NCBI RefSeq assembly: GCF_000381265.1
Contig: NZ_KB906255.1
Coordinates: forward strand, 356,495 to 420,494
DNA: 64,000 bases
DNA from: Curvibacter lanceolatus ATCC 14669
GTDB taxonomy: Bacteria > Pseudomonadota > Gammaproteobacteria > Burkholderiales > Burkholderiaceae_C
Direction: 5' to 3'
This document shows positions 1-64,000 of this stretch, one piece after another. Both the position numbers and the translations under genes were made by a program. Position 1 is the stretch's first letter. Each line of letters opens with the position of its first letter. The notes beneath the pieces were generated by a model. That model worked only from the letters and a program-made list of their open reading frames with translations. It was not told the DNA's origin and made no database searches.

Positions 1-864
1 CAGAAGATGTGCGACGCCAAGGTGGCTGGCGTGGTCGGCCACCTGCAGTCGGGCACCTCGATCCCGGCCGCGGTGATCTACGCCAAGTGCGATCTGCCCA
101 ACATCACCGCCTCGGCCTCCAACCCCGACCTGACCAAGCCCGGCTACAAGACCACCTTCCGCCTGATTGCCAACGACAACGCCCTGGGCGCCGCGCTGGC
201 CTATTACGCGGCCGATGCGCTCAAGGTCAAGCGCGTGGCCATCATCGACGACCGCACCGCCTACGGCCAGGGCGTGGCCGGCGTGTTCAAGGCCACGGCC
301 CTGCAAAAAGGCATCACCGTGGTGGGCGAAGAGTTCACCAACGACAAGGCCACCGACTTCATGGCCATCCTCACGGCCATCAAGTCCAAGAAGCCCGACG
401 CCATCTTCTACGGCGGCCTGGACGCCCAGGCCGGCCCCATGCTGCGCCAGATGGAACAACTGGGCCTGGGCGAGGTGAAGCTGTTCGGCGGCGACGCGCT
501 GTGCACCGAGAAGCTGGCCGAGCTGTCGGCCAAGGCGGCGCCGCTGGCCGGCGTGACCTGTGCCACCGGGGGCGCCTCGGTGGCCAAGATGCAGGGCGGC
601 CCCGAGTGGAAGAAGCGCTATGACGCCCGCTTCCCCGGCCAGTTCCAGATCTACAGCCCCTACGCCTACGACGCCACCCTGGTGCTGATCGACGCCATGA
701 AGAGCGCCAGCTCGACCGATCCCAAGGTCTACCTGCCGGCCCTGGCCAAGACCAACCGCCACGGCGTGACCGGCCAGATCGCCTTCACCGCCAAGGGCGA
801 GCTGACCCAGCCGGCCGTCACCCTGTACGGCTACCGCGACGGTGTGCGCACCCCGCTGAACTGA
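1..864 (+). CDS. ABC transporter substrate-binding protein, branched-chain amino acid type (5' end cut off)
   Basis: Periplasmic solute receptor that would deliver a branched-chain amino acid or similar ligand to an ABC permease. The reading frame is open from base 1, so the signal peptide and first lobe lie outside the window; 287 codons are visible. The stretch GVVGHLQSG followed by SIPAA is the LivK-type ligand-loop signature, and the alternating Rossmann-like segments (VKRVAIIDD, KPDAIFYGG) fit the type I periplasmic-binding fold. The C-terminus (VTLYGYRDG) is complete. The ligand cannot be told from sequence, and no permease or ATPase gene lies in the window, so partners must be upstream or elsewhere. 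An unrelated small gene starts two bases after the stop. Confidence 0.9.
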   Translation, partial: QKMCDAKVAGVVGHLQSGTSIPAAVIYAKCDLPNITASASNPDLTKPGYKTTFRLIANDNALGAALAYYAADALKVKRVAIIDDRTAYGQGVAGVFKATALQKGITVVGEEFTNDKATDFMAILTAIKSKKPDAIFYGGLDAQAGPMLRQMEQLGLGEVKLFGGDALCTEKLAELSAKAAPLAGVTCATGGASVAKMQGGPEWKKRYDARFPGQFQIYSPYAYDATLVLIDAMKSASSTDPKVYLPALAKTNRHGVTGQIAFTAKGELTQPAVTLYGYRDGVRTPLN

Positions 865-866
865 GC

Positions 867-1292
867 ATGGGCCCGCCCTCTGTGGCCCTGAGCCTGCATT
901 TCGCCGACTCCGAGCTGGCCGGGGTGCAGCGGTGGCCCGGCCCCAACGGGGTGGCGGGGCTGCAACTGCGCTGGTCAGCAGCGGCGGTCGTCGCCCCTGC
1001 CGAGCGCCCGGGGGAGCGCCCTCGGCAGGGCCATGTGCGGGGCCTGCTGCTCGACCTGTGGCCCGCCCCTGCGCAGGGTGTTTCGGAGGCCGCACTGCCT
1101 TTGGGCGCCTTGCTCGATGGCGAGCTGCTGTGGCAGGGCCAGCGCCTGCGGCAGTTGCCCTTGCCGGCGCGTCTGGAGGGCCCGGTGAGCCTGCGCCTGT
1201 GGGGCCGCCGGGGCGAACTCTGGGCCTGGCAAGGTCAGGGGCTGAGTTGCGATGCAGGGGGCTTGCCCTTCTTCGAATCCCTGGCTTGTTGA
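867..1292 (+). CDS. Hypothetical protein, 141 aa
   Basis: A compact reading frame that begins two bases after the stop of the binding-protein gene, suggesting translational coupling. The protein is rich in Leu, Gly and Arg, has no membrane segment and no motif I recognise. It opens with a beta-strand-like run (VALSLHFADSEL) and ends shortly after a Cys. Codon use follows the high-GC third-position pattern of its neighbours, which argues for a real gene, but an opposite-strand frame also stays open here. Function unknown. Confidence 0.5.
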   Translation: MGPPSVALSLHFADSELAGVQRWPGPNGVAGLQLRWSAAAVVAPAERPGERPRQGHVRGLLLDLWPAPAQGVSEAALPLGALLDGELLWQGQRLRQLPLPARLEGPVSLRLWGRRGELWAWQGQGLSCDAGGLPFFESLAC

Positions 1293-1317
1293 GGCGATTT
1301 CTGCCTCGGTTTTGGGC

Positions 1318-1331
1318 TTGATCAAGATCAA
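1318..1331 (+). promoter_or_regulatory. FNR/Anr-type box upstream of the GGDEF gene
   Basis: The 14-mer TTGATCAAGATCAA matches the FNR/Anr consensus TTGAT-N4-ATCAA at every fixed base. It is the core of a longer perfect inverted repeat, with arms at 1315-1323 and 1326-1334 separated by AA. The centre lies about 105 bases before the likely ATG at 1430. If it worked as a class II site at -41.5, transcription would start near 1366. That oxygen-responsive control is inferred; the site itself is plain in the sequence. Confidence 0.6.
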
Positions 1332-1429
1332 GCCGGAGCTTGTGCTCAGGTCGACAATGGGAGACGCAGACCCGGGTTGTGGAACCCGGGCGGATGGGGC
1401 CCAGAGCGCCCCGGAAAGCGCAAGCTCAG

Positions 1430-2614
1430 ATGCGATGGATGTTGGACCGCGAGACTTTGTCGGTGGTCGTTTCGATGGTGGCCCAGGTGACCTTGCTGGT
1501 CATGTACACGATTTGGCGCATCAACCGCCAGGTACCCGGCCTGCGCTGGTGGATGGCCTCTTCGGCCACGATGTCGCTGGGCTTTCTGGCCATCCCGATG
1601 GCGCTGGGGGCGGGTTGGTCTTTTTCGCAGGCGCTGATCGTCAACCACGCGGCTGGCCTGATCACCTTGATGCTGCTGTTGCAGGGCTGCCTGCGTTTTC
1701 GAGGTCACCCCGCGGCTGATCACTGGCCCCGCGCCCTGCTGCTGTTGGCGCCGGCGGCCTTGTTGTCGGCGGTGCTCCACCATGCGCATGCGGTGCTGCG
1801 CTACCAGATCCATGATGCCGTCAGCGTGCTGCTGCTGGGCCTGTCGGCCTGGGTGATGTGCCGCCACAGCCGCCCGGAGGAGCGCCTGGTGCACCGGGTG
1901 GCCGGCTTTTTTCTGCTGCTGATGGCGGCGGCCATGGCCACGCGCTGGGTGCTGGCCTGCCTGGCCCCCGATGACCCGAGCATCCAGGAGCACCCTTTTC
2001 AGGGCGTGCTGTACCTGATGCTGGTGCTGTTCATCGTCGGCTGGACCTACAGCATCAGCCTGGCCTGCTACCAGCAGGCGCAAAGCCGGGTGCTGGCGCT
2101 GGCCCGCGAAGACGCTCTCACCGACCTGCCCAACCGGCGTTATTTCGACGAAACCCTGGACCGCGAGGTGGCGCGCTGGCAGCGCAGCCAGCAGTCTTTC
2201 GGCCTGGTGATGGCCGACCTCAATGGCTTCAAGCAGGTCAATGACCACCTGGGCCACGATGCGGGTGACGCGGTGCTGATCGAGGTGGCGCGGCGCCTGC
2301 GCGAGTTTGCCCGCGGCGGCGACTTCGTGGCCCGCCTGGGGGGCGATGAGTTTGTGATCCTGATCCACGACCTGTCCTCGCTCAGCACGGGAGAGCAGGC
2401 GGTGCAACGCCTGCGCCAGACCGTCAATGGCCCGCTGCGACTGGCCAGCGGGAGCAGCGTCGACATCGAAGTCAGCCTGGGGCTGGCCTGCTGGCCCCAG
2501 GACGCCACCCAGCCGGGCGACCTGGTCAAGGCGGCCGACCTGCGCATGTACGCCGAAAAGGCCTTGCTCAAGGCCCAGCGCGGGCTGGCGCGTAGCCCGC
2601 ATCCGGGCGGCTGA
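1430..2614 (+). CDS. Membrane-bound diguanylate cyclase (GGDEF)
   Basis: Makes cyclic di-GMP from two GTP at the inner membrane. The N-terminal 210 residues hold about six or seven hydrophobic helices without a named sensor domain. A GGDEF domain follows, starting at DALTDLPNRR near residue 227. The catalytic GGDEF motif is intact at residues 304-308, and an RxxD product-inhibition site (RGGD, residues 295-298) sits exactly five residues before it, so feedback control by c-di-GMP is expected. I chose ATG 1430 because hydrophobic sequence begins right after it; an upstream start at 1340 would add 30 polar residues. No EAL domain is present. The FNR-like box upstream suggests oxygen control. 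Confidence 0.9.
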   Translation: MRWMLDRETLSVVVSMVAQVTLLVMYTIWRINRQVPGLRWWMASSATMSLGFLAIPMALGAGWSFSQALIVNHAAGLITLMLLLQGCLRFRGHPAADHWPRALLLLAPAALLSAVLHHAHAVLRYQIHDAVSVLLLGLSAWVMCRHSRPEERLVHRVAGFFLLLMAAAMATRWVLACLAPDDPSIQEHPFQGVLYLMLVLFIVGWTYSISLACYQQAQSRVLALAREDALTDLPNRRYFDETLDREVARWQRSQQSFGLVMADLNGFKQVNDHLGHDAGDAVLIEVARRLREFARGGDFVARLGGDEFVILIHDLSSLSTGEQAVQRLRQTVNGPLRLASGSSVDIEVSLGLACWPQDATQPGDLVKAADLRMYAEKALLKAQRGLARSPHPGG

Positions 2615-2619
2615 GTACT

Positions 2620-2844
2620 TCAGCGTGGGGGCTGGCCGGCCCGCAACGGGCGCAGCAGCTCCGACAGGCCGTTGTGGTCGATCTCGTGCATCAGGGCCAG
2701 CAAGCGCCCGATATCGCCCTTGGGGAAGCCCTCGCGGGCAAACCAGTTCAGGTAGTGGCCCGGCAGGTCGGCCAGCAGCGTGCCCTTGTGCTTGCCGAAG
2801 GGCATCTCCGTTGTCACCAGGCGTTGCAGGTCTTCGGGTTTCAT
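2620..2844 (-). CDS. DUF3820 family protein, 74 aa
   Basis: Small cytoplasmic protein of the DUF3820 family (also called putative quorum-sensing-regulated virulence factor). The family core is visible as MPFGKHKG, LPGHYLNWF and GDIGRLLALM. Biochemical role is not established. The ATG at 2844 gives the usual family length; a longer frame to 2949 runs into the next gene's tail and adds unlikely sequence. It is the last gene of a three-gene operon with yciH (13-base gap) and slyD. Its stop lies only five bases from the stop of the converging GGDEF gene. Confidence 0.82.
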   Translation of the reverse strand: MKPEDLQRLVTTEMPFGKHKGTLLADLPGHYLNWFAREGFPKGDIGRLLALMHEIDHNGLSELLRPLRAGQPPR

Positions 2845-2857
2845 GCTGCGGGCGGGC

Positions 2858-3259
2858 TCAGCCACCGGCCCGTTTGGCCGCGTAACCCTGCTTGAGCAGG
2901 GCGGCCAGCACCGTGTCGCGGTGGTCGCCCTGGATCTCGATGTCGCCATCCTTGGCCGTGCCGCCCGAGCCGCAGGCCGCCTTGAGCTGCTTGGCCAGGG
3001 CCTCCAGGGCGGCGGCGTCCAGTGGCAGGCCCTTCACCACCGTCACGCCCTTGCCGCGCCGGCCCTTGGTTTCGAGCCACACCCGCACAGCCGCCCCTTT
3101 CAAGGCCGCCTTCTGGGCGCGTTCCTGGGCCAGGGCCTCGCAGCGGCACTGGTCCAGGGGCTGGCCGCAGCCGGGGCAGTTGCGTTCGGCCGCCGGCGTG
3201 GTCACCAGGCCCCCCAGGCTGGCCAACTGGGCCAGGTCGGCCAGTCCGTTCTTCTTCAT
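2858..3259 (-). CDS. yciH: SUI1/YciH-family translation initiation factor-like protein
   Basis: Bacterial homologue of eIF1/SUI1; YciH-type proteins influence the fidelity of start-codon selection on the 30S subunit. The C-terminal half carries the SUI1 fold: RVWLETKGRRGKGVTVVKGL, then LAKQLKAACGSGGTAKDGDIEIQGDHR, the most conserved stretch of the family. The N-terminal half has a CPGCGQP...CRC cysteine cluster that looks like a small zinc-binding knuckle and is seen in proteobacterial members. 133 aa is typical. It starts 12 bases after slyD and is followed closely by the DUF3820 gene, so one transcript is likely. Confidence 0.88.
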   Translation of the reverse strand: MKKNGLADLAQLASLGGLVTTPAAERNCPGCGQPLDQCRCEALAQERAQKAALKGAAVRVWLETKGRRGKGVTVVKGLPLDAAALEALAKQLKAACGSGGTAKDGDIEIQGDHRDTVLAALLKQGYAAKRAGG

Positions 3260-3271
3260 GGGCGCGCAGCT

Positions 3272-3748
3272 TCAGTGGTGGTGGCCGTGCTCGCCGTGCA
3301 CGTGGCGGTGGGCAATCTCTTCTTCGCTGGCGGCCCGCACGTCCGTCACGTGCAGGGTGAACTGCAGGGCCTGGCCGGCCAGGGGGTGGTTGCCATCCAG
3401 GTGCACCTGCGGGCCCTTGATCTTCACCACGTGGTAGATCTGCGGCTGGCCCTGGTCGTTGCGGCCTTCCAACTGGCCACCCACCTTCACGCCGGGCGGG
3501 AACTCGGCCTTGGGGATCACGCGCACCAGGCTTTCGTCGCGCAGGCCGAAGGCGTCTTCGGGCTGCAGCTTCAGCAGCACCTTGTAGCCGGCCTCCTGGC
3601 CTTGCAGCGCCTCTTCGATTTTGGGCAGCGTGTTGTCGTAGCCGCCATGCAGGTAGACCATGGGGGTCTTGCTCTGCTCGATCAGCAGCCCCTGGGCATT
3701 GGCCACCTTGAATTGCAGGGTGACGACGGTGTCTTTATCGATCTTCAT
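3272..3748 (-). CDS. slyD: FKBP-type peptidyl-prolyl isomerase SlyD
   Basis: Cytoplasmic prolyl isomerase and chaperone that also handles Ni2+ during metalloenzyme maturation. Residues 1-70 and 120-148 form the FKBP domain (VTLQFKVANAQG, ...PEDAFGLRDE), interrupted by the insert-in-flap chaperone domain around residues 70-120. The tail HRHVHGEHGHHH is histidine-rich and metal-binding, though shorter than in E. coli SlyD, and it lacks the cysteines found there. Length 158 aa. It heads the slyD-yciH-DUF3820 operon. Confidence 0.93.
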   Translation of the reverse strand: MKIDKDTVVTLQFKVANAQGLLIEQSKTPMVYLHGGYDNTLPKIEEALQGQEAGYKVLLKLQPEDAFGLRDESLVRVIPKAEFPPGVKVGGQLEGRNDQGQPQIYHVVKIKGPQVHLDGNHPLAGQALQFTLHVTDVRAASEEEIAHRHVHGEHGHHH

Positions 3749-3766
3749 GCGCGGCCTTTGTGGGCG

Positions 3767-3802
3767 GAAAAAACAAGGCCCGCATTGTCGCGCACTGCGG
3801 GC
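3767..3802 (-). terminator. Rho-independent terminator of the MBL lipoprotein gene
   Basis: Read on the minus strand, GCCCGCA (3796-3802) pairs with TGCGGGC (3778-3784) and is followed by CTTG and six T residues (3768-3773). It lies just past the stop of the minus-strand gene ending at 3840 and before slyD. Confidence 0.65.
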
Positions 3803-3839
3803 TCATCCGTCCGGATGGCCGCACGGAGGCCTGCGGGGC

Positions 3840-4961
3840 TCAGGGGGCGCTGGGGGTGCTCTGGGGCGGACGTTGGGGCAGACGTTGGGGCAGGTGTCGG
3901 GTCTCGCCCAGGGCCATGACGCCGAAGTCGGCCTCGCCCAGGCCGCGGGCCTGGCGCGCCCGCGCCAGGTCCTTGGGCGGCTGGTCCAGCGCCTCGTCGC
4001 TGAGCAAGAAGGTGCCCCAGTGCACGCCCACGCTGCGCTTGGCGCCCAGGTCCAGGTGCACCTGCACGGCCTCGTCGGGGTCCACGTGCTGCTCTTTCAT
4101 GAACCAGCGCGGCGCGTAGGCGCCGATGGCGATCAGGGCCAGGTCGAAGCCCCCGCCCTGGGCCGGGCCCTGGCGCGCCGCCAGGCGCTCGCGGGTGGCC
4201 ACGAAATCGGCGCTGTAGCCGGTGTCGCCGCTGAAGTACCAGTGAAAATCCGGCCCCAGCACCGCCCAGCCGCCCCACAGTGAATGGTTGTGGTCGCTCA
4301 GGCCGCGCGCCGACCAGTGCTGCACCGGGGTGAGCGCAAAGTCCACCCCGGCCACCCGGCGCTCCTGCCACCAGTCCAGCTCTTCCACCCGGGTGATGCC
4401 CTGCTCCTGCATCCAGGCCTTCAGGCCCAGCGGCACCAGGAACAGGGGCGAGCCACCGGCTTGCGCGGCCAGGGCCTGCACGCTGGCGCGGTCCAGGTGG
4501 TCGTAGTGGTTGTGCGAGATCAGCACCACATCGATGTGGGGCAGCTGGGCCAGCGTCAGGCCCGGGGGCTGCTGGCGCTGTGGCCCGAGCCACTGCACCA
4601 TGAAAGCGCGCTGCGAGAACATCGGGTCGGTCAGCACGTTCAGGCCGCTGGCCTGCACCAGGGTGCTGGCGTGGCCGATCCAGGTGAGCGTGGGTTGCAT
4701 CTGGGCACCCGCACCCGCATTGCGGTGCAAAAAGGCCAGGTCTGGTGCCAGCTGGGGCGTGGCCTGGCCGGCCGCCGGGGGCAGGCCGGCACGCCATTTC
4801 TCCCACTGCCAGCGCAGCAGGTCGCCCAGGGGCTTTTCGACCTGCACGCCGCTGGGGTTGCGAAAGCCCTGGGCGTTGCGGTGCGGGCCGCTGGGGGCGT
4901 CACTGGCCGGGGGGCTGCTGCAGCCCGCCAGCAGCGCTGCCAGGGCCAGGGTGAGGGCCAT
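3840..4961 (-). CDS. MBL-fold metallohydrolase, NAPE-PLD/UlaG-like lipoprotein
   Basis: Zinc-dependent hydrolase of the metallo-beta-lactamase fold in the N-acyl-phosphatidylethanolamine phospholipase D/UlaG branch, expected to be anchored in the periplasm as a lipoprotein. With the ATG at 4961 the product begins with a short hydrophobic signal ending in a lipobox LAGC (Cys14). The metal-binding motif SHNHYDHLD, a later GDTGYS and a C-terminal GVHWGTF supply the expected His/Asp ligands. Substrate unknown. Further in-frame ATGs lie upstream within a GGGCAT hexanucleotide repeat, so a longer N-terminus is possible, but the lipobox favours 4961. Confidence 0.85.
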   Translation of the reverse strand: MALTLALAALLAGCSSPPASDAPSGPHRNAQGFRNPSGVQVEKPLGDLLRWQWEKWRAGLPPAAGQATPQLAPDLAFLHRNAGAGAQMQPTLTWIGHASTLVQASGLNVLTDPMFSQRAFMVQWLGPQRQQPPGLTLAQLPHIDVVLISHNHYDHLDRASVQALAAQAGGSPLFLVPLGLKAWMQEQGITRVEELDWWQERRVAGVDFALTPVQHWSARGLSDHNHSLWGGWAVLGPDFHWYFSGDTGYSADFVATRERLAARQGPAQGGGFDLALIAIGAYAPRWFMKEQHVDPDEAVQVHLDLGAKRSVGVHWGTFLLSDEALDQPPKDLARARQARGLGEADFGVMALGETRHLPQRLPQRPPQSTPSAP

Positions 4962-5024
4962 GCGGGCTGGCCAGGAGCGGGCAAGGTGCTTGGGGCGCGG
5001 GCTGCACCCGACGTCGAAGGGCTT

Positions 5025-5048
5025 GGGCATGGGCATGGGCATGGGCAT
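5025..5048. repeat. Hexanucleotide tandem repeat (GGGCAT)x4
   Basis: Four exact copies of GGGCAT. On the minus strand each unit is ATGCCC (Met-Pro), giving four alternative in-frame start codons ahead of the MBL lipoprotein gene. Change in copy number would keep the frame but alter N-terminal length or initiation. Confidence 0.9.
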
Positions 5049-5153
5049 GGGCCGCATTTTGGCCGCCCCTGGGGGCCTGCCAAGGGTGGGGCGCATAATG
5101 GCCCTCTTCTTTCTGCCCCAGCCCAGGTCATTCAAGCCGACCGGGCCACGACG

Positions 5154-5855
5154 ATGCCCGGCTACGCCACCAAGCAAGAGAGCATCGCCGTTGCGGGCGT
5201 TGACGACCTCATCATCCGATCCCTGCTGGACCACCAGCAGTTCTCCGACCCCGATGGCGAAGCCGAACACCTGGGCATTTCCTCGGCCACCTGGCCCCTG
5301 TTCGGCCTGCTGTGGCCCTCGGGCGCCGAGCTGGCCGCCCGCATGGGCAGCCGCGTGCTGTGCCCCGGCGAGCGCATCCTGGAGATCGGCTGCGGCCTGG
5401 CGCTGGCCAGCCTGGTGGCGCATCGCCGCGGCTCCGACGTGACCGCCAGCGACTGCCACCCCCTGACGGGCGGCTTTCTGCGCGAGAACCTGCGCCTCAA
5501 CGACCTGCTGCCCCTGAAGTACCGCCACGGCCACTGGGGCGCCCCCGAGGCCCTGCCCGGCGAACCCGCGCGAACGCCGCGTGAGTCGGTCGAGGGCCTG
5601 TTCGACCTCATCGTGGGCAGCGACCTGCTGTACGAGCGCGACACCCACGCCGACCTGGCCCATTTCATCGGCGAGCACGCCAGCGCCTCGGCCCAGGTCT
5701 GGATCGTCGACCCCGACCGCGGCAACCGCCCCGCCTTCAACAAACAGATGGCCGAGCAAGGCTTCTCCAGAACCGAAGAACGCCTGGACCACCCCGCCCG
5801 CCCCGCCCAGGCCGCCTACAAAGGCCGCCTGCTCACCTACCAACGCCAAACCTGA
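5154..5855 (+). CDS. SAM-dependent methyltransferase, Methyltransf_16-like
   Basis: Class I methyltransferase of the family that includes eukaryotic protein-lysine methyltransferases and the NNT1-like group. The SAM-binding glycine motif is ILEIGCGLAL, followed by the acidic strand-2 end (VTASDCHP) and a motif-IV-like DLIVGSDLLYE, characteristic of this branch. 233 aa from the ATG at 5154; the frame is open far upstream, but that region is antisense to the MBL gene. It is transcribed divergently from the MBL lipoprotein gene. The substrate, protein or small molecule, cannot be told from sequence. Confidence 0.82.
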   Translation: MPGYATKQESIAVAGVDDLIIRSLLDHQQFSDPDGEAEHLGISSATWPLFGLLWPSGAELAARMGSRVLCPGERILEIGCGLALASLVAHRRGSDVTASDCHPLTGGFLRENLRLNDLLPLKYRHGHWGAPEALPGEPARTPRESVEGLFDLIVGSDLLYERDTHADLAHFIGEHASASAQVWIVDPDRGNRPAFNKQMAEQGFSRTEERLDHPARPAQAAYKGRLLTYQRQT

Positions 5856-5856
5856 A

Positions 5857-6027
5857 CAGCCCGCCGCCGGGCCGCCCCAAGGTGGGCTGGGCCTCCTCGG
5901 GGGGCAGCGACCACACGAAGTGAGGGAGCGTGGGGGCTCACAGTCCAGCCCGCCGCCGGGCCGCCCCCAGGCGGGCTGGGCCCCCTCGGGGGGCAGCGAC
6001 CACACGAAGTGAGGGAGCGTGGGGGCC
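5857..6027. repeat. Tandem dimer of an 82-bp GC-rich intergenic repeat (array A)
   Basis: Two copies, 5857-5938 and 5946-6027, of a unit that begins CAGCCCGCCGCCGGG, contains a CCCCCTCGGGGGG-type hairpin and ends CACACGAAGTGAGGGAGCG followed by TGGGGGC. The two units differ at only a few bases. They fill the gap between a plus-strand gene ending at 5855 and a minus-strand gene ending at 6032. A related dimer occurs at 43994-44169. Confidence 0.9.
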
Positions 6028-6031
6028 ACAT

Positions 6032-7051
6032 TCATTCAGCGCTGGCGCCGGAGGTCTTGACCACGGCGCCCCATTTCACAATTTCGCTGGCAATGAAGCG
6101 GTCGAACTCGGCCCCCGTGCCCGGGCTGGGCTCGGAGCCCCGCTCCCGGATGAAGGCGGCCAGCTTCTCAGACTTCAGCAGGGCCACCACTTCAGTGTTC
6201 AGGCGCTGCAGCACCTCGGGCGGGGTGCCGCGTGGCGCCATCAGGCCCAGCCAGCCCACGGCCTCGAAGTTCTTCAGGGCGGGCAGCCCGCCTTCGCGCA
6301 CCGTGGGCACCTCGGGCAGTTGAGACGAACGCGTGGCCGAGGTCACGGCCAGCGGCACCGCCTTGTGCGTCTGGATGTGCGGCAGCGCGGCCGTCACCGA
6401 GTCGACCATCAGCGGCACCTGGGCGCCCAGAAAGTCGGCCTGGGCCGGGCCACTGCCGCGGTAGGGGATGTGGGTGATGAACACGCCGGCCTGGGCCTTG
6501 AGCATCTCGCCCGACAGGTGCTGCGTGCCGCCGATGCCGGCGCTGGCGTAGCTGAGCTGGCCCGGTGCAGCCTTGGCCTGCTGCACCAGCTGGCGCAGGC
6601 TGGTGATGCCTGAGGAGGGGGTGGCCAGGAAGATCAGGGGCACCTTGGCGATCAGCGAGATGCCCACCAGATCCTTGGCAGGGTCGAAATTGACCTTTTT
6701 GTACAGCGTCTGGTTCACGGCCATGGCGCTGCCCGCCACCAGCAGGGTGTAACCATCCGGGGCCGAGCGGGCCACGAACTCGCTGCCGATGTTGCTGCCG
6801 GCGCCGGCCTTGTTCTCGACCACCACGCTCTGGCCCAGGCGCTGGGACAGCGGCTCGGCCAGGGCGCGGGCAAACAGGTCGGTGGCCTGGCCGGGCGGGA
6901 ACGGCACCACCAGCTTGATGGGGCGCTCGCTGGGCCAGCCTGCGGCCACGGCCTGGCCGCCCAGGTTCAGCAGCAGGCCGCCCAACAGGGCGAGGCCGAG
7001 CAGGCGTCGGGGTCGTTGGGGGCGGTATGGGGTCCAGGGGCAGGCGGGCAT
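6032..7051 (-). CDS. Tripartite tricarboxylate transporter substrate-binding protein (Bug family)
   Basis: Periplasmic receptor of the Bug/TctC family, which is greatly expanded in Burkholderiales and binds carboxylates and similar small molecules. An Arg-rich start and a hydrophobic segment form a signal peptide ending near AVAA. The mature protein begins [16 protein letters not shown], the family hallmark, followed by [14 protein letters not shown] and the PDGYTLL stretch. 339 aa, standard length. No TctA/TctB membrane genes are nearby, which is usual for orphan Bug proteins. It lies 95 bases downstream of the acyl-CoA dehydrogenase gene on the same strand and may share its transcript. Confidence 0.9.
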
Positions 7052-7146
7052 GGGTCGGTCTCCAGTCAGGGGCCTGCCGGTTCGAAGGGGGCCGGCAGTG
7101 CTGGGGCGATTGTGCCCTCCTGCGCCGACCGGCGTCCCCGGCTTGA

Positions 7147-8783
7147 TCAGCCCTCGGTGGCGGCGCGCACCAATTCCGCCGCCTGGGCGGTGCCGGCCGT
7201 GATGCCGCTCACCGGGCCCCAGTCGGGGTCGAAGCGGCTGGCGATGAAGGCCCCCGAGGCCAGCGGGCTGGCCTGCTGCAGCATCAGGCAGGCCTGGGCC
7301 GTCAGCGCCAGGCGCTGGGTGAAGCGCCGGGCCTGGGCCTCCAGGGCCTCGGGCGGCAGCATCAGGGCGCTGCGCAGCAGGTGCACCTGGCGCAGCAGCT
7401 CCGGCTCTTGCGAGGCGATGTCCTGCAGCAGGTCGAGCACGCCGTGGGCGTCGTCGGGCGCATGGGCAATGGCACGCAGCACGTCCAGGCACATCACGTT
7501 GCCCGAGCCCTCCCAGATCGAGTTCACCGGGGCCTCGCGGAACAGGCGGCCGATGGCGCCGTCTTCCACATAGCCGTTGCCGCCGAACACCTCCATGGCC
7601 TCGCCGCAAAAGCCCACGGCGCGCTTGCAGTTCCAGAACTTGGCCGCCGGGGTCATCAGGCGGCGCCAGGCCACGTCCTGTGGCGTGGTCGAGCCGAAGT
7701 GCGCCGCCAGGTCCATGGCCAGCACGGTGGCGGCCTCGGCCTCCAGGGCCATGTCGGCCAGCAGCGTGGTCATGGCCGGCTGGTCGACCAGGTAGCGCCC
7801 GAACACAAAGCGGTTGCGCGTGTAGTGCAGGGCCTGCGCCAGGCCTTGGCGGATGTAGCCCGCGCTGGACAAGGCGCAGTCCAGTCGCGTGTAGTTGGCC
7901 ATCTCGATGATGGTGCGGATGCCCCGCCCCTCGGCGCCTACCAGCACGCCCCAGGCCTCTTTGAATTCGACCTCGCTGCTGGAGTTGGAGCGGTTGCCCA
8001 CCTTGGACTTGAGGCGCTGGATGTGGATGGGGTTCTTGCTGCCGTCGGGCCGCCAGCGCGGCACGAAAAAGCACGAGGACCCGTGCTCGTCGGTCTTGGC
8101 CAGCACCAGGTGGCCGTCGCACATCGGGGCCGAGAAGAACCATTTGTGCCCGGTCAGCAAAAATTCTTCGCCCCAGGGGCCGCTGCCCACCGGCACGGCG
8201 CGCGTGGTGTTGGTGCGCACATCGCTACCGCCCTGTTTCTCGGTCATGCCCATGCCGACCGTGATCGAGCTCTTTTGCGCCAGCGGGAGGTCGCGCGGGT
8301 CGTGCTCCAGCGACAGCAGCTTGGGGGCCAGCTCGGCGTACAGCGGCGCGTTAAGCGCGATCACCGGGATGCAGGCCTTGGTCATGGTGGTGGGGCAGCC
8401 CGAGCCCGACTCGATCTGGCTGTGCATGAACATCGAGGCGCCGTAGGCCGTCCAGGCCGTGGGGCGGGTGTCGGTGTAGGGCAGATTGGCATTGCCGTTG
8501 CGCCGCGCGATCGCCATCACCGTGTGCCAGGCGGGGTGGAACTTCACGAAGTCGATGCGCTGGCCGGTGGCCGAGTGGGTGCGCAGCTCGGGCGGGTACA
8601 GGTTGGCGTCTTCGGCCGCGCGCAGCACGGGCTCGCTGCCGTACTCGGCCCCTGGCGCAGCAGCTCGGGCTCGCGCCAGGCGGCGCCGCCGCGCTGCACC
8701 GAGCGGCGCAGCACGGGGTCGCTGGCGTACAGGTTGTAGTCCTTGAGTTCCGGGACCTGGTTGTCAGGGTGGTGGCCGATCAT
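7147..8783 (-). pseudogene. AidB-like acyl-CoA dehydrogenase, broken by a one-base frameshift
   Basis: Flavin-dependent acyl-CoA dehydrogenase family member closest to E. coli AidB. The start MIGHHPDNQVPELKDYNLY is encoded from 8783; the rest, from about LRAAEDANLYPPEL to the stop at 7147, is in another frame. The switch falls at a run of four C at 8649-8652; one more base there would restore a single product of about 545 aa, the AidB length. Family motifs follow: [25 protein letters not shown], then the FAD/C-terminal half with [10 protein letters not shown] and IWEGSGNV. The single homopolymer slip and otherwise perfect conservation make a sequencing error as likely as a true pseudogene. 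A TetR regulator gene is divergent, and a Bug binding-protein gene follows. Confidence 0.82.
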
Positions 8784-8893
8784 GTGTGTCTCCTGGGGGT
8801 TCGCCGGGCGGTCACTGGGCCGTCAAAATGGCGCGCCCAGCCCCTCGAAAATTCTATGAAGCCCTGGCCCGCAGGGTGTCCGGATTTGCCTGC

Positions 8894-9544
8894 ATGACCT
8901 TGCCCCGCCCCCCAACCCCCACCAAGCCCCAGCGACGGCGGCCCAGCCAGTCGCGCGCGCGCCTCACGGCGCAGGCCTTGCAGCAGGCCTTTGTTCAGCT
9001 TTTGGTGGAGAGCGACTACCCCCGCATCAGCATCCGCGCAATCACCGGCCTGGCCGGCACCAGCCTGGGCAGCTTCTACGAATACTTTGCCAGCAAGGAA
9101 GACCTGGCGCGGGTCTGCCTGCACCTGCGCTCCAAGGAGCTGCTGACGGCCCTGCAGCAGGCCGTGGAGACCCGGCGCGGCCGCCCCCTGGCCGAGCTGG
9201 TGCAGGCCGTGCTGACCTCACAGCTGGCGGCCCACCGGGCCCAGCCGGCCGAATGGAGCGCCCACTACCTGCTGGAGCGGCACCTGTCGGGCGTGGAGGC
9301 GTATCGCAAGATGTACCAGCGCTTTGTCGACGGCTGGGTGCAGGTGATCGAGGCCGCAGGCGACCTGCCCGAGACCGCGCGGGCCCAGGCCCCCGCCACG
9401 GCCCGGGTCTGCCAGACCATCCTCTACGGTCTGGTCGCCCACGCCCACCTGGCCCACCCCACCCCGCCCGACCTGGACACGCTGGAGCAACAAGCCACCC
9501 AGGCCCTGCTGGGCTATCTGACGCTGGCCCTGCCCAGAGCTTGA
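8894..9544 (+). CDS. TetR-family transcriptional regulator
   Basis: DNA-binding repressor-type protein, 216 aa from the ATG at 8894. A basic N-terminus (PQRRRPSQSRARL) leads into the TetR helix-turn-helix, seen as ISIRAITGLAGTSLGSFYEYFASKEDL (residues about 45-70). The ligand-binding C-terminal domain is all-helical and unassigned. Earlier in-frame starts at 8786 and 8828 exist; 8894 is preferred because the basic tail there immediately precedes the HTH. It is divergent from the AidB-like gene, its likely target together with itself. Confidence 0.85.
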   Translation: MTLPRPPTPTKPQRRRPSQSRARLTAQALQQAFVQLLVESDYPRISIRAITGLAGTSLGSFYEYFASKEDLARVCLHLRSKELLTALQQAVETRRGRPLAELVQAVLTSQLAAHRAQPAEWSAHYLLERHLSGVEAYRKMYQRFVDGWVQVIEAAGDLPETARAQAPATARVCQTILYGLVAHAHLAHPTPPDLDTLEQQATQALLGYLTLALPRA

Positions 9545-9604
9545 AAAAGCGCCTGTCGTGTCACTTGGGTGAAAAGCATCCAGGTTTCAGGCTACATGCT
9601 CAGT

Positions 9605-9741
9605 CCCTTGAAACTGGCGCGCCCGCAACGATCAAAAGGCCGCGGAGCAGGCCATGCCAGCAGACACCGTGGAGCTGGCTTTGCCAGGCCGCTGGTGTCG
9701 TCCCCGGAGGGGGAAGGCGCCGAAGGCGACTCAGGGGGGAG
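9605..9741. other. Intergenic GC-rich segment with terminator-like structure
   Basis: The gap between the converging TetR and topB genes holds no plausible gene. It contains CCCCGGAGGGGG followed by GGCGCCGAAGGCG and a G-run. This arrangement is of the kind dispersed between genes in Comamonadaceae genomes and may serve as a bidirectional terminator. Only one copy is in this window. Confidence 0.4.
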
Positions 9742-12663
9742 TCAATTCGCGGTCAGATGCTTCCCGACGATGCCCGCCAGCTCAAACATCGTGATCTGCG
9801 CCTTGCCGAACACCGGCAGCAGCTTGGCGTCGGCGTTGATGGCGCGCTTGTTGGTCGCGTCCTGCAGGCCGTTGGCTTTCACGTAGTCCCACACCTTCTT
9901 GATGACCTCGGTGCGCGCCACGGCCTCGCCCCCGATCACGGCGGCCAGGGCGGCGCTGGGCGTGAGCCCGCTGCCCGGCGTGGCCTTGCGCGGGGTCTTG
10001 GTGGCGGCCTTGGTCGTGGCCTTTTTGGCGGCTGCCTTCTTGGCCGGGGCGGCCTTGGCGGCGGCCCCCGCGGTCTTGCGCGGCGGGAATTTGCTCTCGC
10101 GCGGCTCGAACTCGAAGTTCACCTTGCTGGCCGTGGCGTCCCAGGCCAGGAAGGCCTTGAAGCTGCGGCGCGTGCGCATGCTGACGAACTTGTCGAGCAG
10201 GTCGGTCTTGCCGGTGCTCAGCAGCTTGTGCATCTGATCGCGCTCCACCGGCTGCTGCAGGATGATCTTGCCGCTCTTGAAGTCGCAGCTTGGGGTGGGC
10301 TGCTCGGCCGTGGGCACCGATTTGCTGCACACATAGTTGGCACCGTGCTCGACCACCGGTGCCCCGCACTTGGGGCAGGGGCCCAGGGATTCCTGGCCCG
10401 ACAGGTCTTGCAGCTCGCCGGTCTCTTCGCCGTCCTTGTCGTCGCCGAAGTCGAACTCGAGCTTCCAGTTCTTGTCGTCTTCGCTGAACTTGAGCGCCAT
10501 CTGGGCCACGAAGGGCCAGCCGGCCTTGGAGCGGAAGCCCTCCAGCGGGCCGATGTGCTTGTCGCGCAAGAAGGCCTCGGCCTCGTCAGGCTCGAAGGTG
10601 CGGCCGGCCGGCGACTTGGTGAACGAGAAGCCGCAGCCCTCGCTGTGGCCGTCGGCGCCGGTGCAGCTGTAGCGGCGGTAGTTCTCTTTCACCACGCCGC
10701 CGCAGTTGGGGCAGGGCGCGCCCAGGGTGGCGTAGTCGCCGGGCACGGTGTCGCGGTCGTATTCCTTGGCCTTCTTGACGATGTGCTCGGTCATGGCCGC
10801 GATCTGCTGCATGAACTCTTCGCGGCTGAGCAGGCCTTTTTCCATCTGCGAGAGCTTGTACTCCCACTCGCCGGTCAGCTCGGGGCGCGACAGTTCTTCA
10901 ACCCCCAGGCCGCGCAGCAGCGTCATGAGCTGGAAGGCCTTGGCCGTGGGGATCAGCTCGCGGCCCTCGCGCAGCATGTATTTTTCGAGGATCAGGCCTT
11001 CGATGATGGCGGCGCGCGTGGCTGGCGTGCCCAGGCCTTTTTCCTGCATGGCTTCGCGCAGTTCGTCGTCCTCGACCATCTTGCCGGCGCCTTCCATGGC
11101 GCCCAGCAGCGTGGCTTCGGAGTAGCGTGCCGGCGGGCGGGTCTTCAGGCCCTTGGCCTCGGCGCTTTCGGCCAGCGGCTTCTCGCCCGGGGCCACGGGC
11201 ACCAGGTTCTGGCCCTTGTCGCCTTCCTTGGCGTCGGCCACTTCGGCGGCGGCCTCCTTGCCGTAGATGGCCAGCCAGCCGGGCTTGACCAGCACCTTGC
11301 CTTCGGTCTTGAAGTGGTGCTCCAGCACCTGGCTCACGCGGGTGGTGACCTGGTATTCGGCACTCGGGAAGAACACCGCCATGAAGCGGCGCACCACCAG
11401 GTCGTACAGCTTCTGCTCGGCTTCGCTCAGGCCGCTGGGCGCCTGCAGCGTGGGGATGATGGCAAAGTGATCACTGACCTTGCTGTTGTCGAAGATGCGC
11501 TTGCTGGGCTTGATGTAGCCGTTGTTGAGCGCCGTGAGGGCGTGTGGGGCCAGGTGGCGCATACCGCTGTCGGCCAGCATCTCGAAGGTCTGGCGGGCCA
11601 CCGGCAGGTAGTCTTCGGGCAGGGCGCGCGAGTCGGTACGCGGGTAGGTCAGGGCCTTGTGGCGCTCGTACAGGCTTTGCGCCAGGGCCAGCGTGGTCTT
11701 GGCGCTGAAGCCGAACTTGCCGTTGGCCTCGCGCTGCAGCGAGGTCAGGTCGAACAGCAAGGGCGAGGCCTGGGTGGTGGGCTTGCTCTCCTCGGTGACG
11801 GTGGCCGGCTTGCCGCGCACGGCGTTGGCGATCGCCAGGGCTTCCTGCGCGCTCCAGACGCGATCGGCGCGCTTTTCGGCGTCTTCGGGGTCTTTCTTCC
11901 AGGCCGGGTTGAACCACTTGCCCGGGTACTCGCCTGCGGCGGCGCCGAAGCTGGCGTGGATTTCCCAGTAGTCGCGGCTGATGAACTTGCGGATTTGCTC
12001 TTCGCGCTCGACCACCACGGCCAGCGTGGGGGTCTGCACCCGGCCCACGGTGGTCAGGAAGAAGCCGCCATCGCGTGAGTTGAAGGCCGTCATGGCCCGG
12101 GTGCCGTTGATGCCCACCAGCCAGTCGGCCTCGGAGCGGCTGCGGGCGGCGCTGGCCAGGCCGGCCATCTGGCTGTCGCTGCGCAGCTTGTCAAAGCCGT
12201 CGCGGATGGCCTGGGGCGTCATCGACTGCAGCCACAGGCGCTTGACGGGCTTGCCCAGGGCTTGGTACTGGCCGCCCTTCTGGCCGCCGGCGTACTGCTC
12301 GATCAGGCGGAAGATCAGCTCACCCTCGCGGCCCGCGTCACAGGCGTTGATGAGGGCGCTGACGTCCTTGCGCTTGGCCAGCTTGACCACGGCGTTCAGG
12401 CGGCTCTTGGTCTTGTCGACCGGCTTCAGGTCGAAGAAGGGCGGAATCACCGGCAGGTTGGCGAAGCTCCACTTGCCGCGCTTGACGTCGAACTGCTCGG
12501 GGGCCTGGATCTCGACCAGGTGGCCCACGGCGCTGGTCACCACGAAACCTTCGTTTTCGAAGTGATCGTCGAACTTCTCGAATTTGCCTGTGCTGGGGGT
12601 GAGCGCCCGCACGATGTCCTGTGCCACCGACGGTTTTTCAGCAATCACCAGAGTCTTTGTCAT
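9742..12663 (-). CDS. topB: DNA topoisomerase III with C-terminal SWIB domain
   Basis: Type IA topoisomerase that decatenates and relaxes single-strand-containing DNA. The Toprim domain opens at residue 4 (LVIAEKPSVAQDI, catalytic Glu9) and has the metal motif DAGREGE at 109-115. The catalytic Tyr340 sits in LTYPRTDS. After the topoisomerase core come two zinc-knuckle segments (CPNCGG... and CPKCGAP...), then a Lys/Ala-rich linker, and finally a SWIB/MDM2-like domain (about residues 895-970, ending FELAGIVGKHL). 973 aa, against 653 for E. coli TopB. The ATG at 12663 has AGGGA ten bases upstream. It is divergent from the SET-domain gene across a Z-DNA-prone segment. Confidence 0.93.
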   Translation of the reverse strand: MTKTLVIAEKPSVAQDIVRALTPSTGKFEKFDDHFENEGFVVTSAVGHLVEIQAPEQFDVKRGKWSFANLPVIPPFFDLKPVDKTKSRLNAVVKLAKRKDVSALINACDAGREGELIFRLIEQYAGGQKGGQYQALGKPVKRLWLQSMTPQAIRDGFDKLRSDSQMAGLASAARSRSEADWLVGINGTRAMTAFNSRDGGFFLTTVGRVQTPTLAVVVEREEQIRKFISRDYWEIHASFGAAAGEYPGKWFNPAWKKDPEDAEKRADRVWSAQEALAIANAVRGKPATVTEESKPTTQASPLLFDLTSLQREANGKFGFSAKTTLALAQSLYERHKALTYPRTDSRALPEDYLPVARQTFEMLADSGMRHLAPHALTALNNGYIKPSKRIFDNSKVSDHFAIIPTLQAPSGLSEAEQKLYDLVVRRFMAVFFPSAEYQVTTRVSQVLEHHFKTEGKVLVKPGWLAIYGKEAAAEVADAKEGDKGQNLVPVAPGEKPLAESAEAKGLKTRPPARYSEATLLGAMEGAGKMVEDDELREAMQEKGLGTPATRAAIIEGLILEKYMLREGRELIPTAKAFQLMTLLRGLGVEELSRPELTGEWEYKLSQMEKGLLSREEFMQQIAAMTEHIVKKAKEYDRDTVPGDYATLGAPCPNCGGVVKENYRRYSCTGADGHSEGCGFSFTKSPAGRTFEPDEAEAFLRDKHIGPLEGFRSKAGWPFVAQMALKFSEDDKNWKLEFDFGDDKDGEETGELQDLSGQESLGPCPKCGAPVVEHGANYVCSKSVPTAEQPTPSCDFKSGKIILQQPVERDQMHKLLSTGKTDLLDKFVSMRTRRSFKAFLAWDATASKVNFEFEPRESKFPPRKTAGAAAKAAPAKKAAAKKATTKAATKTPRKATPGSGLTPSAALAAVIGGEAVARTEVIKKVWDYVKANGLQDATNKRAINADAKLLPVFGKAQITMFELAGIVGKHLTAN

Positions 12664-12729
12664 TTCAGCGTCTTCCCTTTTCAAGGTCCGGCCCGAAGCT
12701 GGTCTGCCAGCCTCCTACAATCCGGGTTT

Positions 12730-12778
12730 CGCGCGCATGCACGCACACACGCACCTGTGTGTACGCACGCGCAGGTGC
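12730..12778. promoter_or_regulatory. Alternating purine-pyrimidine tract with a 7-bp inverted repeat
   Basis: Bases 12730-12754 and 12756-12773 alternate pyrimidine and purine almost without break (CG, CA and TG steps), a classic Z-DNA-prone composition. The second tract is bracketed by the perfect inverted repeat GCACCTG (12751-12757) and CAGGTGC (12772-12778). It lies in the divergent promoter gap between topB and the SET gene. No function is established. Confidence 0.6.
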
Positions 12779-12806
12779 TCTTTCCAAGTTAACAGAGTTT
12801 TTGGTC

Positions 12807-13379
12807 ATGTCCGCAAAAGCCCCCTCGATTTCCGGTCGCCGCCTCCAGACCCGCCGCTCGGGGGTTCATGGCCGAGGCGTGTTTGCCCTGCAAGACATCG
12901 CCGAGGGCGAAACCCTGATCGAGTACGTGGGCGAGGTGATCACCTGGCAGGAGGCGCAAGACCGCCACCCGCACGACCCGAGCGACCCGAACCACACCTT
13001 TTATTTTCACGTCGACGCCGACCGCGTGATCGACGCGCTCAACGGCGGCAACTCCTCGCGCTGGATCAACCACAGCTGCGACCCCAACTGCATCGCCGAT
13101 GAGGAAGACGGCCGCATCTTCATCCGCGCCCTGCGCAACATCCGCGCCGGGGAAGAGCTCAACTATGACTACGGCCTGATCATCGAAGAGCGCTACACGC
13201 CCAAGCTCAAGGCCGAGTACCCCTGCTGGTGCGGTGCGGCCCAGTGCCGCGGCACCCTGCTGGCGCCCAAGCGCCGCCCGGCCACGCCCAAGACGCCCAG
13301 CCAGCTCAAGACCGCCAAGACAGCCAAGACAGCCAAGACCGCCAAGGCGCCTTCGCAGGCGCGGCGTCGGGCGGCCTGA
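12807..13379 (+). CDS. SET-domain protein-lysine methyltransferase with Lys/Ala-rich tail
   Basis: Transfers methyl groups from SAM to protein lysines. All SET motifs are visible in order: GVHGRGVFA, RWINHSCDPNC, GEELNYDYG, and a post-SET zinc-type CWCGAAQC. The C-terminal 40 residues are basic, with four tandem KTA-type repeats (KTAKTAKTAKTAK) like bacterial histone H1-like tails, suggesting nucleic-acid association. 190 aa from the ATG at 12807; the frame is open further upstream, but that part overlaps the topB promoter and has low-complexity coding. birA begins ten bases after the stop, so co-transcription is likely. The cellular target is unknown. Confidence 0.85.
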   Translation: MSAKAPSISGRRLQTRRSGVHGRGVFALQDIAEGETLIEYVGEVITWQEAQDRHPHDPSDPNHTFYFHVDADRVIDALNGGNSSRWINHSCDPNCIADEEDGRIFIRALRNIRAGEELNYDYGLIIEERYTPKLKAEYPCWCGAAQCRGTLLAPKRRPATPKTPSQLKTAKTAKTAKTAKAPSQARRRAA

Positions 13380-13389
13380 GGGGGATCGC

Positions 13390-14226
13390 ATGGCTTTGAA
13401 CCCTGTGCGCTGGCCGGCCGAGGCCGTCTGGGAGGCCGTGGAGCCCTTGCTGCCTGGCTTCTCGGTTGAGGTGCTGCCCGAGATCGATTCCACCAACACC
13501 GAGCTGATGCGCCGCGCCCGGGCCGGCCGCCATGAACCGGTGCTGCTGGTGGCCGAGCGCCAGACGGCCGGCCGTGGCCGCATGGGCCGGGTCTGGCAGG
13601 ACGGCGGTGCACCCGAGGCGGGTGAGCTGCCCTCGCTGATGTTTTCGCTGGGCCTGCCCTTGGCGCCGGTCGACTGGTCGGGCTTGTCGCTGGCCGTGGG
13701 CCTGAGCGTGGCGGAGTCGCTCGACCCCGACGCACGGGCGGGCTTGGGGCTCAAGTGGCCGAACGACCTGTGGCGCCACGACTGCAAGCTGGCCGGCATT
13801 CTGATCGAGACGGCGGGTGGCGGTGCCGCACTGCCGGGCCAGCCGCCCGTGTCGCGCTATGTGGTGATCGGCATCGGCATCAATGTGCTGCAGCGCCCCA
13901 TCGAGGGCACCTCGACCCCGCTGGCCGCGCTGCGTGACTGGCAGCCCCAGGCCAGCGCGCCCGAGGCCCTGCTGCGGGTCATCCCGCCGCTGGCGGCCAT
14001 GGTGCTGGGCTTTGCCGGCAGCGGCTTTGCCCCGCTGCTGCCCCGCTTTCTGGCCCGTGATGTGTTGCTGGGCCGGCCGGTGCGCACCAGCGATGGCCTG
14101 GAGGGCGTGGCCGCCGGGGTGGATGCCGGGGGGGCCTTGCTCGTGCATACTGCACAGGGCACCCAGGCCATCCACAGCTCCGAGGTGAGTGTGCGGCCGG
14201 TGCCTGTGTCGCCACCGGGCTCCTGA
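13390..14226 (+). CDS. birA: Biotin-[acetyl-CoA-carboxylase] ligase
   Basis: Attaches biotin to the carrier lysine of acetyl-CoA carboxylase via biotinyl-AMP. The catalytic signature GRGRMGRVW is present, then LKWPNDLW and KLAGILIE, which line the biotin/ATP pocket, and a small C-terminal beta domain (LLGRPVRTSDGLEG). The protein starts directly with the catalytic domain and lacks the N-terminal winged helix of E. coli BirA, so it should be a ligase only and not a biotin-operon repressor. 278 aa. It follows the SET gene by ten bases and precedes the SPOR-protein gene. Confidence 0.92.
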   Translation: MALNPVRWPAEAVWEAVEPLLPGFSVEVLPEIDSTNTELMRRARAGRHEPVLLVAERQTAGRGRMGRVWQDGGAPEAGELPSLMFSLGLPLAPVDWSGLSLAVGLSVAESLDPDARAGLGLKWPNDLWRHDCKLAGILIETAGGGAALPGQPPVSRYVVIGIGINVLQRPIEGTSTPLAALRDWQPQASAPEALLRVIPPLAAMVLGFAGSGFAPLLPRFLARDVLLGRPVRTSDGLEGVAAGVDAGGALLVHTAQGTQAIHSSEVSVRPVPVSPPGS

Positions 14227-14266
14227 GGCCTGGTCTCAACCCACCGCCCTTGTTTCACACCTGCCC

Positions 14267-14920
14267 ATGCTTCGTCTGCTCGTCGTCTTGCTGCTGCTGG
14301 TCAATGGCGCGTATTTTCTGTGGACGCAGGGGCATCTGGCCCCGCTGGGCCTGGCCCCGGTGAACCCGTCCGAGCCCCAGCACCTGGCCCAGCAGATCAA
14401 GCCCGAGGCGCTGACGCTGATGACGGCCGACGAGACCAAGCGCCTGGCGGCCGAGGCCGCCGCGGCCAGCGTCACCGAGTGCCTGACGGCAGGCCCCCTG
14501 GATGAAAAGCTGGCTTCTGCGGTGCGCGAGGCCGCCACGCAGTCGCTGGCGGCCGGGCAATGGAGCCTGGACACCATCACCGTGCCGGGGCGCTGGATCA
14601 TCTACATGGGCCGTTATGGCGACACCGACCTGCTCAACCGCAAGAAGGCTGAGCTGCGGGCGCGCCGCATCCCGTTCGAGCCCCTGACCAACCCGGCCCT
14701 GGAGCCCGGTCTGTCGCTGGGCAGCTTCGGCACCCAGGGCGCGGCCAATGACGAGTTGGCGGCCTTGTCGCAGCGCGGTGTGCGCACGGCCAAGGTGGTG
14801 CAGGAGCGCCCCGACAGCAAGGCCTACGCCCTCAAGCTGCCGGCGGTGGGCGAGGCCCTGCGCAGCAAACTGGAGCCGCTGCGCGACAGCCTGGGCGGCA
14901 AGAGCCTCAGGCCCTGTTGA
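14267..14920 (+). CDS. SPOR-domain-like membrane protein
   Basis: A single N-terminal membrane anchor (LLVVLLLLVNGAYFLW, residues about 4-19) is followed by a periplasmic region. The last 90 residues look like a peptidoglycan-binding SPOR domain (GRWIIYMGRYGDTDLLNRKK, then ALEPGLSLGSFGTQGAAND). Such proteins often bind denuded glycan strands at the septum, but no division role is shown here. 217 aa. The ATG at 14267 places the anchor at the very N-terminus. It probably shares a transcript with birA. Confidence 0.7.
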   Translation: MLRLLVVLLLLVNGAYFLWTQGHLAPLGLAPVNPSEPQHLAQQIKPEALTLMTADETKRLAAEAAAASVTECLTAGPLDEKLASAVREAATQSLAAGQWSLDTITVPGRWIIYMGRYGDTDLLNRKKAELRARRIPFEPLTNPALEPGLSLGSFGTQGAANDELAALSQRGVRTAKVVQERPDSKAYALKLPAVGEALRSKLEPLRDSLGGKSLRPC

Positions 14921-14948
14921 ACCTGTTGAACCTGTTGAACCTGTTGAG
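14914..14948. repeat. 9-bp tandem repeat (CCTGTTGAA) x3.7
   Basis: Nearly four head-to-tail copies of CCTGTTGAA begin within the last codons of the SPOR gene and include its stop codon. In that frame each unit contains TGA, so copy-number change would not lengthen the protein. Confidence 0.85.
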
Positions 14949-14964
14949 GCCGGGCGGCACAGGC

Positions 14965-16419
14965 TCAGGTGGGCAGGCCTTCAGGGCAGTTCGACACAAA
15001 TCGCACCGTGAAGCGTGCCCCGGGCGGCTGTTCGCCGGGCCGTGCGTCTGTCAGCGTGATGCTGGCGTCGTGCTGGCGCGCGATCTCCAGCACGATGGGC
15101 AGGCCCAGGCCCGAGCCGTCGGCATCGGTGCCCAGGGCGCGGTAGAAGGGTTGGAACACCAGCTCGCGCTCGGCCTCTGGGATGCCGGGGCCCGAATCCT
15201 CCACCTGCAGCAGCAGGGCCCGGCTGAAGGGGTCGGCTAGCACGCGGGCCGTCACCACGCCGGGGCGGCTGTCGCTGCTGGGGGTGTAGTTGATGGCGTT
15301 GTCCACCAGGTTGCGCACCAGCTCCTTGAGCAGGGTGGGGTTGCCCATCAGTTGCACGCCGGCGGCACCGGGGTGGGCGCCGTCGTAGCCCAGGTCGATG
15401 CGTTTTTCCATGGCGCGGGGCACCGAGTCGCGCACCACCTCCATGGTCAGCCGGGCCAGGTCGCAGGGCTGGCGTGTCAGGGCGGCGCCGCTGTTCTCGG
15501 CCCGGGCCAGCGACAGCAGTTGGTTGACGGTGTGGGTGGCGCGGATGCTGGAGCGCCCGATCTGCTTGAGCGACTGCTTGAGCTCGTCGGTGCTGGTGCC
15601 TTCGCGCTGGGCCAGGTCGGCCTGCATGCGAAGGCCCGCCAGCGGGGTCTTGAGTTGGTGCGCGGCGTCGGCCAGAAAGCGCTTTTGCGTGGCGATCGAG
15701 TCGTTGAGCCGGGTCAGCAGGTCGTTCACGGATGACACCAGGGGCGCCACCTCGACCGGCACCGCCTTGTCATCGAGCGGGCTGAGGTCGTCGGGGTCGC
15801 GGGCGCGGATGCGTTCTTCCAGCTGCGACAGCGGTTTGATGCCGCGGGCCAGGGCCAGCCACACCAGCAGCACCGCCAGCGGCAGGATGACGAACTGAGG
15901 CAGCATCACGCCCTTGATGATCTCGGTGGCCAGCACCGAGCGCTTCTCGCGGGTCTCGGCCACCTGCACCAGGGCCGGCTCGGCGTTCTCGATCGGCAGG
16001 CGCACCCAGATGTAGGCCACACGCACTTCCAGGCCCTTGAGCTCGTCGTCGCGCAGGCGCACCACGCCGATCACCTGCTTGTCTTCTTCAGCGGGCAGCG
16101 GCAGGGCCGCCTCGCCCGACAGGAACTCGCCCCGCGTGCCCATGACCTGGTAGTACACCATGTCGGAGTCGTCGGCACGCAGCAGCTCGCTGGCAGGCAG
16201 GGGCAGGTTGAAGCTGGCGCGGTTGTCGTGCACCGTGATCAGCTGGGCCAGCGTCTGCACGTTGTAGTCCAGCGCCCGGTCGAAGGGCTTGTTGGCGATG
16301 CCCTGCGCCACCAGCCAGGTCAGGGCCAGGCTGACCGGCCACAGCAGCAGCAGGGGCGTGAGCATCCAGTCGAGGATCTCGCCAAACAGCGACCGCTGCT
16401 CACGCTGGAAGATTTTCAA
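14965..16419 (-). CDS. Sensor histidine kinase, TctE/QseC-like
   Basis: Inner-membrane sensor of a two-component pair. Two membrane helices (about residues 18-38 and 170-190) flank a periplasmic 2CSK_N-type sensor region. HAMP-like sequence then leads to the H-box DAAHQLKTPLAGLR, the N-box NLVDNAINYTP, and the G-boxes DSGPGIP and GSGLGLPI. 484 aa. Only nine bases separate its start from the stop of the response regulator gene, so they form an operon with the regulator first. In TctDE pairs the signal is tricarboxylate; here it is unknown, and no tctCBA transporter is adjacent. Confidence 0.9.
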   Translation of the reverse strand: MKIFQREQRSLFGEILDWMLTPLLLLWPVSLALTWLVAQGIANKPFDRALDYNVQTLAQLITVHDNRASFNLPLPASELLRADDSDMVYYQVMGTRGEFLSGEAALPLPAEEDKQVIGVVRLRDDELKGLEVRVAYIWVRLPIENAEPALVQVAETREKRSVLATEIIKGVMLPQFVILPLAVLLVWLALARGIKPLSQLEERIRARDPDDLSPLDDKAVPVEVAPLVSSVNDLLTRLNDSIATQKRFLADAAHQLKTPLAGLRMQADLAQREGTSTDELKQSLKQIGRSSIRATHTVNQLLSLARAENSGAALTRQPCDLARLTMEVVRDSVPRAMEKRIDLGYDGAHPGAAGVQLMGNPTLLKELVRNLVDNAINYTPSSDSRPGVVTARVLADPFSRALLLQVEDSGPGIPEAERELVFQPFYRALGTDADGSGLGLPIVLEIARQHDASITLTDARPGEQPPGARFTVRFVSNCPEGLPT

Positions 16420-16428
16420 GGGGTGGGC

Positions 16429-17103
16429 CTAGCCAGGGATTTTTTCAAGGCAATAGCCCAGGCCGCGCACCGTGGCGATGCGGATCGGGCCGCGCTCGAT
16501 CTTCTTGCGCAGGCGGTGGATGTAGACCTCGATGGCGTTGTTGCTCACCTCTTCGCCCCATTCGCACAGGCGCTCCACCAGCTGGTCCTTGCTGACCAGG
16601 CGGCCGGCGCGTTGCAGCAGCACCTCGAGCAGGCCCAGCTCGCGCGCCGACAGCTCGACCATCTTGCCGTCGATGGTGGCCACGCGCCCGGCCTGGTCGT
16701 AGATCAGCGGGCCATGTTTGATGGTGCTGCTGGTGCCGCCCATGCCGCGCCGCGTCAGGGCCCGCACGCGGGCTTCCAGCTCTTGCAGCGAGAAGGGCTT
16801 GGCCATGTAGTCGTCGGCGCCGTAGTCCAGGCCCTTGACGCGCTCTTCAACGCTGTCGGCCGCGGTCAGGATCAGCACCGGCAGGGCCGAGCCGCGGCTG
16901 CGCAGGCGCTTGAGCACCTCCAGCCCGTGCATGCGGGGCAGGCCCAGGTCGAGGATCAGCAGATCGAACTCGTTGTTGGTCATCAGTGCCGCATCGGCCT
17001 CGGCGCCGCTGGCCACGTGGTCCACGGCGGCGCCCGAAGCGCGCAGCGTGCGCAGCAGGCCATCGGCCAGCACCTGGTCGTCTTCGGCAATCAGAATTCT
17101 CAT
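16429..17103 (-). CDS. OmpR-family response regulator, TctD-like
   Basis: Receiver domain (residues 1-115) with acidic pocket EDD, phosphoacceptor Asp in LILDLGLPRMHG and conserved Lys in MAKPFSL. An OmpR-type winged helix follows (ELSARELGLLEVLLQ, then NAIEVYIHRLRKKI and the final wing TVRGLGYCLE). 224 aa from the ATG at 17103, which places RILIAEDD right at the start; a longer frame to 17151 is unlikely. It is transcribed ahead of its cognate kinase gene. Targets are unknown. Confidence 0.93.
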   Translation of the reverse strand: MRILIAEDDQVLADGLLRTLRASGAAVDHVASGAEADAALMTNNEFDLLILDLGLPRMHGLEVLKRLRSRGSALPVLILTAADSVEERVKGLDYGADDYMAKPFSLQELEARVRALTRRGMGGTSSTIKHGPLIYDQAGRVATIDGKMVELSARELGLLEVLLQRAGRLVSKDQLVERLCEWGEEVSNNAIEVYIHRLRKKIERGPIRIATVRGLGYCLEKIPG

Positions 17104-17202
17104 GGGGTCTCCTGGGGTGCGGGCGGCGTTCGGCTCGGCATGGCCGTTCACCCCAAATTCTAGGCCGGATGAGCGGCCAGCTTGTCCTCAGACAAACCCC
17201 CC

Positions 17203-17682
17203 TCAACTGCCAGCGTAGGCCTCCAGCCCCAGGGCCACCACGGTGGCCACCTCGTTGCCGACGGCAGCACGGAATTCGGCCTCGGCCTGGGTCACGGCGC
17301 GCCGGAAGGCCTGCAGCCAGGCCAGGCCGGTGTCGGTGAAGCAGATGCGCCGCGCCCGCGCGTCCTGCGGGTCGGCTTCGCGCCGCACCAGGCCCCAGGC
17401 CTCGCACTGGACCACCAGGTCGCCCATGGCCTGTTTGCTCATGCCGGCGCTGGCGGCCAGGTCGGTCAGGCGCGAGCCGTCCAGGCCCAGGTGGCGGGTG
17501 ATGTGGATGTGGGCCGCGCTCACCTGGCCGCGGGCCGCCAGGTTGGACAGGGCCAGGGGCACCTCCAGGTCGTGCGCCATCAGGGTCAGCACGCGCTCAT
17601 CGAAGCGGCGCAAGGCGTGGCCCATCAGCCGGCCCAGGTGGGTCAGGCGCCAGGCGTCGGCGGCGGGTGGCGGGGCAAGCAT
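17203..17682 (-). CDS. MarR-family transcriptional regulator
   Basis: Winged-helix repressor of 159 aa. The recognition region LTDLAASAGMSKQAMGDLV and the wing RREADPQDARARRICFTDTG follow the MarR pattern closely. A likely autoregulatory operator lies 15 bases upstream at 17697-17715. The gene is divergent from recA, about 150 bases away, but the SOS box of recA is separate from the MarR site. No effector can be guessed from sequence. Confidence 0.87.
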   Translation of the reverse strand: MLAPPPAADAWRLTHLGRLMGHALRRFDERVLTLMAHDLEVPLALSNLAARGQVSAAHIHITRHLGLDGSRLTDLAASAGMSKQAMGDLVVQCEAWGLVRREADPQDARARRICFTDTGLAWLQAFRRAVTQAEAEFRAAVGNEVATVVALGLEAYAGS

Positions 17683-17696
17683 GGGGGGGATTTTAA

Positions 17697-17715
17697 TAGT
17701 CAGGCAAACTGACTA
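17697..17715. promoter_or_regulatory. Perfect inverted repeat, probable MarR operator
   Basis: TAGTCAG and CTGACTA form perfect 7-bp arms around GCAAA. MarR proteins commonly bind such AT-rich palindromes with centre-to-centre half-site spacing near 10-12 bp. The position just upstream of the MarR gene start fits autorepression. Confidence 0.6.
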
Positions 17716-17770
17716 AAAAACATGAAATTTTTCAGAAGACCTTGTTTAAACTGCTGTTCAAGCATCCAGC

Positions 17771-17786
17771 CTGTGATCAATCACAG
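17771..17786. promoter_or_regulatory. LexA (SOS) box of recA
   Basis: CTGTGATCAATCACAG matches the CTGT-N8-ACAG consensus at all eight fixed bases, 43 bases before the recA ATG. A weaker second match, CTGT-N8-CCAG, lies at 17754-17769. Confidence 0.88.
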
Positions 17787-17829
17787 TGACTGACCCGACC
17801 GATCATTCCACCCTCTTCAGGAGCTCTCC

Positions 17830-18897
17830 ATGGACGCACCCGTCAAAGGCAACGCCGCCAATCCCGAAAAAGCCAAGGCCTTGCAGGCCGCGCTGGCGCA
17901 GATCGAAAAGCAGTTCGGCAAAGGCACGATCATGCGCCTGGGCGAGGGCGAGGCGATCGAAGACATCCAGGTGATCTCCACCGGCTCGCTGGGCCTGGAC
18001 GTGGCCCTGGGCGTGGGCGGCCTGCCGCGCGGCCGGGTGGTCGAGATCTACGGCCCTGAATCCTCGGGCAAGACCACGCTGACCCTGCAGGTGGTGGCCG
18101 AGATGCAAAAGCAAGGCGGCACCTGCGCCTTCGTCGACGCCGAGCACGCCCTGGACATCCAGTACGCCCAGAAGCTGGGTGTGAACCTGCAGGAGCTGCT
18201 GATCAGCCAGCCCGACACCGGCGAGCAGGCCCTGGAGATCGTCGACAGCCTGGTGCGCTCCGGCGCGGTGGACCTGATCGTGATTGACTCGGTGGCCGCT
18301 CTCACCCCCAAGGCCGAAATCGAAGGCGAAATGGGCGACTCCCTGCCTGGCCTGCAGGCCCGTCTGATGAGCCAGGCGCTGCGCAAGCTGACCTCGACCA
18401 TCAAGAAGACCAACTGCATGGTCATCTTCATCAACCAGATCCGCATGAAGATCGGCGTGATGTTCGGCTCGCCCGAAACCACCACGGGCGGCAATGCGCT
18501 GAAGTTCTACGCTTCGGTGCGCCTGGACATCCGTCGCACCGGCACCATCAAGAAGGGTGAAGAGTCGATCGGCAACGAGACCAAGGTGAAGGTGGTGAAG
18601 AACAAGGTTTCGCCCCCGTTCAAGACGGCCGAGTTCGACATCCTGTTCGGCGAGGGCATCAGCCGCCATGGCGAGATCATCGACATGGGCGTGACCGCCA
18701 AGATCATCGAGAAGTCGGGTGCCTGGTACGCCTACAACGGCGAAAAGATCGGCCAGGGCCGCGACAACGCCCGTGAGTTCCTGCGCGAAAACCCCGACCT
18801 GGCCCGCGAGATCGAGAACAAGGTGCGTGAGAGCCTGGGCATCGCCCTGCTGCCCCCGGTGCTGACCAGCCCGGCGGCCGCTGCCGACGCCGAGTGA
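17830..18897 (+). CDS. recA: Recombinase RecA
   Basis: ATP-dependent strand-exchange protein and co-protease for LexA cleavage. Walker [10 protein letters not shown], the RecA signature [14 protein letters not shown], and the DNA-binding loop region ([18 protein letters not shown]) are all present. 355 aa, ending in the usual flexible, acidic-containing tail. The perfect LexA box upstream indicates SOS control. recX follows 57 bases after the stop, the standard arrangement. Confidence 0.98.
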
Positions 18898-18954
18898 ACA
18901 GGCCTGGCCCTGGGGCCCGCCGTTGGGTGGGTGCCCCGGGCCGGCTGAGTGCCG

Positions 18955-19443
18955 ATGTCGTTTGAAAAGATCTCGCTCAAGGGGCGGGCCCTGCGCTATC
19001 TGGCCATGCGCGAGCATTCGCGCGCCGAGCTGGAGCGCAAGCTGGCCCCCCACGAAGAGGTGCCCGGCGAACTGGCCCAGGCCCTGGACGAGTTGCAGGC
19101 CCGTGGCTTCATCGACGAGCAGCGCGTGATCGAGTCGCTGCTGTACCGCCGGGCCTCGCGCCTGGGTGCGGGGCGGCTGCGCCAGGAGTTGCAGGCCAAG
19201 GGCCTGCAGGGCGAGGCGGTGCAGCAGGCGCTGGCCGGCTTGCGCGACACCGAGCTGGCGCGGGCCCGGGCCGTGTGGGGCAAGCGTTTTGATCACCTGC
19301 CGGCCGAGGCCTCTGAGCGGGCCCGGCAAACCCGTTTTCTGATGGCGCGGGGTTTTTCGTCCGAGGTGGTGCGCCAGGTGCTGTCGGGCCGGGGCGCCGA
19401 GGAAGACGAGTCGATGTGCAGCGATGAGCCCGACCTGGATTGA
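18955..19443 (+). CDS. recX: Regulatory protein RecX
   Basis: Small helical protein that caps and restrains RecA filaments. Repeated three-helix RecX modules are visible: ALRYLAMREHSRAELERKL, LDELQARGFIDEQRVIESLL, RLRQELQAKGLQGEAVQQAL and RFLMARGFSSEVVRQVL. 162 aa from the ATG at 18955; a GTG six bases earlier is an alternative. It follows recA and ends at a strong terminator. Confidence 0.93.
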   Translation: MSFEKISLKGRALRYLAMREHSRAELERKLAPHEEVPGELAQALDELQARGFIDEQRVIESLLYRRASRLGAGRLRQELQAKGLQGEAVQQALAGLRDTELARARAVWGKRFDHLPAEASERARQTRFLMARGFSSEVVRQVLSGRGAEEDESMCSDEPDLD

Positions 19444-19474
19444 TCGCCGCAGCCGACAAGACCCCAACATGAAG

Positions 19475-19496
19475 AAAGGCCCCGAGGGGCCTTTTC
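19475..19496. terminator. Bidirectional terminator between recX and argC
   Basis: AAAGGCCCC and GGGGCCTTT form a perfect stem, with A and T runs at both ends, so it can stop transcription from recX and from the converging argC. Confidence 0.85.
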
Positions 19497-19515
19497 TGCG
19501 TTGGGGCTGGCCGGC

Positions 19516-20451
19516 TCAGAGGCCCAGCATCAACTGCAGGTTCTGCACGGCGGCCCCGCTGGCGCCCTTGCCCAGGTTGTCCAGGCGGGCGATCAGCACG
19601 GCGTGATGGAAGGCATCGTTGCCGAACACGCGCAGCTCCAGCTTGTTGGTGTCGTTCAGGGCCAGGGCATCGAGCTTGCCGTCTTCAGTGGCGGGCAGCA
19701 CGCTGACCCAGCCGCCGTCGGCCGCGCTGGCCGCGTAGTGGCGGGCGAGGGCGTCATGCAGGTCGGCCGCCTTGGGGGCCCCCGGCAGCGTGTCCAGGTG
19801 CAGGGGCAGCTGCACCAGCATGCCCTGGCGGAAGTTGGCCACGGCGGGGACGAACAAGGGGCGGCGTGTCAGGCCGGTGCAGGCCATGATCTCGGGGATG
19901 TGCTTGTGCTGCAGGCCCAGCGCATAGGCTTCGTACAAGGGGGCTTCGCCCTTCTCGTAGGCTTCGATCATGGTGCGTCCGCCACCCGAGTAGCCGCTCA
20001 CCGAGGGCAGGGCCACCGGGTGGTCCTTGGGCAGCAGGCCGGCATCGATCAGGGGGCGCAGCAAGGCGATGGCGCCGGTGGCGTAGCAGCCCGGGTTGGC
20101 CACGCGGCGGGCCTGGCGCACGGCCTCTTTCTGGCCCGGGGCCAGCTCGGGAAAGCCATAGACCCAGCCCGGGCTCACGCGGTGGGCGGTCGAGGCATCG
20201 ATGATCTTGGGGCCGGGGCGGCCGGTGCTGCGCTCGAGCTCGTCGACCAGGGCCACGGTCTCGCGGGCGGCGTCGTCGTGCAGGCACAGAATGACCAGGT
20301 CGACACCGGCCAGCAGCTCGCGCTTGGCGGCCGGGTCTTTGCGCCGCTCGGGGGCGATGCTCACCAGTTCGATGGCAGGCATGTGTTGCAGCCGCTCCCG
20401 GATTTGCAGGCCGGTGGTGCCTGCTTCGCCGTCAATAAAAACCAAGGCCAT
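19516..20451 (-). CDS. argC: N-acetyl-gamma-glutamyl-phosphate reductase, short (type 2) form
   Basis: NADPH-dependent third step of arginine synthesis. The catalytic Cys is in [10 protein letters not shown], and the NADP-binding N-terminus starts [18 protein letters not shown]. The 311-aa length and the sequence DDAARETV mark the AGPR type 2 group rather than the 340-aa type 1. The ATG at 20451 is preferred to the open extension upstream because the Rossmann strand begins at residue 3. It is divergent from sucC across a gap carrying three adjoining palindromes. Confidence 0.93.
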
Positions 20452-20473
20452 GGTGTCTTCCTGACTGAGTGAT

Positions 20474-20508
20474 GTGGTAACCACGTAAGTTACGCACAAG
20501 GTTTGTGC
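20474..20508. promoter_or_regulatory. Three abutting palindromes in the argC-sucC divergent gap
   Basis: GTGGTAACCAC (20474-20484), CGTAAGTTACG (20484-20494) and GCACAAGGTTTGTGC (20494-20508) are each perfect inverted repeats and share their end bases. They lie 23 bases upstream of the argC ATG and 100 upstream of sucC. Operator function for either gene is inferred. Confidence 0.55.
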
Positions 20509-20607
20509 AGGGCAGCATGATACATTTCGAGGTTGCTGTGTCCACTGCCCGACGCCAGCTTTTGCGAGGTCGCCGGGTGAAAATCATCCATTCCTGAGAG
20601 AGACCTC

Positions 20608-21768
<1,161 letters not shown>

Positions 21769-21783
21769 GCCCGGAGAACACAC

Positions 21784-22680
21784 ATGTCGATCTACATCAA
21801 CAAAGACACCAAGGTCATCACCCAGGGCATCACGGGCAAGACTGGCCAGTTCCACACCGAAAAGTGCCAGGAATACGCGAACGGCAAGAACGCCTTCGTG
21901 GCAGGCGTGAACCCGAAGAAGGCCGGCGAGTCGATCTTCAACATCCCGATCTACGCCTCCGTCAAGGAAGCCGCATCTGAGACCGGCGCCACCGTGTCGG
22001 TGATCTACGTGCCGCCCGCAGGCGCCGCTGCCGCCATCTGGGAAGCTGTTGAAGCCGACCTGGACCTGGCCATCTGCATCACCGAAGGCATCCCCGTCCG
22101 TGACATGCTGGAAGTGCGCAACAAGATGAAGGCCAAGGAAGCCGCCGGTGGCAAGCGCACCCTGCTGCTGGGCCCCAACTGCCCTGGCCTGATCACCCCT
22201 GACGAAATCAAGATCGGCATCATGCCGGGTCACATCCACCGCAAGGGCCGCATCGGCGTGGTCTCGCGTTCGGGCACCCTGACCTATGAAGCCGTGGCCA
22301 TGCTGACCGAAGTCGGTCTGGGCCAGTCGAGCGCCGTGGGCATTGGTGGCGACCCCATCAACGGCCTGAAGCACATCGACGTGATGAAGGCGTTCAACGA
22401 CGATCCGGACACCGACGCCGTGATCATGATCGGTGAAATCGGCGGCCCCGATGAAGCCGACGCTGCTCGCTGGTGCAAGGAAAACATGAAGAAGCCGGTG
22501 GTCGGCTTCATCGCTGGCGTGACCGCGCCTCCCGGCAAGCGCATGGGCCACGCCGGTGCCCTGATCTCGGGTGGTGCTGACACCGCCGATGCCAAGCTCG
22601 CCATCATGGAAGAGTGCGGCTTCGTCGTGACGCGCAACCCGTCCGAACTGGGCAAGCTGCTGAAAGCTCAGCTCAAGTAA
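21784..22680 (+). CDS. sucD: Succinate-CoA ligase, alpha subunit
   Basis: Alpha subunit carrying the phosphohistidine intermediate, in the motif [10 protein letters not shown] near residue 255. The CoA-binding Rossmann domain opens [12 protein letters not shown], and the CoA/phosphate loop is [10 protein letters not shown]. 298 aa. It follows sucC in one operon and is followed by two hairpins before the TerC gene. Confidence 0.98.
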
Positions 22681-22688
22681 GCCAGCGG

Positions 22689-22712
22689 CGTCCGTAAGCA
22701 ATATTACGGACG
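22689..22712 (+). terminator. Hairpin after sucD
   Basis: CGTCCGTAA and TTACGGACG form a perfect 9-bp stem with a 6-base loop, nine bases past the sucD stop. There is no T-run, so it may be an mRNA 3'-end stabiliser rather than a Rho-independent terminator. Confidence 0.5.
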
Positions 22713-22755
22713 GCCATTGTGCAAGGGGCCGTTAAACTGCGGCCTCACACTCAAC

Positions 22756-22789
22756 AGAAGCGCTCGAAACGCAGGTTTCGGGCGCTTCT
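22756..22789 (+). terminator. Strong hairpin in the sucD-terC gap
   Basis: Two 15-base arms (22756-22770 and 22775-22789) pair with one G-U wobble around a GCAG loop, 26 bases before the TerC ATG. It is either a readthrough attenuator for the TerC gene or the sucCD terminator. The T-run after it is short. Confidence 0.5.
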
Positions 22790-22815
22790 TGCATTCAAAA
22801 CACAGGAGAAACTGC

Positions 22816-23505
22816 ATGGAAATGCTGCAAAGCCCGGACTTCTGGATCGGTCTGATCAAGATTGTCTGGATCAACATCATCTTGTCCGGTGACAACGCGG
22901 TGGTGATCGCTTTGGCGGCCCGCTCGCTGCCCCCCGAACTGCAACGCAAGGCCATTTTGTTCGGCTCCGGCGCTGCCGTGGTGTTGCGCATCGTGCTGAC
23001 CTTTGTGGCTGCCAAGCTGCTGGGCCTGCCGTTCCTGCAGGTGGTTGGCGGTTTGCTGCTGCTGTGGATCGGTGTCCAACTGCTCAGCGAAGAAGAAGAG
23101 GAAGAAGGCGAAGCCAAGTCGTCGGGCAACATGATGGCCGCTGTGCGCACCATCCTGATCGCTGACCTGGTGATGAGCCTGGACAACGTGATCGCCGTGG
23201 CCGCCGCTGCCAAGGGCAGCGATCTGCTGCTGATCCTGGGCCTGGGCATCAGCATTCCCCTGGTGATCTTTGGCAGTACGCTGATGATCAAGCTGATGGA
23301 ACGCTTCCCGATCATCGTGATGCTGGGTGCCGCACTGATTGGCTGGGTGGGCGGTGAAACAATCGCCAGCGATGTCTTCCTGGCTGACTTTGCACACGCC
23401 AACCCCTGGCTGCACTACGCAGCTGCCACGGCAGGTGCCGTGTTGGTGGTGCTGGTGGGCAAGGTGCTGCAGGCCCGCGCCGCCGCGGCCCACAAGGCCG
23501 CCTGA
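22816..23505 (+). CDS. TerC-family membrane protein
   Basis: Integral membrane protein of the TerC/YjbE family, implicated in Mn2+ export and metallation of secreted proteins. Seven hydrophobic helices are visible, with the family's acidic intramembrane signatures IILSGDNAVVIALAAR and DLVMSLDNVIAVAAAA. A short acidic cytoplasmic loop (EEEEEEGE) follows the third helix. 229 aa. AGGAG eight bases before the ATG fixes the start. No manganese riboswitch is seen ahead of this copy, unlike the paralogue at 42278-43021. Confidence 0.9.
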   Translation: MEMLQSPDFWIGLIKIVWINIILSGDNAVVIALAARSLPPELQRKAILFGSGAAVVLRIVLTFVAAKLLGLPFLQVVGGLLLLWIGVQLLSEEEEEEGEAKSSGNMMAAVRTILIADLVMSLDNVIAVAAAAKGSDLLLILGLGISIPLVIFGSTLMIKLMERFPIIVMLGAALIGWVGGETIASDVFLADFAHANPWLHYAAATAGAVLVVLVGKVLQARAAAAHKAA

Positions 23506-23550
23506 GAGCACTTGCTGAGGGGCCCGGCATTCCAGCCGGGCTGCGATTGA

Positions 23551-23592
23551 ACAACGGGGCCAGCGCTCACGCGCTGGCCCCGTTGTCTTTTT
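23551..23592 (+). terminator. Rho-independent terminator after the TerC gene
   Basis: A perfect 16-bp stem (23551-23566 with 23571-23586), loop TCAC, followed by CTTTTT. Confidence 0.93.
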
Positions 23593-23948
23593 CTGCTGCA
23601 GCCGGCTTGCTCCGCCTTAGGGGCTCTGATAGTGTGTCGATCAGTTTATTTGTGTAAATAAGTCAACAAATCACCCTGCTGCGTGGTCTGTCTTGGCGAG
23701 GTCATGAAGGCCTCATCGGGTGGGCCTGCGTGTGCCGTGACGAGGTGTGCTGCGCACGCGGTCGCGCTGCGCTGGGGGTGATCGACGAAGTGGTTCAAGG
23801 TTGACGCCGGTGCTCCCGCTGCAGGGCGCTGTGTGCCTTGTGCCTCCGCTGTCGAGGGGGTTGTCCATGCCTTGGCGTGGGCTGCGAGAGGCTGGCGGAG
23901 CTGCCGCGGTTGTCCTGGGTTCCTTGAGCCGAATCCAGTTTTTGAACC
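23593..23948 (+). other. Long leader upstream of the PP2C gene
   Basis: About 350 bases with no convincing gene. An AT-rich patch at 23640-23670 contains the inverted repeat TTATTT-GTGT-AAATAA (23646-23661) and is the only promoter-like part, which would give a leader of nearly 280 bases. I see no known riboswitch or small-RNA pattern in the rest. Confidence 0.4.
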
Positions 23949-24734
23949 ATGAAATACGAGTTTTGTGCCTTCACGGACCCTGGTCTGGCCCGTGCCAACA
24001 ACGAGGATTCCGTCACATTTGACGAGTCGACCTGTCTGGCTGTGCTGGCCGATGGCATGGGCGGCTACAACGCTGGCGAGGTGGCCAGCGGCATGGCCAC
24101 TACCTTCATCCGCACCGAGTTGTCACGCTGGCTGTCCCAGGCCGGGCGCCATGCCAACGCCAAGGAAATCCAGCGGGCGATGGAAATCTGTGTGGACAAC
24201 GCCAACCGGGCCATCTTCAATGCGGCCCACAGCAATCCACAGTACTCGGGCATGGGCACAACGCTGGTCATGGGGGTGTTTCAGGACGCACGCCTGATGC
24301 TGGGCCACATCGGCGACTCGCGCTGCTATCGCCTGCGCGATGGCGAACTGGCACAGCTCACCAAGGACCACTCGTTGCTGCAGGAGCAGGTCGACGCCGG
24401 GCTGATCACGCCAGAGCAAGCCGCGGTGTCCATCAATCGCAACTTGGTCACCCGTGCCATGGGGGTGGAGGACGCCGCCATTCTGGAGGTCAGCGAATGT
24501 CGGGTCGAGAACGGCGATCTTTACCTGCTGTGCTCGGATGGCTTGTCGGACATGATCGGTGCGTCCGAGATCGCCGAATTGTTGAATGCGCCCGAGGCAT
24601 TGACCCAGAAAGCAACGCGCATGATCAAGATCGCCAATCACCATGGGGGGCGCGATAATATCAGCGTATTGCTGGTCCGAGCGGGGGACGCCTCGTCCAA
24701 GAAAAGGCTTCTGTCACGCCTTTGGGGCGGCTAG
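23949..24734 (+). CDS. PP2C-family serine/threonine phosphatase
   Basis: Metal-dependent protein phosphatase of the bacterial Stp/PrpC type, soluble. Motifs in order: NNEDS (residues 17-21), LADGMGGYNAGE, GMGTTLV, LGHIGDSRCYRL, LLCSDGLSDMI and GGRDNISVLLV, so all metal-coordinating Asp residues are intact. 261 aa. It is followed by an FHA protein, which would read Ser/Thr phosphorylation, then by an adenylate cyclase. No Ser/Thr kinase gene is in the window, so the phosphorylating partner is elsewhere. Confidence 0.94.
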   Translation: MKYEFCAFTDPGLARANNEDSVTFDESTCLAVLADGMGGYNAGEVASGMATTFIRTELSRWLSQAGRHANAKEIQRAMEICVDNANRAIFNAAHSNPQYSGMGTTLVMGVFQDARLMLGHIGDSRCYRLRDGELAQLTKDHSLLQEQVDAGLITPEQAAVSINRNLVTRAMGVEDAAILEVSECRVENGDLYLLCSDGLSDMIGASEIAELLNAPEALTQKATRMIKIANHHGGRDNISVLLVRAGDASSKKRLLSRLWGG

Positions 24735-24810
24735 CGCTGCCAACTCGCCGATTCGCCGAGGTGCGAATACCACCGATCCATAACAAGCCAGGTTTTCAGG
24801 AGTACCGAAC

Positions 24811-25482
24811 ATGCCCAAGATGATCGTATCGATCGATGGGGTCGTCATCAAGGAAGTGCAGCTGACCAAGGAGCGCACCACCCTGGGCCGGAGGCCTTAC
24901 AACGATATCGTCATCGACAATCTGGCCGTCAGCGGTGAGCATGCCGTGCTGCAGATGGCGGGACACGTGGTCACGCTGGAAGATCTCAACAGTACCAACG
25001 GGACCTATGTGAATGGCAAGGCCGTCAAAAAGCAGCAACTGCAGAGCGGCGACACCATCGAAGTGGGCAAATACAAGATTCGCTTCATCGCCGAGTTGGA
25101 ATCCAGCGAATACGACAAGACGATGGTGGTGAAGCCGCCGGTGTCGATCTCCGAATCTCTTTCCACAGTGCCCGCGGCGATGGGCAGCTACCAGTCGACA
25201 CCCATGCAGGCCGGCGAATCCCTGGCGGGTTCGATCAAGGTGCTGTCGGGCTCCGCGGCTGGCCGTGAGGTCAGCCTGACCAAGGTGGTCACCACCATCG
25301 GCAAGCCTGGGGTGGCGGTGGCCGCCATCACCCGTCGCCCGCATGGTTTTGTGTTGGCCCATGTGGAAGGCGGTACGTTCCCGACCCTCAATGGGAACCC
25401 TGTCAGCGCCGAGCCCGTCACCTTGAAAAGTGGCGACGTGCTGGAGCTGGCAGGCACACAGATGCAGTTCTTCCAGGTTTGA
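24811..25482 (+). CDS. FHA-domain protein
   Basis: Phosphothreonine-binding adaptor of 223 aa. The N-terminal FHA domain shows LGRRPYNDIVI, VSGEHAVL and NSTNGTYVNG, the residues that bind the phosphopeptide. A Ser/Pro-rich linker (about residues 110-140) leads to a second, diverged FHA-like fold (REVSLTKVVTTIGKPG...FPTLNGNPV) that has lost the canonical Arg-Ser-His set. It lies 76 bases after the PP2C gene and directly before the cyclase gene, so it probably scaffolds a phosphorylation-dependent complex with one of them. Confidence 0.92.
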   Translation: MPKMIVSIDGVVIKEVQLTKERTTLGRRPYNDIVIDNLAVSGEHAVLQMAGHVVTLEDLNSTNGTYVNGKAVKKQQLQSGDTIEVGKYKIRFIAELESSEYDKTMVVKPPVSISESLSTVPAAMGSYQSTPMQAGESLAGSIKVLSGSAAGREVSLTKVVTTIGKPGVAVAAITRRPHGFVLAHVEGGTFPTLNGNPVSAEPVTLKSGDVLELAGTQMQFFQV

Positions 25483-25502
25483 GCGTTTTCAGGGCGGCCC
25501 GC

Positions 25503-27791
25503 ATGGTCTGGCCTGCCGTGGCGGCAACCCTGCGCCGCTTGCGCATTCGGCACTTCTGGCGTCGCGGCGTCATGCTGGTGCCGGCCGTGCTGCTGCTGGC
25601 CCATGTGCTGGGAGCCGTTCCGCTGACCCTGGTGAATCGGCTGGACGACCAGATCTACGACGTCCGCCTGCGCCTGACCATGCCGGCCACTTTGGACGAG
25701 CGGGTGGTGATTGTCGACATCGACGAGAAAAGCCTGGCCCAACTGGGGCATTGGCCCTGGGGGCGCGATCAACTGGCCTTGCTGGCTGACCGTTTGTTCC
25801 AGCATTACGGGATTGCCGCACTGGGATTTGACGTGCTGTTCTCCGAGTCGGACACCAGCTCCGGGCTGGCCTCTCTGCAGGCCTTGGCCAGCGGCCCGCT
25901 GCAGGACAACCAGGGCTTTCGGCAGCAACTGGACCACCTCACCCCCAGCTTGAATTACGACCGGCGCTTTGCACAGGCGCTGCAGGGCCGCCCGGTGGTG
26001 TTGGGCTATTACTTTTCGAGCGATCGCGATGGACGACGCAAAGGCGAGTTGCCAGCACCCGTCCTGAATGCGGCGCAGGTGCCCTCGGAAGGCCTGCAGG
26101 TGCTGGACTGGGACGGCTACGGTGCCAGCCTGCCCGAGTTGGCGCGAGCGGCCCCGCGCGCCGGCTTTTTCAACTCGGTCACCGATGAGGATGGTGTGGT
26201 CCGCTCCCTGCCGCTGCTGTCCCGGCATGATGGGCAGTACTTTGAGTCACTGGCCCTGGCCTTGTACCGTGTTGCGCGCGACCTGCAGGTGAGCGGTCCG
26301 GTCTGGGCGCAATCGCCCGGTGGGGATTCATCGGTTCCGGTGCTGGAGGCCTTGCAATTGCAGGGTGCCACCGGCACAGAGCGCGTTCCCTTGGATCCAT
26401 CAGGGACCGCCCTGGTGCCCTTTCGCGGGCGGGGTGGGCCGGGGGGGGGCTCCTACCGCTATGTTTCGGCGATCGATGTGCTGCAGGCCAATGCCTCGCG
26501 TGAGGATCTTCAGGGCCGCATCGTACTGGTGGGCTCCACGTCGCCGGGGCTGCTGGATTTGCGGGCCACGCCCGTGGGGCAGATCTACCCCGGGGTGGAA
26601 TCCCACGCCAATCTGATCAGCGGCTTGCTGGACCGGCATCTGCTGGTGCGTCCCGATTACGCCGCCGGGTACGAGGTGCTGGTGCTCGCTACCGTGGGCT
26701 TGACCTTGGCCTTGCTGCTGCCCGGGCTCAGTGCGGCTGCCGCGATGTGGACCAGCCTGGCCAGTCTGCTGCTGGTCAGTGGTCTCAACTTTGCCCTCTA
26801 CAGCGCGCACGGGCTGGTGTTGCCCCTGGCCAGCGCCCTGTTGCTGATCTTGCTGACCTTCGGCGTCAACATGAGCTACGGCTACTTGGTGGAGAGCCGT
26901 GCCAAGCGCCGCCTGGCCAGCGTCTTTGGCACCTATGTGCCCCCGGAACTGGTCGATCAGATGTTGCAGGCACCTGACCAATACAGCATGCGTGCCGCCA
27001 GCCGCGAGCTCACCGTCATGTTCTGCGACATGCGGGGCTTCACTCAACTCTCCGAAGGGTTGGAGCCCGAGGCTGTGCAGGCCTTGCTCAATCAGTTGTT
27101 CAGCCGACTCACGGTCTGCATCCGGCGTCATCAAGGCACCATCGACAAGTACATCGGGGATTGCGTCATGGCGTTTTGGGGTGCGCCGGTGACCCTGCCC
27201 AACCACGCTGCGTTGGCAGTGCGTGCCGCGCAGGACATGGTGGCCGAGGTGGAGCGTTTCAATCAGGAGCGGCTGGCTCAGGGCCTGCCCAGCGTGAGCG
27301 TCGGCATCGGCCTCAACACCGGGTTGATGCGGGTGGGTGACATGGGATCGGACCTGCGCCGCAGCTACACCGTGATCGGTGACGCGGTCAACCTGGCTTC
27401 GCGCCTGGAGGGCCTGTCCAGGCTCTATGGTGTCTCGGTGATTGCTGGGGATGCCACCCGACGGCAAGCCGACCGTGAGGCCCTGTGGCAGACGCTGGAT
27501 TGTGTGCGCGTCAAGGGCAAGGGGGAGCCTGTACTGATCCACACGCCCCACCCTGTGCCCGCGAGTGAGGTCTCAGGGCGCCTCCTTCAGGACGAGTTGG
27601 CCCAATGGGCGGAATTTTTGGCGAACTACCGCGCAAAAAATTGGGCTGTCTGTGGCCAGATGCTGAAAGAGTTGCGGAAAATGAAGTCGTTGGTAACGGT
27701 TTGTCAGATATATGGCGAGCGTTTGTTGCACTACCAGCAGACACCCCCTCCCGACGACTGGGATGGCGTGACGGTCTTTGACATCAAGTAG
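25503..27791 (+). CDS. CHASE2-domain adenylate/guanylate cyclase (class III)
   Basis: Membrane receptor cyclase. An N-terminal membrane helix precedes a large extracytoplasmic CHASE2 sensor domain (about residues 35-370, including VVIVDIDEKSLAQLGHWPW). Three membrane helices (about 385-465) and a class III cyclase domain follow. The metal-binding Asp residues lie in VMFCDMRGFTQLSE and DKYIGDCVMAFWG, with transition-state residues in RRSYTVIGDAVNLASRLE; the Lys of DKYIGD fits ATP specificity. 762 aa from the ATG at 25503; a TTG at 25479 overlapping the FHA stop is an alternative. The phosphodiesterase gene starts 12 bases after it. Confidence 0.93.
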   Translation: MVWPAVAATLRRLRIRHFWRRGVMLVPAVLLLAHVLGAVPLTLVNRLDDQIYDVRLRLTMPATLDERVVIVDIDEKSLAQLGHWPWGRDQLALLADRLFQHYGIAALGFDVLFSESDTSSGLASLQALASGPLQDNQGFRQQLDHLTPSLNYDRRFAQALQGRPVVLGYYFSSDRDGRRKGELPAPVLNAAQVPSEGLQVLDWDGYGASLPELARAAPRAGFFNSVTDEDGVVRSLPLLSRHDGQYFESLALALYRVARDLQVSGPVWAQSPGGDSSVPVLEALQLQGATGTERVPLDPSGTALVPFRGRGGPGGGSYRYVSAIDVLQANASREDLQGRIVLVGSTSPGLLDLRATPVGQIYPGVESHANLISGLLDRHLLVRPDYAAGYEVLVLATVGLTLALLLPGLSAAAAMWTSLASLLLVSGLNFALYSAHGLVLPLASALLLILLTFGVNMSYGYLVESRAKRRLASVFGTYVPPELVDQMLQAPDQYSMRAASRELTVMFCDMRGFTQLSEGLEPEAVQALLNQLFSRLTVCIRRHQGTIDKYIGDCVMAFWGAPVTLPNHAALAVRAAQDMVAEVERFNQERLAQGLPSVSVGIGLNTGLMRVGDMGSDLRRSYTVIGDAVNLASRLEGLSRLYGVSVIAGDATRRQADREALWQTLDCVRVKGKGEPVLIHTPHPVPASEVSGRLLQDELAQWAEFLANYRAKNWAVCGQMLKELRKMKSLVTVCQIYGERLLHYQQTPPPDDWDGVTVFDIK

Positions 27792-27803
27792 GGATGTTTG
27801 CGC

Positions 27804-28595
27804 ATGAAAATCAGGGTTCTGGGCTGCTCGGGCGCCATTGCCAGAGGCTGCCACACCACCTCGTTTCTGATCGGTGAATCGGTGCTCATCGACGCCGGCA
27901 CCGGCGTGGGTGAACTCACCCTGGAGGAAATGGTGCGCGTCAACGACGTGTTCCTGACCCATTCCCACCTTGACCACATCGCCGCCTTGCCCCTGATGCT
28001 CGATTCTGTGAGCAAGTGGCGCCAGAGCCCACTGCGCGTGCGAGCCCTTCCGCAAACCCTGGAGGCCTTGCGTCAGCACGTGTTCAACGACGTCATCTGG
28101 CCCGATTTCACCCGGCTGCCGAACCCCGCGCAGCCCTTTGTGACCCTGCATCCTTTCGAGTGCGGCGATGTTCTGGCCTCTGGTTCTTGTCAGATCGAGG
28201 TGCTGCCGGCTGAACACGCTGTGCCGGCTGTGGGCTTTTCTGTCGATGTCGGCCGGGGGGCCTGGGTTTTCACGGGCGACACCTGTGGCCATCCCGCTTT
28301 CTGGGCTCGCATCCGACAATTGCCTGTCAAGGCGCTGGTGATCGAGACCGCCTTTGGCGAAGCCGAGCACGATCTTGCCGTGCGCAGCCGCCACCTGTCA
28401 CCCACCAGCCTGATCGAACAACTGCGTCATCTTGGCGCCCAGCCGGGTTTCTCCATCCACATCACCCACACCAAACCCTCTGAAACCGCAGACATCGCCG
28501 CCCAACTCCAGGCCCTCGAGCAGCAGGCCGAGCATCCCGTGGGTTGGCCCCTGACGCTGCAGTGGCTGGCTTCAGGCGATGAGTTTGAAATCTGA
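27804..28595 (+). CDS. Class II cyclic-nucleotide phosphodiesterase-like MBL-fold protein
   Basis: Predicted to hydrolyse cAMP or cGMP. It has the metallo-beta-lactamase motif [13 protein letters not shown], close to the class II phosphodiesterase signature HxHLDH, a further metal-ligand region [13 protein letters not shown] and a late HITHTKPSE. 263 aa from the ATG at 27804. Placement directly behind an adenylate cyclase gene makes signal removal the natural role. No signal peptide, so it should act in the cytoplasm. Confidence 0.88.
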
Positions 28596-28726
28596 AACAA
28601 CAGCCCATGACATTTTTGTTCTGACAAAATTGTCCGCCGGGCCGCAACAAAAATACACATATGACACCTTTGCTCATGCTGGGGCGACTTGGATGACTTC
28701 CTACGCACAAATTCGTAGAAACTGCA

Positions 28727-28742
28727 TGGCACGAAATCTGCT
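28727..28742 (+). promoter_or_regulatory. Sigma-54 promoter of the pilin gene
   Basis: TGGCACGAAATCTGCT matches the -24/-12 consensus TGGCAC-N5-TTGCW at all positions but one, with GG and GC exactly ten bases apart. Transcription would start about 30 bases before the ATG. Type IV pilin genes under PilS/PilR typically use sigma-54. A possible activator site, GACAA-AA-TTGTC, is at 28623-28634. Confidence 0.72.
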
Positions 28743-28782
28743 GAACTCGACCGCTCTTCCCCTTCATTTCAGGAGTTTTCAC

Positions 28783-29280
28783 ATGAAGCGTACCGTCCAA
28801 CAGGGTTTCACCCTGATCGAATTGATGATCGTGGTTGCGATCATCGGCATTTTGGCTGCCGTGGCTCTGCCGGCATATCAGGACTACACCGTGCGTGCCA
28901 AGGTGTCGGAAGTGATTTTGGCGGCGTCTGCGTGCCGTACCACTGTGACTGAGACCGTACAGACCTCCACAGCTTCGGCATTGCCGACCTCTGGCAATTG
29001 GGGTTGTGAGTCTTCCACTGCAGCCAGCAAGTATGTGGCTTCGGTGTCTGTCAGCAGTACAGGTGTCATTACCGCCACTTCGCAAAATCTGGGCAGCAGC
29101 ATCGCAGGTGCAGTGACCCTGCAGCCTTGTCAGACCAGCGCCACTTCGGGTACTGGCGTATCGGCTACCTGCGGTTCTGCCGTGTCTGCCCCGAACCAGA
29201 CCATTCAGCTGTGGCTGTGTGGCGGCAGCGGTACATCGCTTGCCACCAAGTACCTGCCTGGCTCCTGCAAGGGCGCTTGA
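28783..29280 (+). CDS. pilA: Type IV major pilin (PilA-like)
   Basis: Class IVa prepilin. The short basic leader MKRTVQQG is cut after Gly8, leaving Phe1 and the invariant Glu5 in [27 protein letters not shown], the N-terminal assembly helix. The mature globular domain is Ser/Thr-rich and has six cysteines, enough for three disulfides, where two or four are more usual. 165 aa. AGGAG lies eight bases upstream of the ATG. It is preceded by a sigma-54 promoter, followed by a terminator and then by a glycan-synthesis cluster; its accessory gene tfpX is 8 kb further on. Confidence 0.95.
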
Positions 29281-29303
29281 TGCGGCTTGTTTGAAGCTAT
29301 TCG

Positions 29304-29332
29304 AAAGGGCGGCTGATGCCGCCCTTTTTTCT
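29304..29332 (+). terminator. Rho-independent terminator after pilA
   Basis: AAAGGGCGGC and GCCGCCCTTT pair around TGAT and are followed by further T residues. It separates pilA from the glycosyltransferase gene 12 bases on, so high pilin expression need not extend into that cluster. Confidence 0.92.
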
Positions 29333-29343
29333 TGGTGCTTGCT

Positions 29344-30507
29344 ATGGAACTCACGATCCTGATGCCCTGCCTCAATGAGGCGGCCACTTTGTCGACCTGT
29401 ATTCGCAAGGCTCGCCAATTTCTCACGTCTCAGAACATCGTTGGCGAGGTCTTGATTGCCGACAATGGCTCACAAGATGGCTCCCAGGAGATTGCAGCAA
29501 ACAATGGCGCTCGAGTGATCTCTGTGCCTGTGCGGGGCTACGGCGCAGCCCTCACTGCGGGCATCAAGCAGGCCAAGGGGCGTTTTGTCATCATGGGGGA
29601 CTGCGATGACGGCTACGACTTCTCTGATTTGGGCGGTTTTGTGGCCGCCCTGCGGCAAGGAGCTCAACTGGTGATGGGGAACCGCTTCGCAGGAGGCATC
29701 CGACCAGGCGCAATGCCGATACTCAATCGCTATCTTGGTAATCCCATTCTGAGTTTTCTTGGGCGCTTATTTTTTCGCTCTGCTGTGCGAGATTTTCACT
29801 GTGGTCTGCGTGGGTTCGATCGAGCTGCCGTTCTGAAACTAGGGCTCAAAACCACAGGCATGGAGTTCGCCAGCGAAATGGTTGTCAAAGCTTCGTTGGC
29901 AGGTTTACGTATCTGTGAAGTGCCGACCATCCTCTGGCCAGATGGGCGTGCACGCGCGCCTCATCTTCGCCCCTGGCGCGATGGCTGGCGCCATCTGCGA
30001 TTTCTACTTCTTTTTTGTCCGCGTTGGTTGTTTTTTTATCCCGGCGCCGTTTTTTTGCTGATCGGCCTTCTAGGCATGTCGCTTTTGAGTTCCGGGCCGG
30101 TGAGTTTGCCTACCTTGGGTTTTGGTGTTCATTCCTTGCTCTACATGATGGTGGCTATCGTCTTGGGTGTGCAGTTACTGATATTGGCTGGGATCACGCA
30201 TTGGAGCAGTGTGTGGTTTGGTTTCAGGACTAAGACCAAGTGGTTGGATCACTGGCCGTCTTGGTTGGGTTTGGAGGTCGGCGGACTATCTGCCTTTCTG
30301 ATTTTTATGTCTGGCTTGGTATGGTCGGGGTCTCTGTTTGGAACGTGGCGTGCACTTCATTTTGGTCCACTTGATCCTGTGCAAATGATGCGACAGGTCA
30401 TTCCTGCCGTGACATTGATGATGGTCGGTGGTCAACTGGCCATGGCTACATTTTTCGTCACAGCACTTGATTTTTATAAGCCTTCTCCAGCTGCGGATAC
30501 TCCATGA
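29344..30507 (+). CDS. Family 2 glycosyltransferase, dolichyl-phosphate-mannose-synthase-like
   Basis: Inner-membrane glycosyltransferase likely to charge a polyprenyl phosphate with one sugar. The GT-A domain (residues 1-230) starts LTILMPCLNEAATL, with the nucleotide motif VLIADNGSQDGS and the catalytic-region GDCDDGYDFSD. The C-terminal 150 residues contain four hydrophobic helices. 387 aa from the ATG at 29344. It is the first gene of the AT-richer cluster, and its stop overlaps the next ATG as ATGA. Confidence 0.88.
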   Translation: MELTILMPCLNEAATLSTCIRKARQFLTSQNIVGEVLIADNGSQDGSQEIAANNGARVISVPVRGYGAALTAGIKQAKGRFVIMGDCDDGYDFSDLGGFVAALRQGAQLVMGNRFAGGIRPGAMPILNRYLGNPILSFLGRLFFRSAVRDFHCGLRGFDRAAVLKLGLKTTGMEFASEMVVKASLAGLRICEVPTILWPDGRARAPHLRPWRDGWRHLRFLLLFCPRWLFFYPGAVFLLIGLLGMSLLSSGPVSLPTLGFGVHSLLYMMVAIVLGVQLLILAGITHWSSVWFGFRTKTKWLDHWPSWLGLEVGGLSAFLIFMSGLVWSGSLFGTWRALHFGPLDPVQMMRQVIPAVTLMMVGGQLAMATFFVTALDFYKPSPAADTP

Positions 30508-31340
30508 AAGTCCTATACCGATCGGCGTGGCTGTCAACGCGTGGAGAGATTTTGTTTCTGATGGTTTTGGCAGGGCTTGTCTTTTGCGGTGTTCCTTTGA
30601 TGCTTGGGCATATTGGATTTAGCTGGGATGGTTTGAATCATCACATCTATCTTGGATGGAGTGCTGAGCATGAGAGGTTTGGCCGAGATATTCAGGCAGC
30701 TGGTACCCAGGTTTACCAATTTCCATATTTGTATTGGCTGCCTTATCGCTTGATGCACGCGGATATCAATGGAGCCTTGGCTGGCGCCATCATCAATATT
30801 CAGTATTTGTTATCGGTGCCTGCAGTCTGGTTGATATGCAAGGCAGGAATGCCTCAGAACACAGTCTTCGATCAGTTTTGCCGTATCTTAGGCAGCATTC
30901 TGGCGTTCACCTCCTGTGTATCATTATCTTTCCTGGATACCACAGCCAACGATTGGGTTGCCGCCATACCCATGCTATGGGCCGTCGCATTCACTGTTCT
31001 GCCCACCAGATCCACTCAGGATCAGGTCGGAACTCCAAAGATTATTGATCTGACCAAATTTATTGTTGCTGGATTTTTTGTCGGTATGGCAGTCGCTTTT
31101 AAGTTGAGCAACGGACCGCTGTCAATCGTATTTCCCGTATTTTGGATGTATGTTGCGCCTGGCAGCCTTGTAAGAAAGTCCATGTACATGATATGTGCTT
31201 GTCTTTCTGTATTGTTTGGTTTTCTCGTTATTTATGGATATTGGGGATCGGTTCTGTGGCAGTATTTTGGAAATCCCATTTATCCCTATTACGATAATCT
31301 ATTTGAAACTGCGCGCCGCGTTTTTGGATGGCAGCCATGA
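30504..31340 (+). CDS. GT-C-like polytopic membrane protein, N-terminal part
   Basis: 278-aa protein with about seven hydrophobic helices. The first periplasmic loop (FSWDGLNHHIYLGWSAEHERFGRD) carries Asp/Glu and His residues of the kind used by GT-C glycosyltransferases that take sugars from polyprenyl-phosphate donors. It ends abruptly at FGNPIYPYYDNLFETARRVF, a motif that in similar proteins lies mid-chain and is followed by sequence like that at the start of the next gene. It may be the front half of one protein split by a frameshift near 31336, or one of two subunits. Start and stop both form ATGA overlaps with neighbours. AT-richer than the chromosome around it. Confidence 0.65.
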   Translation: MKVLYRSAWLSTRGEILFLMVLAGLVFCGVPLMLGHIGFSWDGLNHHIYLGWSAEHERFGRDIQAAGTQVYQFPYLYWLPYRLMHADINGALAGAIINIQYLLSVPAVWLICKAGMPQNTVFDQFCRILGSILAFTSCVSLSFLDTTANDWVAAIPMLWAVAFTVLPTRSTQDQVGTPKIIDLTKFIVAGFFVGMAVAFKLSNGPLSIVFPVFWMYVAPGSLVRKSMYMICACLSVLFGFLVIYGYWGSVLWQYFGNPIYPYYDNLFETARRVFGWQP

Positions 31341-32539
31341 TCAGATTCATGCCTGATTCATTCTGGGAGGCCCTGCTGCGTCCTTTCTCGATGTTTTTTC
31401 CAAATGGCGGTATCTATGTTGAGATTATGGCTCCTGATGGTCGGTTTGCCTTATTTGTTTTGATGTTTTTGCTGCTTTGGGTGCTTGGTCGGCAGCGTGT
31501 ATTAAAGCAGGCACAGGTCCATGTCATGTTTGCATTGACCCTCCTCGTTGGCCTGTCATTCATTCCCTGGTTGATCACCTCTGGAAATGGCCGATATTTC
31601 ATGTATTGCCTGTTTGTGGTGGGACCGTTGCTCGTGATGTGCATCCGAGCCCTGCCGACCACTGCCGAATTCAGGTTAACACTGATCTTTTTTGCGATGT
31701 CATTGCAAGGCTATTTACTATGCCTGACAGTGCCTTGGAATAATTGGAATTTTTTCCCCTGGTCTCGTGGGCCCGTATTTAAGGTGGTCTGGCCTGAGAT
31801 TTCAATCAAACCGAATAAGAGAGTTTTCGTCTCAGTTTCTTCGTTGTCGTATTCGATACTCGCGCCGCAAATGGATGCTGCGACCCAATGGATTGGTTTG
31901 CTCTCATTGGATCGCCGTGAAGAGCGCGTAGGACTTTTTGAAAAAGCAAAAAGAAAATTAGCTGATGCGGAACGCATCGACCTGATTTTGCCGGCGATTC
32001 TCGATCATATGGATCGTGATGGATTGCCAGACCAAGCTATGCGCCTTAGCATCAATGATATGGTGGCTCCTTTTCAATTGGAGCTGACTGAGGAATCAAA
32101 TTCTTGCTATTTGTTGCCTATTTCTCAGTCGTCGGATAATGACGGTGGGGCTTCTTTGATCGGTCAAAGTGCCAAAACACCGATGTTTTCATTTTGGCAA
32201 TGCCATTTGAAAGTCGCGTACAAGCAATCTATTTCGTCCAAGAAGGAAATACCAGAAATAATCGAGGCTGCTTTGAATCAATTGGAGTTAATCTGCCCAA
32301 GATTCTTTCGGACTGGTGAGAGTTCTACCCTGCCTTTGAACGGCGGTGGTTTGAGAAATTATCCTGGATCAGATATGAAAATTTATGCAATTCCCCAGTC
32401 AGGGGTGTTTTATAAATACTATAGATCCTATCAAATCACCAGGGTCGGATCTGTTGAAGATGTGGCGGCAGGGCATTTCACGCTCGATTGCCAACAGTTA
32501 CGAGGCCGGGCTGGTTTGCCGTGGGAGCGCCAGATATGA
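31337..32539 (+). CDS. Membrane protein, C-terminal part of the GT-C-like pair
   Basis: 400 aa. It begins MIRFMPDSFWEALLRPFSMFF, resembling the loop that follows the FGNPxYP motif in single-chain relatives. About four or five hydrophobic helices follow up to residue 145, then a soluble domain of roughly 250 residues with no motif I recognise (RVFVSVSSLSY..., DLILPAILDHMD...). The ATG at 31337 overlaps the preceding stop as ATGA; an ATG nine bases earlier is possible. Adding one base near 31336 would fuse it in frame with the previous gene. Confidence 0.6.
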   Translation: MIRFMPDSFWEALLRPFSMFFPNGGIYVEIMAPDGRFALFVLMFLLLWVLGRQRVLKQAQVHVMFALTLLVGLSFIPWLITSGNGRYFMYCLFVVGPLLVMCIRALPTTAEFRLTLIFFAMSLQGYLLCLTVPWNNWNFFPWSRGPVFKVVWPEISIKPNKRVFVSVSSLSYSILAPQMDAATQWIGLLSLDRREERVGLFEKAKRKLADAERIDLILPAILDHMDRDGLPDQAMRLSINDMVAPFQLELTEESNSCYLLPISQSSDNDGGASLIGQSAKTPMFSFWQCHLKVAYKQSISSKKEIPEIIEAALNQLELICPRFFRTGESSTLPLNGGGLRNYPGSDMKIYAIPQSGVFYKYYRSYQITRVGSVEDVAAGHFTLDCQQLRGRAGLPWERQI

Positions 32540-33834
32540 GAAAGCTCCACCGCATTTTTATTGACGTGAGCTTTACCCGTACCCAATCGGGTGTGGTTGG
32601 TATCACTCGAGCGGTACAGCGCTTGTTGACTTGTATGCAATCCCAGCAAAGATGCTCAGGGGTTGAGGTTCTGCCCGTGGTTTATCACCCTAAGGGATTT
32701 CGATATGCTGACTCTGCGCTGAATAAGTCAGATGAAAGTTCTGTGGTATCAAAGAAAAAAGATGAACTGAGCACGTCAAAAGTATTATTGGCTGCATTTC
32801 ATCGGTGGGTGACGGAAGGTCCATTGCGCCGACTTTTGTTGTGGATTTTGCCACTTCAGTTAGCGTACATCGCTTGGTCAATTCATTCGCATATAGTTTT
32901 TCGTCTGCTGGCCAAGAACAATAAAAATATCACCTACCAAACGGGTGATTTGGTTTTTCTGCCCGATGCCTCTTGGAGCTATCACGTTTGGCTGGCCGCT
33001 CGCCATGCGCGGCAACAAGGTGCATTTGTCGTCTTGCTGGTTCATGATTTGATACCTATCAATCACCGCCAATTTTGCTCACCTCTTTTCTCTTATATTT
33101 TTTCGTCTTGGCTCGAAAAGATACTGAAAAATTGTGACGCTGTTATATGCAATTCAGTTCATACAAAAAATGAAGTGGCTGAATGGATGGTTGCGAATAA
33201 TATCCCTGAAATGCCGCTGTCTAACTTTAGATTGGGGGCTGATGAAAAGTCTTTGGCAGGCACTCCTATTCGAAAGTCTATCGAGCAGCTCATTGTCAAG
33301 TTAGGTTCCTATTTTTGTTCCGTTGGGAGCTTTGAGCACAGGAAGAATTATCCTTGGCTGTTGAATGTTTTTGAGCAGATGTGGGCTCGTGGTTTTCCTT
33401 GTGGTCTATTTTTAGTCGGGCGTCTGAACTCGGATTTGAAAGAGTTTACGGATCAATTGCCATTTCATCCTCAATGGGGTAAGCGGTTGTGGGTAGTTCA
33501 TGATGCCAATGATGCAGAGCTTGATCTGATTTATCGTTCATCTATCGCTGCTATATTCCCGTCGCTGGCTGAAGGCTTCGGTTTGCCATTGCTTGAAGCT
33601 CGAGCGCGTGGGTTGCGAGTTGTGGCCTCTGATATCCCAGCATTCATTGAGAATTCTGATGAGTATGTCGAATACTATCGTCAAGGTAGTGTATCGAGTT
33701 GTGCTGAGAAAGTAGAGAAGGTTTATGGGCAACGAGATGGATGTCCCAGTTCAATTTCTACTTGTTCCTGGGAAAATAGTGCTGCTTCTTGTTTGAAGCA
33801 GCTACAACAATTTTATTCCACGTGTGAGCTATGA
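32536..33834 (+). CDS. Family 4 (GT-B) glycosyltransferase
   Basis: Cytoplasmic retaining glycosyltransferase, 432 aa. The C-terminal donor domain is clear: FCSVGSFEHRKNYPWLL (typical of mannosyl-type GT4), LFLVGRL, LIYRSSIAAIFPSLAEGFGLPLLEARARG with the catalytic E-x7-E region, then VVASDIPAF. The N-terminal acceptor domain starts RIFIDVSFTRTQSGVVGITR. Start and stop both form ATGA overlaps. It probably extends the lipid-linked glycan made in this cluster. Confidence 0.85.
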   Translation: MRKLHRIFIDVSFTRTQSGVVGITRAVQRLLTCMQSQQRCSGVEVLPVVYHPKGFRYADSALNKSDESSVVSKKKDELSTSKVLLAAFHRWVTEGPLRRLLLWILPLQLAYIAWSIHSHIVFRLLAKNNKNITYQTGDLVFLPDASWSYHVWLAARHARQQGAFVVLLVHDLIPINHRQFCSPLFSYIFSSWLEKILKNCDAVICNSVHTKNEVAEWMVANNIPEMPLSNFRLGADEKSLAGTPIRKSIEQLIVKLGSYFCSVGSFEHRKNYPWLLNVFEQMWARGFPCGLFLVGRLNSDLKEFTDQLPFHPQWGKRLWVVHDANDAELDLIYRSSIAAIFPSLAEGFGLPLLEARARGLRVVASDIPAFIENSDEYVEYYRQGSVSSCAEKVEKVYGQRDGCPSSISTCSWENSAASCLKQLQQFYSTCEL

Positions 33835-35333
33835 AAGTTCATGTAGTACTTAATTTTCTGGCAAATTTAGGTGCTGCACTGTTTGGAATTTTTATAACCC
33901 CGTTCGTTTTGAGACGATGGGGCCCTGAAGCCTACGGCCTGTTAGCCACCGGATTATTAATACAGACCTTGTTTGGGCTGCTTGAGATCGGATTTTCCTA
34001 TGGGATGGTCAAGATGCTCGCCGAGGCTGATTCTAAAAATGATCGGCAGTACAGTGCTCGCGTTGTTTTTTCTTCTGTTGAAAAATGCTACTTGATTATC
34101 TCGTTGGTCATGGTGGTCATATTCTATTTTTTCTTTGATTCGAAGTTAGGGGTGCGAATATTTGAAGGCGCTGCGCGAATTTCAGGTGGATTGACGACGC
34201 TTCAGCTCTTTGGACCTATGATTGCAGGCCAAACTTTGGTGATGCTGTATCGAAATGCATTATTTGGTTTGGGCGCACAGGGTGTTGCTGCCGGCAGTTT
34301 GTTTGGTACTACTTTATTGCGTTTGCTGGGCGCATGGTTTGTATTTGAGAACCCCCAAGGAGGAATTGATCGTTATTGCTTGGTGCTGGTTGGTTCTTTG
34401 GGGTTGGAAGCTTTTTTAATGTGGCTGTTGCTGCGCCAAACTTGGTTGGGCCACCGATTGAAATTGCCATTTCGATGGAGAAATATCAAAGTGGTATTGG
34501 GTTTCTCTTTAGGGCTAAGCATGGTTGCGGTGAGTCAAGCGATGCTTACTCAATTAGACCGGCTTTTGCTAACGCAGCTTCTTCCATTGCGGGAATTCGG
34601 GTACTTTTCGTTGGCATTGACTATTGCAAACGGGCTGGTGCTTTTCTATTCACCTATCTCCAATGCCGCTTATCCCGTTTTGGTCCGAATGTTTTCGATA
34701 GGTGGAATTGGGCAAGAATTTTTACGGAGCATTCATCATTTCTCCAGATGGATATCAGTGCTGACCACCGGGGTCTTTTTATTTGTATTTGTATTCTCTG
34801 ATCAGCTGGTTCAAGTCTGGCTATCGCCCGATTTCGACTACCATTCATTGACTCTCGTGATCAGGTTTATGATGGTAGGTATTTATTCTAATGCTCTGGC
34901 GCAGATTCCATTGTTTACTCAATTTTGCCAAGGTATAACAAGATTCGCTATTGGTTGTAATATTTTTCTGATGGGTTTGGTTATTCCATTGACGCTGTGG
35001 GCGGTGCCTGAATATGGCCTGGTCGCAGTTGGATGGATTTGGGTTTTGTCCAATGCATGTCTTTTGGTGTACCATGTTTGGTTGATTAATAAGCGATTTT
35101 TGCCAAATTTTTGGCGTGATTGGTTGATGAAAGATGTTGCTCAGCCTTTGGTGAGTGGAGCCATTGCCGCATTTCTATTAAGCGGCGTATCTGTGATGTC
35201 TTTTGATCCGTGGTGGGGGCGGATTTTAGGTCTGGCTGGATGTGCATTTTTGATTCAACTCGCAGTGTTGGTTGGGAGTCCCTTGACTCTTGATTGGGCC
35301 AAGTTTTGGTTTAAGCCGCGGCGTAGCGCTTGA
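33831..35333 (+). CDS. Oligosaccharide flippase, Wzx-like (MATE/MOP superfamily)
   Basis: Polytopic inner-membrane protein of 500 aa with about 12-14 hydrophobic helices. The N-terminus (NFLANLGAALFGIFITPFVLRRWGPEAYGL) is the standard start of the polysaccharide-transporter family that flips undecaprenyl-linked glycans to the periplasmic side. It overlaps the preceding gene as ATGA and is the last gene of the coupled run. A flippase, rather than an ABC exporter, points to a Wzx-type or O-OTase-type pathway. Confidence 0.88.
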   Translation: MKVHVVLNFLANLGAALFGIFITPFVLRRWGPEAYGLLATGLLIQTLFGLLEIGFSYGMVKMLAEADSKNDRQYSARVVFSSVEKCYLIISLVMVVIFYFFFDSKLGVRIFEGAARISGGLTTLQLFGPMIAGQTLVMLYRNALFGLGAQGVAAGSLFGTTLLRLLGAWFVFENPQGGIDRYCLVLVGSLGLEAFLMWLLLRQTWLGHRLKLPFRWRNIKVVLGFSLGLSMVAVSQAMLTQLDRLLLTQLLPLREFGYFSLALTIANGLVLFYSPISNAAYPVLVRMFSIGGIGQEFLRSIHHFSRWISVLTTGVFLFVFVFSDQLVQVWLSPDFDYHSLTLVIRFMMVGIYSNALAQIPLFTQFCQGITRFAIGCNIFLMGLVIPLTLWAVPEYGLVAVGWIWVLSNACLLVYHVWLINKRFLPNFWRDWLMKDVAQPLVSGAIAAFLLSGVSVMSFDPWWGRILGLAGCAFLIQLAVLVGSPLTLDWAKFWFKPRRSA

Positions 35334-35485
35334 CTGAAAATATAAATTTGAAGCGTTGCGCTTCGCTGTGCGATGATGCATTTTTAATTTTCATCTATGA
35401 GGCGTGGAAATGGCGATATTTTGGGTTGTTTGCCACTTTTGCACATCATGGAAAAATTAATTCAAGGTATTTTTTGGGCGCCTTG

Positions 35486-35513
35486 TTGATTTTGTAATCG
35501 AGACCCTTATACT
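35486..35513 (+). promoter_or_regulatory. Sigma-70 promoter ahead of the last glycosyltransferase gene
   Basis: TTGATT (35486-35491), 16 bases, TATACT (35508-35513). Transcription would start near 35520, which rules against the upstream TTG at 35518 and supports the ATG at 35563. It lies in a 229-base AT-rich gap with no other feature seen. Confidence 0.5.
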
Positions 35514-35562
35514 CCCGTTGGTTGCTTTATTTGTTGTCTTTGGTTTCGCTGGATCATTCATC

Positions 35563-36774
35563 ATGATAAGTAAAAAAGATTCTTCATTACAGGTGTTGAA
35601 TAATCTTCGAATTGCTATTTCTCACGAGTGGTTGAGCAGTTGGGGGGGGTCTGAAGATGTGGTCCGGGCTATCGTTGAGATATTTCCTTCGAGTCATATT
35701 TATGCGATTATCGACTTCTTGTCCGATCTCGATCGGAGAAAATTTTGTGGCGCTCCAATATCGACGAGTTTTATTCAAAACCTGCCCTTTGCTGAGAAAT
35801 GGTTTTGGAACTATCTGCCTCTGATGCCAATGGCTGTTGAGGGAGTGGATCTGTCTGATTATGATGTGATAATTTCCAGCTCCCACGCATTTTCCAAAGG
35901 TGTGTTGACAAATGCCCAGCAGATGCATGTGAGCTATGTTCACTCACCCATGCGATATGCCTGGGATTTGCATTTTCAGTATCTTCAGGATTACAGGTTG
36001 GAGCGCGGCGTCAAATCTATATTGGCTCGCTGGATATTTCACAAGCTTCGGGTCTGGGAGCGTCAAACTTCTAATAATGTAGATTTTTTTATTGCGAACT
36101 CCAAACATGTACAGCAAAGAGTGTGGCGCACTTACCGGCGTCCCTCTCGGGTGATTTATCCTCCGGTCAAGGTCACTGAATTTCAGTGTCGGGAGGCGCG
36201 AGATGATTATTATCTTGTAGTGTCTCGCCTGGTGTCATACAAGAAGGTTAATCTGATCATGGAAGCATTTAGAACTATGCCTAATCGCCGCTTGGTGATC
36301 ATTGGAGATGGTCCAGAATACGATGACCTGCTACGCAAATGTCCGCCAAATGTAGAGATGTTGGGATGGCAGCCAGATCCAGTCGTGCAGAAATATATGG
36401 CTGCTGCACAAGCCTTCGTTTTTGCAGCGCTAGAGGACTTCGGAATTTCTCCAGTAGAGGCGCAAGCATCCGGAGCACCAGTCATTGCATTTGGCACGGG
36501 CGGGGCTGCGGAGACCGTACGTTGCCTCAAGAAATTTGAACACCCTACGGGCATCCTGTTTGATAAGCAGTCGACTGAATCTATTTTGGAGGCAGTAGTT
36601 CTGTTTGAAAACTCGAAATCTAGTTTCAGTCCAGACCGTTGTCGTGAGTGGGCAGAAAATTTCTCGGAGCAAGCCTTTAAACAAAATTTTGAAAAAACAC
36701 TGGATACAGCATGGTGCTTGTGGAATCAAGATAAATTCAATGCCGAATCATATTGGATTCAAAGTAGGAATTGA
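35563..36774 (+). CDS. Family 4 (GT-B) glycosyltransferase
   Basis: 403 aa. The N-terminal domain opens RIAISHEWLSSWGGSEDVV, the common start of GT4 enzymes. The donor domain has YYLVVSRLVSYKKVNLIMEAF, LVIIGDGPE and AFVFAALEDFGISPVEAQASGAPVIAFGTGG, so the catalytic Glu pair is present. Unlike the preceding five genes it is not overlapped and appears to have its own promoter. It ends 22 bases from the stop of the converging moaC gene, which marks the edge of the AT-rich cluster. Confidence 0.87.
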   Translation: MISKKDSSLQVLNNLRIAISHEWLSSWGGSEDVVRAIVEIFPSSHIYAIIDFLSDLDRRKFCGAPISTSFIQNLPFAEKWFWNYLPLMPMAVEGVDLSDYDVIISSSHAFSKGVLTNAQQMHVSYVHSPMRYAWDLHFQYLQDYRLERGVKSILARWIFHKLRVWERQTSNNVDFFIANSKHVQQRVWRTYRRPSRVIYPPVKVTEFQCREARDDYYLVVSRLVSYKKVNLIMEAFRTMPNRRLVIIGDGPEYDDLLRKCPPNVEMLGWQPDPVVQKYMAAAQAFVFAALEDFGISPVEAQASGAPVIAFGTGGAAETVRCLKKFEHPTGILFDKQSTESILEAVVLFENSKSSFSPDRCREWAENFSEQAFKQNFEKTLDTAWCLWNQDKFNAESYWIQSRN

Positions 36775-36796
36775 TTTGAATAGTGTTGATCAGAAT

Positions 36797-37321
36797 TTAC
36801 GAGGCAAGGTATCCGTTAGCGGCGTTGGTTTCATCGGAAAAATTGTATTCACCGGATTTACCTCCTCTCTTTTCTTGGACGCGGCATTCTTTCAGGACCA
36901 TCCCGCGATCCACGGCCTTACACATGTCATAGATGGTGAGGAGGGCGACTTGGCATGCCATCAGCGCTTCCATTTCCACACCCGTCTGCCCTCTGGTCTC
37001 GACGGTTGCACTGCAAAAAACCGCCGCAGGCCCGGACGCATCGGCATTTTTCAGAGAAAACTCAATAGCAACTCTTGTCAAGGCCAATGGATGGCACAGG
37101 GGTATCAGATCACTCGTTTTCTTGGCGGCCTGGATGCCTGCGATGCGCGCGACCCCCAAGACATCGCCTTTCTTGGCCGTACCTGATTCGATCAACTGTA
37201 AGGTGCCAACTTGTATGTTGATGTGGCCGACGGCGACCGCGATACGGTGGGTGTGTGCTTTGTCCCCCACATCAACCATATGGGCTTGTCCTTGTGCGTC
37301 GAAGTGGGTCAGTGAAGTCAT
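36797..37321 (-). CDS. moaC: Cyclic pyranopterin monophosphate synthase
   Basis: Second step of molybdenum-cofactor synthesis, converting 3',8-cH2GTP to cPMP. Core motifs [28 protein letters not shown] and [25 protein letters not shown] are complete. 174 aa, about 12 longer than usual owing to a polar tail. It stands alone among glycan and pilin genes; no other moa gene is nearby. It is divergent from tfpX. Confidence 0.95.
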
Positions 37322-37387
37322 AGTTGGCAGGGGAGAGAGGGCAAGTACATTTACGTTGGCTTGACTTTGTTCGTCGATCATACGTTT

Positions 37388-38149
37388 ATGAAACTGTTCG
37401 AGAGTCGCTGGCGTGCGTTTGGTGCGCACCTGTGCGTGAGTATGCTGGTTGCGGCCTTGGCCGCGTGCTTGGTCTTTGGTCTCTGGTACCCCTATCCCTA
37501 CCGCGATGTGTCTGGCGGTCGGGAGTTGTTCGTGTTGATGGCGGGGGTTGACGTGGTCATCGGGCCCTTGATCACCCTGATCATCTTCAACAAGGCCAAG
37601 AAGCCTCAGCGTGAGCTGCTCAGGGATATGGTCTGCATTGCCGTGCTGCAGATGGCGGCCTTGGCCTACGGACTCTGGACCGTGGCCTTGGCGAGGCCAG
37701 TGCATTTGGTGTTTGAGTACAACCGGTTCACCGTGGTCCATGCCGCTCAACTCTCGAAAGAGGCATTGTCCCTGGTACCCCGGGAGTTGGTAGCAACGCC
37801 GTGGACTGGGCCGACTGCTCTCGGCTTGCGACCGTTTCGCAGTCAAAAGGAGCAGATGGATGCGACCATGGATGCCCTCCAGGGGGCCCCGTTGGCGGCC
37901 CGTACCGATCTGTGGCAAAGCTTTGATGCCAGCCGCCAGGCTTTGCGTGCTGCCGCCAAGCCAATGACCGACTTGAAGCAGCGGACACCGCAGGCTTCGC
38001 CGCTGATCGATGCATGGCTCGCCAATTCCGGGCGTACATTGGGCGAACTGAGCTACGTTCCATTGGTGGGCCGTAAAACGTTCTGGACCGTGGTGTTGGA
38101 TGCGCAAACTGCCGATATCCTGGGCTACCTGCCTATCGATTCGTTCTGA
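37388..38149 (+). CDS. TfpX/TfpZ-family type IV pilin accessory protein
   Basis: Inner-membrane accessory protein that stabilises or modulates assembly of a particular pilin. The N-terminus [19 protein letters not shown] and the following [29 protein letters not shown] are characteristic of the family. Two or three N-terminal helices precede a periplasmic domain ending [19 protein letters not shown]. 253 aa. In related organisms such genes sit beside the pilin gene; here the glycan cluster and moaC separate it from pilA. The stop overlaps the next ATG by one base (TGATG). Confidence 0.85.
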
Positions 38150-39714
38150 TGTTCCAAGGCCTCGCCGTCGTGCTACCCAAGCCCATCGTGAACCGCTCCG
38201 ACCTTCGCCGCCGCTGGCTGGCCCCCCTGTCCCTGGCCCTGATGGCGGCCTTGGGTGCGCCCACGCTCAGCAGTGCCCAGCTCCCCGCCCTCGGCGACGG
38301 CGAAGGCATGACCCTGGGCGCCGAGCGCCGCCTGGGGGACCAGATTGCACGCGAGCTCTACCGCGACCCGGACTACCTCGATGACCCGGTGCTGCAGGAG
38401 TATGTGGAGGGCATCTGGCAGCAACTCATCCAGGCGGCCCGCCAGCGGGGCGAGCTCACGCCCGATCAGGACGAGCGCTTTGCCTGGCAGGTCTTGCTGG
38501 GCAAGGACCGCCAGGTCAACGCGTTTGCCCTGCCGGGCGGCTACATGGGCGTGTATCTGGGATTGATCGCCATCGTGGCCAACCGCGACGAGCTGGCCTC
38601 GGTGCTGGGGCATGAACTCAGCCACATCACGCAGCGCCACATCTCCCGCATGATGAGCAAGGACAGCCAGCAGACCCCTTTGCTGGTCGCCGCGCTGATC
38701 CTGGCTGCGCTGGCCGCCAGCAAGAGCCCTGATGCGGCCAGCGCCCTGGTGGTGGGCGGGCAGGCCCTCACGGTGCAGAACCAGCTCAAGTTCTCGCGCG
38801 ACATGGAACGCGAGGCCGACCGGGTGGGCTATGGCGTCATGACCCAGGCGGGTTTTGATGGCCAGGGCTTCGTCACCATGTTCGACAAGCTGCAGCAGGC
38901 CTCGCGCCTGAACGACAACGGCGCCTACCCCTACCTGCGCAGCCATCCGCTGACCACCGAGCGCATCGCCGACATGCAAGCCCGTCAGGAGCTGCGCCCG
39001 GGCAGCAAGGGGGTGGTGCCGACCACGCTGGAGCATGCCCTCATCATGGCCCGGGCCCGCGCCATCAGCGCCGACAACATCGAGCTGCAGCGCCAACGCC
39101 AGGCCGAGCCCGACGGGGCCGCCTTCCGCCAGCAGCCGCCCGTGCGCCAGGCGCAGGCCTTGTACGGTGCCGCGCTGGCCTCCATGCAACTGCGCGACTG
39201 GCAAAAAGCCCGTGATGCGGTCAACCGCCTGCAGCCCCTGGTGCAGTCCAGCCCCGAGGCCTTGCGCCTGCAGCGCCTGCTGGTGGCTGAGCTCGACCTG
39301 GCCACGGGCAAGCCCGCCACGGCGGCAGCCCTGCCGATGGGCGCTGAGGTGAGACGTCCGGAGCTGTTGCTGGGCACCCAGGGTCGCCTGGCCCTGGGCG
39401 GGTTGGATCCCGCCGAACAGACGGCCGAAGCCCTGCAGACCTGGGTGACCGTGCACCCCCACGATGGAACGGCATGGCAGTGGTTGTCACGCGCCTGGGG
39501 GGCCGCCGGCAAGCCCTTGCGCAGCCTGCGGGCCGAGGCCGAGGCGCAGGTGGCGCACTTCGACTACAGCGGCGCCATGGACCGCTTCAAGGCCGCGCAA
39601 GACATGGTGCGCCGCGGCGGCAGCGCCGGCGCCGACCACGTCGAGGCCTCGATCATCGACGCCCGCACCCGCGAGGTGGCCTCACTGCTGCGGGAACAGG
39701 CTGCGCAGCGCTGA
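38149..39714 (+). CDS. Periplasmic M48 metalloprotease, BepA/YfgC-like
   Basis: Zinc protease and chaperone expected to act in outer-membrane protein quality control. A signal peptide ends near SSAQ. The catalytic HEXXH is HELSH at residues 155-159, with the distal Glu in [12 protein letters not shown]-terminal helical TPR-like region (about residues 320-510) matches the BepA plan. 521 aa. It is translationally coupled to tfpX. The last 94 bases are duplicated at 41266-41359. Confidence 0.92.
39621..39714 (+). repeat. Direct repeat, left copy (functional 3' end of the M48 gene)
   Basis: Matches 41266-41359 over 94 bases with four mismatches. It ends exactly at the TGA stop. The sequences outside the repeat do not match. 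Confidence 0.92.
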
Positions 39715-39945
39715 ACAGGTCGTGAGCAGGTTGCCAAGTTCAGCGCCAAGATCATGCTTGGTTGGGGCTTCTGAAGAGATCCCGCTCACAACGGCGCCCG
39801 CTTGATTGGAGGGGGCGTCCTCATCGCGCTGAACCAGGACTGCCCAGTCTTTTGATGGGCCACCAACCGCGCACTGCTATTTGAATAGGAAGCTGGAGAT
39901 TGATCTTTCAGTGTCGTCTCCAATATCTAATCAGCACAAAGCTTG
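39715..39945. other. AT-richer gap between the M48 and FkbM genes
   Basis: No gene, promoter or terminator stands out. Composition shifts toward AT along it, marking entry into the inserted segment. Confidence 0.4.
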
Positions 39946-40869
39946 CTAAAAAACCTCTAATATAAGATCTCCGGCAAAATTATCGCCCTCAATATTTTTG
40001 ATTTTTGTATGGTATTTCTGATTTAGTATCAGTGAAAGTATTTTTCTTAATTTTGATGCGTCCGTGCCCCATGGGGGGGATTGGACTATTTTTCGTGTTA
40101 TTATTTTTCTGTCGAACGTGTCAGTAATTTTTTCTAGATTGAAATTTTTATCCCATGATTCAAAAAAAATAACTGCCTGGATATTTTTTGGGATGGATTT
40201 GGCGATGCCGATCAATACCGACTCTTCGTATCCTTCAACATCTATTTTTATGACTCCTCGATGAAGTCCTTTATTGGCGAGTGATTCGAATATCCCCTTC
40301 AACTCTTGCTCTGTATCTTTGATAGAGATTTCAACTTCTAAATAATTATTGCTGTCGAAATTTTCGAGTCCATCTTTCAAGCTCAGGATTTCTTTTGTAT
40401 AGCTGTTGGTCTCGTCGTTTATGAATGCACCTCCCCAGTTGTGCTTGGGAATGGTGAGCAGGCAGTTTTTATTCTCGGCTCCAAGCCCGTATTTGTGAAT
40501 GGTTATTTTCGAAGGCTCAAGACTTATGCTGGTGTTCACTTCTAGAATTTTGCAGCACAATGGATTGGGTTCAAACATATGAATTTCTGAAAACTCAAGG
40601 CCACTTTGGCAGGATGTCAATCCTATGTTTGCGCCAATATCAATCAAAAAATCCTTGTATCCCTCTGTGGTGTAGTGCTTGATTGAATTGCGGATTTTTT
40701 CTTCGTGGATTCCAATGATTTGAGGATCGATAGAGATAATGTCTCCACCCCTTAAAAAAAGGTGATTGCTGCTTTTCGTTAGCTTGCGAAAAAAATAGTG
40801 TTTGATGTTCTTCTTGACGGAGCTTAATACTGTTTCTTTGCTTATGTTGTATTCTTTCTCGTAATTCAT
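39946..40869 (-). CDS. FkbM-family methyltransferase (AT-rich, foreign composition)
   Basis: SAM-dependent O-methyltransferase family often acting on sugars or glycoconjugates. SAM motif FLIDIGANIGLTS, then IHMFEPNPLCC and the hallmark IKIDVEGYEESVL. 307 aa from the ATG at 40869. Codon use is strongly A/T-ending, with Lys and Asn runs, unlike any neighbour, so recent transfer is likely. It lies inverted inside a segment bounded by direct repeats of the M48 3' end. No other glycan gene is adjacent, though the pilin glycan cluster is 3 kb away. Confidence 0.88.
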   Translation of the reverse strand: MNYEKEYNISKETVLSSVKKNIKHYFFRKLTKSSNHLFLRGGDIISIDPQIIGIHEEKIRNSIKHYTTEGYKDFLIDIGANIGLTSCQSGLEFSEIHMFEPNPLCCKILEVNTSISLEPSKITIHKYGLGAENKNCLLTIPKHNWGGAFINDETNSYTKEILSLKDGLENFDSNNYLEVEISIKDTEQELKGIFESLANKGLHRGVIKIDVEGYEESVLIGIAKSIPKNIQAVIFFESWDKNFNLEKITDTFDRKIITRKIVQSPPWGTDASKLRKILSLILNQKYHTKIKNIEGDNFAGDLILEVF

Positions 40870-41265
40870 ATATTCTCCAGTCGTGCTGAATTTGGGAGGG
40901 TTTTTATGGATTGTTGAGCATGACAGAGGATTGACAAGAGAACTGGGGACTCCATTGGTGCCCAATTTCGCTTGCTAGCCACCCGCCGGCAAATACTTTG
41001 GAGATATGGATTTTTCGAACCCAGCCATCTCCATGAAGTTTCGCGGACGGCAGCTGCGGGCCAGAGGGGCTGCATTCGTCATGGTTGCCGGACATCCGGG
41101 CACGACTGGCCGGGGGGGGGCTCCTGCCGAGCAGGCGGCCAACGCACGGCCTCTCTGGCTGTGCAGCACTTTCGTGAGCTTGCGGCGTGGAATGGCGGTG
41201 AGATCGGTCAGCGCGGGACGCGGTTGCCAAGCTTGAGCAAGCCCCAGGTGGTGCGCTTGTGGAGC
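40870..41265. other. Non-coding or decayed segment between the FkbM gene and the right repeat
   Basis: The first 100 bases keep the AT-rich composition; from about 40975 the sequence is GC-rich again. Several short overlapping frames exist (for example 41006-41236), but none resembles a protein family I know and none has a convincing start. It may be remnant DNA of the transfer event. Confidence 0.45.
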
Positions 41266-41359
41266 CAGCGCCTGCGCCGACCACGTCGAGGCCTCGATCA
41301 TCGACGCCCGAACCCGCGAGGTGGCCTCACTGTTGCGGGAGCAGGCTGCGCAGCGCTGA
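41266..41359 (+). repeat. Direct repeat, right copy (relic of the M48 3' end)
   Basis: Encodes the last 30 codons of the M48 protease ([20 protein letters not shown]...) including the stop, without the rest of the gene. The minus strand of the same bases encodes the C-terminus of the holin-like protein. Confidence 0.92.
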
Positions 41360-41680
41360 GTCGATCACCATGCCCAGAGCCGAGTAGATCAGCGAGCCGA
41401 TCAGGGCCGCGCCAAACCCGGTCACCTGAAAGCCTTTGAGCAGCTCGGCGGCGGCCCAGAACATGAAGGCATTGATCACGAACAGGAACAGCCCCAGCGT
41501 CACCACCGTCACGGGCAGCGTCAGCACCACCAGGATGGGGCGCAGCACGGCGTTGAACAGCCCGATCACCAGCGCCGCCACCAGGGCGGCGCTCAGGCTG
41601 GTGACCTGCACGCCCGGGTACAGGTAGGCCACGAACATCAGTGAGGCCGCGCTCAGCAGCCATTTCAGCAGCAGTTTCAT
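41327..41680 (-). CDS. Phage-holin-4-2-type membrane protein (YvlD-like)
   Basis: Small integral membrane protein with four hydrophobic helices: LLLKWLLSAASLMFVAYLYP, then GLFNAVLRPILVVLTLPVTVVTLGLFLFVINAF and a C-terminal pair. NAVLRPIL...LTLPVT is the hallmark of this family, which despite its name is chromosomal and of unknown function. 117 aa from the ATG at 41680. Its last 33 bases overlap the right copy of the M48 3' repeat on the other strand. Confidence 0.85.
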   Translation of the reverse strand: MKLLLKWLLSAASLMFVAYLYPGVQVTSLSAALVAALVIGLFNAVLRPILVVLTLPVTVVTLGLFLFVINAFMFWAAAELLKGFQVTGFGAALIGSLIYSALGMVIDSALRSLLPQQ

Positions 41681-41723
41681 GGGCGCAGCATAGCAGCAGC
41701 TGCAGTGTAGCCGCGCCCGGGCA

Positions 41724-42185
41724 TCACTCGGTGGCCAGCACCAGGGCCGCACCCAGGCCCGCCACGGCGCCGGGCACCGCCCAGCGTGCAGCCTGGGGCT
41801 CGGGCTGGTTGTGGGTCACGGCGGGCAGGTCCTGGCCCAGCTTGGGGCGCCGCGCATCCAGCACCCGCGCGCCGGGGAACTGCCGGCGCAGGCTGTCCGA
41901 CAGATCGGCCAGTGAGCCGTGGGCCACCAGGCGGGTCAGTTGATCGCCGGGGGCCACCACGGCCTGCACCACGGGCTCGGTCACCTTGTCGGCCCAGCGG
42001 GCGCGCCAGTTCTCGCGGTTGGCGTAGCTCACCCATTTGCTCACGCGGCGCGTCATGCGCGGGGGGCAGGCCACCAGGATCCAGTGGGTGGCCTGCTGCG
42101 CGGGGGCGTTGGCCGGCGCGAGCAGGGGCAGCAGCTGGTGGCAGGCGTGGTCGGCATCGTCGAAGTAGGCAATCAGGGTGTCCAT
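41724..42185 (-). CDS. Conserved hypothetical protein with C-terminal membrane segment
   Basis: 153 aa. The ATG at 42185 has GGAGAA six bases upstream, which decides the start over open frame to 42281. The N-terminus (DTLIAYFDDADHACHQLLPLL) suggests an alpha/beta fold. A Pro/Gln-rich stretch precedes a single C-terminal hydrophobic helix (VPGAVAGLGAALVLA). I do not recognise a named family. It lies between the holin-like and TerC genes on the same strand. Confidence 0.65.
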   Translation of the reverse strand: MDTLIAYFDDADHACHQLLPLLAPANAPAQQATHWILVACPPRMTRRVSKWVSYANRENWRARWADKVTEPVVQAVVAPGDQLTRLVAHGSLADLSDSLRRQFPGARVLDARRPKLGQDLPAVTHNQPEPQAARWAVPGAVAGLGAALVLATE

Positions 42186-42277
42186 GGTTTCTCCTTGAGA
42201 CGAGGGTGGCCGTGTGGGGCCGCTGGCGGGAACAGAAGCGGTCTTGGATTCGGTAGGGGACATCGCCATGGCCTGGT

Positions 42278-43021
42278 TCATGCCGTGGTGTCAGAGCTGA
42301 TTTGCGCTGTGGTGTGGCCGAACTGGCCGCCGGATTTGCGGGCGGCCTGGCGGCGCTGGTGCAACCAGCCCGCGCCCAGCACGCCGACAATGGCCACCCC
42401 GTAGGTGCTCCAGCGCGCCAGCGTGTTCATCAGCTCAGGCGGGTCGAACACGGCGTCCAGCAGCGGCTCGCCCACGATCATGCGAGCGGCGGTGAAGGCC
42501 AGCACGGCCGCGCCGGCATGGATGATCAGCGGGAAGCGTTCCACCAGCTTCAGCACCACCGAGCTGCCAAACACCACGATGGGCACGCTGATCAGCAGGC
42601 CCAGGATCACCAGGTCAAAGGCACCGTGTGCGGCCCCGGCCACGCCCAGCACGTTGTCGATGCCCATCAGCGCGTCGGCCACCACAATCGTCTTCATGGC
42701 GCCCCAGAACGTGCTGGCGGCCGGGCCGTCGGCATGGCCGTCGCCGTCGTCAGCCAGCAGCTTGTAGGCGATCCACAGCAGGCCCAGCCCGCCGATCAGC
42801 ATCAGGCCCGGCACCTTCAGCAGCCAGACCACGCCCACGGTCATCAGCGAGCGCACGCCGATGGCGCCCACCGTGCCCCACAGGATGGCTTTTTTCTGCA
42901 GATGGGCCGGCAGCTGGCGCGCGGCCAGGGCGATCACGATGGCGTTGTCGCCGGCCAGAACCAGATCGATCAGAACGATGGCCAGCAGGGCTGACCACCA
43001 CGGTGCGGAAAGAAATTCCAT
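42278..43021 (-). CDS. TerC-family membrane protein, riboswitch-controlled copy
   Basis: Paralogue of the TerC protein at 22816-23505, with the same seven-helix plan and intramembrane acidic motifs IDLVLAGDNAIVIALAARQLP and VVADALMGIDNVLGVAGAA. It has a longer polar C-terminus (HQRRQAARKSG...). 247 aa. The ATG at 43021 has GGAGT nine bases upstream. A yybP-ykoY aptamer in its leader makes a role in Mn2+ export or tolerance likely. Confidence 0.9.
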   Translation of the reverse strand: MEFLSAPWWSALLAIVLIDLVLAGDNAIVIALAARQLPAHLQKKAILWGTVGAIGVRSLMTVGVVWLLKVPGLMLIGGLGLLWIAYKLLADDGDGHADGPAASTFWGAMKTIVVADALMGIDNVLGVAGAAHGAFDLVILGLLISVPIVVFGSSVVLKLVERFPLIIHAGAAVLAFTAARMIVGEPLLDAVFDPPELMNTLARWSTYGVAIVGVLGAGWLHQRRQAARKSGGQFGHTTAQISSDTTA

Positions 43022-43117
43022 GAAAAACACTCCAGGATGTGCAAGAACAAACCCTGGGGCAGGTGGCGGTCATGGTGGGGCTGGGCGCGCACCCGGGCGG
43101 ATGCAGTGGCAGACACG

Positions 43118-43151
43118 CTTCGACCAAACCTGTCCCAGGTTCGAATCGAAG
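43118..43151 (-). promoter_or_regulatory. Expression-platform hairpin of the manganese riboswitch
   Basis: Outer arms TCGAAG (43146-43151) and CTTCGA (43118-43123) plus inner arms CAGGTT (43136-43141) and AACCTG (43127-43132) can form a hairpin. The outer arm shares bases 43147-43151 with aptamer helix P1, so the two structures exclude each other. Confidence 0.65.
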
Positions 43152-43289
43152 GTCTTGCTCGGCATGGAGTCATGCAGAAAATGCCCAACAAGCCGGAAGC
43201 CTAGGCTTCGTATTGACGACTTGTTGATCTGGTGTGGCCGCTGCACGGGGGTACAGGCCAACTCACACCGAGGGAGCTACTCCCCTTCG
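43147..43289 (-). ncRNA. yybP-ykoY (Mn2+) riboswitch aptamer
   Basis: On the minus strand the leader begins CGAAGGGGAGTAGC and later has GCAAGACCTTCG. The invariant family blocks GGGGAGUAGC and GCAAGACC are both present, and their flanks CGAAGG (43284-43289) and CCTTCG (43147-43152) pair perfectly as helix P1. A GTCGTCA element lies between. It is 125 bases upstream of a TerC-family gene, a standard target of this riboswitch class. Confidence 0.87.
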
Positions 43290-43296
43290 TGCCGCG

Positions 43297-43326
43297 ATTT
43301 AACCACTGGTCGCAGAGGCCTTGCAA
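43297..43326 (-). promoter_or_regulatory. Sigma-70 promoter of the riboswitch-terC transcript
   Basis: Minus strand TTGCAA (43321-43326), 18 bases, TTAAAT (43297-43302). The predicted transcription start falls at the beginning of the aptamer. Confidence 0.6.
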
Positions 43327-43442
43327 GTCGTAGGTTTTTGGGGGGGCAGTCAATGACCCTTTGTGCGCCTCGGTGGCGGCCCTTTCAGCCCAGGCTGCCT
43401 GCGGCGGCGGATTATGATCGCGCCCCCTGTTTTGAAATTGCC

Positions 43443-43925
43443 ATGGCCGGAATCCACATCACCGACATCGAAGCCGCCATCAACCACTGGCGGGCCAAAA
43501 AACCTTCGCCCGATGGCGTGGTGCTGGCCCCTGAGTTGCGCGCGCTGGCCGAGGTGTATGCCTTGATGGTGTATTTCCATGAAGACGAGGCCGACGAGTT
43601 CAGCCTGCCCGAGGCCGCCTGGCAGGCCTGGCAGGCCTGGTACGACACCACGCCCGACACCCCCTGCATCGCGATCTGCTCCACGAGTCAGGGCGACAGC
43701 CATTGCAAGGGCTGCGGCCGCACCTTTGACGAGGTGCAGCACTGGCCCGGCATGAGCGCCACCGAAAAACGCCACACCTGGCGCCGCATCACCCAGGAGG
43801 GCCACGCCTGGCGCTTCAACCGCTACCTGGAGCGCGCCGCCGAAGGCCCCGCCGCCGCAGCCCAGGCCATGCAGACCGCCGCCCAGGAGGTTCACCGGCA
43901 ACGCCGCCGCCAAACAGCAACCTGA
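43443..43925 (+). CDS. DUF3717-DUF1289 fusion protein
   Basis: 160 aa. The N-terminal AGIHITDIEAAINHWR is a DUF3717 domain; the C-terminal half has the DUF1289 cysteine cluster (CIAICS...HCKGCGRTFDEVQHWPGMS...EKRHTWRRI), which probably binds an Fe-S cluster or zinc. Function unknown. The ATG at 43443 starts the first domain exactly. Confidence 0.82.
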   Translation: MAGIHITDIEAAINHWRAKKPSPDGVVLAPELRALAEVYALMVYFHEDEADEFSLPEAAWQAWQAWYDTTPDTPCIAICSTSQGDSHCKGCGRTFDEVQHWPGMSATEKRHTWRRITQEGHAWRFNRYLERAAEGPAAAAQAMQTAAQEVHRQRRRQTAT

Positions 43926-43993
43926 CCCGACCTCACGCGCCTGATGGTGAACAGGGCGATTGCTTGATCAGGCGTGCTCTAGAACGAAGAGGT

Positions 43994-44169
43994 CAGGCCG
44001 GCGCCGGGCCGCCCCAAGGCGGCCTGCGGCCCCCTTTGGGGGGCAGCGACCACACGGAGTGAGGGAGCGTGGGGGCTAACAGTCCAGGCCGGCGCCGGGC
44101 CGCCCCAAGGCGGCCTGCGGCCCCCTTTGGGGGGCAGGGAGCGACACGAAGTGCGCGACCGTGGGGGCC
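43994..44169. repeat. Tandem dimer of the GC-rich intergenic repeat (array B)
   Basis: Two copies (43994-44077 and 44085-44169) related to array A at 5857-6027: the unit starts CAGGCCGGCGCCGGG, has a CCCCCTTTGGGGGG hairpin and ends near GGGAGCGTGGGGGC; the second copy is altered near its end. As in array A, it fills a gap between converging genes and stops six bases from the stop codon of the minus-strand gene. Confidence 0.88.
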
Positions 44170-44175
44170 AACAGT

Positions 44176-44736
44176 TCATTTCCAGCGCAGGCACTCGATT
44201 TCGACGGTGTCTTTCGAGTCGCTCATCATCAGCGCCCCCTCTTGCACCGTCGCCTGCAGCTGCATGCTGCGCTGCGCCAGCTTGGCCAGGGCCTGCGAGG
44301 CCTCGGTGGGCACGCGCCACACCTGCAGCTTGTCCATGCGGCTGACCTTGTTCTCCATGGTCTTCCACCACACCTCGGCGGCGTGGTGAAAGCAGTACAC
44401 CAGCACCTGGTCCGACTTCTGGCAGGCCTTGAGCATGGGCTTTTCCTCGGGCTGGCCCACTTCCACCCACACCCGCTTGTGCCCGGTGAAGTCGGTCAGC
44501 GACACATCGGGGTCGTCCGGGTCTGACAGGCCGGCGCCAAAGGCCAGGGTGCCGTCGCCGTTGCACACGTCCTGCAACTGGTGCGCCTGCAGGGCCAGGG
44601 CGGCCAGGCGGATCATCATGCGCTCGTCGGTCTCGCTGGGGTGGCGCGCCAGGGTCAGGGCGTGGTCCGCGTAGTAGTTGTGGTCGATGTCGGCAATCGA
44701 CAACGCGGCTTTGAAGATGGTGGATTTGAGAGCCAT
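44176..44736 (-). CDS. yaeQ: YaeQ-family protein
   Basis: 186 aa, with a PD-(D/E)xK-nuclease-like fold in the family's structures. Characteristic stretches: FKAALSIADIDHNYY, LTLARHPSETDERMMIRLAALAL, VWVEVGQPEEKPMLKA. E. coli YaeQ was reported to compensate loss of RfaH, but its molecular role is unsettled. The ATG at 44736 gives the standard length. Confidence 0.9.
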   Translation of the reverse strand: MALKSTIFKAALSIADIDHNYYADHALTLARHPSETDERMMIRLAALALQAHQLQDVCNGDGTLAFGAGLSDPDDPDVSLTDFTGHKRVWVEVGQPEEKPMLKACQKSDQVLVYCFHHAAEVWWKTMENKVSRMDKLQVWRVPTEASQALAKLAQRSMQLQATVQEGALMMSDSKDTVEIECLRWK

Positions 44737-44875
44737 GAGGCGTTCTTGTTCTGAAAGGGAAAGGGCGGAAAACCCATGCCGGGGCGTGCGCTGCGAGGGC
44801 CGGATGCGGCTATGCTGGCAGCTGGATGCACATCCTGCTGGTGGGTCTGTCCATCCGAATGGAGCTTTGACTGCC

Positions 44876-45421
44876 ATGGGTCCAACCTTGCATTTCACCA
44901 CAGCCGCGGTTTTGGCCCGGTGCTCTGTGCTGTGGCTGGCTTGTGGCTTGCTCGGTTGCGGCTTCACGGTGGCCAGGGCCGAATCGGCCCAGGTGTGGCG
45001 TCTCAAGGATGCCCAGGGCCACACCGTGTTCACTGATCGGGTCAGCGAAGACGACATCGCCTCAGGCCGGGCGCAGCCCGTGAAGGTCGAGAAGGTGACG
45101 CCCGAGATGGCAGCCCAGGCTCAGGCCAAACGCCAGCATGAGCAAGTCGAGATCGACCGCTACAACCAGCAGCTCAACCAGAAACTGCAGCGCCGCAGCG
45201 AGGCGGCCCGGGCCGTGGAACTGGCCCGCCAGCATCTGGAACAGGCCCAGGCCCTCTACCTGGCCGGTGAGGCCCCGCGTGAGGATGAATCCAACCGGGT
45301 GCGCACGGGCTCGCGGCTCAGTGAGCGCTATGCCCAGCGCCGCCTGCGCGAGCGCCAGGCTGTCGACAACGCGGCGCAGGCACTGCAGCGCGCCCAGGCT
45401 TACCAGGCCTCTCTGCCCTGA
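44876..45421 (+). CDS. DUF4124-domain exported protein
   Basis: 181 aa. A signal peptide (hydrophobic residues 15-30, cut near ARA) leads into a short DUF4124 domain (QVWRLKDAQGHTVFTDRVSEDD). A long charged coiled-coil region follows (about residues 80-178, rich in Gln, Arg, Glu and Ala). Such proteins are periplasmic and of unknown role. It is divergent from yaeQ and convergent with purB. Confidence 0.8.
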   Translation: MGPTLHFTTAAVLARCSVLWLACGLLGCGFTVARAESAQVWRLKDAQGHTVFTDRVSEDDIASGRAQPVKVEKVTPEMAAQAQAKRQHEQVEIDRYNQQLNQKLQRRSEAARAVELARQHLEQAQALYLAGEAPREDESNRVRTGSRLSERYAQRRLRERQAVDNAAQALQRAQAYQASLP

Positions 45422-45456
45422 GCCGGGCGCGGGGAAAGGCAGAGAGCCTGTGGGCT

Positions 45457-47542
<2,086 letters not shown>

Positions 47543-47574
47543 GCCCTCGGGCCGGTGGGCCTCGCCTGCAACGC

Positions 47575-47600
47575 AAAAACCGGCCTTGGCCGGTTTTTTT
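47575..47600 (+). terminator. Rho-independent terminator after the GST gene
   Basis: AAAAACCGGCC and GGCCGGTTTTT form an 11-bp stem with a TT loop and a T-run. The A-run side also allows it to act on the converging lipid operon. Confidence 0.9.
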
Positions 47601-47634
47601 CTGGGCGCTGCGCCCCAGCGCACTGGGGTGGGCC

Positions 47635-48096
47635 TCAGTGCCGGGCCCGCTCCTTCAGCCAGCGCATCACGCCGCCCACCACGGGCAGTTTCTCGTACAG
47701 CTCTTCGGCCGCGTCCCAGTAGTCGCGGTGCAGGGTGATCAGCCCCTGCTCGTCGTACACCAGATGGCTGGCGCCACGCACGGTCTGCCACTGGCTGGGC
47801 GAGAAGCGCTGGAATCGGAACACGAAGTCCCAGGTCAGAAAGCAGTGGGGGCCCTGCACCACGCGCTGCGTGACGATGAAGTGCGGCTCGTGCAGCGACA
47901 CGAACATGTGCTGGAACACGCCCTCGATGGCCGCCAGGCCGCGCACCTCGTTGAACGGGTCCTTGAACACCGCTTGGGCGGCGTAGTGCTGGCCCAGGTC
48001 GGCCAGATCGCTCGGGCGCAGGTGCTCGAAGAACTGCACCGTGCGCTGCACGGCAGCATCGATTCCGCTGGGGTCGGGGGGCAAGTTGTCGGTCAT
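47635..48096 (-). CDS. NTF2-like (SnoaL-type) protein
   Basis: 153 aa with an NTF2 cone fold: an early helix (AVQRTVQFFEHLRPSDLADL), then AQAVFKDPFNEVRGLAAIEGVFQHMF and beta-strand segments ending with ITLHRDYWDAAEELYEKLP. Last gene of the eight-gene lipid operon. Small proteins of this type are regularly found with the CFA-like, DUF1365 and FAD-oxidoreductase genes; an enzymatic or lipid-binding role is possible but unproven. Confidence 0.85.
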   Translation of the reverse strand: MTDNLPPDPSGIDAAVQRTVQFFEHLRPSDLADLGQHYAAQAVFKDPFNEVRGLAAIEGVFQHMFVSLHEPHFIVTQRVVQGPHCFLTWDFVFRFQRFSPSQWQTVRGASHLVYDEQGLITLHRDYWDAAEELYEKLPVVGGVMRWLKERARH

Positions 48097-48098
48097 GG

Positions 48099-48881
48099 TC
48101 AGAGTCCGGTGAAGCGGCGCACCAGCGGAAAGTACACAGGATACGGCAGGCACTGCAGCAGCTTCATCACCCGCGTGAACCGCTTCGGAAAGTGGATGTC
48201 GAAATCGCCCTGGTGCCAGCCCTGCAGCATGGCCTGGGCCGCCTGCTCGGGGCTGATCAAGGCCGGCATGGCAAAGTCGTTCTGCGCCGTCAGCGGGGTG
48301 GCCACAAAGCCCGGGTTGACCACGCTCACGCCCAGGCCCAGGTCCTGCAGGTCCAGGTACAGGGTTTCGGCCAGGTGGATCAAGGCGGCCTTGGTCGGGC
48401 CATAGGCCAGGCTGTTGGGCAGCCCTCGGTAGCCCGCCACGCTGCTGACCAGGCTCAAGTGGCCAGGCCGCCCGGCGCGGGCCGCCTCGATCATGCCGGG
48501 CAGCACGGCATCCAGCACGTGCAGGGCCCCCACGTAGTTGATCTGCAGGTGCTGCAGCAGGCTGTCGAGCCGCATCTGCGTGGCCCGCATGGGCTCGTAG
48601 TAGCCGGCGCAGTACAGCATCAGGTCCAGTGGCCCCTCGCCCAGCACCTGGGCGGCCACGGCCTGCACCTGATCGCGCTGCGTCACGTCCAGCGCCAGGC
48701 CCTGGCTGCCGGGGTGCTGCCGCGCAAAGGCCTGCAAGGCCTCTGCATTGCGCGCCGACACGATGACCTGGGCGCCCCGCTGGTGCAGCGCGCTGGCCGT
48801 GGCCAGCCCGATGCCGCTGGAGGCCCCCACCAGCCACACGCGCCGCCCCTGCCATTCGGTGATGCGCGGGTTGCGGCTCAT
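48099..48881 (-). CDS. Short-chain dehydrogenase/reductase
   Basis: 260 aa NAD(P)-dependent oxidoreductase. Cofactor motif VGASSGIGLA, catalytic Ser in SLVSSVAG and YGPTK as the YxxxK pair. The C-terminal extension (FPKRFTRVMKLLQCLPYPVYF) is hydrophobic and could touch the membrane. Its start overlaps the end of the DUF3833 gene by four bases; the NTF2-like gene starts two bases after its stop. Confidence 0.92.
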   Translation of the reverse strand: MSRNPRITEWQGRRVWLVGASSGIGLATASALHQRGAQVIVSARNAEALQAFARQHPGSQGLALDVTQRDQVQAVAAQVLGEGPLDLMLYCAGYYEPMRATQMRLDSLLQHLQINYVGALHVLDAVLPGMIEAARAGRPGHLSLVSSVAGYRGLPNSLAYGPTKAALIHLAETLYLDLQDLGLGVSVVNPGFVATPLTAQNDFAMPALISPEQAAQAMLQGWHQGDFDIHFPKRFTRVMKLLQCLPYPVYFPLVRRFTGL

Positions 48882-49420
48882 GGCTGCGCCTTCTGGAACG
48901 ACAGCAGCACCTCGCCCAGGCGCACGCCGAACTTGCTCATGGTGGCCCGGTTCAGCATGGTCTGCGGGGTCATCAGGATCATCCAGTCGTCAAACTGCAC
49001 GTGGTAGGTGCTGCCGTCCACCGGCAGCGCCAGGGTGTAGTTCCAGCGCAGGGCGTTGCCGGCCACCTGGCCCTGGGCTTCGCCCACCACATCGTCGGCC
49101 CGGCCCCGGTAGCGGCCATCGGCCAGGCGGGTCAGGTGCCAGACACGGCGCTGGGTGCTGCCGTCCGAATAGCTGAAGTGTTCGTCCAGCACACCTTCGT
49201 CGCCCTCCCAGCGGCAATCCATCACCACGGTGAAGCGCTTCACGATGTGGCCGCCGCGGTCCTGGAACAGGCCCTGGGCGTCGACCCGGCCATTGAAGAA
49301 CTGGCGCAGGTCCAGGGCGGGTTTCTCGGCCGCATAGTCGCTCACCTGGGGGCCGGCACAGCCTGCCAGCGCCAAGGTGGCGGCGCCCAGGGCGTAACGC
49401 AGAAAGTGTTGTCGGTTCAT
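48878..49420 (-). CDS. DUF3833 lipoprotein
   Basis: 180 aa. A signal with lipobox LAGC (Cys21) marks an outer- or inner-membrane lipoprotein. The remainder matches DUF3833 (LRQFFNGRVDAQGLFQDRGG, then FSYSDGSTQRRVW and NRATMSKFGVRLGEV), a lipocalin-like beta-rich family of unknown ligand. It overlaps genes on both sides by four bases, so the operon is tightly coupled. Confidence 0.88.
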   Translation of the reverse strand: MNRQHFLRYALGAATLALAGCAGPQVSDYAAEKPALDLRQFFNGRVDAQGLFQDRGGHIVKRFTVVMDCRWEGDEGVLDEHFSYSDGSTQRRVWHLTRLADGRYRGRADDVVGEAQGQVAGNALRWNYTLALPVDGSTYHVQFDDWMILMTPQTMLNRATMSKFGVRLGEVLLSFQKAQP

Positions 49421-50772
49421 GGTGTGTCGATGGGTGAGGGTTGGAGAAGGGCCCCGGGCCGCGCTCGGCCTTGGGCGGCGGGCCGCAGGATCAGCCCGTA
49501 CAGCGCCAGCGCCGCGGCCAGCTTGAGCGCGCAAGGCAGTGCCGCATAGCCCAGGCTCAGGGCCTGCAGGCCGGCGGCGTCGGTGCTGCCGGGCGTGTAG
49601 CCCAGCGCGGCCAGCAGGGGCAATGCCAGGCCCGCAGCCAGGGCCAGGTTCAGTTTGTTGGCAAAGTTCCACCAGCCGAAGCTGGCACCGGCCGAGGCCG
49701 CTCCGGGCTGGGCCAGCACGCCGGCCAGCAAGGCGCCAGGCACCACCAGATCGGCCCCCAGGGTCAGGCCGGACAAGGCGCAGATCCAGCGGAAGGCGAC
49801 CACCTGCCCGGCCCCCAGCGTGCCGGCCCAGGCAAACACCGCCACCGCCAGCAGCATGCCGGCCAGCCAGCAGGGCGCCAGGCCCCAGCGCGCCACGGCA
49901 CGCAGCCACAGCGGCATGGCCGCGGCGGCGCTCAGAAAATACAGGCCCAGCAACACCGGCTCCTGCCCGGGCGCGGCCTGCAGCCGGTCTTGCACAAAGA
50001 ACAGCAGCAAGGTGGCCGGCACGGCACTGGCAATGCCGTTGAGCACAAACACGCCCATCAGGCGGCGGAACGCGGCCTGCCGCCAGGGCTGCCACAAGCC
50101 CGCGTGGTCGGCGGCTGTGCCCTGAGGGAGGGGGGCGGGCACCGGAGCCCGGTGCCAGGCCAGCCAGCCCAGCACCAGCAGCCCGCTGAAGGCGCCGAGC
50201 ATGGCCGGCACCCCCAGCAGCGTGGGCAGCACCGAGGCCAGCACCACCCCCAGCAGCCCGGCGCCTTCGCGCCAGGCCACCACCCGGCCGCGCTGGGCCT
50301 CATTGCCGCCCAGCCGGGCCCCCCAGGCCTGGTGGGTGATGCTCAGCAGGCTGTAGGCCGGGTAGGCCAGGGCCAGGCCCACGGCGGCCCAGGCCAGCAA
50401 GGCTGCGGGGCTGTGCACCAGAGGCATGAACACGGCCCACAGCGCCAGTGCCAGCAAGGCGCCGGCCACGGCGCTGGCGCGCCACACGGCCCGGGGCGAG
50501 TGTTGCAGCAGGCGATCGGCGAGCCGGCCCAGGCCGGGGTCGACCAGCGCATCGAGCAGGCGGGCGCCCAGCAGCACGCCCCCCAGGGCCGCCAGGGGCG
50601 CCCCCAGCGTGCTCGCGTAATGGTGCGGTAGCACCACGTACAGGGGCAGGGCCACAAAGGCCAGCGGCAGGCCCATCAGGCCATAGGCCAGGCCTTGCGG
50701 CAGGCTCAGGTCGGGCTGTGGGGCCGCCATGGCGGAGGCCGGGGCTGGGTGGGTGGGCATGGGTTCGGCCAT
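49417..50772 (-). CDS. MFS transporter, GPH/MelB-like
   Basis: 451 aa with twelve predicted membrane helices. LGARLLDALVDPGLGRLADR is the typical helix-2/loop motif of the sodium-galactoside symporter branch, to which lysophospholipid transporters such as Mfsd2a and LplT-like proteins are related. In this lipid operon a lipid or lysolipid substrate is a reasonable guess, but only a guess. The stop overlaps the DUF3833 start. Confidence 0.88.
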   Translation of the reverse strand: MAEPMPTHPAPASAMAAPQPDLSLPQGLAYGLMGLPLAFVALPLYVVLPHHYASTLGAPLAALGGVLLGARLLDALVDPGLGRLADRLLQHSPRAVWRASAVAGALLALALWAVFMPLVHSPAALLAWAAVGLALAYPAYSLLSITHQAWGARLGGNEAQRGRVVAWREGAGLLGVVLASVLPTLLGVPAMLGAFSGLLVLGWLAWHRAPVPAPLPQGTAADHAGLWQPWRQAAFRRLMGVFVLNGIASAVPATLLLFFVQDRLQAAPGQEPVLLGLYFLSAAAAMPLWLRAVARWGLAPCWLAGMLLAVAVFAWAGTLGAGQVVAFRWICALSGLTLGADLVVPGALLAGVLAQPGAASAGASFGWWNFANKLNLALAAGLALPLLAALGYTPGSTDAAGLQALSLGYAALPCALKLAAALALYGLILRPAAQGRARPGALLQPSPIDTP

Positions 50773-50785
50773 CAGGCGCCTCCCC

Positions 50786-51343
50786 TCAACGGGCGCCGGT
50801 CACGGGGGCCAGCAGGGCCTGACGCAGCGAGGGCTCCGAGGTGGCGGCGGACAGCCAGATGCCGAAGAACAGGCGCGAAAAGCGGGCGTCCTCCAGCGCG
50901 CCCAGGGGGCGGTCGTTGTGCACAAAGCGGGCGCCGGTGTCGGGCTGGTGCAGGCCCAGCAGGCGGTCGCCGTTCTTCACGTCGGGCAGCAGGGCCTGCA
51001 ACTGGGCTTGCCAGCGGGCGCCTTGCTCGTCGCTGATGGGCTCGATGCGGCGCATCTCGCTGAGCGAGCGCTTGGCAATGGCTTCGGCGCTGAAGTCGCG
51101 CAGGTACAGCAGCTCAAGGGCCAGCGGCAGGCTGGCGTATTGCTCGGCGCGAAAGCCGGGGCTCACCCACAGACGGGCCTGGTAGACCGACCAGCCCAGA
51201 AAGCGCATGGTGGCTTCGCCCGCCGGCACCGTGCCGGGCAGGGGCGTGGCTGCTGTAGTTGCTGTGGCTGCTTGGGCCGGTGCGGCATGGCCGGCACCGG
51301 CCGCCAGCGCGGCCCACCAGGCCAGGTGTTGGCGGCGTTTCAT
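50786..51343 (-). CDS. Chalcone-isomerase-like periplasmic protein
   Basis: 185 aa with a signal peptide ending near AQA. The chalcone-isomerase-like fold is seen in MRFLGWSVYQARLWVS, LALELLYLRDFSAEAIAKRS and a late ARFSRLFFGIWLS. Bacterial members are not flavonoid enzymes; in eukaryotic relatives the fold binds fatty acids, which suits this operon. It overlaps the CFA-like gene by four bases. Confidence 0.85.
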   Translation of the reverse strand: MKRRQHLAWWAALAAGAGHAAPAQAATATTAATPLPGTVPAGEATMRFLGWSVYQARLWVSPGFRAEQYASLPLALELLYLRDFSAEAIAKRSLSEMRRIEPISDEQGARWQAQLQALLPDVKNGDRLLGLHQPDTGARFVHNDRPLGALEDARFSRLFFGIWLSAATSEPSLRQALLAPVTGAR

Positions 51344-52563
51344 GCCGGTTTCACCAGGGTGTACTGCACCAGGTCGATGCTGCCCATCGAGAAGCCGGCC
51401 TCGCAGTAGGCCAGGTAGAACTCCCAGATGTGCATGAAGCGCTCGTCAAAGCCCAGTTGCTGGATCTGGCTGCGCTGGGCCAGAAAGCGCTCGCGCCAGC
51501 GTCTCAGGGTTTCGGCGTAGTCCTGGCCGAAGGCAAAGCTGTCTTCCACCTGCAGCCCGGCGGCCTCGGCGGCCTGGCGGAACTCGCGCGGGCAGGGCAG
51601 GCAGCCGCCCGGAAAGATGTACTGCTGGATGAAGTCGGTCGAGCCGATGTAGCGCTCGAACAGCGCGTCGTCGATCACGATGCTCTGGATGCAGGCCCGC
51701 CCACCGGGCTTGAGCAGGCGCTCTATGGCCGAAAAGTAGGTGGGCCAGTATTCGCGGCCCACCGCCTCCACCATCTCGATCGAGCACACCGCGTCGTAGG
51801 GGCCGTCGTCGATGTCGCGGTAGTCCTGCAGGCGCAGGTCGGCCCGGTCTTGCACGCCCAGGGCCTGCATGCGCCGGCGGGCAAAGTCCAGCTGCTCGGT
51901 GGACAGGGTCACGCCGGTCAGCCGGGCCTGGAACTCGGTGGTGCTCATCTCGGCCAGGGCGCCCCAGCCGCAGCCGATCTCCAGCACCCGGTCGCCCGGT
52001 TGCACCCGGGCCATGCGCAGGGCACGGCGCACCTTGGCGTGCTGGGCGCTGCGCATGTCCTGCTCCGGCCCAGCCTCGAACCAGGCGGATGAGTAGTTCA
52101 TCGTGTCGTCCAGCCACAGCTCGTAGAAGGCATTGCCCAGGTCGTAATGGGCGTGGATGTTCTTCTGGCTGTTGTGCCGCGTGTTGCGGTTGAGCAGGTG
52201 CTTGATGCGGTACAGCAGGCGGCCGGCCCAGCTGCCGTAGATCACATCGTCCACGTGCTGGCGGTTGGCCAGGAACACCTTGAGCAGCTCGGTCAGGTTG
52301 GGCGTGGTCCAGTCGCCGGCGATGTAGCTCTCGGCAAAGCCGATGTCGCCCGATTTCAGGGCGGCCCGGCACACCTGCCAGTTGCGCAGCGTCATGGCCG
52401 CGGAGGGGCCGTGGCCGTCGCCGAAATGGTGCAAGGCCCCGTCGGGCAGTTGCACGGTCAGTGAGCCGTGCTGCAGGCGCTGCAGCAGCCTGAGCGCGGT
52501 GCGGGCGGCCGCGGGGGTGCCCTGCGGCAGGGTGAACGAGGTGGGGGCGGTGCTGCTGTTCAT
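51340..52563 (-). CDS. Cyclopropane-fatty-acid synthase-family phospholipid methyltransferase
   Basis: SAM-dependent enzyme that modifies double bonds of membrane phospholipid acyl chains, by cyclopropanation or methylation. SAM motif VLEIGCGWGALAE, then TGVTLSTEQLDFAR and SIEMVEAVGREYW, which is the CFA active-site region; PGGRACIQSI and the tail EFYLAYCEAGF are also typical. 407 aa from the ATG at 52563; the frame runs on upstream into the DUF1365 gene. The operon partners make acyl-chain methylation, as in furan fatty-acid synthesis, a possibility alongside cyclopropanation. Confidence 0.93.
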   Translation of the reverse strand: MNSSTAPTSFTLPQGTPAAARTALRLLQRLQHGSLTVQLPDGALHHFGDGHGPSAAMTLRNWQVCRAALKSGDIGFAESYIAGDWTTPNLTELLKVFLANRQHVDDVIYGSWAGRLLYRIKHLLNRNTRHNSQKNIHAHYDLGNAFYELWLDDTMNYSSAWFEAGPEQDMRSAQHAKVRRALRMARVQPGDRVLEIGCGWGALAEMSTTEFQARLTGVTLSTEQLDFARRRMQALGVQDRADLRLQDYRDIDDGPYDAVCSIEMVEAVGREYWPTYFSAIERLLKPGGRACIQSIVIDDALFERYIGSTDFIQQYIFPGGCLPCPREFRQAAEAAGLQVEDSFAFGQDYAETLRRWRERFLAQRSQIQQLGFDERFMHIWEFYLAYCEAGFSMGSIDLVQYTLVKPA

Positions 52564-52583
52564 GGCGGTCGGGGTGGGGCAGG

Positions 52584-53399
52584 TCAACGGCTGACGAAGG
52601 CGGCAGGCGCTTCGGGTTTGCGGTGAAAGGGCACGCGCTTGAGCCACAGCCTGAGCGCCTGCAGGTGGATGCGGGCCATCAGCGCCAGCGTCATCAGCGG
52701 GTGGCCCCACAGCGCGCGGCGCACGCTGGCGGGCGTGATCGGCTCCAGCGTGCCGCTGACGCTGGTCTGCAGCAGCGGGCCCTGGGCATCGTCGTGGTCG
52801 ATGCGCACCACCGTGCGGTCCAGGCCGTCTCGTTGCGTGCGCATGAAGCGAAAGCGGTAGCCGCCCTGCACTGCGCAGAACGGCGACACATGGAACACCT
52901 TGCGCGCCTTCAGCTCGGCGCCCCAGAAGGGCCCTGCGTCGGGCTCGTCCAGCAAGTAGCAGTGGCGCTCGCCGAAGGTGTTGTTCACCTCGACCACGAT
53001 GGCGCGCAGCGTGCCATCGGCCCGGTGGCAGTACCAGAAGCTGACGGGCTTGAAGGTGTAGCCCAGCACGCGCGGGTAGCAATGCAGCCAGACGGGGCCG
53101 GTGGCGTCGAGGATGCCCTCGGCCTGCAGCACCTGCTCCAGCCACGCCAGGGCACCGCCCTGGCTGGCCGGGCGACCATCGCCGTGGTCCACGTCGTGAA
53201 AGCTCAGGGCGCCGCGCCGGTTGATGGCCAGCGGGCCCTGGCAGGCGGCCAGCTCGCGCATCGGCAGCAGCACGAAGAAGGTGGGGTAGGCAAAGGCATG
53301 GCGCCGCGGCCGCAGCCGGGTGTGGCGCACCTGGCCGAAGCCCAGCAGGGGCTGGTTCGATCGGGCGGTGGGGCCGGGCGGTGGCATGGGTTGGGGCAT
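52584..53399 (-). CDS. DUF1365-domain protein
   Basis: 271 aa. Family hallmarks: VRHTRLRPRRHAFAYPTFF at the N-terminus, YPRVLGYTFKPVSFWYCHR, VVEVNNTFGERHCYLL and KVFHVSPFCAVQGGYRFRF. No biochemical function is assigned, but it almost always accompanies a CFA-like methyltransferase and an FAD oxidoreductase, as here. Confidence 0.92.
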   Translation of the reverse strand: MPQPMPPPGPTARSNQPLLGFGQVRHTRLRPRRHAFAYPTFFVLLPMRELAACQGPLAINRRGALSFHDVDHGDGRPASQGGALAWLEQVLQAEGILDATGPVWLHCYPRVLGYTFKPVSFWYCHRADGTLRAIVVEVNNTFGERHCYLLDEPDAGPFWGAELKARKVFHVSPFCAVQGGYRFRFMRTQRDGLDRTVVRIDHDDAQGPLLQTSVSGTLEPITPASVRRALWGHPLMTLALMARIHLQALRLWLKRVPFHRKPEAPAAFVSR

Positions 53400-53410
53400 G
53401 CGGTGGGGCC

Positions 53411-54715
53411 TCAGGCGGCTCGGGCCTGCGGGCTGGCCAGGGTGGGCTGCAGCATGGCCGCGGCCTGCAGGCCGGATTTCAGCCCGTCCTCATGGAAGCC
53501 ATAGCCCGTCCAGGCGCCACAGAACCAGGTGTGCTGGCGGCCCTGCAGGCTGGGCACCTGCTGCTGGGCTGCGATGGCCGCCAGGTCGAACACCGGGTGC
53601 TCGTAGTCGTACTCGCCCAGCACCTGGGCCGGGTCGATTTCTTTCACCGGGTTGAGCGAGACCAGCACCGGCTGTTCGAAGGGCAGCGGCTGCAGCCGGT
53701 TGATCAGGTAGTGCAGGCAGACGCGGGTGGACTCCAGGGCGTTGTCTGCCGCGCGTTCGTAGTTCCAGGCGGCCCAGGCCTGGCGCCGCTGGGGCAGCAC
53801 GCTGGCGTCGGTGTGCAGCACGGCCCGGTTGGCCTGGTAGCGGATGGCGCCCAGCACCTCGCGCTCCAGGGTGCTGGCGTCGCCCAGCAGGCCCAGGGCC
53901 TGGCCGGGGTGGGTGGCCAGCACCAGCCGGTCGAAGCGTTCGGCCCCGGGGTCGCTGATCACGCGCACGCCGGCGCCGTCGCGCTCGATGCGGCGCACGG
54001 GGGTGTTCAAGCGCTTGTCGTCCAGGCCGGCCAGGATCTTTTCCACATAGTTTCGGGCACCGCCGGTCACGGTGTGCCACTGCGGCCGCTGGCTGACCTG
54101 GATCAGGCCGTGGTTGTGGCAGAACCGGATCATGGTCGCCACCGGGAACTTCAGCATCTGGTCGGTCGGGCAACTCCAGATGCAGCCCAGCATGGGCAGA
54201 AAGTACCAGTCGCGGAAGGCGTCGCCGAAGCGGTGCTGGCGCAGAAAATCGGCCAGCGGCTGCATCAGCGCGCTTTCTTCGTTGGCCTGGGCGATGCGCG
54301 TGCACAACGCGTTGAAGCGCAGCAGATCGGCCAGCATGCCCAGAAAACGCGGGCGCAGCAGGTTGCTGCGCTGGGCGAACACCGTGGCCAGGCTGGAGCC
54401 GCTCCACTCCAGGCTGTGGCGGCCCAGCGCCCCGGGGGCCTGCACCGAGAACGACATGTCGGAAGGCGAGGTGGCCACACCCAACTCGGCCAGCAGCCGG
54501 ATCAGTTGGGGGTAGGTGCGTTCATTGAAGACCAGAAAGCCGGTGTCCACCCCATGGGTGACCGGTCCGCGCGCCGTGGGCAGGGTGATGTCGACCGTGT
54601 GGGTGTGCCCGCCAAAGTAACTGCCGGCCTCGAACAGGGTGACGGCAGCCTGGCCGCGCAAGGCATGGGCGGCGGCCAGTCCGGAGATGCCGGAACCGAT
54701 CACGGCGACCTTCAT
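53411..54715 (-). CDS. FAD/NAD(P)-binding amine-oxidase-like oxidoreductase
   Basis: First gene of the lipid operon, 434 aa. The FAD-binding motif VAVIGSGISGLAAAHAL is at residue 4, with the second ribose Glu in LFEAGSYFGGHTHT; later motifs GVDTGFLVFNERTYP and the C-terminal FCGAWTGYGFHEDGLKSG close the FAD site. The family resembles desaturases and polyene-modifying flavoproteins, so a redox step on acyl chains is plausible. The ATG at 54715 fits the Rossmann start. Confidence 0.91.
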   Translation of the reverse strand: MKVAVIGSGISGLAAAHALRGQAAVTLFEAGSYFGGHTHTVDITLPTARGPVTHGVDTGFLVFNERTYPQLIRLLAELGVATSPSDMSFSVQAPGALGRHSLEWSGSSLATVFAQRSNLLRPRFLGMLADLLRFNALCTRIAQANEESALMQPLADFLRQHRFGDAFRDWYFLPMLGCIWSCPTDQMLKFPVATMIRFCHNHGLIQVSQRPQWHTVTGGARNYVEKILAGLDDKRLNTPVRRIERDGAGVRVISDPGAERFDRLVLATHPGQALGLLGDASTLEREVLGAIRYQANRAVLHTDASVLPQRRQAWAAWNYERAADNALESTRVCLHYLINRLQPLPFEQPVLVSLNPVKEIDPAQVLGEYDYEHPVFDLAAIAAQQQVPSLQGRQHTWFCGAWTGYGFHEDGLKSGLQAAAMLQPTLASPQARAA

Positions 54716-54768
54716 GGGCGGCCTCCGATGCATGGGGGGCAGGCCCCGGCGGGAGACGGAAAGAAAAG

Positions 54769-54866
54769 TGTTGCGAAGCGCCCCGGAACGAAGGAGGGAG
54801 GGAGGGAGGAGGAGAAGCGTTCCAGGATTTCGACCGGCCTATACAGTGCCGGAAGGCTTCGCAACA
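54769..54866 (-). promoter_or_regulatory. 11-bp inverted repeat enclosing a polypurine tract in the lipid-operon leader
   Basis: TGTTGCGAAGC (54769-54779) and GCTTCGCAACA (54856-54866) are perfect inverted repeats 76 bases apart. Between them lies a 28-base purine run (54790-54817) with three GGG triplets and flanking GG pairs, able to form triplex or G-quadruplex structure. It precedes the first gene of the operon. Function unknown. Confidence 0.5.
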
Positions 54867-54903
54867 ACAAAAGAAACTGTGAACCAGGAGTTCTCAGTGC
54901 CCG

Positions 54904-54932
54904 ATAGAGTGGGGCCATTTCACAAAAGTTCC
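54904..54932 (-). promoter_or_regulatory. Candidate ECF-sigma promoter of the lipid operon
   Basis: Minus strand GGAACTT (54926-54932), 17 bases, TCTAT (54904-54908). The -35 element equals the RpoE-type GGAACTT; the -10 is weaker. If used, the leader is about 180 bases and includes the long inverted repeat. Confidence 0.35.
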
Positions 54933-54984
54933 AGGGCTGCAAACGTAAATTCCCGTAAAGACAAGACATGTTTTTCTCCAGGTC

Positions 54985-55578
54985 TCAGCGGGCCTGCAAC
55001 TCGTGCTGCAAGGCCTTGATCAAGGCCTTGTCATCGGGGCCGCTCATGCTGGAGTAGCTGGCCACCACGCGGCCGTCGCGCGCCAGCAGGTATTTGTAGA
55101 AGTTCCAACGCGGCTTCTGGCCCGACAGTTCTGCCAGTTGCTTGAAGAAGGGCGAGGCCTCGGCCCCGGTCACGCTGCTTTTGGCAAACATGGGGAACTT
55201 CACCCCGAAGGTGTTTTCGCAGAAGTCGGCAATCTGCTTGTTGTCGCCGGTCTCCTGGGAAAAGTCGTTCGACGGGAAGCCCAGCACCACCAGCCCCTGG
55301 TCTTTGTAGCGTGCGTACAGCGCCTCCAGGCCCTTGTACTGCCCGGTGAAGCCGCAGTAGCTGGCGGTGTTCACCACCAGCACCACCTTGCCGGCGTACT
55401 GGCACAGCGACTGGGGCTTTTCGTCCTGCAGGCGGGCAAAGGTGTGCTGCAAGGTGGCCGGGCAGGTGGGGGTTGCACCGGCATTGGCCGTGGTGGCCGC
55501 CTGGGCCACCGGTGTCATCAACCCCGAGGCCAAGCCGATGGCAAGCCCCGGCAGCAGCCTGGAAAGCAGTTTTTTCAT
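54985..55578 (-). CDS. Secreted glutathione peroxidase-family protein
   Basis: Thiol peroxidase, 197 aa, with a signal peptide ending AQA, so it acts in the periplasm. The catalytic Cys replaces selenocysteine in VVNTASYCGFTGQYKGLEAL; the second motif LGFPSNDFSQETGDN and the Trp motif WNFYKYLL complete the active site. AGGAGG upstream of the ATG at 55578 is a near-perfect ribosome site. It is divergent from the photolyase gene and upstream of the lipid operon on the same strand; a peroxide or lipid-peroxide defence role fits. Confidence 0.92.
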   Translation of the reverse strand: MKKLLSRLLPGLAIGLASGLMTPVAQAATTANAGATPTCPATLQHTFARLQDEKPQSLCQYAGKVVLVVNTASYCGFTGQYKGLEALYARYKDQGLVVLGFPSNDFSQETGDNKQIADFCENTFGVKFPMFAKSSVTGAEASPFFKQLAELSGQKPRWNFYKYLLARDGRVVASYSSMSGPDDKALIKALQHELQAR

Positions 55579-55673
55579 AGGGCCTCCTGGATCGGAATCG
55601 GCGTTGCTCAGGACACAATGGTCCTTGACCGAATCCGAGGGGTTTTGGATTTGTACTGAAGTGTATTTGACCG

Positions 55674-55687
55674 ATACTAAACAGTAT
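55674..55687. promoter_or_regulatory. Inverted repeat in the gpx-photolyase divergent gap
   Basis: ATACT-AAAC-AGTAT; a TGTAT just upstream (55662-55666) adds a third half-site-like element. The gap is AT-rich and serves both genes, so a shared regulator is possible. Confidence 0.4.
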
Positions 55688-55768
55688 TGATTACACCATT
55701 TTGCCAGTCGGGTTTTTGCCATCCCCTGTCAGGCAGGTTCCTGGCCCCTGTTTTTGTTCACCATCACC

Positions 55769-57340
55769 ATGACCCATGACTGCTCCGGCCCCGCCTGGAC
55801 CCACCCGCGCCGGGTGGTCTGGGTGTTGGGCGATCAGCTCTGGTTCGGCCACCCGGCACTGCGCGACTTCGACCCGGCTTGCGACCATGTGTTGATGGTC
55901 GAGGCGCCGGGCGAGGCTTCGGTGGTCTGGAGCCACAAGGCGCGCATCGCGCTGTTCCTGTCGGCCATGCGCCACTTCTGCAACGAGGTGCACCGCCGCG
56001 GCTGGGCCTACACCTATGTGCGCCTGGACGAGCAGCCCGACACCCCCGATCTCGATGGGCGCGCCCTGCACGTTTTACAGGCCTTGAAGCCTGAACTGCT
56101 GCGCCTGTGCGAGCCCGGCGAGTGGCGCACCCTGGAAGACGTGCGCCGGGTCGCCCATGCGGCCGGCGTGGCGCTGGAGGTGCTGCCCGACCCGCATTTC
56201 ATGTGCTCGCGCGCCGAGTTCGCGCGCTGGGCGCTGGGCAAGAAAGAGCTGCGCCAGGAGTTCTTCTACCGCGACATGCGCCGGCGCCACCAGGTGCTCA
56301 TGAACGGGCGCGATCCGGTGGGCGGGCAGTGGAACTTCGATGTCGAGAACCGCCGGGGTTACCCGGCCAGTGGCCCGGGCGCCATCCCCGAGCCCGAGTT
56401 CTTCGAGCCCGACCGCATCACCTTGCAGGTGATCGCGCTGGTCGAAAAGCATTTTCCCGACCATCCAGGCTCATTGGCGCATTTTGGCTGGCCGGTGACG
56501 CGCGAGCAGGCGCTGGAGGCACTGGAGCGCTTTATCTCAGTGCGGCTGGCCCATTTCGGCCCGCACCAGGACGCCCTGTGGACGGCCACGCCCTGGGGTT
56601 GGCACTCGTTGCTGTCGGTGGCGCTCAACCTGCATCTGCTGGACCCGCGTGAGGTGCTGGCCGCCGCCGAGGCCGCCTGGCGCGAGCACCACCTGCCACT
56701 GGCCAGCGTCGAAGGCTTTGTGCGCCAGGTGCTGGGCTGGCGCGAATTCATCCGCGGCGTGTACTGGCTCGACATGCCGCAACTGGCCGAATCCAACCAC
56801 TGGGGCCACCAGCGCGGCCTACCGGCCTGGTACTGGAGCGGCGAGACCCGCATGGCCTGCATGCGCGAGGTGGTGCAGCAGACCCTGGCCCACGGCTATG
56901 CGCACCACATCCAGCGCCTGATGGTCACCGGCCAGTTCGCCTTGCTGGCCGAGATCGAGCCGCGTCAGGTCAGCGACTGGTACCTGGCCATGTACGTCGA
57001 CGCGGTGGAGTGGGTGGAGCTGCCCAACACCCTGGGCATGGCCCTGGGCGCCTGCGGCGGGCGCTTCACCAGCAAGCCCTACATCGCCAGCGGGCAGTAC
57101 ATCCAGCGCATGAGCAACTACTGCGGCGCCTGCCCGTACGACCCTGCTCAGCGCACGGGCGATACCGCCTGTCCGGTCACCGTGCTCTATTGGCGGTTTC
57201 TGCTGCGCCACGAGGAGACATTCAAGGCCCATCCGCGCATGGCCCTGATGGCGCGCAGCCTGGGCCGCCTGCAGCCTGCCGAGCGCCTTGCCATAACCGA
57301 AAAGGCAAATCATGTCCTTGATCACCTCGATGATTTGTAA
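55769..57340 (+). CDS. FeS-type bacterial cryptochrome/photolyase (PhrB-like)
   Basis: Flavoprotein that probably repairs (6-4) photoproducts in blue light. The start VVWVLGDQLWFGHPAL is the DPRP N-terminal domain; conserved segments include QWNFDVENRRGYP, QVLGWREFIRGVYW and MYVDAVEWVELPNTLGMALG. Cysteines in NYCGACPYDP and TACPVT, plus one upstream, fit the four ligands of the FeS-BCP [4Fe-4S] cluster. 523 aa from the ATG at 55769; a TTG 15 bases earlier is an alternative. It shares its promoter region with the peroxidase gene. Confidence 0.93.
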   Translation: MTHDCSGPAWTHPRRVVWVLGDQLWFGHPALRDFDPACDHVLMVEAPGEASVVWSHKARIALFLSAMRHFCNEVHRRGWAYTYVRLDEQPDTPDLDGRALHVLQALKPELLRLCEPGEWRTLEDVRRVAHAAGVALEVLPDPHFMCSRAEFARWALGKKELRQEFFYRDMRRRHQVLMNGRDPVGGQWNFDVENRRGYPASGPGAIPEPEFFEPDRITLQVIALVEKHFPDHPGSLAHFGWPVTREQALEALERFISVRLAHFGPHQDALWTATPWGWHSLLSVALNLHLLDPREVLAAAEAAWREHHLPLASVEGFVRQVLGWREFIRGVYWLDMPQLAESNHWGHQRGLPAWYWSGETRMACMREVVQQTLAHGYAHHIQRLMVTGQFALLAEIEPRQVSDWYLAMYVDAVEWVELPNTLGMALGACGGRFTSKPYIASGQYIQRMSNYCGACPYDPAQRTGDTACPVTVLYWRFLLRHEETFKAHPRMALMARSLGRLQPAERLAITEKANHVLDHLDDL

Positions 57341-57390
57341 AGGTTTTTGAGGCCTCGCCCTTAAAATCGAGGCGATTCACGAAAGACAGC

Positions 57391-58251
57391 ATGCTTTACC
57401 CCGAACTTTTCAAACAACTCGAATCCGTCCGCTGGGACATGGACAAGGACATCCCCTGGGACCAATTCGACGCTTCGCAGCTGTCGGACGAGCAGGCCCA
57501 GACCATCAAGATGAACGCCATCACCGAGTGGGCCGCGCTGCCGGCCACCGAGATGTTCCTGCGTGACAACCGGGGTGACAGCGACTTCTCTGCCTTCATG
57601 TCGATCTGGTTCTTTGAAGAGCAAAAGCACTCGCTGGTGCTGATGGAGTACCTGCGCCGCTTCCGTCCCGACCTGGTGCCCACCGAGCAGGAACTGCACG
57701 AGATCCGTTTTGAATTCGACCCCGCGCCGGCCCTGGAAACCCTGATGCTGCACTTCTGCGGCGAGATCCGCCTCAACCACTGGTACCGCCGTGCCGCCGA
57801 ATGGCACACCGAGCCGGTGATCAAGCAGATCTACACCACCCTCAGCCAGGACGAAGCCCGCCACGGCGGCGCCTACCTGCGCTACATGAAGCGCGCCATC
57901 AACAACTTCGGCAACGAAGCCAAGGCCGCCTTCGCCAAGGTGGGTGTGCTGATGGCCAGCGCCCGCCGCACCGCCCAGGCGCTGCACCCCACCAACCTGC
58001 ACGTCAACAAGCAGCTGTTCCCGCGTGACACCATCCAGAGCCGCCTGCCCAACCCCGAGTGGCTGGAAACCTGGCTCGACAGCCAGATCAACTTCGATGC
58101 CGTGTGGGAAACCAAGGTGGTCGACCGCATCCTGCACAACATGAGCCTGCTGCTGGACCGCAGCTTCAAGACCGTGCAAGAGCTCAACCGCTACCGCAAG
58201 GAAGTCTCGGCCACCCTGGTCAGCCCGGCGGGCGGTGCCCAGCCGGCCTGA
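57391..58251 (+). CDS. Ferritin-like diiron protein
   Basis: 286 aa, all-helical. Carboxylate and His pairs typical of a four-helix diiron site are visible: AITEWAALPATEM, FFEEQKHS, HFCGEIRLNHW and LSQDEARHGGAYL. The spacing of EExxH and DExRH resembles acyl-ACP desaturase-like members of the ferritin superfamily, so either an oxidase/desaturase or an iron-binding role is possible. It lies 50 bases after the photolyase gene and may share its transcript. Confidence 0.85.
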   Translation: MLYPELFKQLESVRWDMDKDIPWDQFDASQLSDEQAQTIKMNAITEWAALPATEMFLRDNRGDSDFSAFMSIWFFEEQKHSLVLMEYLRRFRPDLVPTEQELHEIRFEFDPAPALETLMLHFCGEIRLNHWYRRAAEWHTEPVIKQIYTTLSQDEARHGGAYLRYMKRAINNFGNEAKAAFAKVGVLMASARRTAQALHPTNLHVNKQLFPRDTIQSRLPNPEWLETWLDSQINFDAVWETKVVDRILHNMSLLLDRSFKTVQELNRYRKEVSATLVSPAGGAQPA

Positions 58252-58266
58252 GCCCAGGCCCCTGCG

Positions 58267-58297
58267 ACAAACGGCCCCTCGGGGCCGTTTTGTTTTT
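58267..58297. terminator. Bidirectional terminator after the ferritin-like gene
   Basis: AAACGGCCCC and GGGGCCGTTT pair around TC, with TGTTTTT after; the A-run side serves the converging HD-GYP gene. Confidence 0.9.
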
Positions 58298-58303
58298 CAG
58301 CTT

Positions 58304-59521
58304 TCAGATCAGGGTCAGCAGGCGTTCCAGCGGCAGCTTGACCTTCACCTCGCGCGCGGGCAGCCCGGCGGTGATCTTGAAGTCGGGCCGGGCCGTGTCA
58401 CGCGGTGGGGGCTCGGCCATGGCCATGCCCTGCCGACTGATCACCACGCTCACGCGTGGTGTGCTGGGGGTGGTACCGCGACGTGTCACCACGGCCACTT
58501 CGCCGGAGGCCAGCTTCACGTAAGAGCCCGGGGCGTACATGCCCACCGCCTTGACCAGGGCGGCACCGGCCTCGTCCACTTTCTTGTCTTCGTCAAAGTA
58601 GCTGCCCTGCATGGCGGCCGTGCTGGGCAGCGGAAAGCGCGTGGCGCGCGGGGCCATGCGGGCGCCGAAGATGTCGGCGCGCTGGATCAGCCGAGCCATC
58701 TGCTGGGCCGGGGGGCGGCCCGTCAGCGGGCCGGGGCTGCGGTCGTGGTGGTGGCGCACGGCGTCCAGCCAGTCCGGGTCCTGGATGCCCAGTTTTTTCA
58801 GGATGTCGACCGACTTCTGCGAGTGTCCGTCAATGGCCTCGACCTGGGCTGAGCTCAAAGGCAGGCTTTGCTGGGCCAATTGGTCCTGCAACTCGGTCAT
58901 GCTGATGTTCATGGTCAGCGCCGCCAGCCCCAGGCTGTTCACCCGATCTTCCGGCCACAGCAAGACCGTGCGGGCTGCCAGCATGCACACCACCGACACC
59001 AGCATGGCGTGGGTGGCGCTGTAGAGCCGGGTTTCGCCGGCCGACAAGTGCATCAGCGCAAACAGCGTGGCGTCGGTCTGGCGCTGCGTCAGCAAGGTCA
59101 GGTCGGCGTGCAGCTGGAACAGCCGCGTCATGAAGCTGGTGCTCTCGGGCTGGCGCAGCACATTGCTGGCTCGGGTCTGGATGTCGTGCCAGTTCGGGCG
59201 CGCCGTCGGGTCGGTGATGGTGGGGGCGGTGGTGTCCGGCCCCTTGCCGTCGGTCACGAACTGGGTCGATGCGATGGTGCCCAAGGTCTTGCCCTCGCGC
59301 ACCAACGAGTGCAGCTTGCCTACGTAGGCGCGGTGGCTTTCGCCCGACTCGTCGGTGTCCACGCACAGGCTCATGCCGCGCAGGGCCATCTGTTGCAGCT
59401 CGTCTTTCGACTGAACCACATAGCCCTTCTTGGCCAACAGAACGCCGCTGGCACTGCGCAGGATGAACGGCAGTGGATGACCCAGCGGGATGGTTTCGAG
59501 GTCGAGCTTGACGAGCTTCAT
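58304..59521 (-). CDS. HD-GYP-like protein with degenerate active site
   Basis: 405 aa cytoplasmic protein. The N-terminal 110 residues resemble a DUF3391-type segment, and residues about 115-300 follow the HD-GYP helical order. However, the metal-binding HD dipeptide expected in the LLHDIGK position is replaced (GLAALTMNISM), and the GYP region reads GARMAPRATRFP. HHHDRSPG retains the later His pair. It is therefore probably not a c-di-GMP hydrolase and may bind or sense instead. A C-terminal PilZ-like or beta domain (GSYVKLASGEVAVVTRRG) follows. The ATG at 59521 is preferred to a TTG 12 bases earlier. Confidence 0.8.
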   Translation of the reverse strand: MKLVKLDLETIPLGHPLPFILRSASGVLLAKKGYVVQSKDELQQMALRGMSLCVDTDESGESHRAYVGKLHSLVREGKTLGTIASTQFVTDGKGPDTTAPTITDPTARPNWHDIQTRASNVLRQPESTSFMTRLFQLHADLTLLTQRQTDATLFALMHLSAGETRLYSATHAMLVSVVCMLAARTVLLWPEDRVNSLGLAALTMNISMTELQDQLAQQSLPLSSAQVEAIDGHSQKSVDILKKLGIQDPDWLDAVRHHHDRSPGPLTGRPPAQQMARLIQRADIFGARMAPRATRFPLPSTAAMQGSYFDEDKKVDEAGAALVKAVGMYAPGSYVKLASGEVAVVTRRGTTPSTPRVSVVISRQGMAMAEPPPRDTARPDFKITAGLPAREVKVKLPLERLLTLI

Positions 59522-59578
59522 AGGCGTCGTCAATTATGTATGCGTTCGTAACAAGTGACGCATCGCCGGCCTGGGTGT

Positions 59579-62500
59579 TTACGCTTCTTTTTGACCGATC
59601 GCTGGGGGCGGGGCGTTCCGGCGCCGGCGCCAGGGCCGGCCCTGGGCCAGGTCGTCCATGGCGGTGAAGACGGCTGGAATCACCAGCAGGCTCAGCAGGG
59701 TGGAGGTGATCAGGCCGCCGATCACGGCCACCGCCATGGGCGAGCGGAACGAGGCATCAGCGGCGCCCAGGCCCAGGGCGATCGGCAGCATGCCCGCGCC
59801 CATGGCCAGGGTGGTCATGATGATGGGCCGGGCCCGCTTGTGGCAGGCATCCAACAGGGCCTCGCGGCGGCTCATGCCGTGTTCGCGGCGCGCCAGGATG
59901 GCGTATTCCACCAGCAGGATCGAGTTCTTGGTGGCGATGCCCATCAGCATGATCAGCCCGATCAGCGACGGCATCGAAAAACTCTTCTGCGCCATCAGCA
60001 GGCCCACAAAGGCCCCGCCCAGCGACAGCGGCAGTGCGGCCAGGATCGTCACCGGGTGCAGCAGGTGCTTGAACAACAGCACCAGCACGATGTAAATGCA
60101 CAGCACCCCGGTCAGCATGGCCAGGCCGAAACTGGCAAACAGCTCGCCCATCACCTCGGCGTCGCCCACCTCCACCACCCGCACCCCGGGGGGCAGCTGG
60201 CGCATGGCGGGCAGGGCTTGCACGGCCTTGGCCACATCGCCCAGCGGCAGGCCGGAGAGTTCGATCTCGAAGTTCACATTGCGCGAGCGGTCGTAGCGGT
60301 CGATCACCGCCGGCCCGCCCGAGGCGCTCAGCGTGGCCACCTGGTCGAGCAGCACCGGCCCGCGCGTGCCGGGCACGCTGAGCCGCCCCAGCAGCGCCAG
60401 GTCCTGGCGCGCGGCGGGCTCCAACTGCACCACGATCGGCACCTGGCGCTGGGCCAGGTTGAGTTTGGCCAGGCCCAGCTCATAGTCGCCCACGGTGGCG
60501 ATGCGCAGCGTGTCGGCGATGGCCGTGCTGGTCACGCCCAGGTCGGCGGCACGGGCAAAGTCGGGCCGCACCGCGATCTCGGGCCGAACCAGGCTGGCGC
60601 TCGAGGCCACGCTGCCCAGGCCGGGGATGGTGCGCAGGTCTTTCTCCACCGCCAGGGCGGCCTGCTGCAGGGCCACCGGGTCGTCACCGGTCAGCACCAG
60701 GATGTACTTCTCGCCCGAGCCGCCCAGGCCCACCTTGCTGCGCACGCCGGCCAGCGGCTCCAGCGCCGCGCGCAGGCGGTTTTCCAGCACCGGCTTGGGC
60801 GGGCGCTGGCCGCGCTCGGCCAGTTGCAGCGTCAGGGTGGCCCGCCGCACCTCCGAGGCGCCCTGCGGGGCAAAGGGGTCGCCACCCGCGCTGCCGCCGC
60901 CGATCGTGGTGTAGACGCTCTTCACCTCGGCGATGGCGCTCACCCGCTGGCGGGCCTCTTCGGCCGCGGCCCGGGTCTGGGCCAGCGTGCTGCCGGGGGG
61001 CAACTCCAGGTACACCTGGGTCTGCGAGTTGTCGTCGGGCGGGATGAAGCCGGTGGGCAGCAGCGGGATCAGCAGCAGCGAGCCGACAAAAAAGGCCAGC
61101 GTGAAGCCCAGCGTGGCCCAGCGGTGCCGCAGGCACCAGCCGGCCCAGCGCAGGTACAGGCGCATCCAGCGCGGGTCGGGTTCGGCCTCGGGCTGGGGCC
61201 GCAGCAGGTAGGCCGCCATCATCGGCGTGAGCACCCGCGCCACCAGCAGCGAGGCCAGCACCGCCAGCGCGGCGGTCCAGCCGAACTGCTTGAAGAAGCG
61301 CCCGGCGATGCCGCTCATGAAGGCGGTGGGCAGAAACACCGCCACCAGGGTGAAGGTGGTGGCCACCACGGCCAGGCCGATCTCGTCGGCCGCCTCCATG
61401 GCGGCCTGGTAGGGGCTCTTGCCCATGCGCAGGTGGCGCACGATGTTCTCCACCTCGACGATGGCGTCGTCCACCAGGATGCCCACCACCAGCGACAGCG
61501 CCAGCAAGGTGATCACATTGATCGAAAAGCCCAGCCAGGCCATGCCGATGAAGGCCGGGATCACCGACAGCGGCAGCGCCACCGCCGACACCAGGGTGGC
61601 GCGCGCATCGCGCAGGAACAGCCACACCACCACCACCGCCAGCAGCGCGCCCTCGTACAGCAGGTGCATCGAGCCGTCGTATTCGTCCTGCACCGGGGCC
61701 ACAAAATCGAAGGCCTCGGTGATCTCCACATCGGGCCGCTCGGCACGCAGCGCGGCCAGGGCCTGGCGCACCGCCGCGCCCACCTCCACTTCGCTGGCGC
61801 CGCGGCTGCGCGCCACCTCGAAGCCCACCACCGGCTGGCCGTTCAGCAGGGCCGCGGCCCGGGGCTCGGCCACGGTGTCGCTGACCCGGGCCAGCTGGCT
61901 CAGGCGCAGCTGGCGCCCGTCGCCCAGCGGCAGGGCCAGCGCGGCCACGCCGGCCGCGTCCTGCACCGTGGCCAGGGTGCGCACGGGTTGCTCGCCGCCG
62001 CCCAGGTCGGTGCGCCCGCCGGCGCTTTCCACCTGCACCTGGCGCAGCTGGCGCGACACCTCGGCCGCCGTCACCCCCAGGGCCTGCAGCTTCAAGGGGT
62101 CCAGCGCCACCTGGATCTGCCGTTCGGCGCCGCCGACCCGGTTCACGGCGCCCACGCCGCGCACCGTCAGCAGGCGCCGCGCCACGGTGTTGTCCACGAA
62201 CCAGGACAGGGCCTCGTCGTCCAGTGCGGCGCTGCGCACGCTGTAGGCCAGGATGGGCTGGGCGGCCAGGTCCATCTTGGTGACGATGGGGTCGCGCACA
62301 TCGGCGGGCAGATCGGCGCGCACGCGCGAGACGGCCGAGCGCACATCGTCCACCGCCTCCTGCACCGGCTTTTCCAGGCGGAACTCGGCCGTCAGGGTGA
62401 CGCCGCCGTCCTGCACCTTGGTGTAGAGGTGCTTCAGGCCCTGCAGCGTGGCCAGGCTGTTCTCGATCTTGCGCGCCACGTCGTTTTCCAGCTGTGCGGG

Positions 62501-62665
62501 CGCCGCCCCGGGCAGTGACACCGTCACCGTCACCGTGGGCAGGTCGATGTCGGGAAAGTTCTGCACCTTCATGCCCTGGAAGGCCACCAGCCCACCGAAG
62601 GTGAGCAGCACGAACAGCATCAGGGCCGGAACCGGGTTGCGGATGGACCAGGCGGAGACATTCAT
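59579..62665 (-). CDS. RND efflux permease, HAE-1 family
   Basis: Inner-membrane proton-driven exporter of 1028 aa with the usual duplicated plan: helix 1, a large periplasmic porter domain, helices 2-7, a second porter domain, helices 8-12. The proton-relay Asp pair is in VVGILVDDAIVEVENIVRH. The signature FPDIDLPTVTVTVSLPGAAP near the N-terminus marks AcrB/MdtB-like pumps. Substrates cannot be read from sequence. The adaptor gene is immediately upstream (10-base gap). Confidence 0.95.
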   Translation of the reverse strand: MNVSAWSIRNPVPALMLFVLLTFGGLVAFQGMKVQNFPDIDLPTVTVTVSLPGAAPAQLENDVARKIENSLATLQGLKHLYTKVQDGGVTLTAEFRLEKPVQEAVDDVRSAVSRVRADLPADVRDPIVTKMDLAAQPILAYSVRSAALDDEALSWFVDNTVARRLLTVRGVGAVNRVGGAERQIQVALDPLKLQALGVTAAEVSRQLRQVQVESAGGRTDLGGGEQPVRTLATVQDAAGVAALALPLGDGRQLRLSQLARVSDTVAEPRAAALLNGQPVVGFEVARSRGASEVEVGAAVRQALAALRAERPDVEITEAFDFVAPVQDEYDGSMHLLYEGALLAVVVVWLFLRDARATLVSAVALPLSVIPAFIGMAWLGFSINVITLLALSLVVGILVDDAIVEVENIVRHLRMGKSPYQAAMEAADEIGLAVVATTFTLVAVFLPTAFMSGIAGRFFKQFGWTAALAVLASLLVARVLTPMMAAYLLRPQPEAEPDPRWMRLYLRWAGWCLRHRWATLGFTLAFFVGSLLLIPLLPTGFIPPDDNSQTQVYLELPPGSTLAQTRAAAEEARQRVSAIAEVKSVYTTIGGGSAGGDPFAPQGASEVRRATLTLQLAERGQRPPKPVLENRLRAALEPLAGVRSKVGLGGSGEKYILVLTGDDPVALQQAALAVEKDLRTIPGLGSVASSASLVRPEIAVRPDFARAADLGVTSTAIADTLRIATVGDYELGLAKLNLAQRQVPIVVQLEPAARQDLALLGRLSVPGTRGPVLLDQVATLSASGGPAVIDRYDRSRNVNFEIELSGLPLGDVAKAVQALPAMRQLPPGVRVVEVGDAEVMGELFASFGLAMLTGVLCIYIVLVLLFKHLLHPVTILAALPLSLGGAFVGLLMAQKSFSMPSLIGLIMLMGIATKNSILLVEYAILARREHGMSRREALLDACHKRARPIIMTTLAMGAGMLPIALGLGAADASFRSPMAVAVIGGLITSTLLSLLVIPAVFTAMDDLAQGRPWRRRRNAPPPAIGQKEA

Positions 62666-62675
62666 GCCGGGCTCC

Positions 62676-63788
62676 TCAGCGCTGGGGGGCCGCCGGGGCG
62701 CCCGAGGTTGGCGGGTTGCTCACCCGCACCCGGTCGCCCTGGTTCAGAAAGCCGGCGCCTTGCAGCACCACCGTGGCCCCGGGGGCCAGGCCGCGCAGCA
62801 CTTCCACCTGCTCGCCCTGGCGGCGCCCGGTTTCCACCTTGCGCTGCTGCACGTTCTGCTGCGCGTCCAGCTCAAACACATAGCTGAAGCCGTCGCGCAC
62901 CACCAGCGCCTGCTGCGGCAGGGTCAGGGCGGGGCTCTGGCCCAGCTCGAACTCGCCGCGGGCGAACAGGCCCGGGCGCAGCTCGGGGTGGGGCTTCAGG
63001 TCGACATAGACCAGGGCGTTGCGCGTCTGCGGGTCGATGGTGGGCGCCAGCTGGCGTACCTCCCCCATCACCTGGGCCCCGCTGGGCAGGCCCAGGCGCA
63101 CCCGGGTGCCCCGGCGCAGGCGCGGCAGCTCGGCGGCGGTCACTTCGGCGCGCCACTCCAGCCGGTTCTGCCGGATCAGGCGGAACAGCTCGGTGCCACT
63201 GGCGGGCACGGCCCCCACGGTGGCGCTGCGGGCCGAGATCACGCCGCTGTCGGGCGCCAGCACCTGGGTCTGGCGCAGCCGCAGCGCCTGGGTCTGCACA
63301 CTGGCGCGCGCCGCCAGCACGCGGGCCTGGGCGGCCCGTTCGGCGCTCAGGGCCTGGCTGATCTGCTGCTCGCTCAGCGCCCCGCCGGCCTGCACCTGGC
63401 GCGTGCGGCTGGCGTTGGCCACGGCCTCGTCGGCATGGGCTTCGGCCTCCAGCAGGGCGGCCCGGGCCTGGGCCAGGTCGGCTTGCACGGTCTCGTCGGC
63501 CAGGCGGGCCAGCAGCTGGCCGGCGCGCACCGTGTCGCCCACGTTGACCAGCACCTGGGTCAGGCGCAGGCCCTGGGCTTCCAGGCTGACCAGGGCCTCC
63601 TGCCAGGCGGCCACGTTGCCGTTGGCGCTGAGCTGCAAGGGCAGTGTGGCCTGGCTGGGCCGGGTGGTGCTGACGGTCAGGGCCGGGCGGGCCGGGGCGG
63701 GTTCGGCACCCTGGGCCAGGGGGGCGGTCAGCCCCAGCAGGCCGGGCAGGCAAGCCAGGGCCAGGGCGGCGAGTCGTGTGCGGTTCAT
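62676..63788 (-). CDS. RND efflux periplasmic adaptor (membrane fusion protein)
   Basis: 370 aa with a signal peptide ending AQGAEP. A barrel-sandwich/lipoyl half-motif (VSLEAQGLRLTQVLVNVGDTV) is followed by a coiled-coil hairpin rich in Ala (residues 105-185), the second lipoyl half (VLAPDSGVISAR) and beta-barrel and membrane-proximal domains. It bridges the RND permease and the outer-membrane channel. The ATG at 63788 begins nine bases after the channel gene stop. Confidence 0.94.
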   Translation of the reverse strand: MNRTRLAALALACLPGLLGLTAPLAQGAEPAPARPALTVSTTRPSQATLPLQLSANGNVAAWQEALVSLEAQGLRLTQVLVNVGDTVRAGQLLARLADETVQADLAQARAALLEAEAHADEAVANASRTRQVQAGGALSEQQISQALSAERAAQARVLAARASVQTQALRLRQTQVLAPDSGVISARSATVGAVPASGTELFRLIRQNRLEWRAEVTAAELPRLRRGTRVRLGLPSGAQVMGEVRQLAPTIDPQTRNALVYVDLKPHPELRPGLFARGEFELGQSPALTLPQQALVVRDGFSYVFELDAQQNVQQRKVETGRRQGEQVEVLRGLAPGATVVLQGAGFLNQGDRVRVSNPPTSGAPAAPQR

Positions 63789-63796
63789 GTCGGGTC

Positions 63797-64000
63797 TCAC
63801 AGGGCGGGGCCGGGGCGGGCCGTGCCCGCGGGGGCGGCGGCTTCTTGGGTGATGTCGGTCGTGGCGTCGGGTGTGGTGGCGGTCGTGGCCTTGGACGTCA
63901 CGTTGGATGTCGCTTCGGGCGCGGCGGTGTTGCCGTCCCAGCCGCCACCGGCGGCGCGGTACAGGTTGATCCAGGCCAGCTGGCGCTCCAGGGCCAGGGT
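63797..64000 (-). CDS. Outer-membrane efflux channel, NodT family (C-terminal end only)
   Basis: The last 67 codons of a TolC-like protein. LAWINLYRAAGGGWDG is the conserved last helix of NodT-type outer-membrane factors, followed by an unusual 40-residue Thr/Ala-rich tail (ATSNVTSKATTATTPDATTD). The rest of the gene is beyond the window. It would be the first gene of the channel-adaptor-permease operon as far as seen. Confidence 0.85.
   Translation of the reverse strand, partial: TLALERQLAWINLYRAAGGGWDGNTAAPEATSNVTSKATTATTPDATTDITQEAAAPAGTARPGPAL

Follow-up and report, generated by a model that had tools for sequence, protein, structure and literature searches.

A single gene of the FkbM methyltransferase family, flanked by two copies of a 94-bp direct repeat, sits at the junction of an M48 peptidase gene and a convergent holin-like gene in Curvibacter lanceolatus ATCC 14669. 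We examined this locus within a 64,000-nucleotide stretch of the genome, referred to here as the window. The arrangement probably represents a real, one-off gene acquisition. The chances are about even that a foreign fragment carrying the FkbM gene was inserted at the overlap of the two convergent genes with 94 bp of the resident target duplicated, a process called insertion with long target duplication. It appears to be a neat additional case of a known insertion pattern, not a new mobile element. It is of interest as a clean single-gene gain with long target duplication in a host other than Helicobacter and with a cargo other than restriction-modification genes.

Organization of the repeat, the insert, and the neighboring genes

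The two copies of the repeat differ at four positions (39628, 39666, 39688, and 39696 in the numbering of the left copy), and their longest identical run is 37 bp. For a random 94-bp placement, the chance of four or fewer mismatches is about 2e-47. The last base of the left copy is also the last base of the TGA stop codon of the M48 gene. The holin-like gene terminates inside the right copy, and the repeat thus serves both neighbors. Between the copies lie one intact FkbM-family gene and, on either side of it, a short scrap of DNA (Table 1).

The FkbM reading frame matches PF05050 (E = 1.1e-7) and, above the cutoff of that model, TIGR01444 (E = 2.4e-16). It has a GC content of 37%, versus 70% for the M48 gene. 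The M48 gene matches PF01435 (E = 5.4e-33) and the BepA model NF052400 (E = 3.4e-72, which falls under that model's cutoff). These results confirm, in position as well as in the number of mismatches, an earlier note on this DNA that had described a 94-bp repeat around an AT-rich gene. They also uphold its view of the gene as a foreign insert beside an M48 gene whose 3′ end has been restored.

Table 1. Features of the FkbM locus, in window coordinates
Feature	Coordinates	Strand	Models matched
M48 peptidase gene, BepA-like, intact; its 3′ end is the left repeat copy	38149..39714	+	PF01435, NF052400
Left repeat copy; has the base of C. gracilis (G002) and G004 at all four mismatch sites	39621..39714	+	
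Insert, 1,551 bp; missing from 8 of 8 sampled genus mates	39715..41265		
Left scrap, 231 bp, 54% GC; no gene recognized	39715..39945		
FkbM-family methyltransferase gene, 307 aa, open frame, 37% GC	39946..40869	-	PF05050, TIGR01444
Right scrap, 396 bp, 60% GC; no gene recognized; possible 47-bp dnaX-like patch (by eye) at 41019-41065	40870..41265		
Right repeat copy; contains the 3′ end of the holin-like gene; four sites unlike the left copy, G002, and G004	41266..41359		
Holin-like membrane protein gene (Phage_holin_4_2), 3′ end within the right repeat copy; start inferred from an internal ATG	41327..~41680	-	PF04020 (E = 5.8e-34)

The insertion site is empty in related genomes

As the earlier note had anticipated, relatives carry an empty site: in all eight other Curvibacter genomes searched, the insert is missing and the M48 gene continues straight into the downstream sequence. 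The closest sampled relative is Curvibacter gracilis (G002), to which the contig is mostly ~96% identical at the nucleotide level. When aligned to C. gracilis, the left and right flanks of the insert overlap by exactly 94 bp at the empty site. Both marks of insertion with long target duplication are therefore present, namely an empty site in a close relative and a repeat that is single-copy there. The two kinds of cases that the earlier note had named as contrary to its reading, a repeat without the insert and an insert without the repeat, were not seen.

Long flank overlaps at inserts were not found in the other gaps between long alignments when contig C3 was compared with 400 kb of G002. The sole other 94-bp flank overlap in this comparison reflects a palindromic repeat present in tandem and involves no insert. 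GC-rich, REP-like palindromic repeats of ~89-94 bp occur between genes of the window as tandem pairs at 43990-44180 and 5857-6030, and the one at 44 kb is single in C. gracilis. Separately, contig C3 carries a 1.43-kb insert relative to C. gracilis at 237638-239065 (L030 17638-19065), with a HipA-like frame recognized by eye and no flank duplication seen.

The duplication spans a conserved overlap of convergent genes

The M48 gene and its PF04020 neighbor form a strongly kept gene overlap. We sampled 80 of 312 confirmed M48 relatives in named genomes (L072-L151), mostly Comamonadaceae by record title, and both genes were within reach in 72 of these loci. In every one of the 72, the M48 gene and the PF04020 membrane protein gene are convergent neighbors. 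Judged by aligned ends, the genes overlap in 68 loci and lie 34-90 bp apart in the other four, with one value common to 65. Judged by stop codons, 36 loci share the 33-bp overlap of the source genome, 26 overlap by 11-45 bp, and four have gaps. Six further stop-codon values (-650 to -1616) were taken as artefacts, as the aligned-end measure did not reproduce them.

The holin-like gene was out of reach in the remaining eight of the 80 loci. Four of these (L111, L124, L122, and L123) continue into other genes, one (L146) has an unrelated gene directly after the M48 gene, and another (L149) has a transposase-like frame, recognized by eye, ~1.35 kb downstream. Sequence L120 ends 455 bp beyond the M48 gene, and L131 has no M48 stop codon within its contig. 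An insert at the M48/holin-like junction was found in none of the 72 named loci that have both genes.

This overlap bears directly on how the repeat is to be read. Because the ends of the two genes overlap by 33 bp, a plain insertion would truncate one of them. The 94-bp duplication spans the overlap with 61 bp to spare, and both genes are whole. Since only a duplication at least as long as the overlap leaves both genes intact, selection would have retained the footprint. The repeat therefore need not be an attachment site, and given such a simple selective reason for keeping the duplication, no dedicated element is needed. If this view is correct, then foreign genes found between other formerly overlapping convergent genes are predicted to be flanked by duplications no shorter than the overlap.

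Under insertion with long target duplication, a foreign DNA fragment with the FkbM gene would have entered the junction of the two convergent overlapping host genes, probably once and in the lineage of the source Curvibacter. Recombination, apparently without a dedicated enzyme, would have duplicated 94 bp of the resident target, with the left copy completing the M48 gene and the right copy the holin-like gene. No longer encoding M48, the right copy may then have drifted.

The right copy of the repeat is the one that differs

At all four mismatches, the left copy has the base that is shared by C. gracilis (G002) and G004, and the right copy is the one that differs. These two relatives agree against the left copy at only two sites, and the right copy has the left base at both. 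Therefore, the right copy did not come from the G002 or G004 lineages. Among more distant Curvibacter, G001 and G003 also carry these two bases, and G005 carries one of them. Judging from these comparisons, a resident origin of both copies is likely, even though the bases common to both may be old and not private to this lineage.

Two of the four changes lie in sequence that is now noncoding. By eye, the other two comprise one synonymous change and one F to L change in the holin-like frame. To set a time scale, we compared fourfold degenerate sites with those of G002 and found that 4.6% differ across all 34,110 sites, a value that may be low because antisense frames were kept. These sites come from 112 open frames with a length of 300 aa or more, and frames were dropped if they had >4% amino acid difference, <88% identity, <90% coverage, or alignment gaps. 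At ~2.3% per lineage, 2.2 changes are expected since the split, versus the four seen on one lineage (P = 0.17 for at least four in 94). The four changes may mean that the event took place close to the split, or that sequence change has been slightly faster at this locus. The 95% confidence interval for 4/94 is 1.2-10.5%, which is compatible with a duplication that took place at about the time of the split from G002 or later.

Origin of the inserted DNA

Relatives of the FkbM protein were not recovered from plasmids, phages, or viral contigs, and the insert DNA had no match in plasmids. Among 150 genomes of the family, the FkbM protein matched only itself at E ≤ 1e-20. The same was true at E ≤ 1e-30 among 369 genomes of the class and 398 of the phylum; these samples share genomes with each other and include the source genome. 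At the DNA level, short partial matches to the insert were present in seven of 398 other family genomes. Three of these matches fall in FkbM-like genes (40-41% protein identity), all in one other genus.

Searches of the scraps against PHROGs, NCBIfam, and Rfam gave nothing convincing as a known gene. Several patches noticed by eye were considered and set aside as too weak. The 47-bp dnaX-like patch is matched in two of the 398 other genomes of the family, with a best E of 6.8e-5. Patches resembling hemD and OmpA have one genome each, and a CoxG-like patch of 22-26 bp was matched in the organism's own genome at E = 0.003. An integron attC site was likewise rejected for a 9-bp inverted repeat at 39738 and 39826, where the order of the core sites is wrong (assessed by eye).

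Other explanations for the repeat-flanked gene

Integrative elements that enter the 3′ ends of tRNA or protein genes leave a direct repeat of the 3′ end and restore the gene, and attachment sites in gene 3′ ends often end exactly at the gene end. The locus resembles such elements in that the repeat is the M48 3′ end and the M48 gene is restored; it is unlike them in that no integrase was recognized, the site is unused in the relatives examined, and the copies are not identical. We regard it as rather unlikely that the insert is what remains of an element that encoded an integrase, had its attachment site at the M48 3′ end, and later lost everything except the FkbM gene. Such an origin would account for a repeat that ends exactly at the stop codon, which must be a coincidence if the target was duplicated at random and thus counts against our preferred explanation. 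Two tRNA genes in the source genome (6.83 Mb, 72 contigs) are also suggestive. The 3′ end of a tRNA-Leu gene is repeated downstream over 55 bp with 100% identity and 1,130 bp between (C5 250674-251913; L223 10674-11913), and the 3′ end of a tRNA-Cys gene is repeated over 45 bp, also with 100% identity, in copies 4.8 kb apart (C5 258197-263063). In the smaller, tRNA-Leu stretch, an integrase was not recognized in the two frames scanned, and one weak HTH_17 match fell below the cutoff. Small, apparently degraded attachment-type inserts therefore occur in this genome, but with identical copies, whereas the repeat studied here has four mismatches. Furthermore, none of the frames scanned in the insert (the FkbM frame, plus five scrap frames of which all were compared with PHROGs and four with NCBIfam as well) was recognized as an integrase or transposase, as the earlier note had maintained. 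The lack of inserts at the 72 named junctions also speaks against an element that targets the M48 3′ end. The same can be said of the M48 tail: it was not recovered from viral contigs, and its matches in phages (one record) and plasmids (four records) were all marginal, at 37-66 bp. A third copy of the repeat was not found in the source genome, and the idea that other genes might be bounded by it found no support there. Thus, where the earlier note had proposed the footprint of an element that enters and restores gene 3′ ends, the insert, the empty site, and the restored M48 gene hold, whereas the site-targeting element is not supported, and the overlap with the holin-like gene had been overlooked.

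Alternatively, circular or concatenated DNA from a related strain, carrying an M48 tail together with the FkbM gene, might have been captured by a crossover in the tail (either Campbell type or homology-facilitated illegitimate recombination), so that the two copies are two alleles. This is improbable in our estimation, even though homology-facilitated illegitimate recombination has been described in bacteria, according to the available portions of the reports (PMC3240628, PMC5361080). In the reading frame of M48, three of the four differences are synonymous (P ~0.08), which hints that the right copy diverged elsewhere, as part of a coding sequence. G001 carries the base of the right copy at two of the four mismatches, but it is no donor, since it differs from either copy at 20 sites over the 94 bp. 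In 200-base windows compared with G002, the M48 gene averages 94.6% identity and the right flank 96.8%; however, a similar small dip at M48 separates G002 from G004 (87.8% versus 88.9%), and these alignments give no clear support for the import of a complete second M48 allele. Capture of this kind also requires a donor molecule with only ~94 bp of the M48 gene, and none was found. A tandem duplication of the junction, followed by insertion and deletion inside it, would yield direct repeats around any later insert. It would require several events, however, and no tandem copy is present in the eight genus mates, which makes this order of events very unlikely.

As for the route by which insertion with long target duplication might have occurred, Ku was found in none of nine genus genomes (the control search was positive in one of 14 named genomes, Bacillus subtilis), and Ku-based end joining is unlikely here for this reason. 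A survey of 2.03 Mb of the 6.8-Mb genome yielded 13 direct-repeat pairs: the repeat studied here, two of the tRNA type, two also present in G002, and eight others. No second case of an insert with target duplication was shown in the surveyed 2.03 Mb. There is perhaps a small chance that single nonmobile genes can be inserted by a recombinase-free route in which ~100 bp of the target is duplicated, and that this route is what allows foreign genes to become established between overlapping convergent genes. If so, convergent overlaps would be a natural trap that records recombinase-free insertions.

Comparison with known systems

Insertion with long target duplication was reportedly described in Helicobacter pylori by Nobusato et al. 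in 2000. In the available portions of later papers, the term is applied to H. pylori restriction-modification genes (PMC1643837, PMC3031569, PMC4978471, PMC3154945), and restriction-modification cargo is presented as frequent but not required (PMC1643837). On the strength of these portions, the pattern is known but poorly understood. The Curvibacter locus resembles those cases, as they are described there, in that the gene is present in one of two close genomes and the long direct repeat is single in the empty genome. It is unlike the H. pylori set in its host and in its cargo, which is an FkbM methyltransferase and not a restriction-modification system. It also differs in its target, an overlap between convergent genes, where the duplication is required.

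Homology-facilitated illegitimate recombination is similar, in the portions of the reports noted above, to the extent that a foreign gene is gained beside a gene with a 3′ fragment downstream; here, in contrast, there is no clear sign of an imported M48 body. Host-sequence repeats around transposed genes have also been reported in Arabidopsis, according to the accessible part of one paper (PMC2869330). Our literature search found no paper on convergent overlapping genes with target duplication and horizontal transfer, or on FkbM in Curvibacter.

Genomic surroundings and possible role of the FkbM gene

The usual substrates of FkbM enzymes are sugars or related groups, which they methylate. A block of polysaccharide genes (~29.3-36.8 kb), including genes for glycosyltransferases and a polysaccharide-export-type protein, is located 3 kb from the insert. 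We infer a role for the FkbM protein in the methylation of surface polysaccharide, where it would probably act as a sugar O-methyltransferase.

The polysaccharide block does not align with C. gracilis and is low in GC from 33 kb on. Between this block and the M48 gene, at 36800-38050, moaC and a neighboring gene are ~48-75% identical to their C. gracilis counterparts, and identities of 45-80% were obtained between other Curvibacter pairs (four genomes). From the M48 gene rightwards, unlike in the moaC region, most windows are 90-100% identical to C. gracilis. From these identities, it seems that moaC was swapped together with the polysaccharide block.
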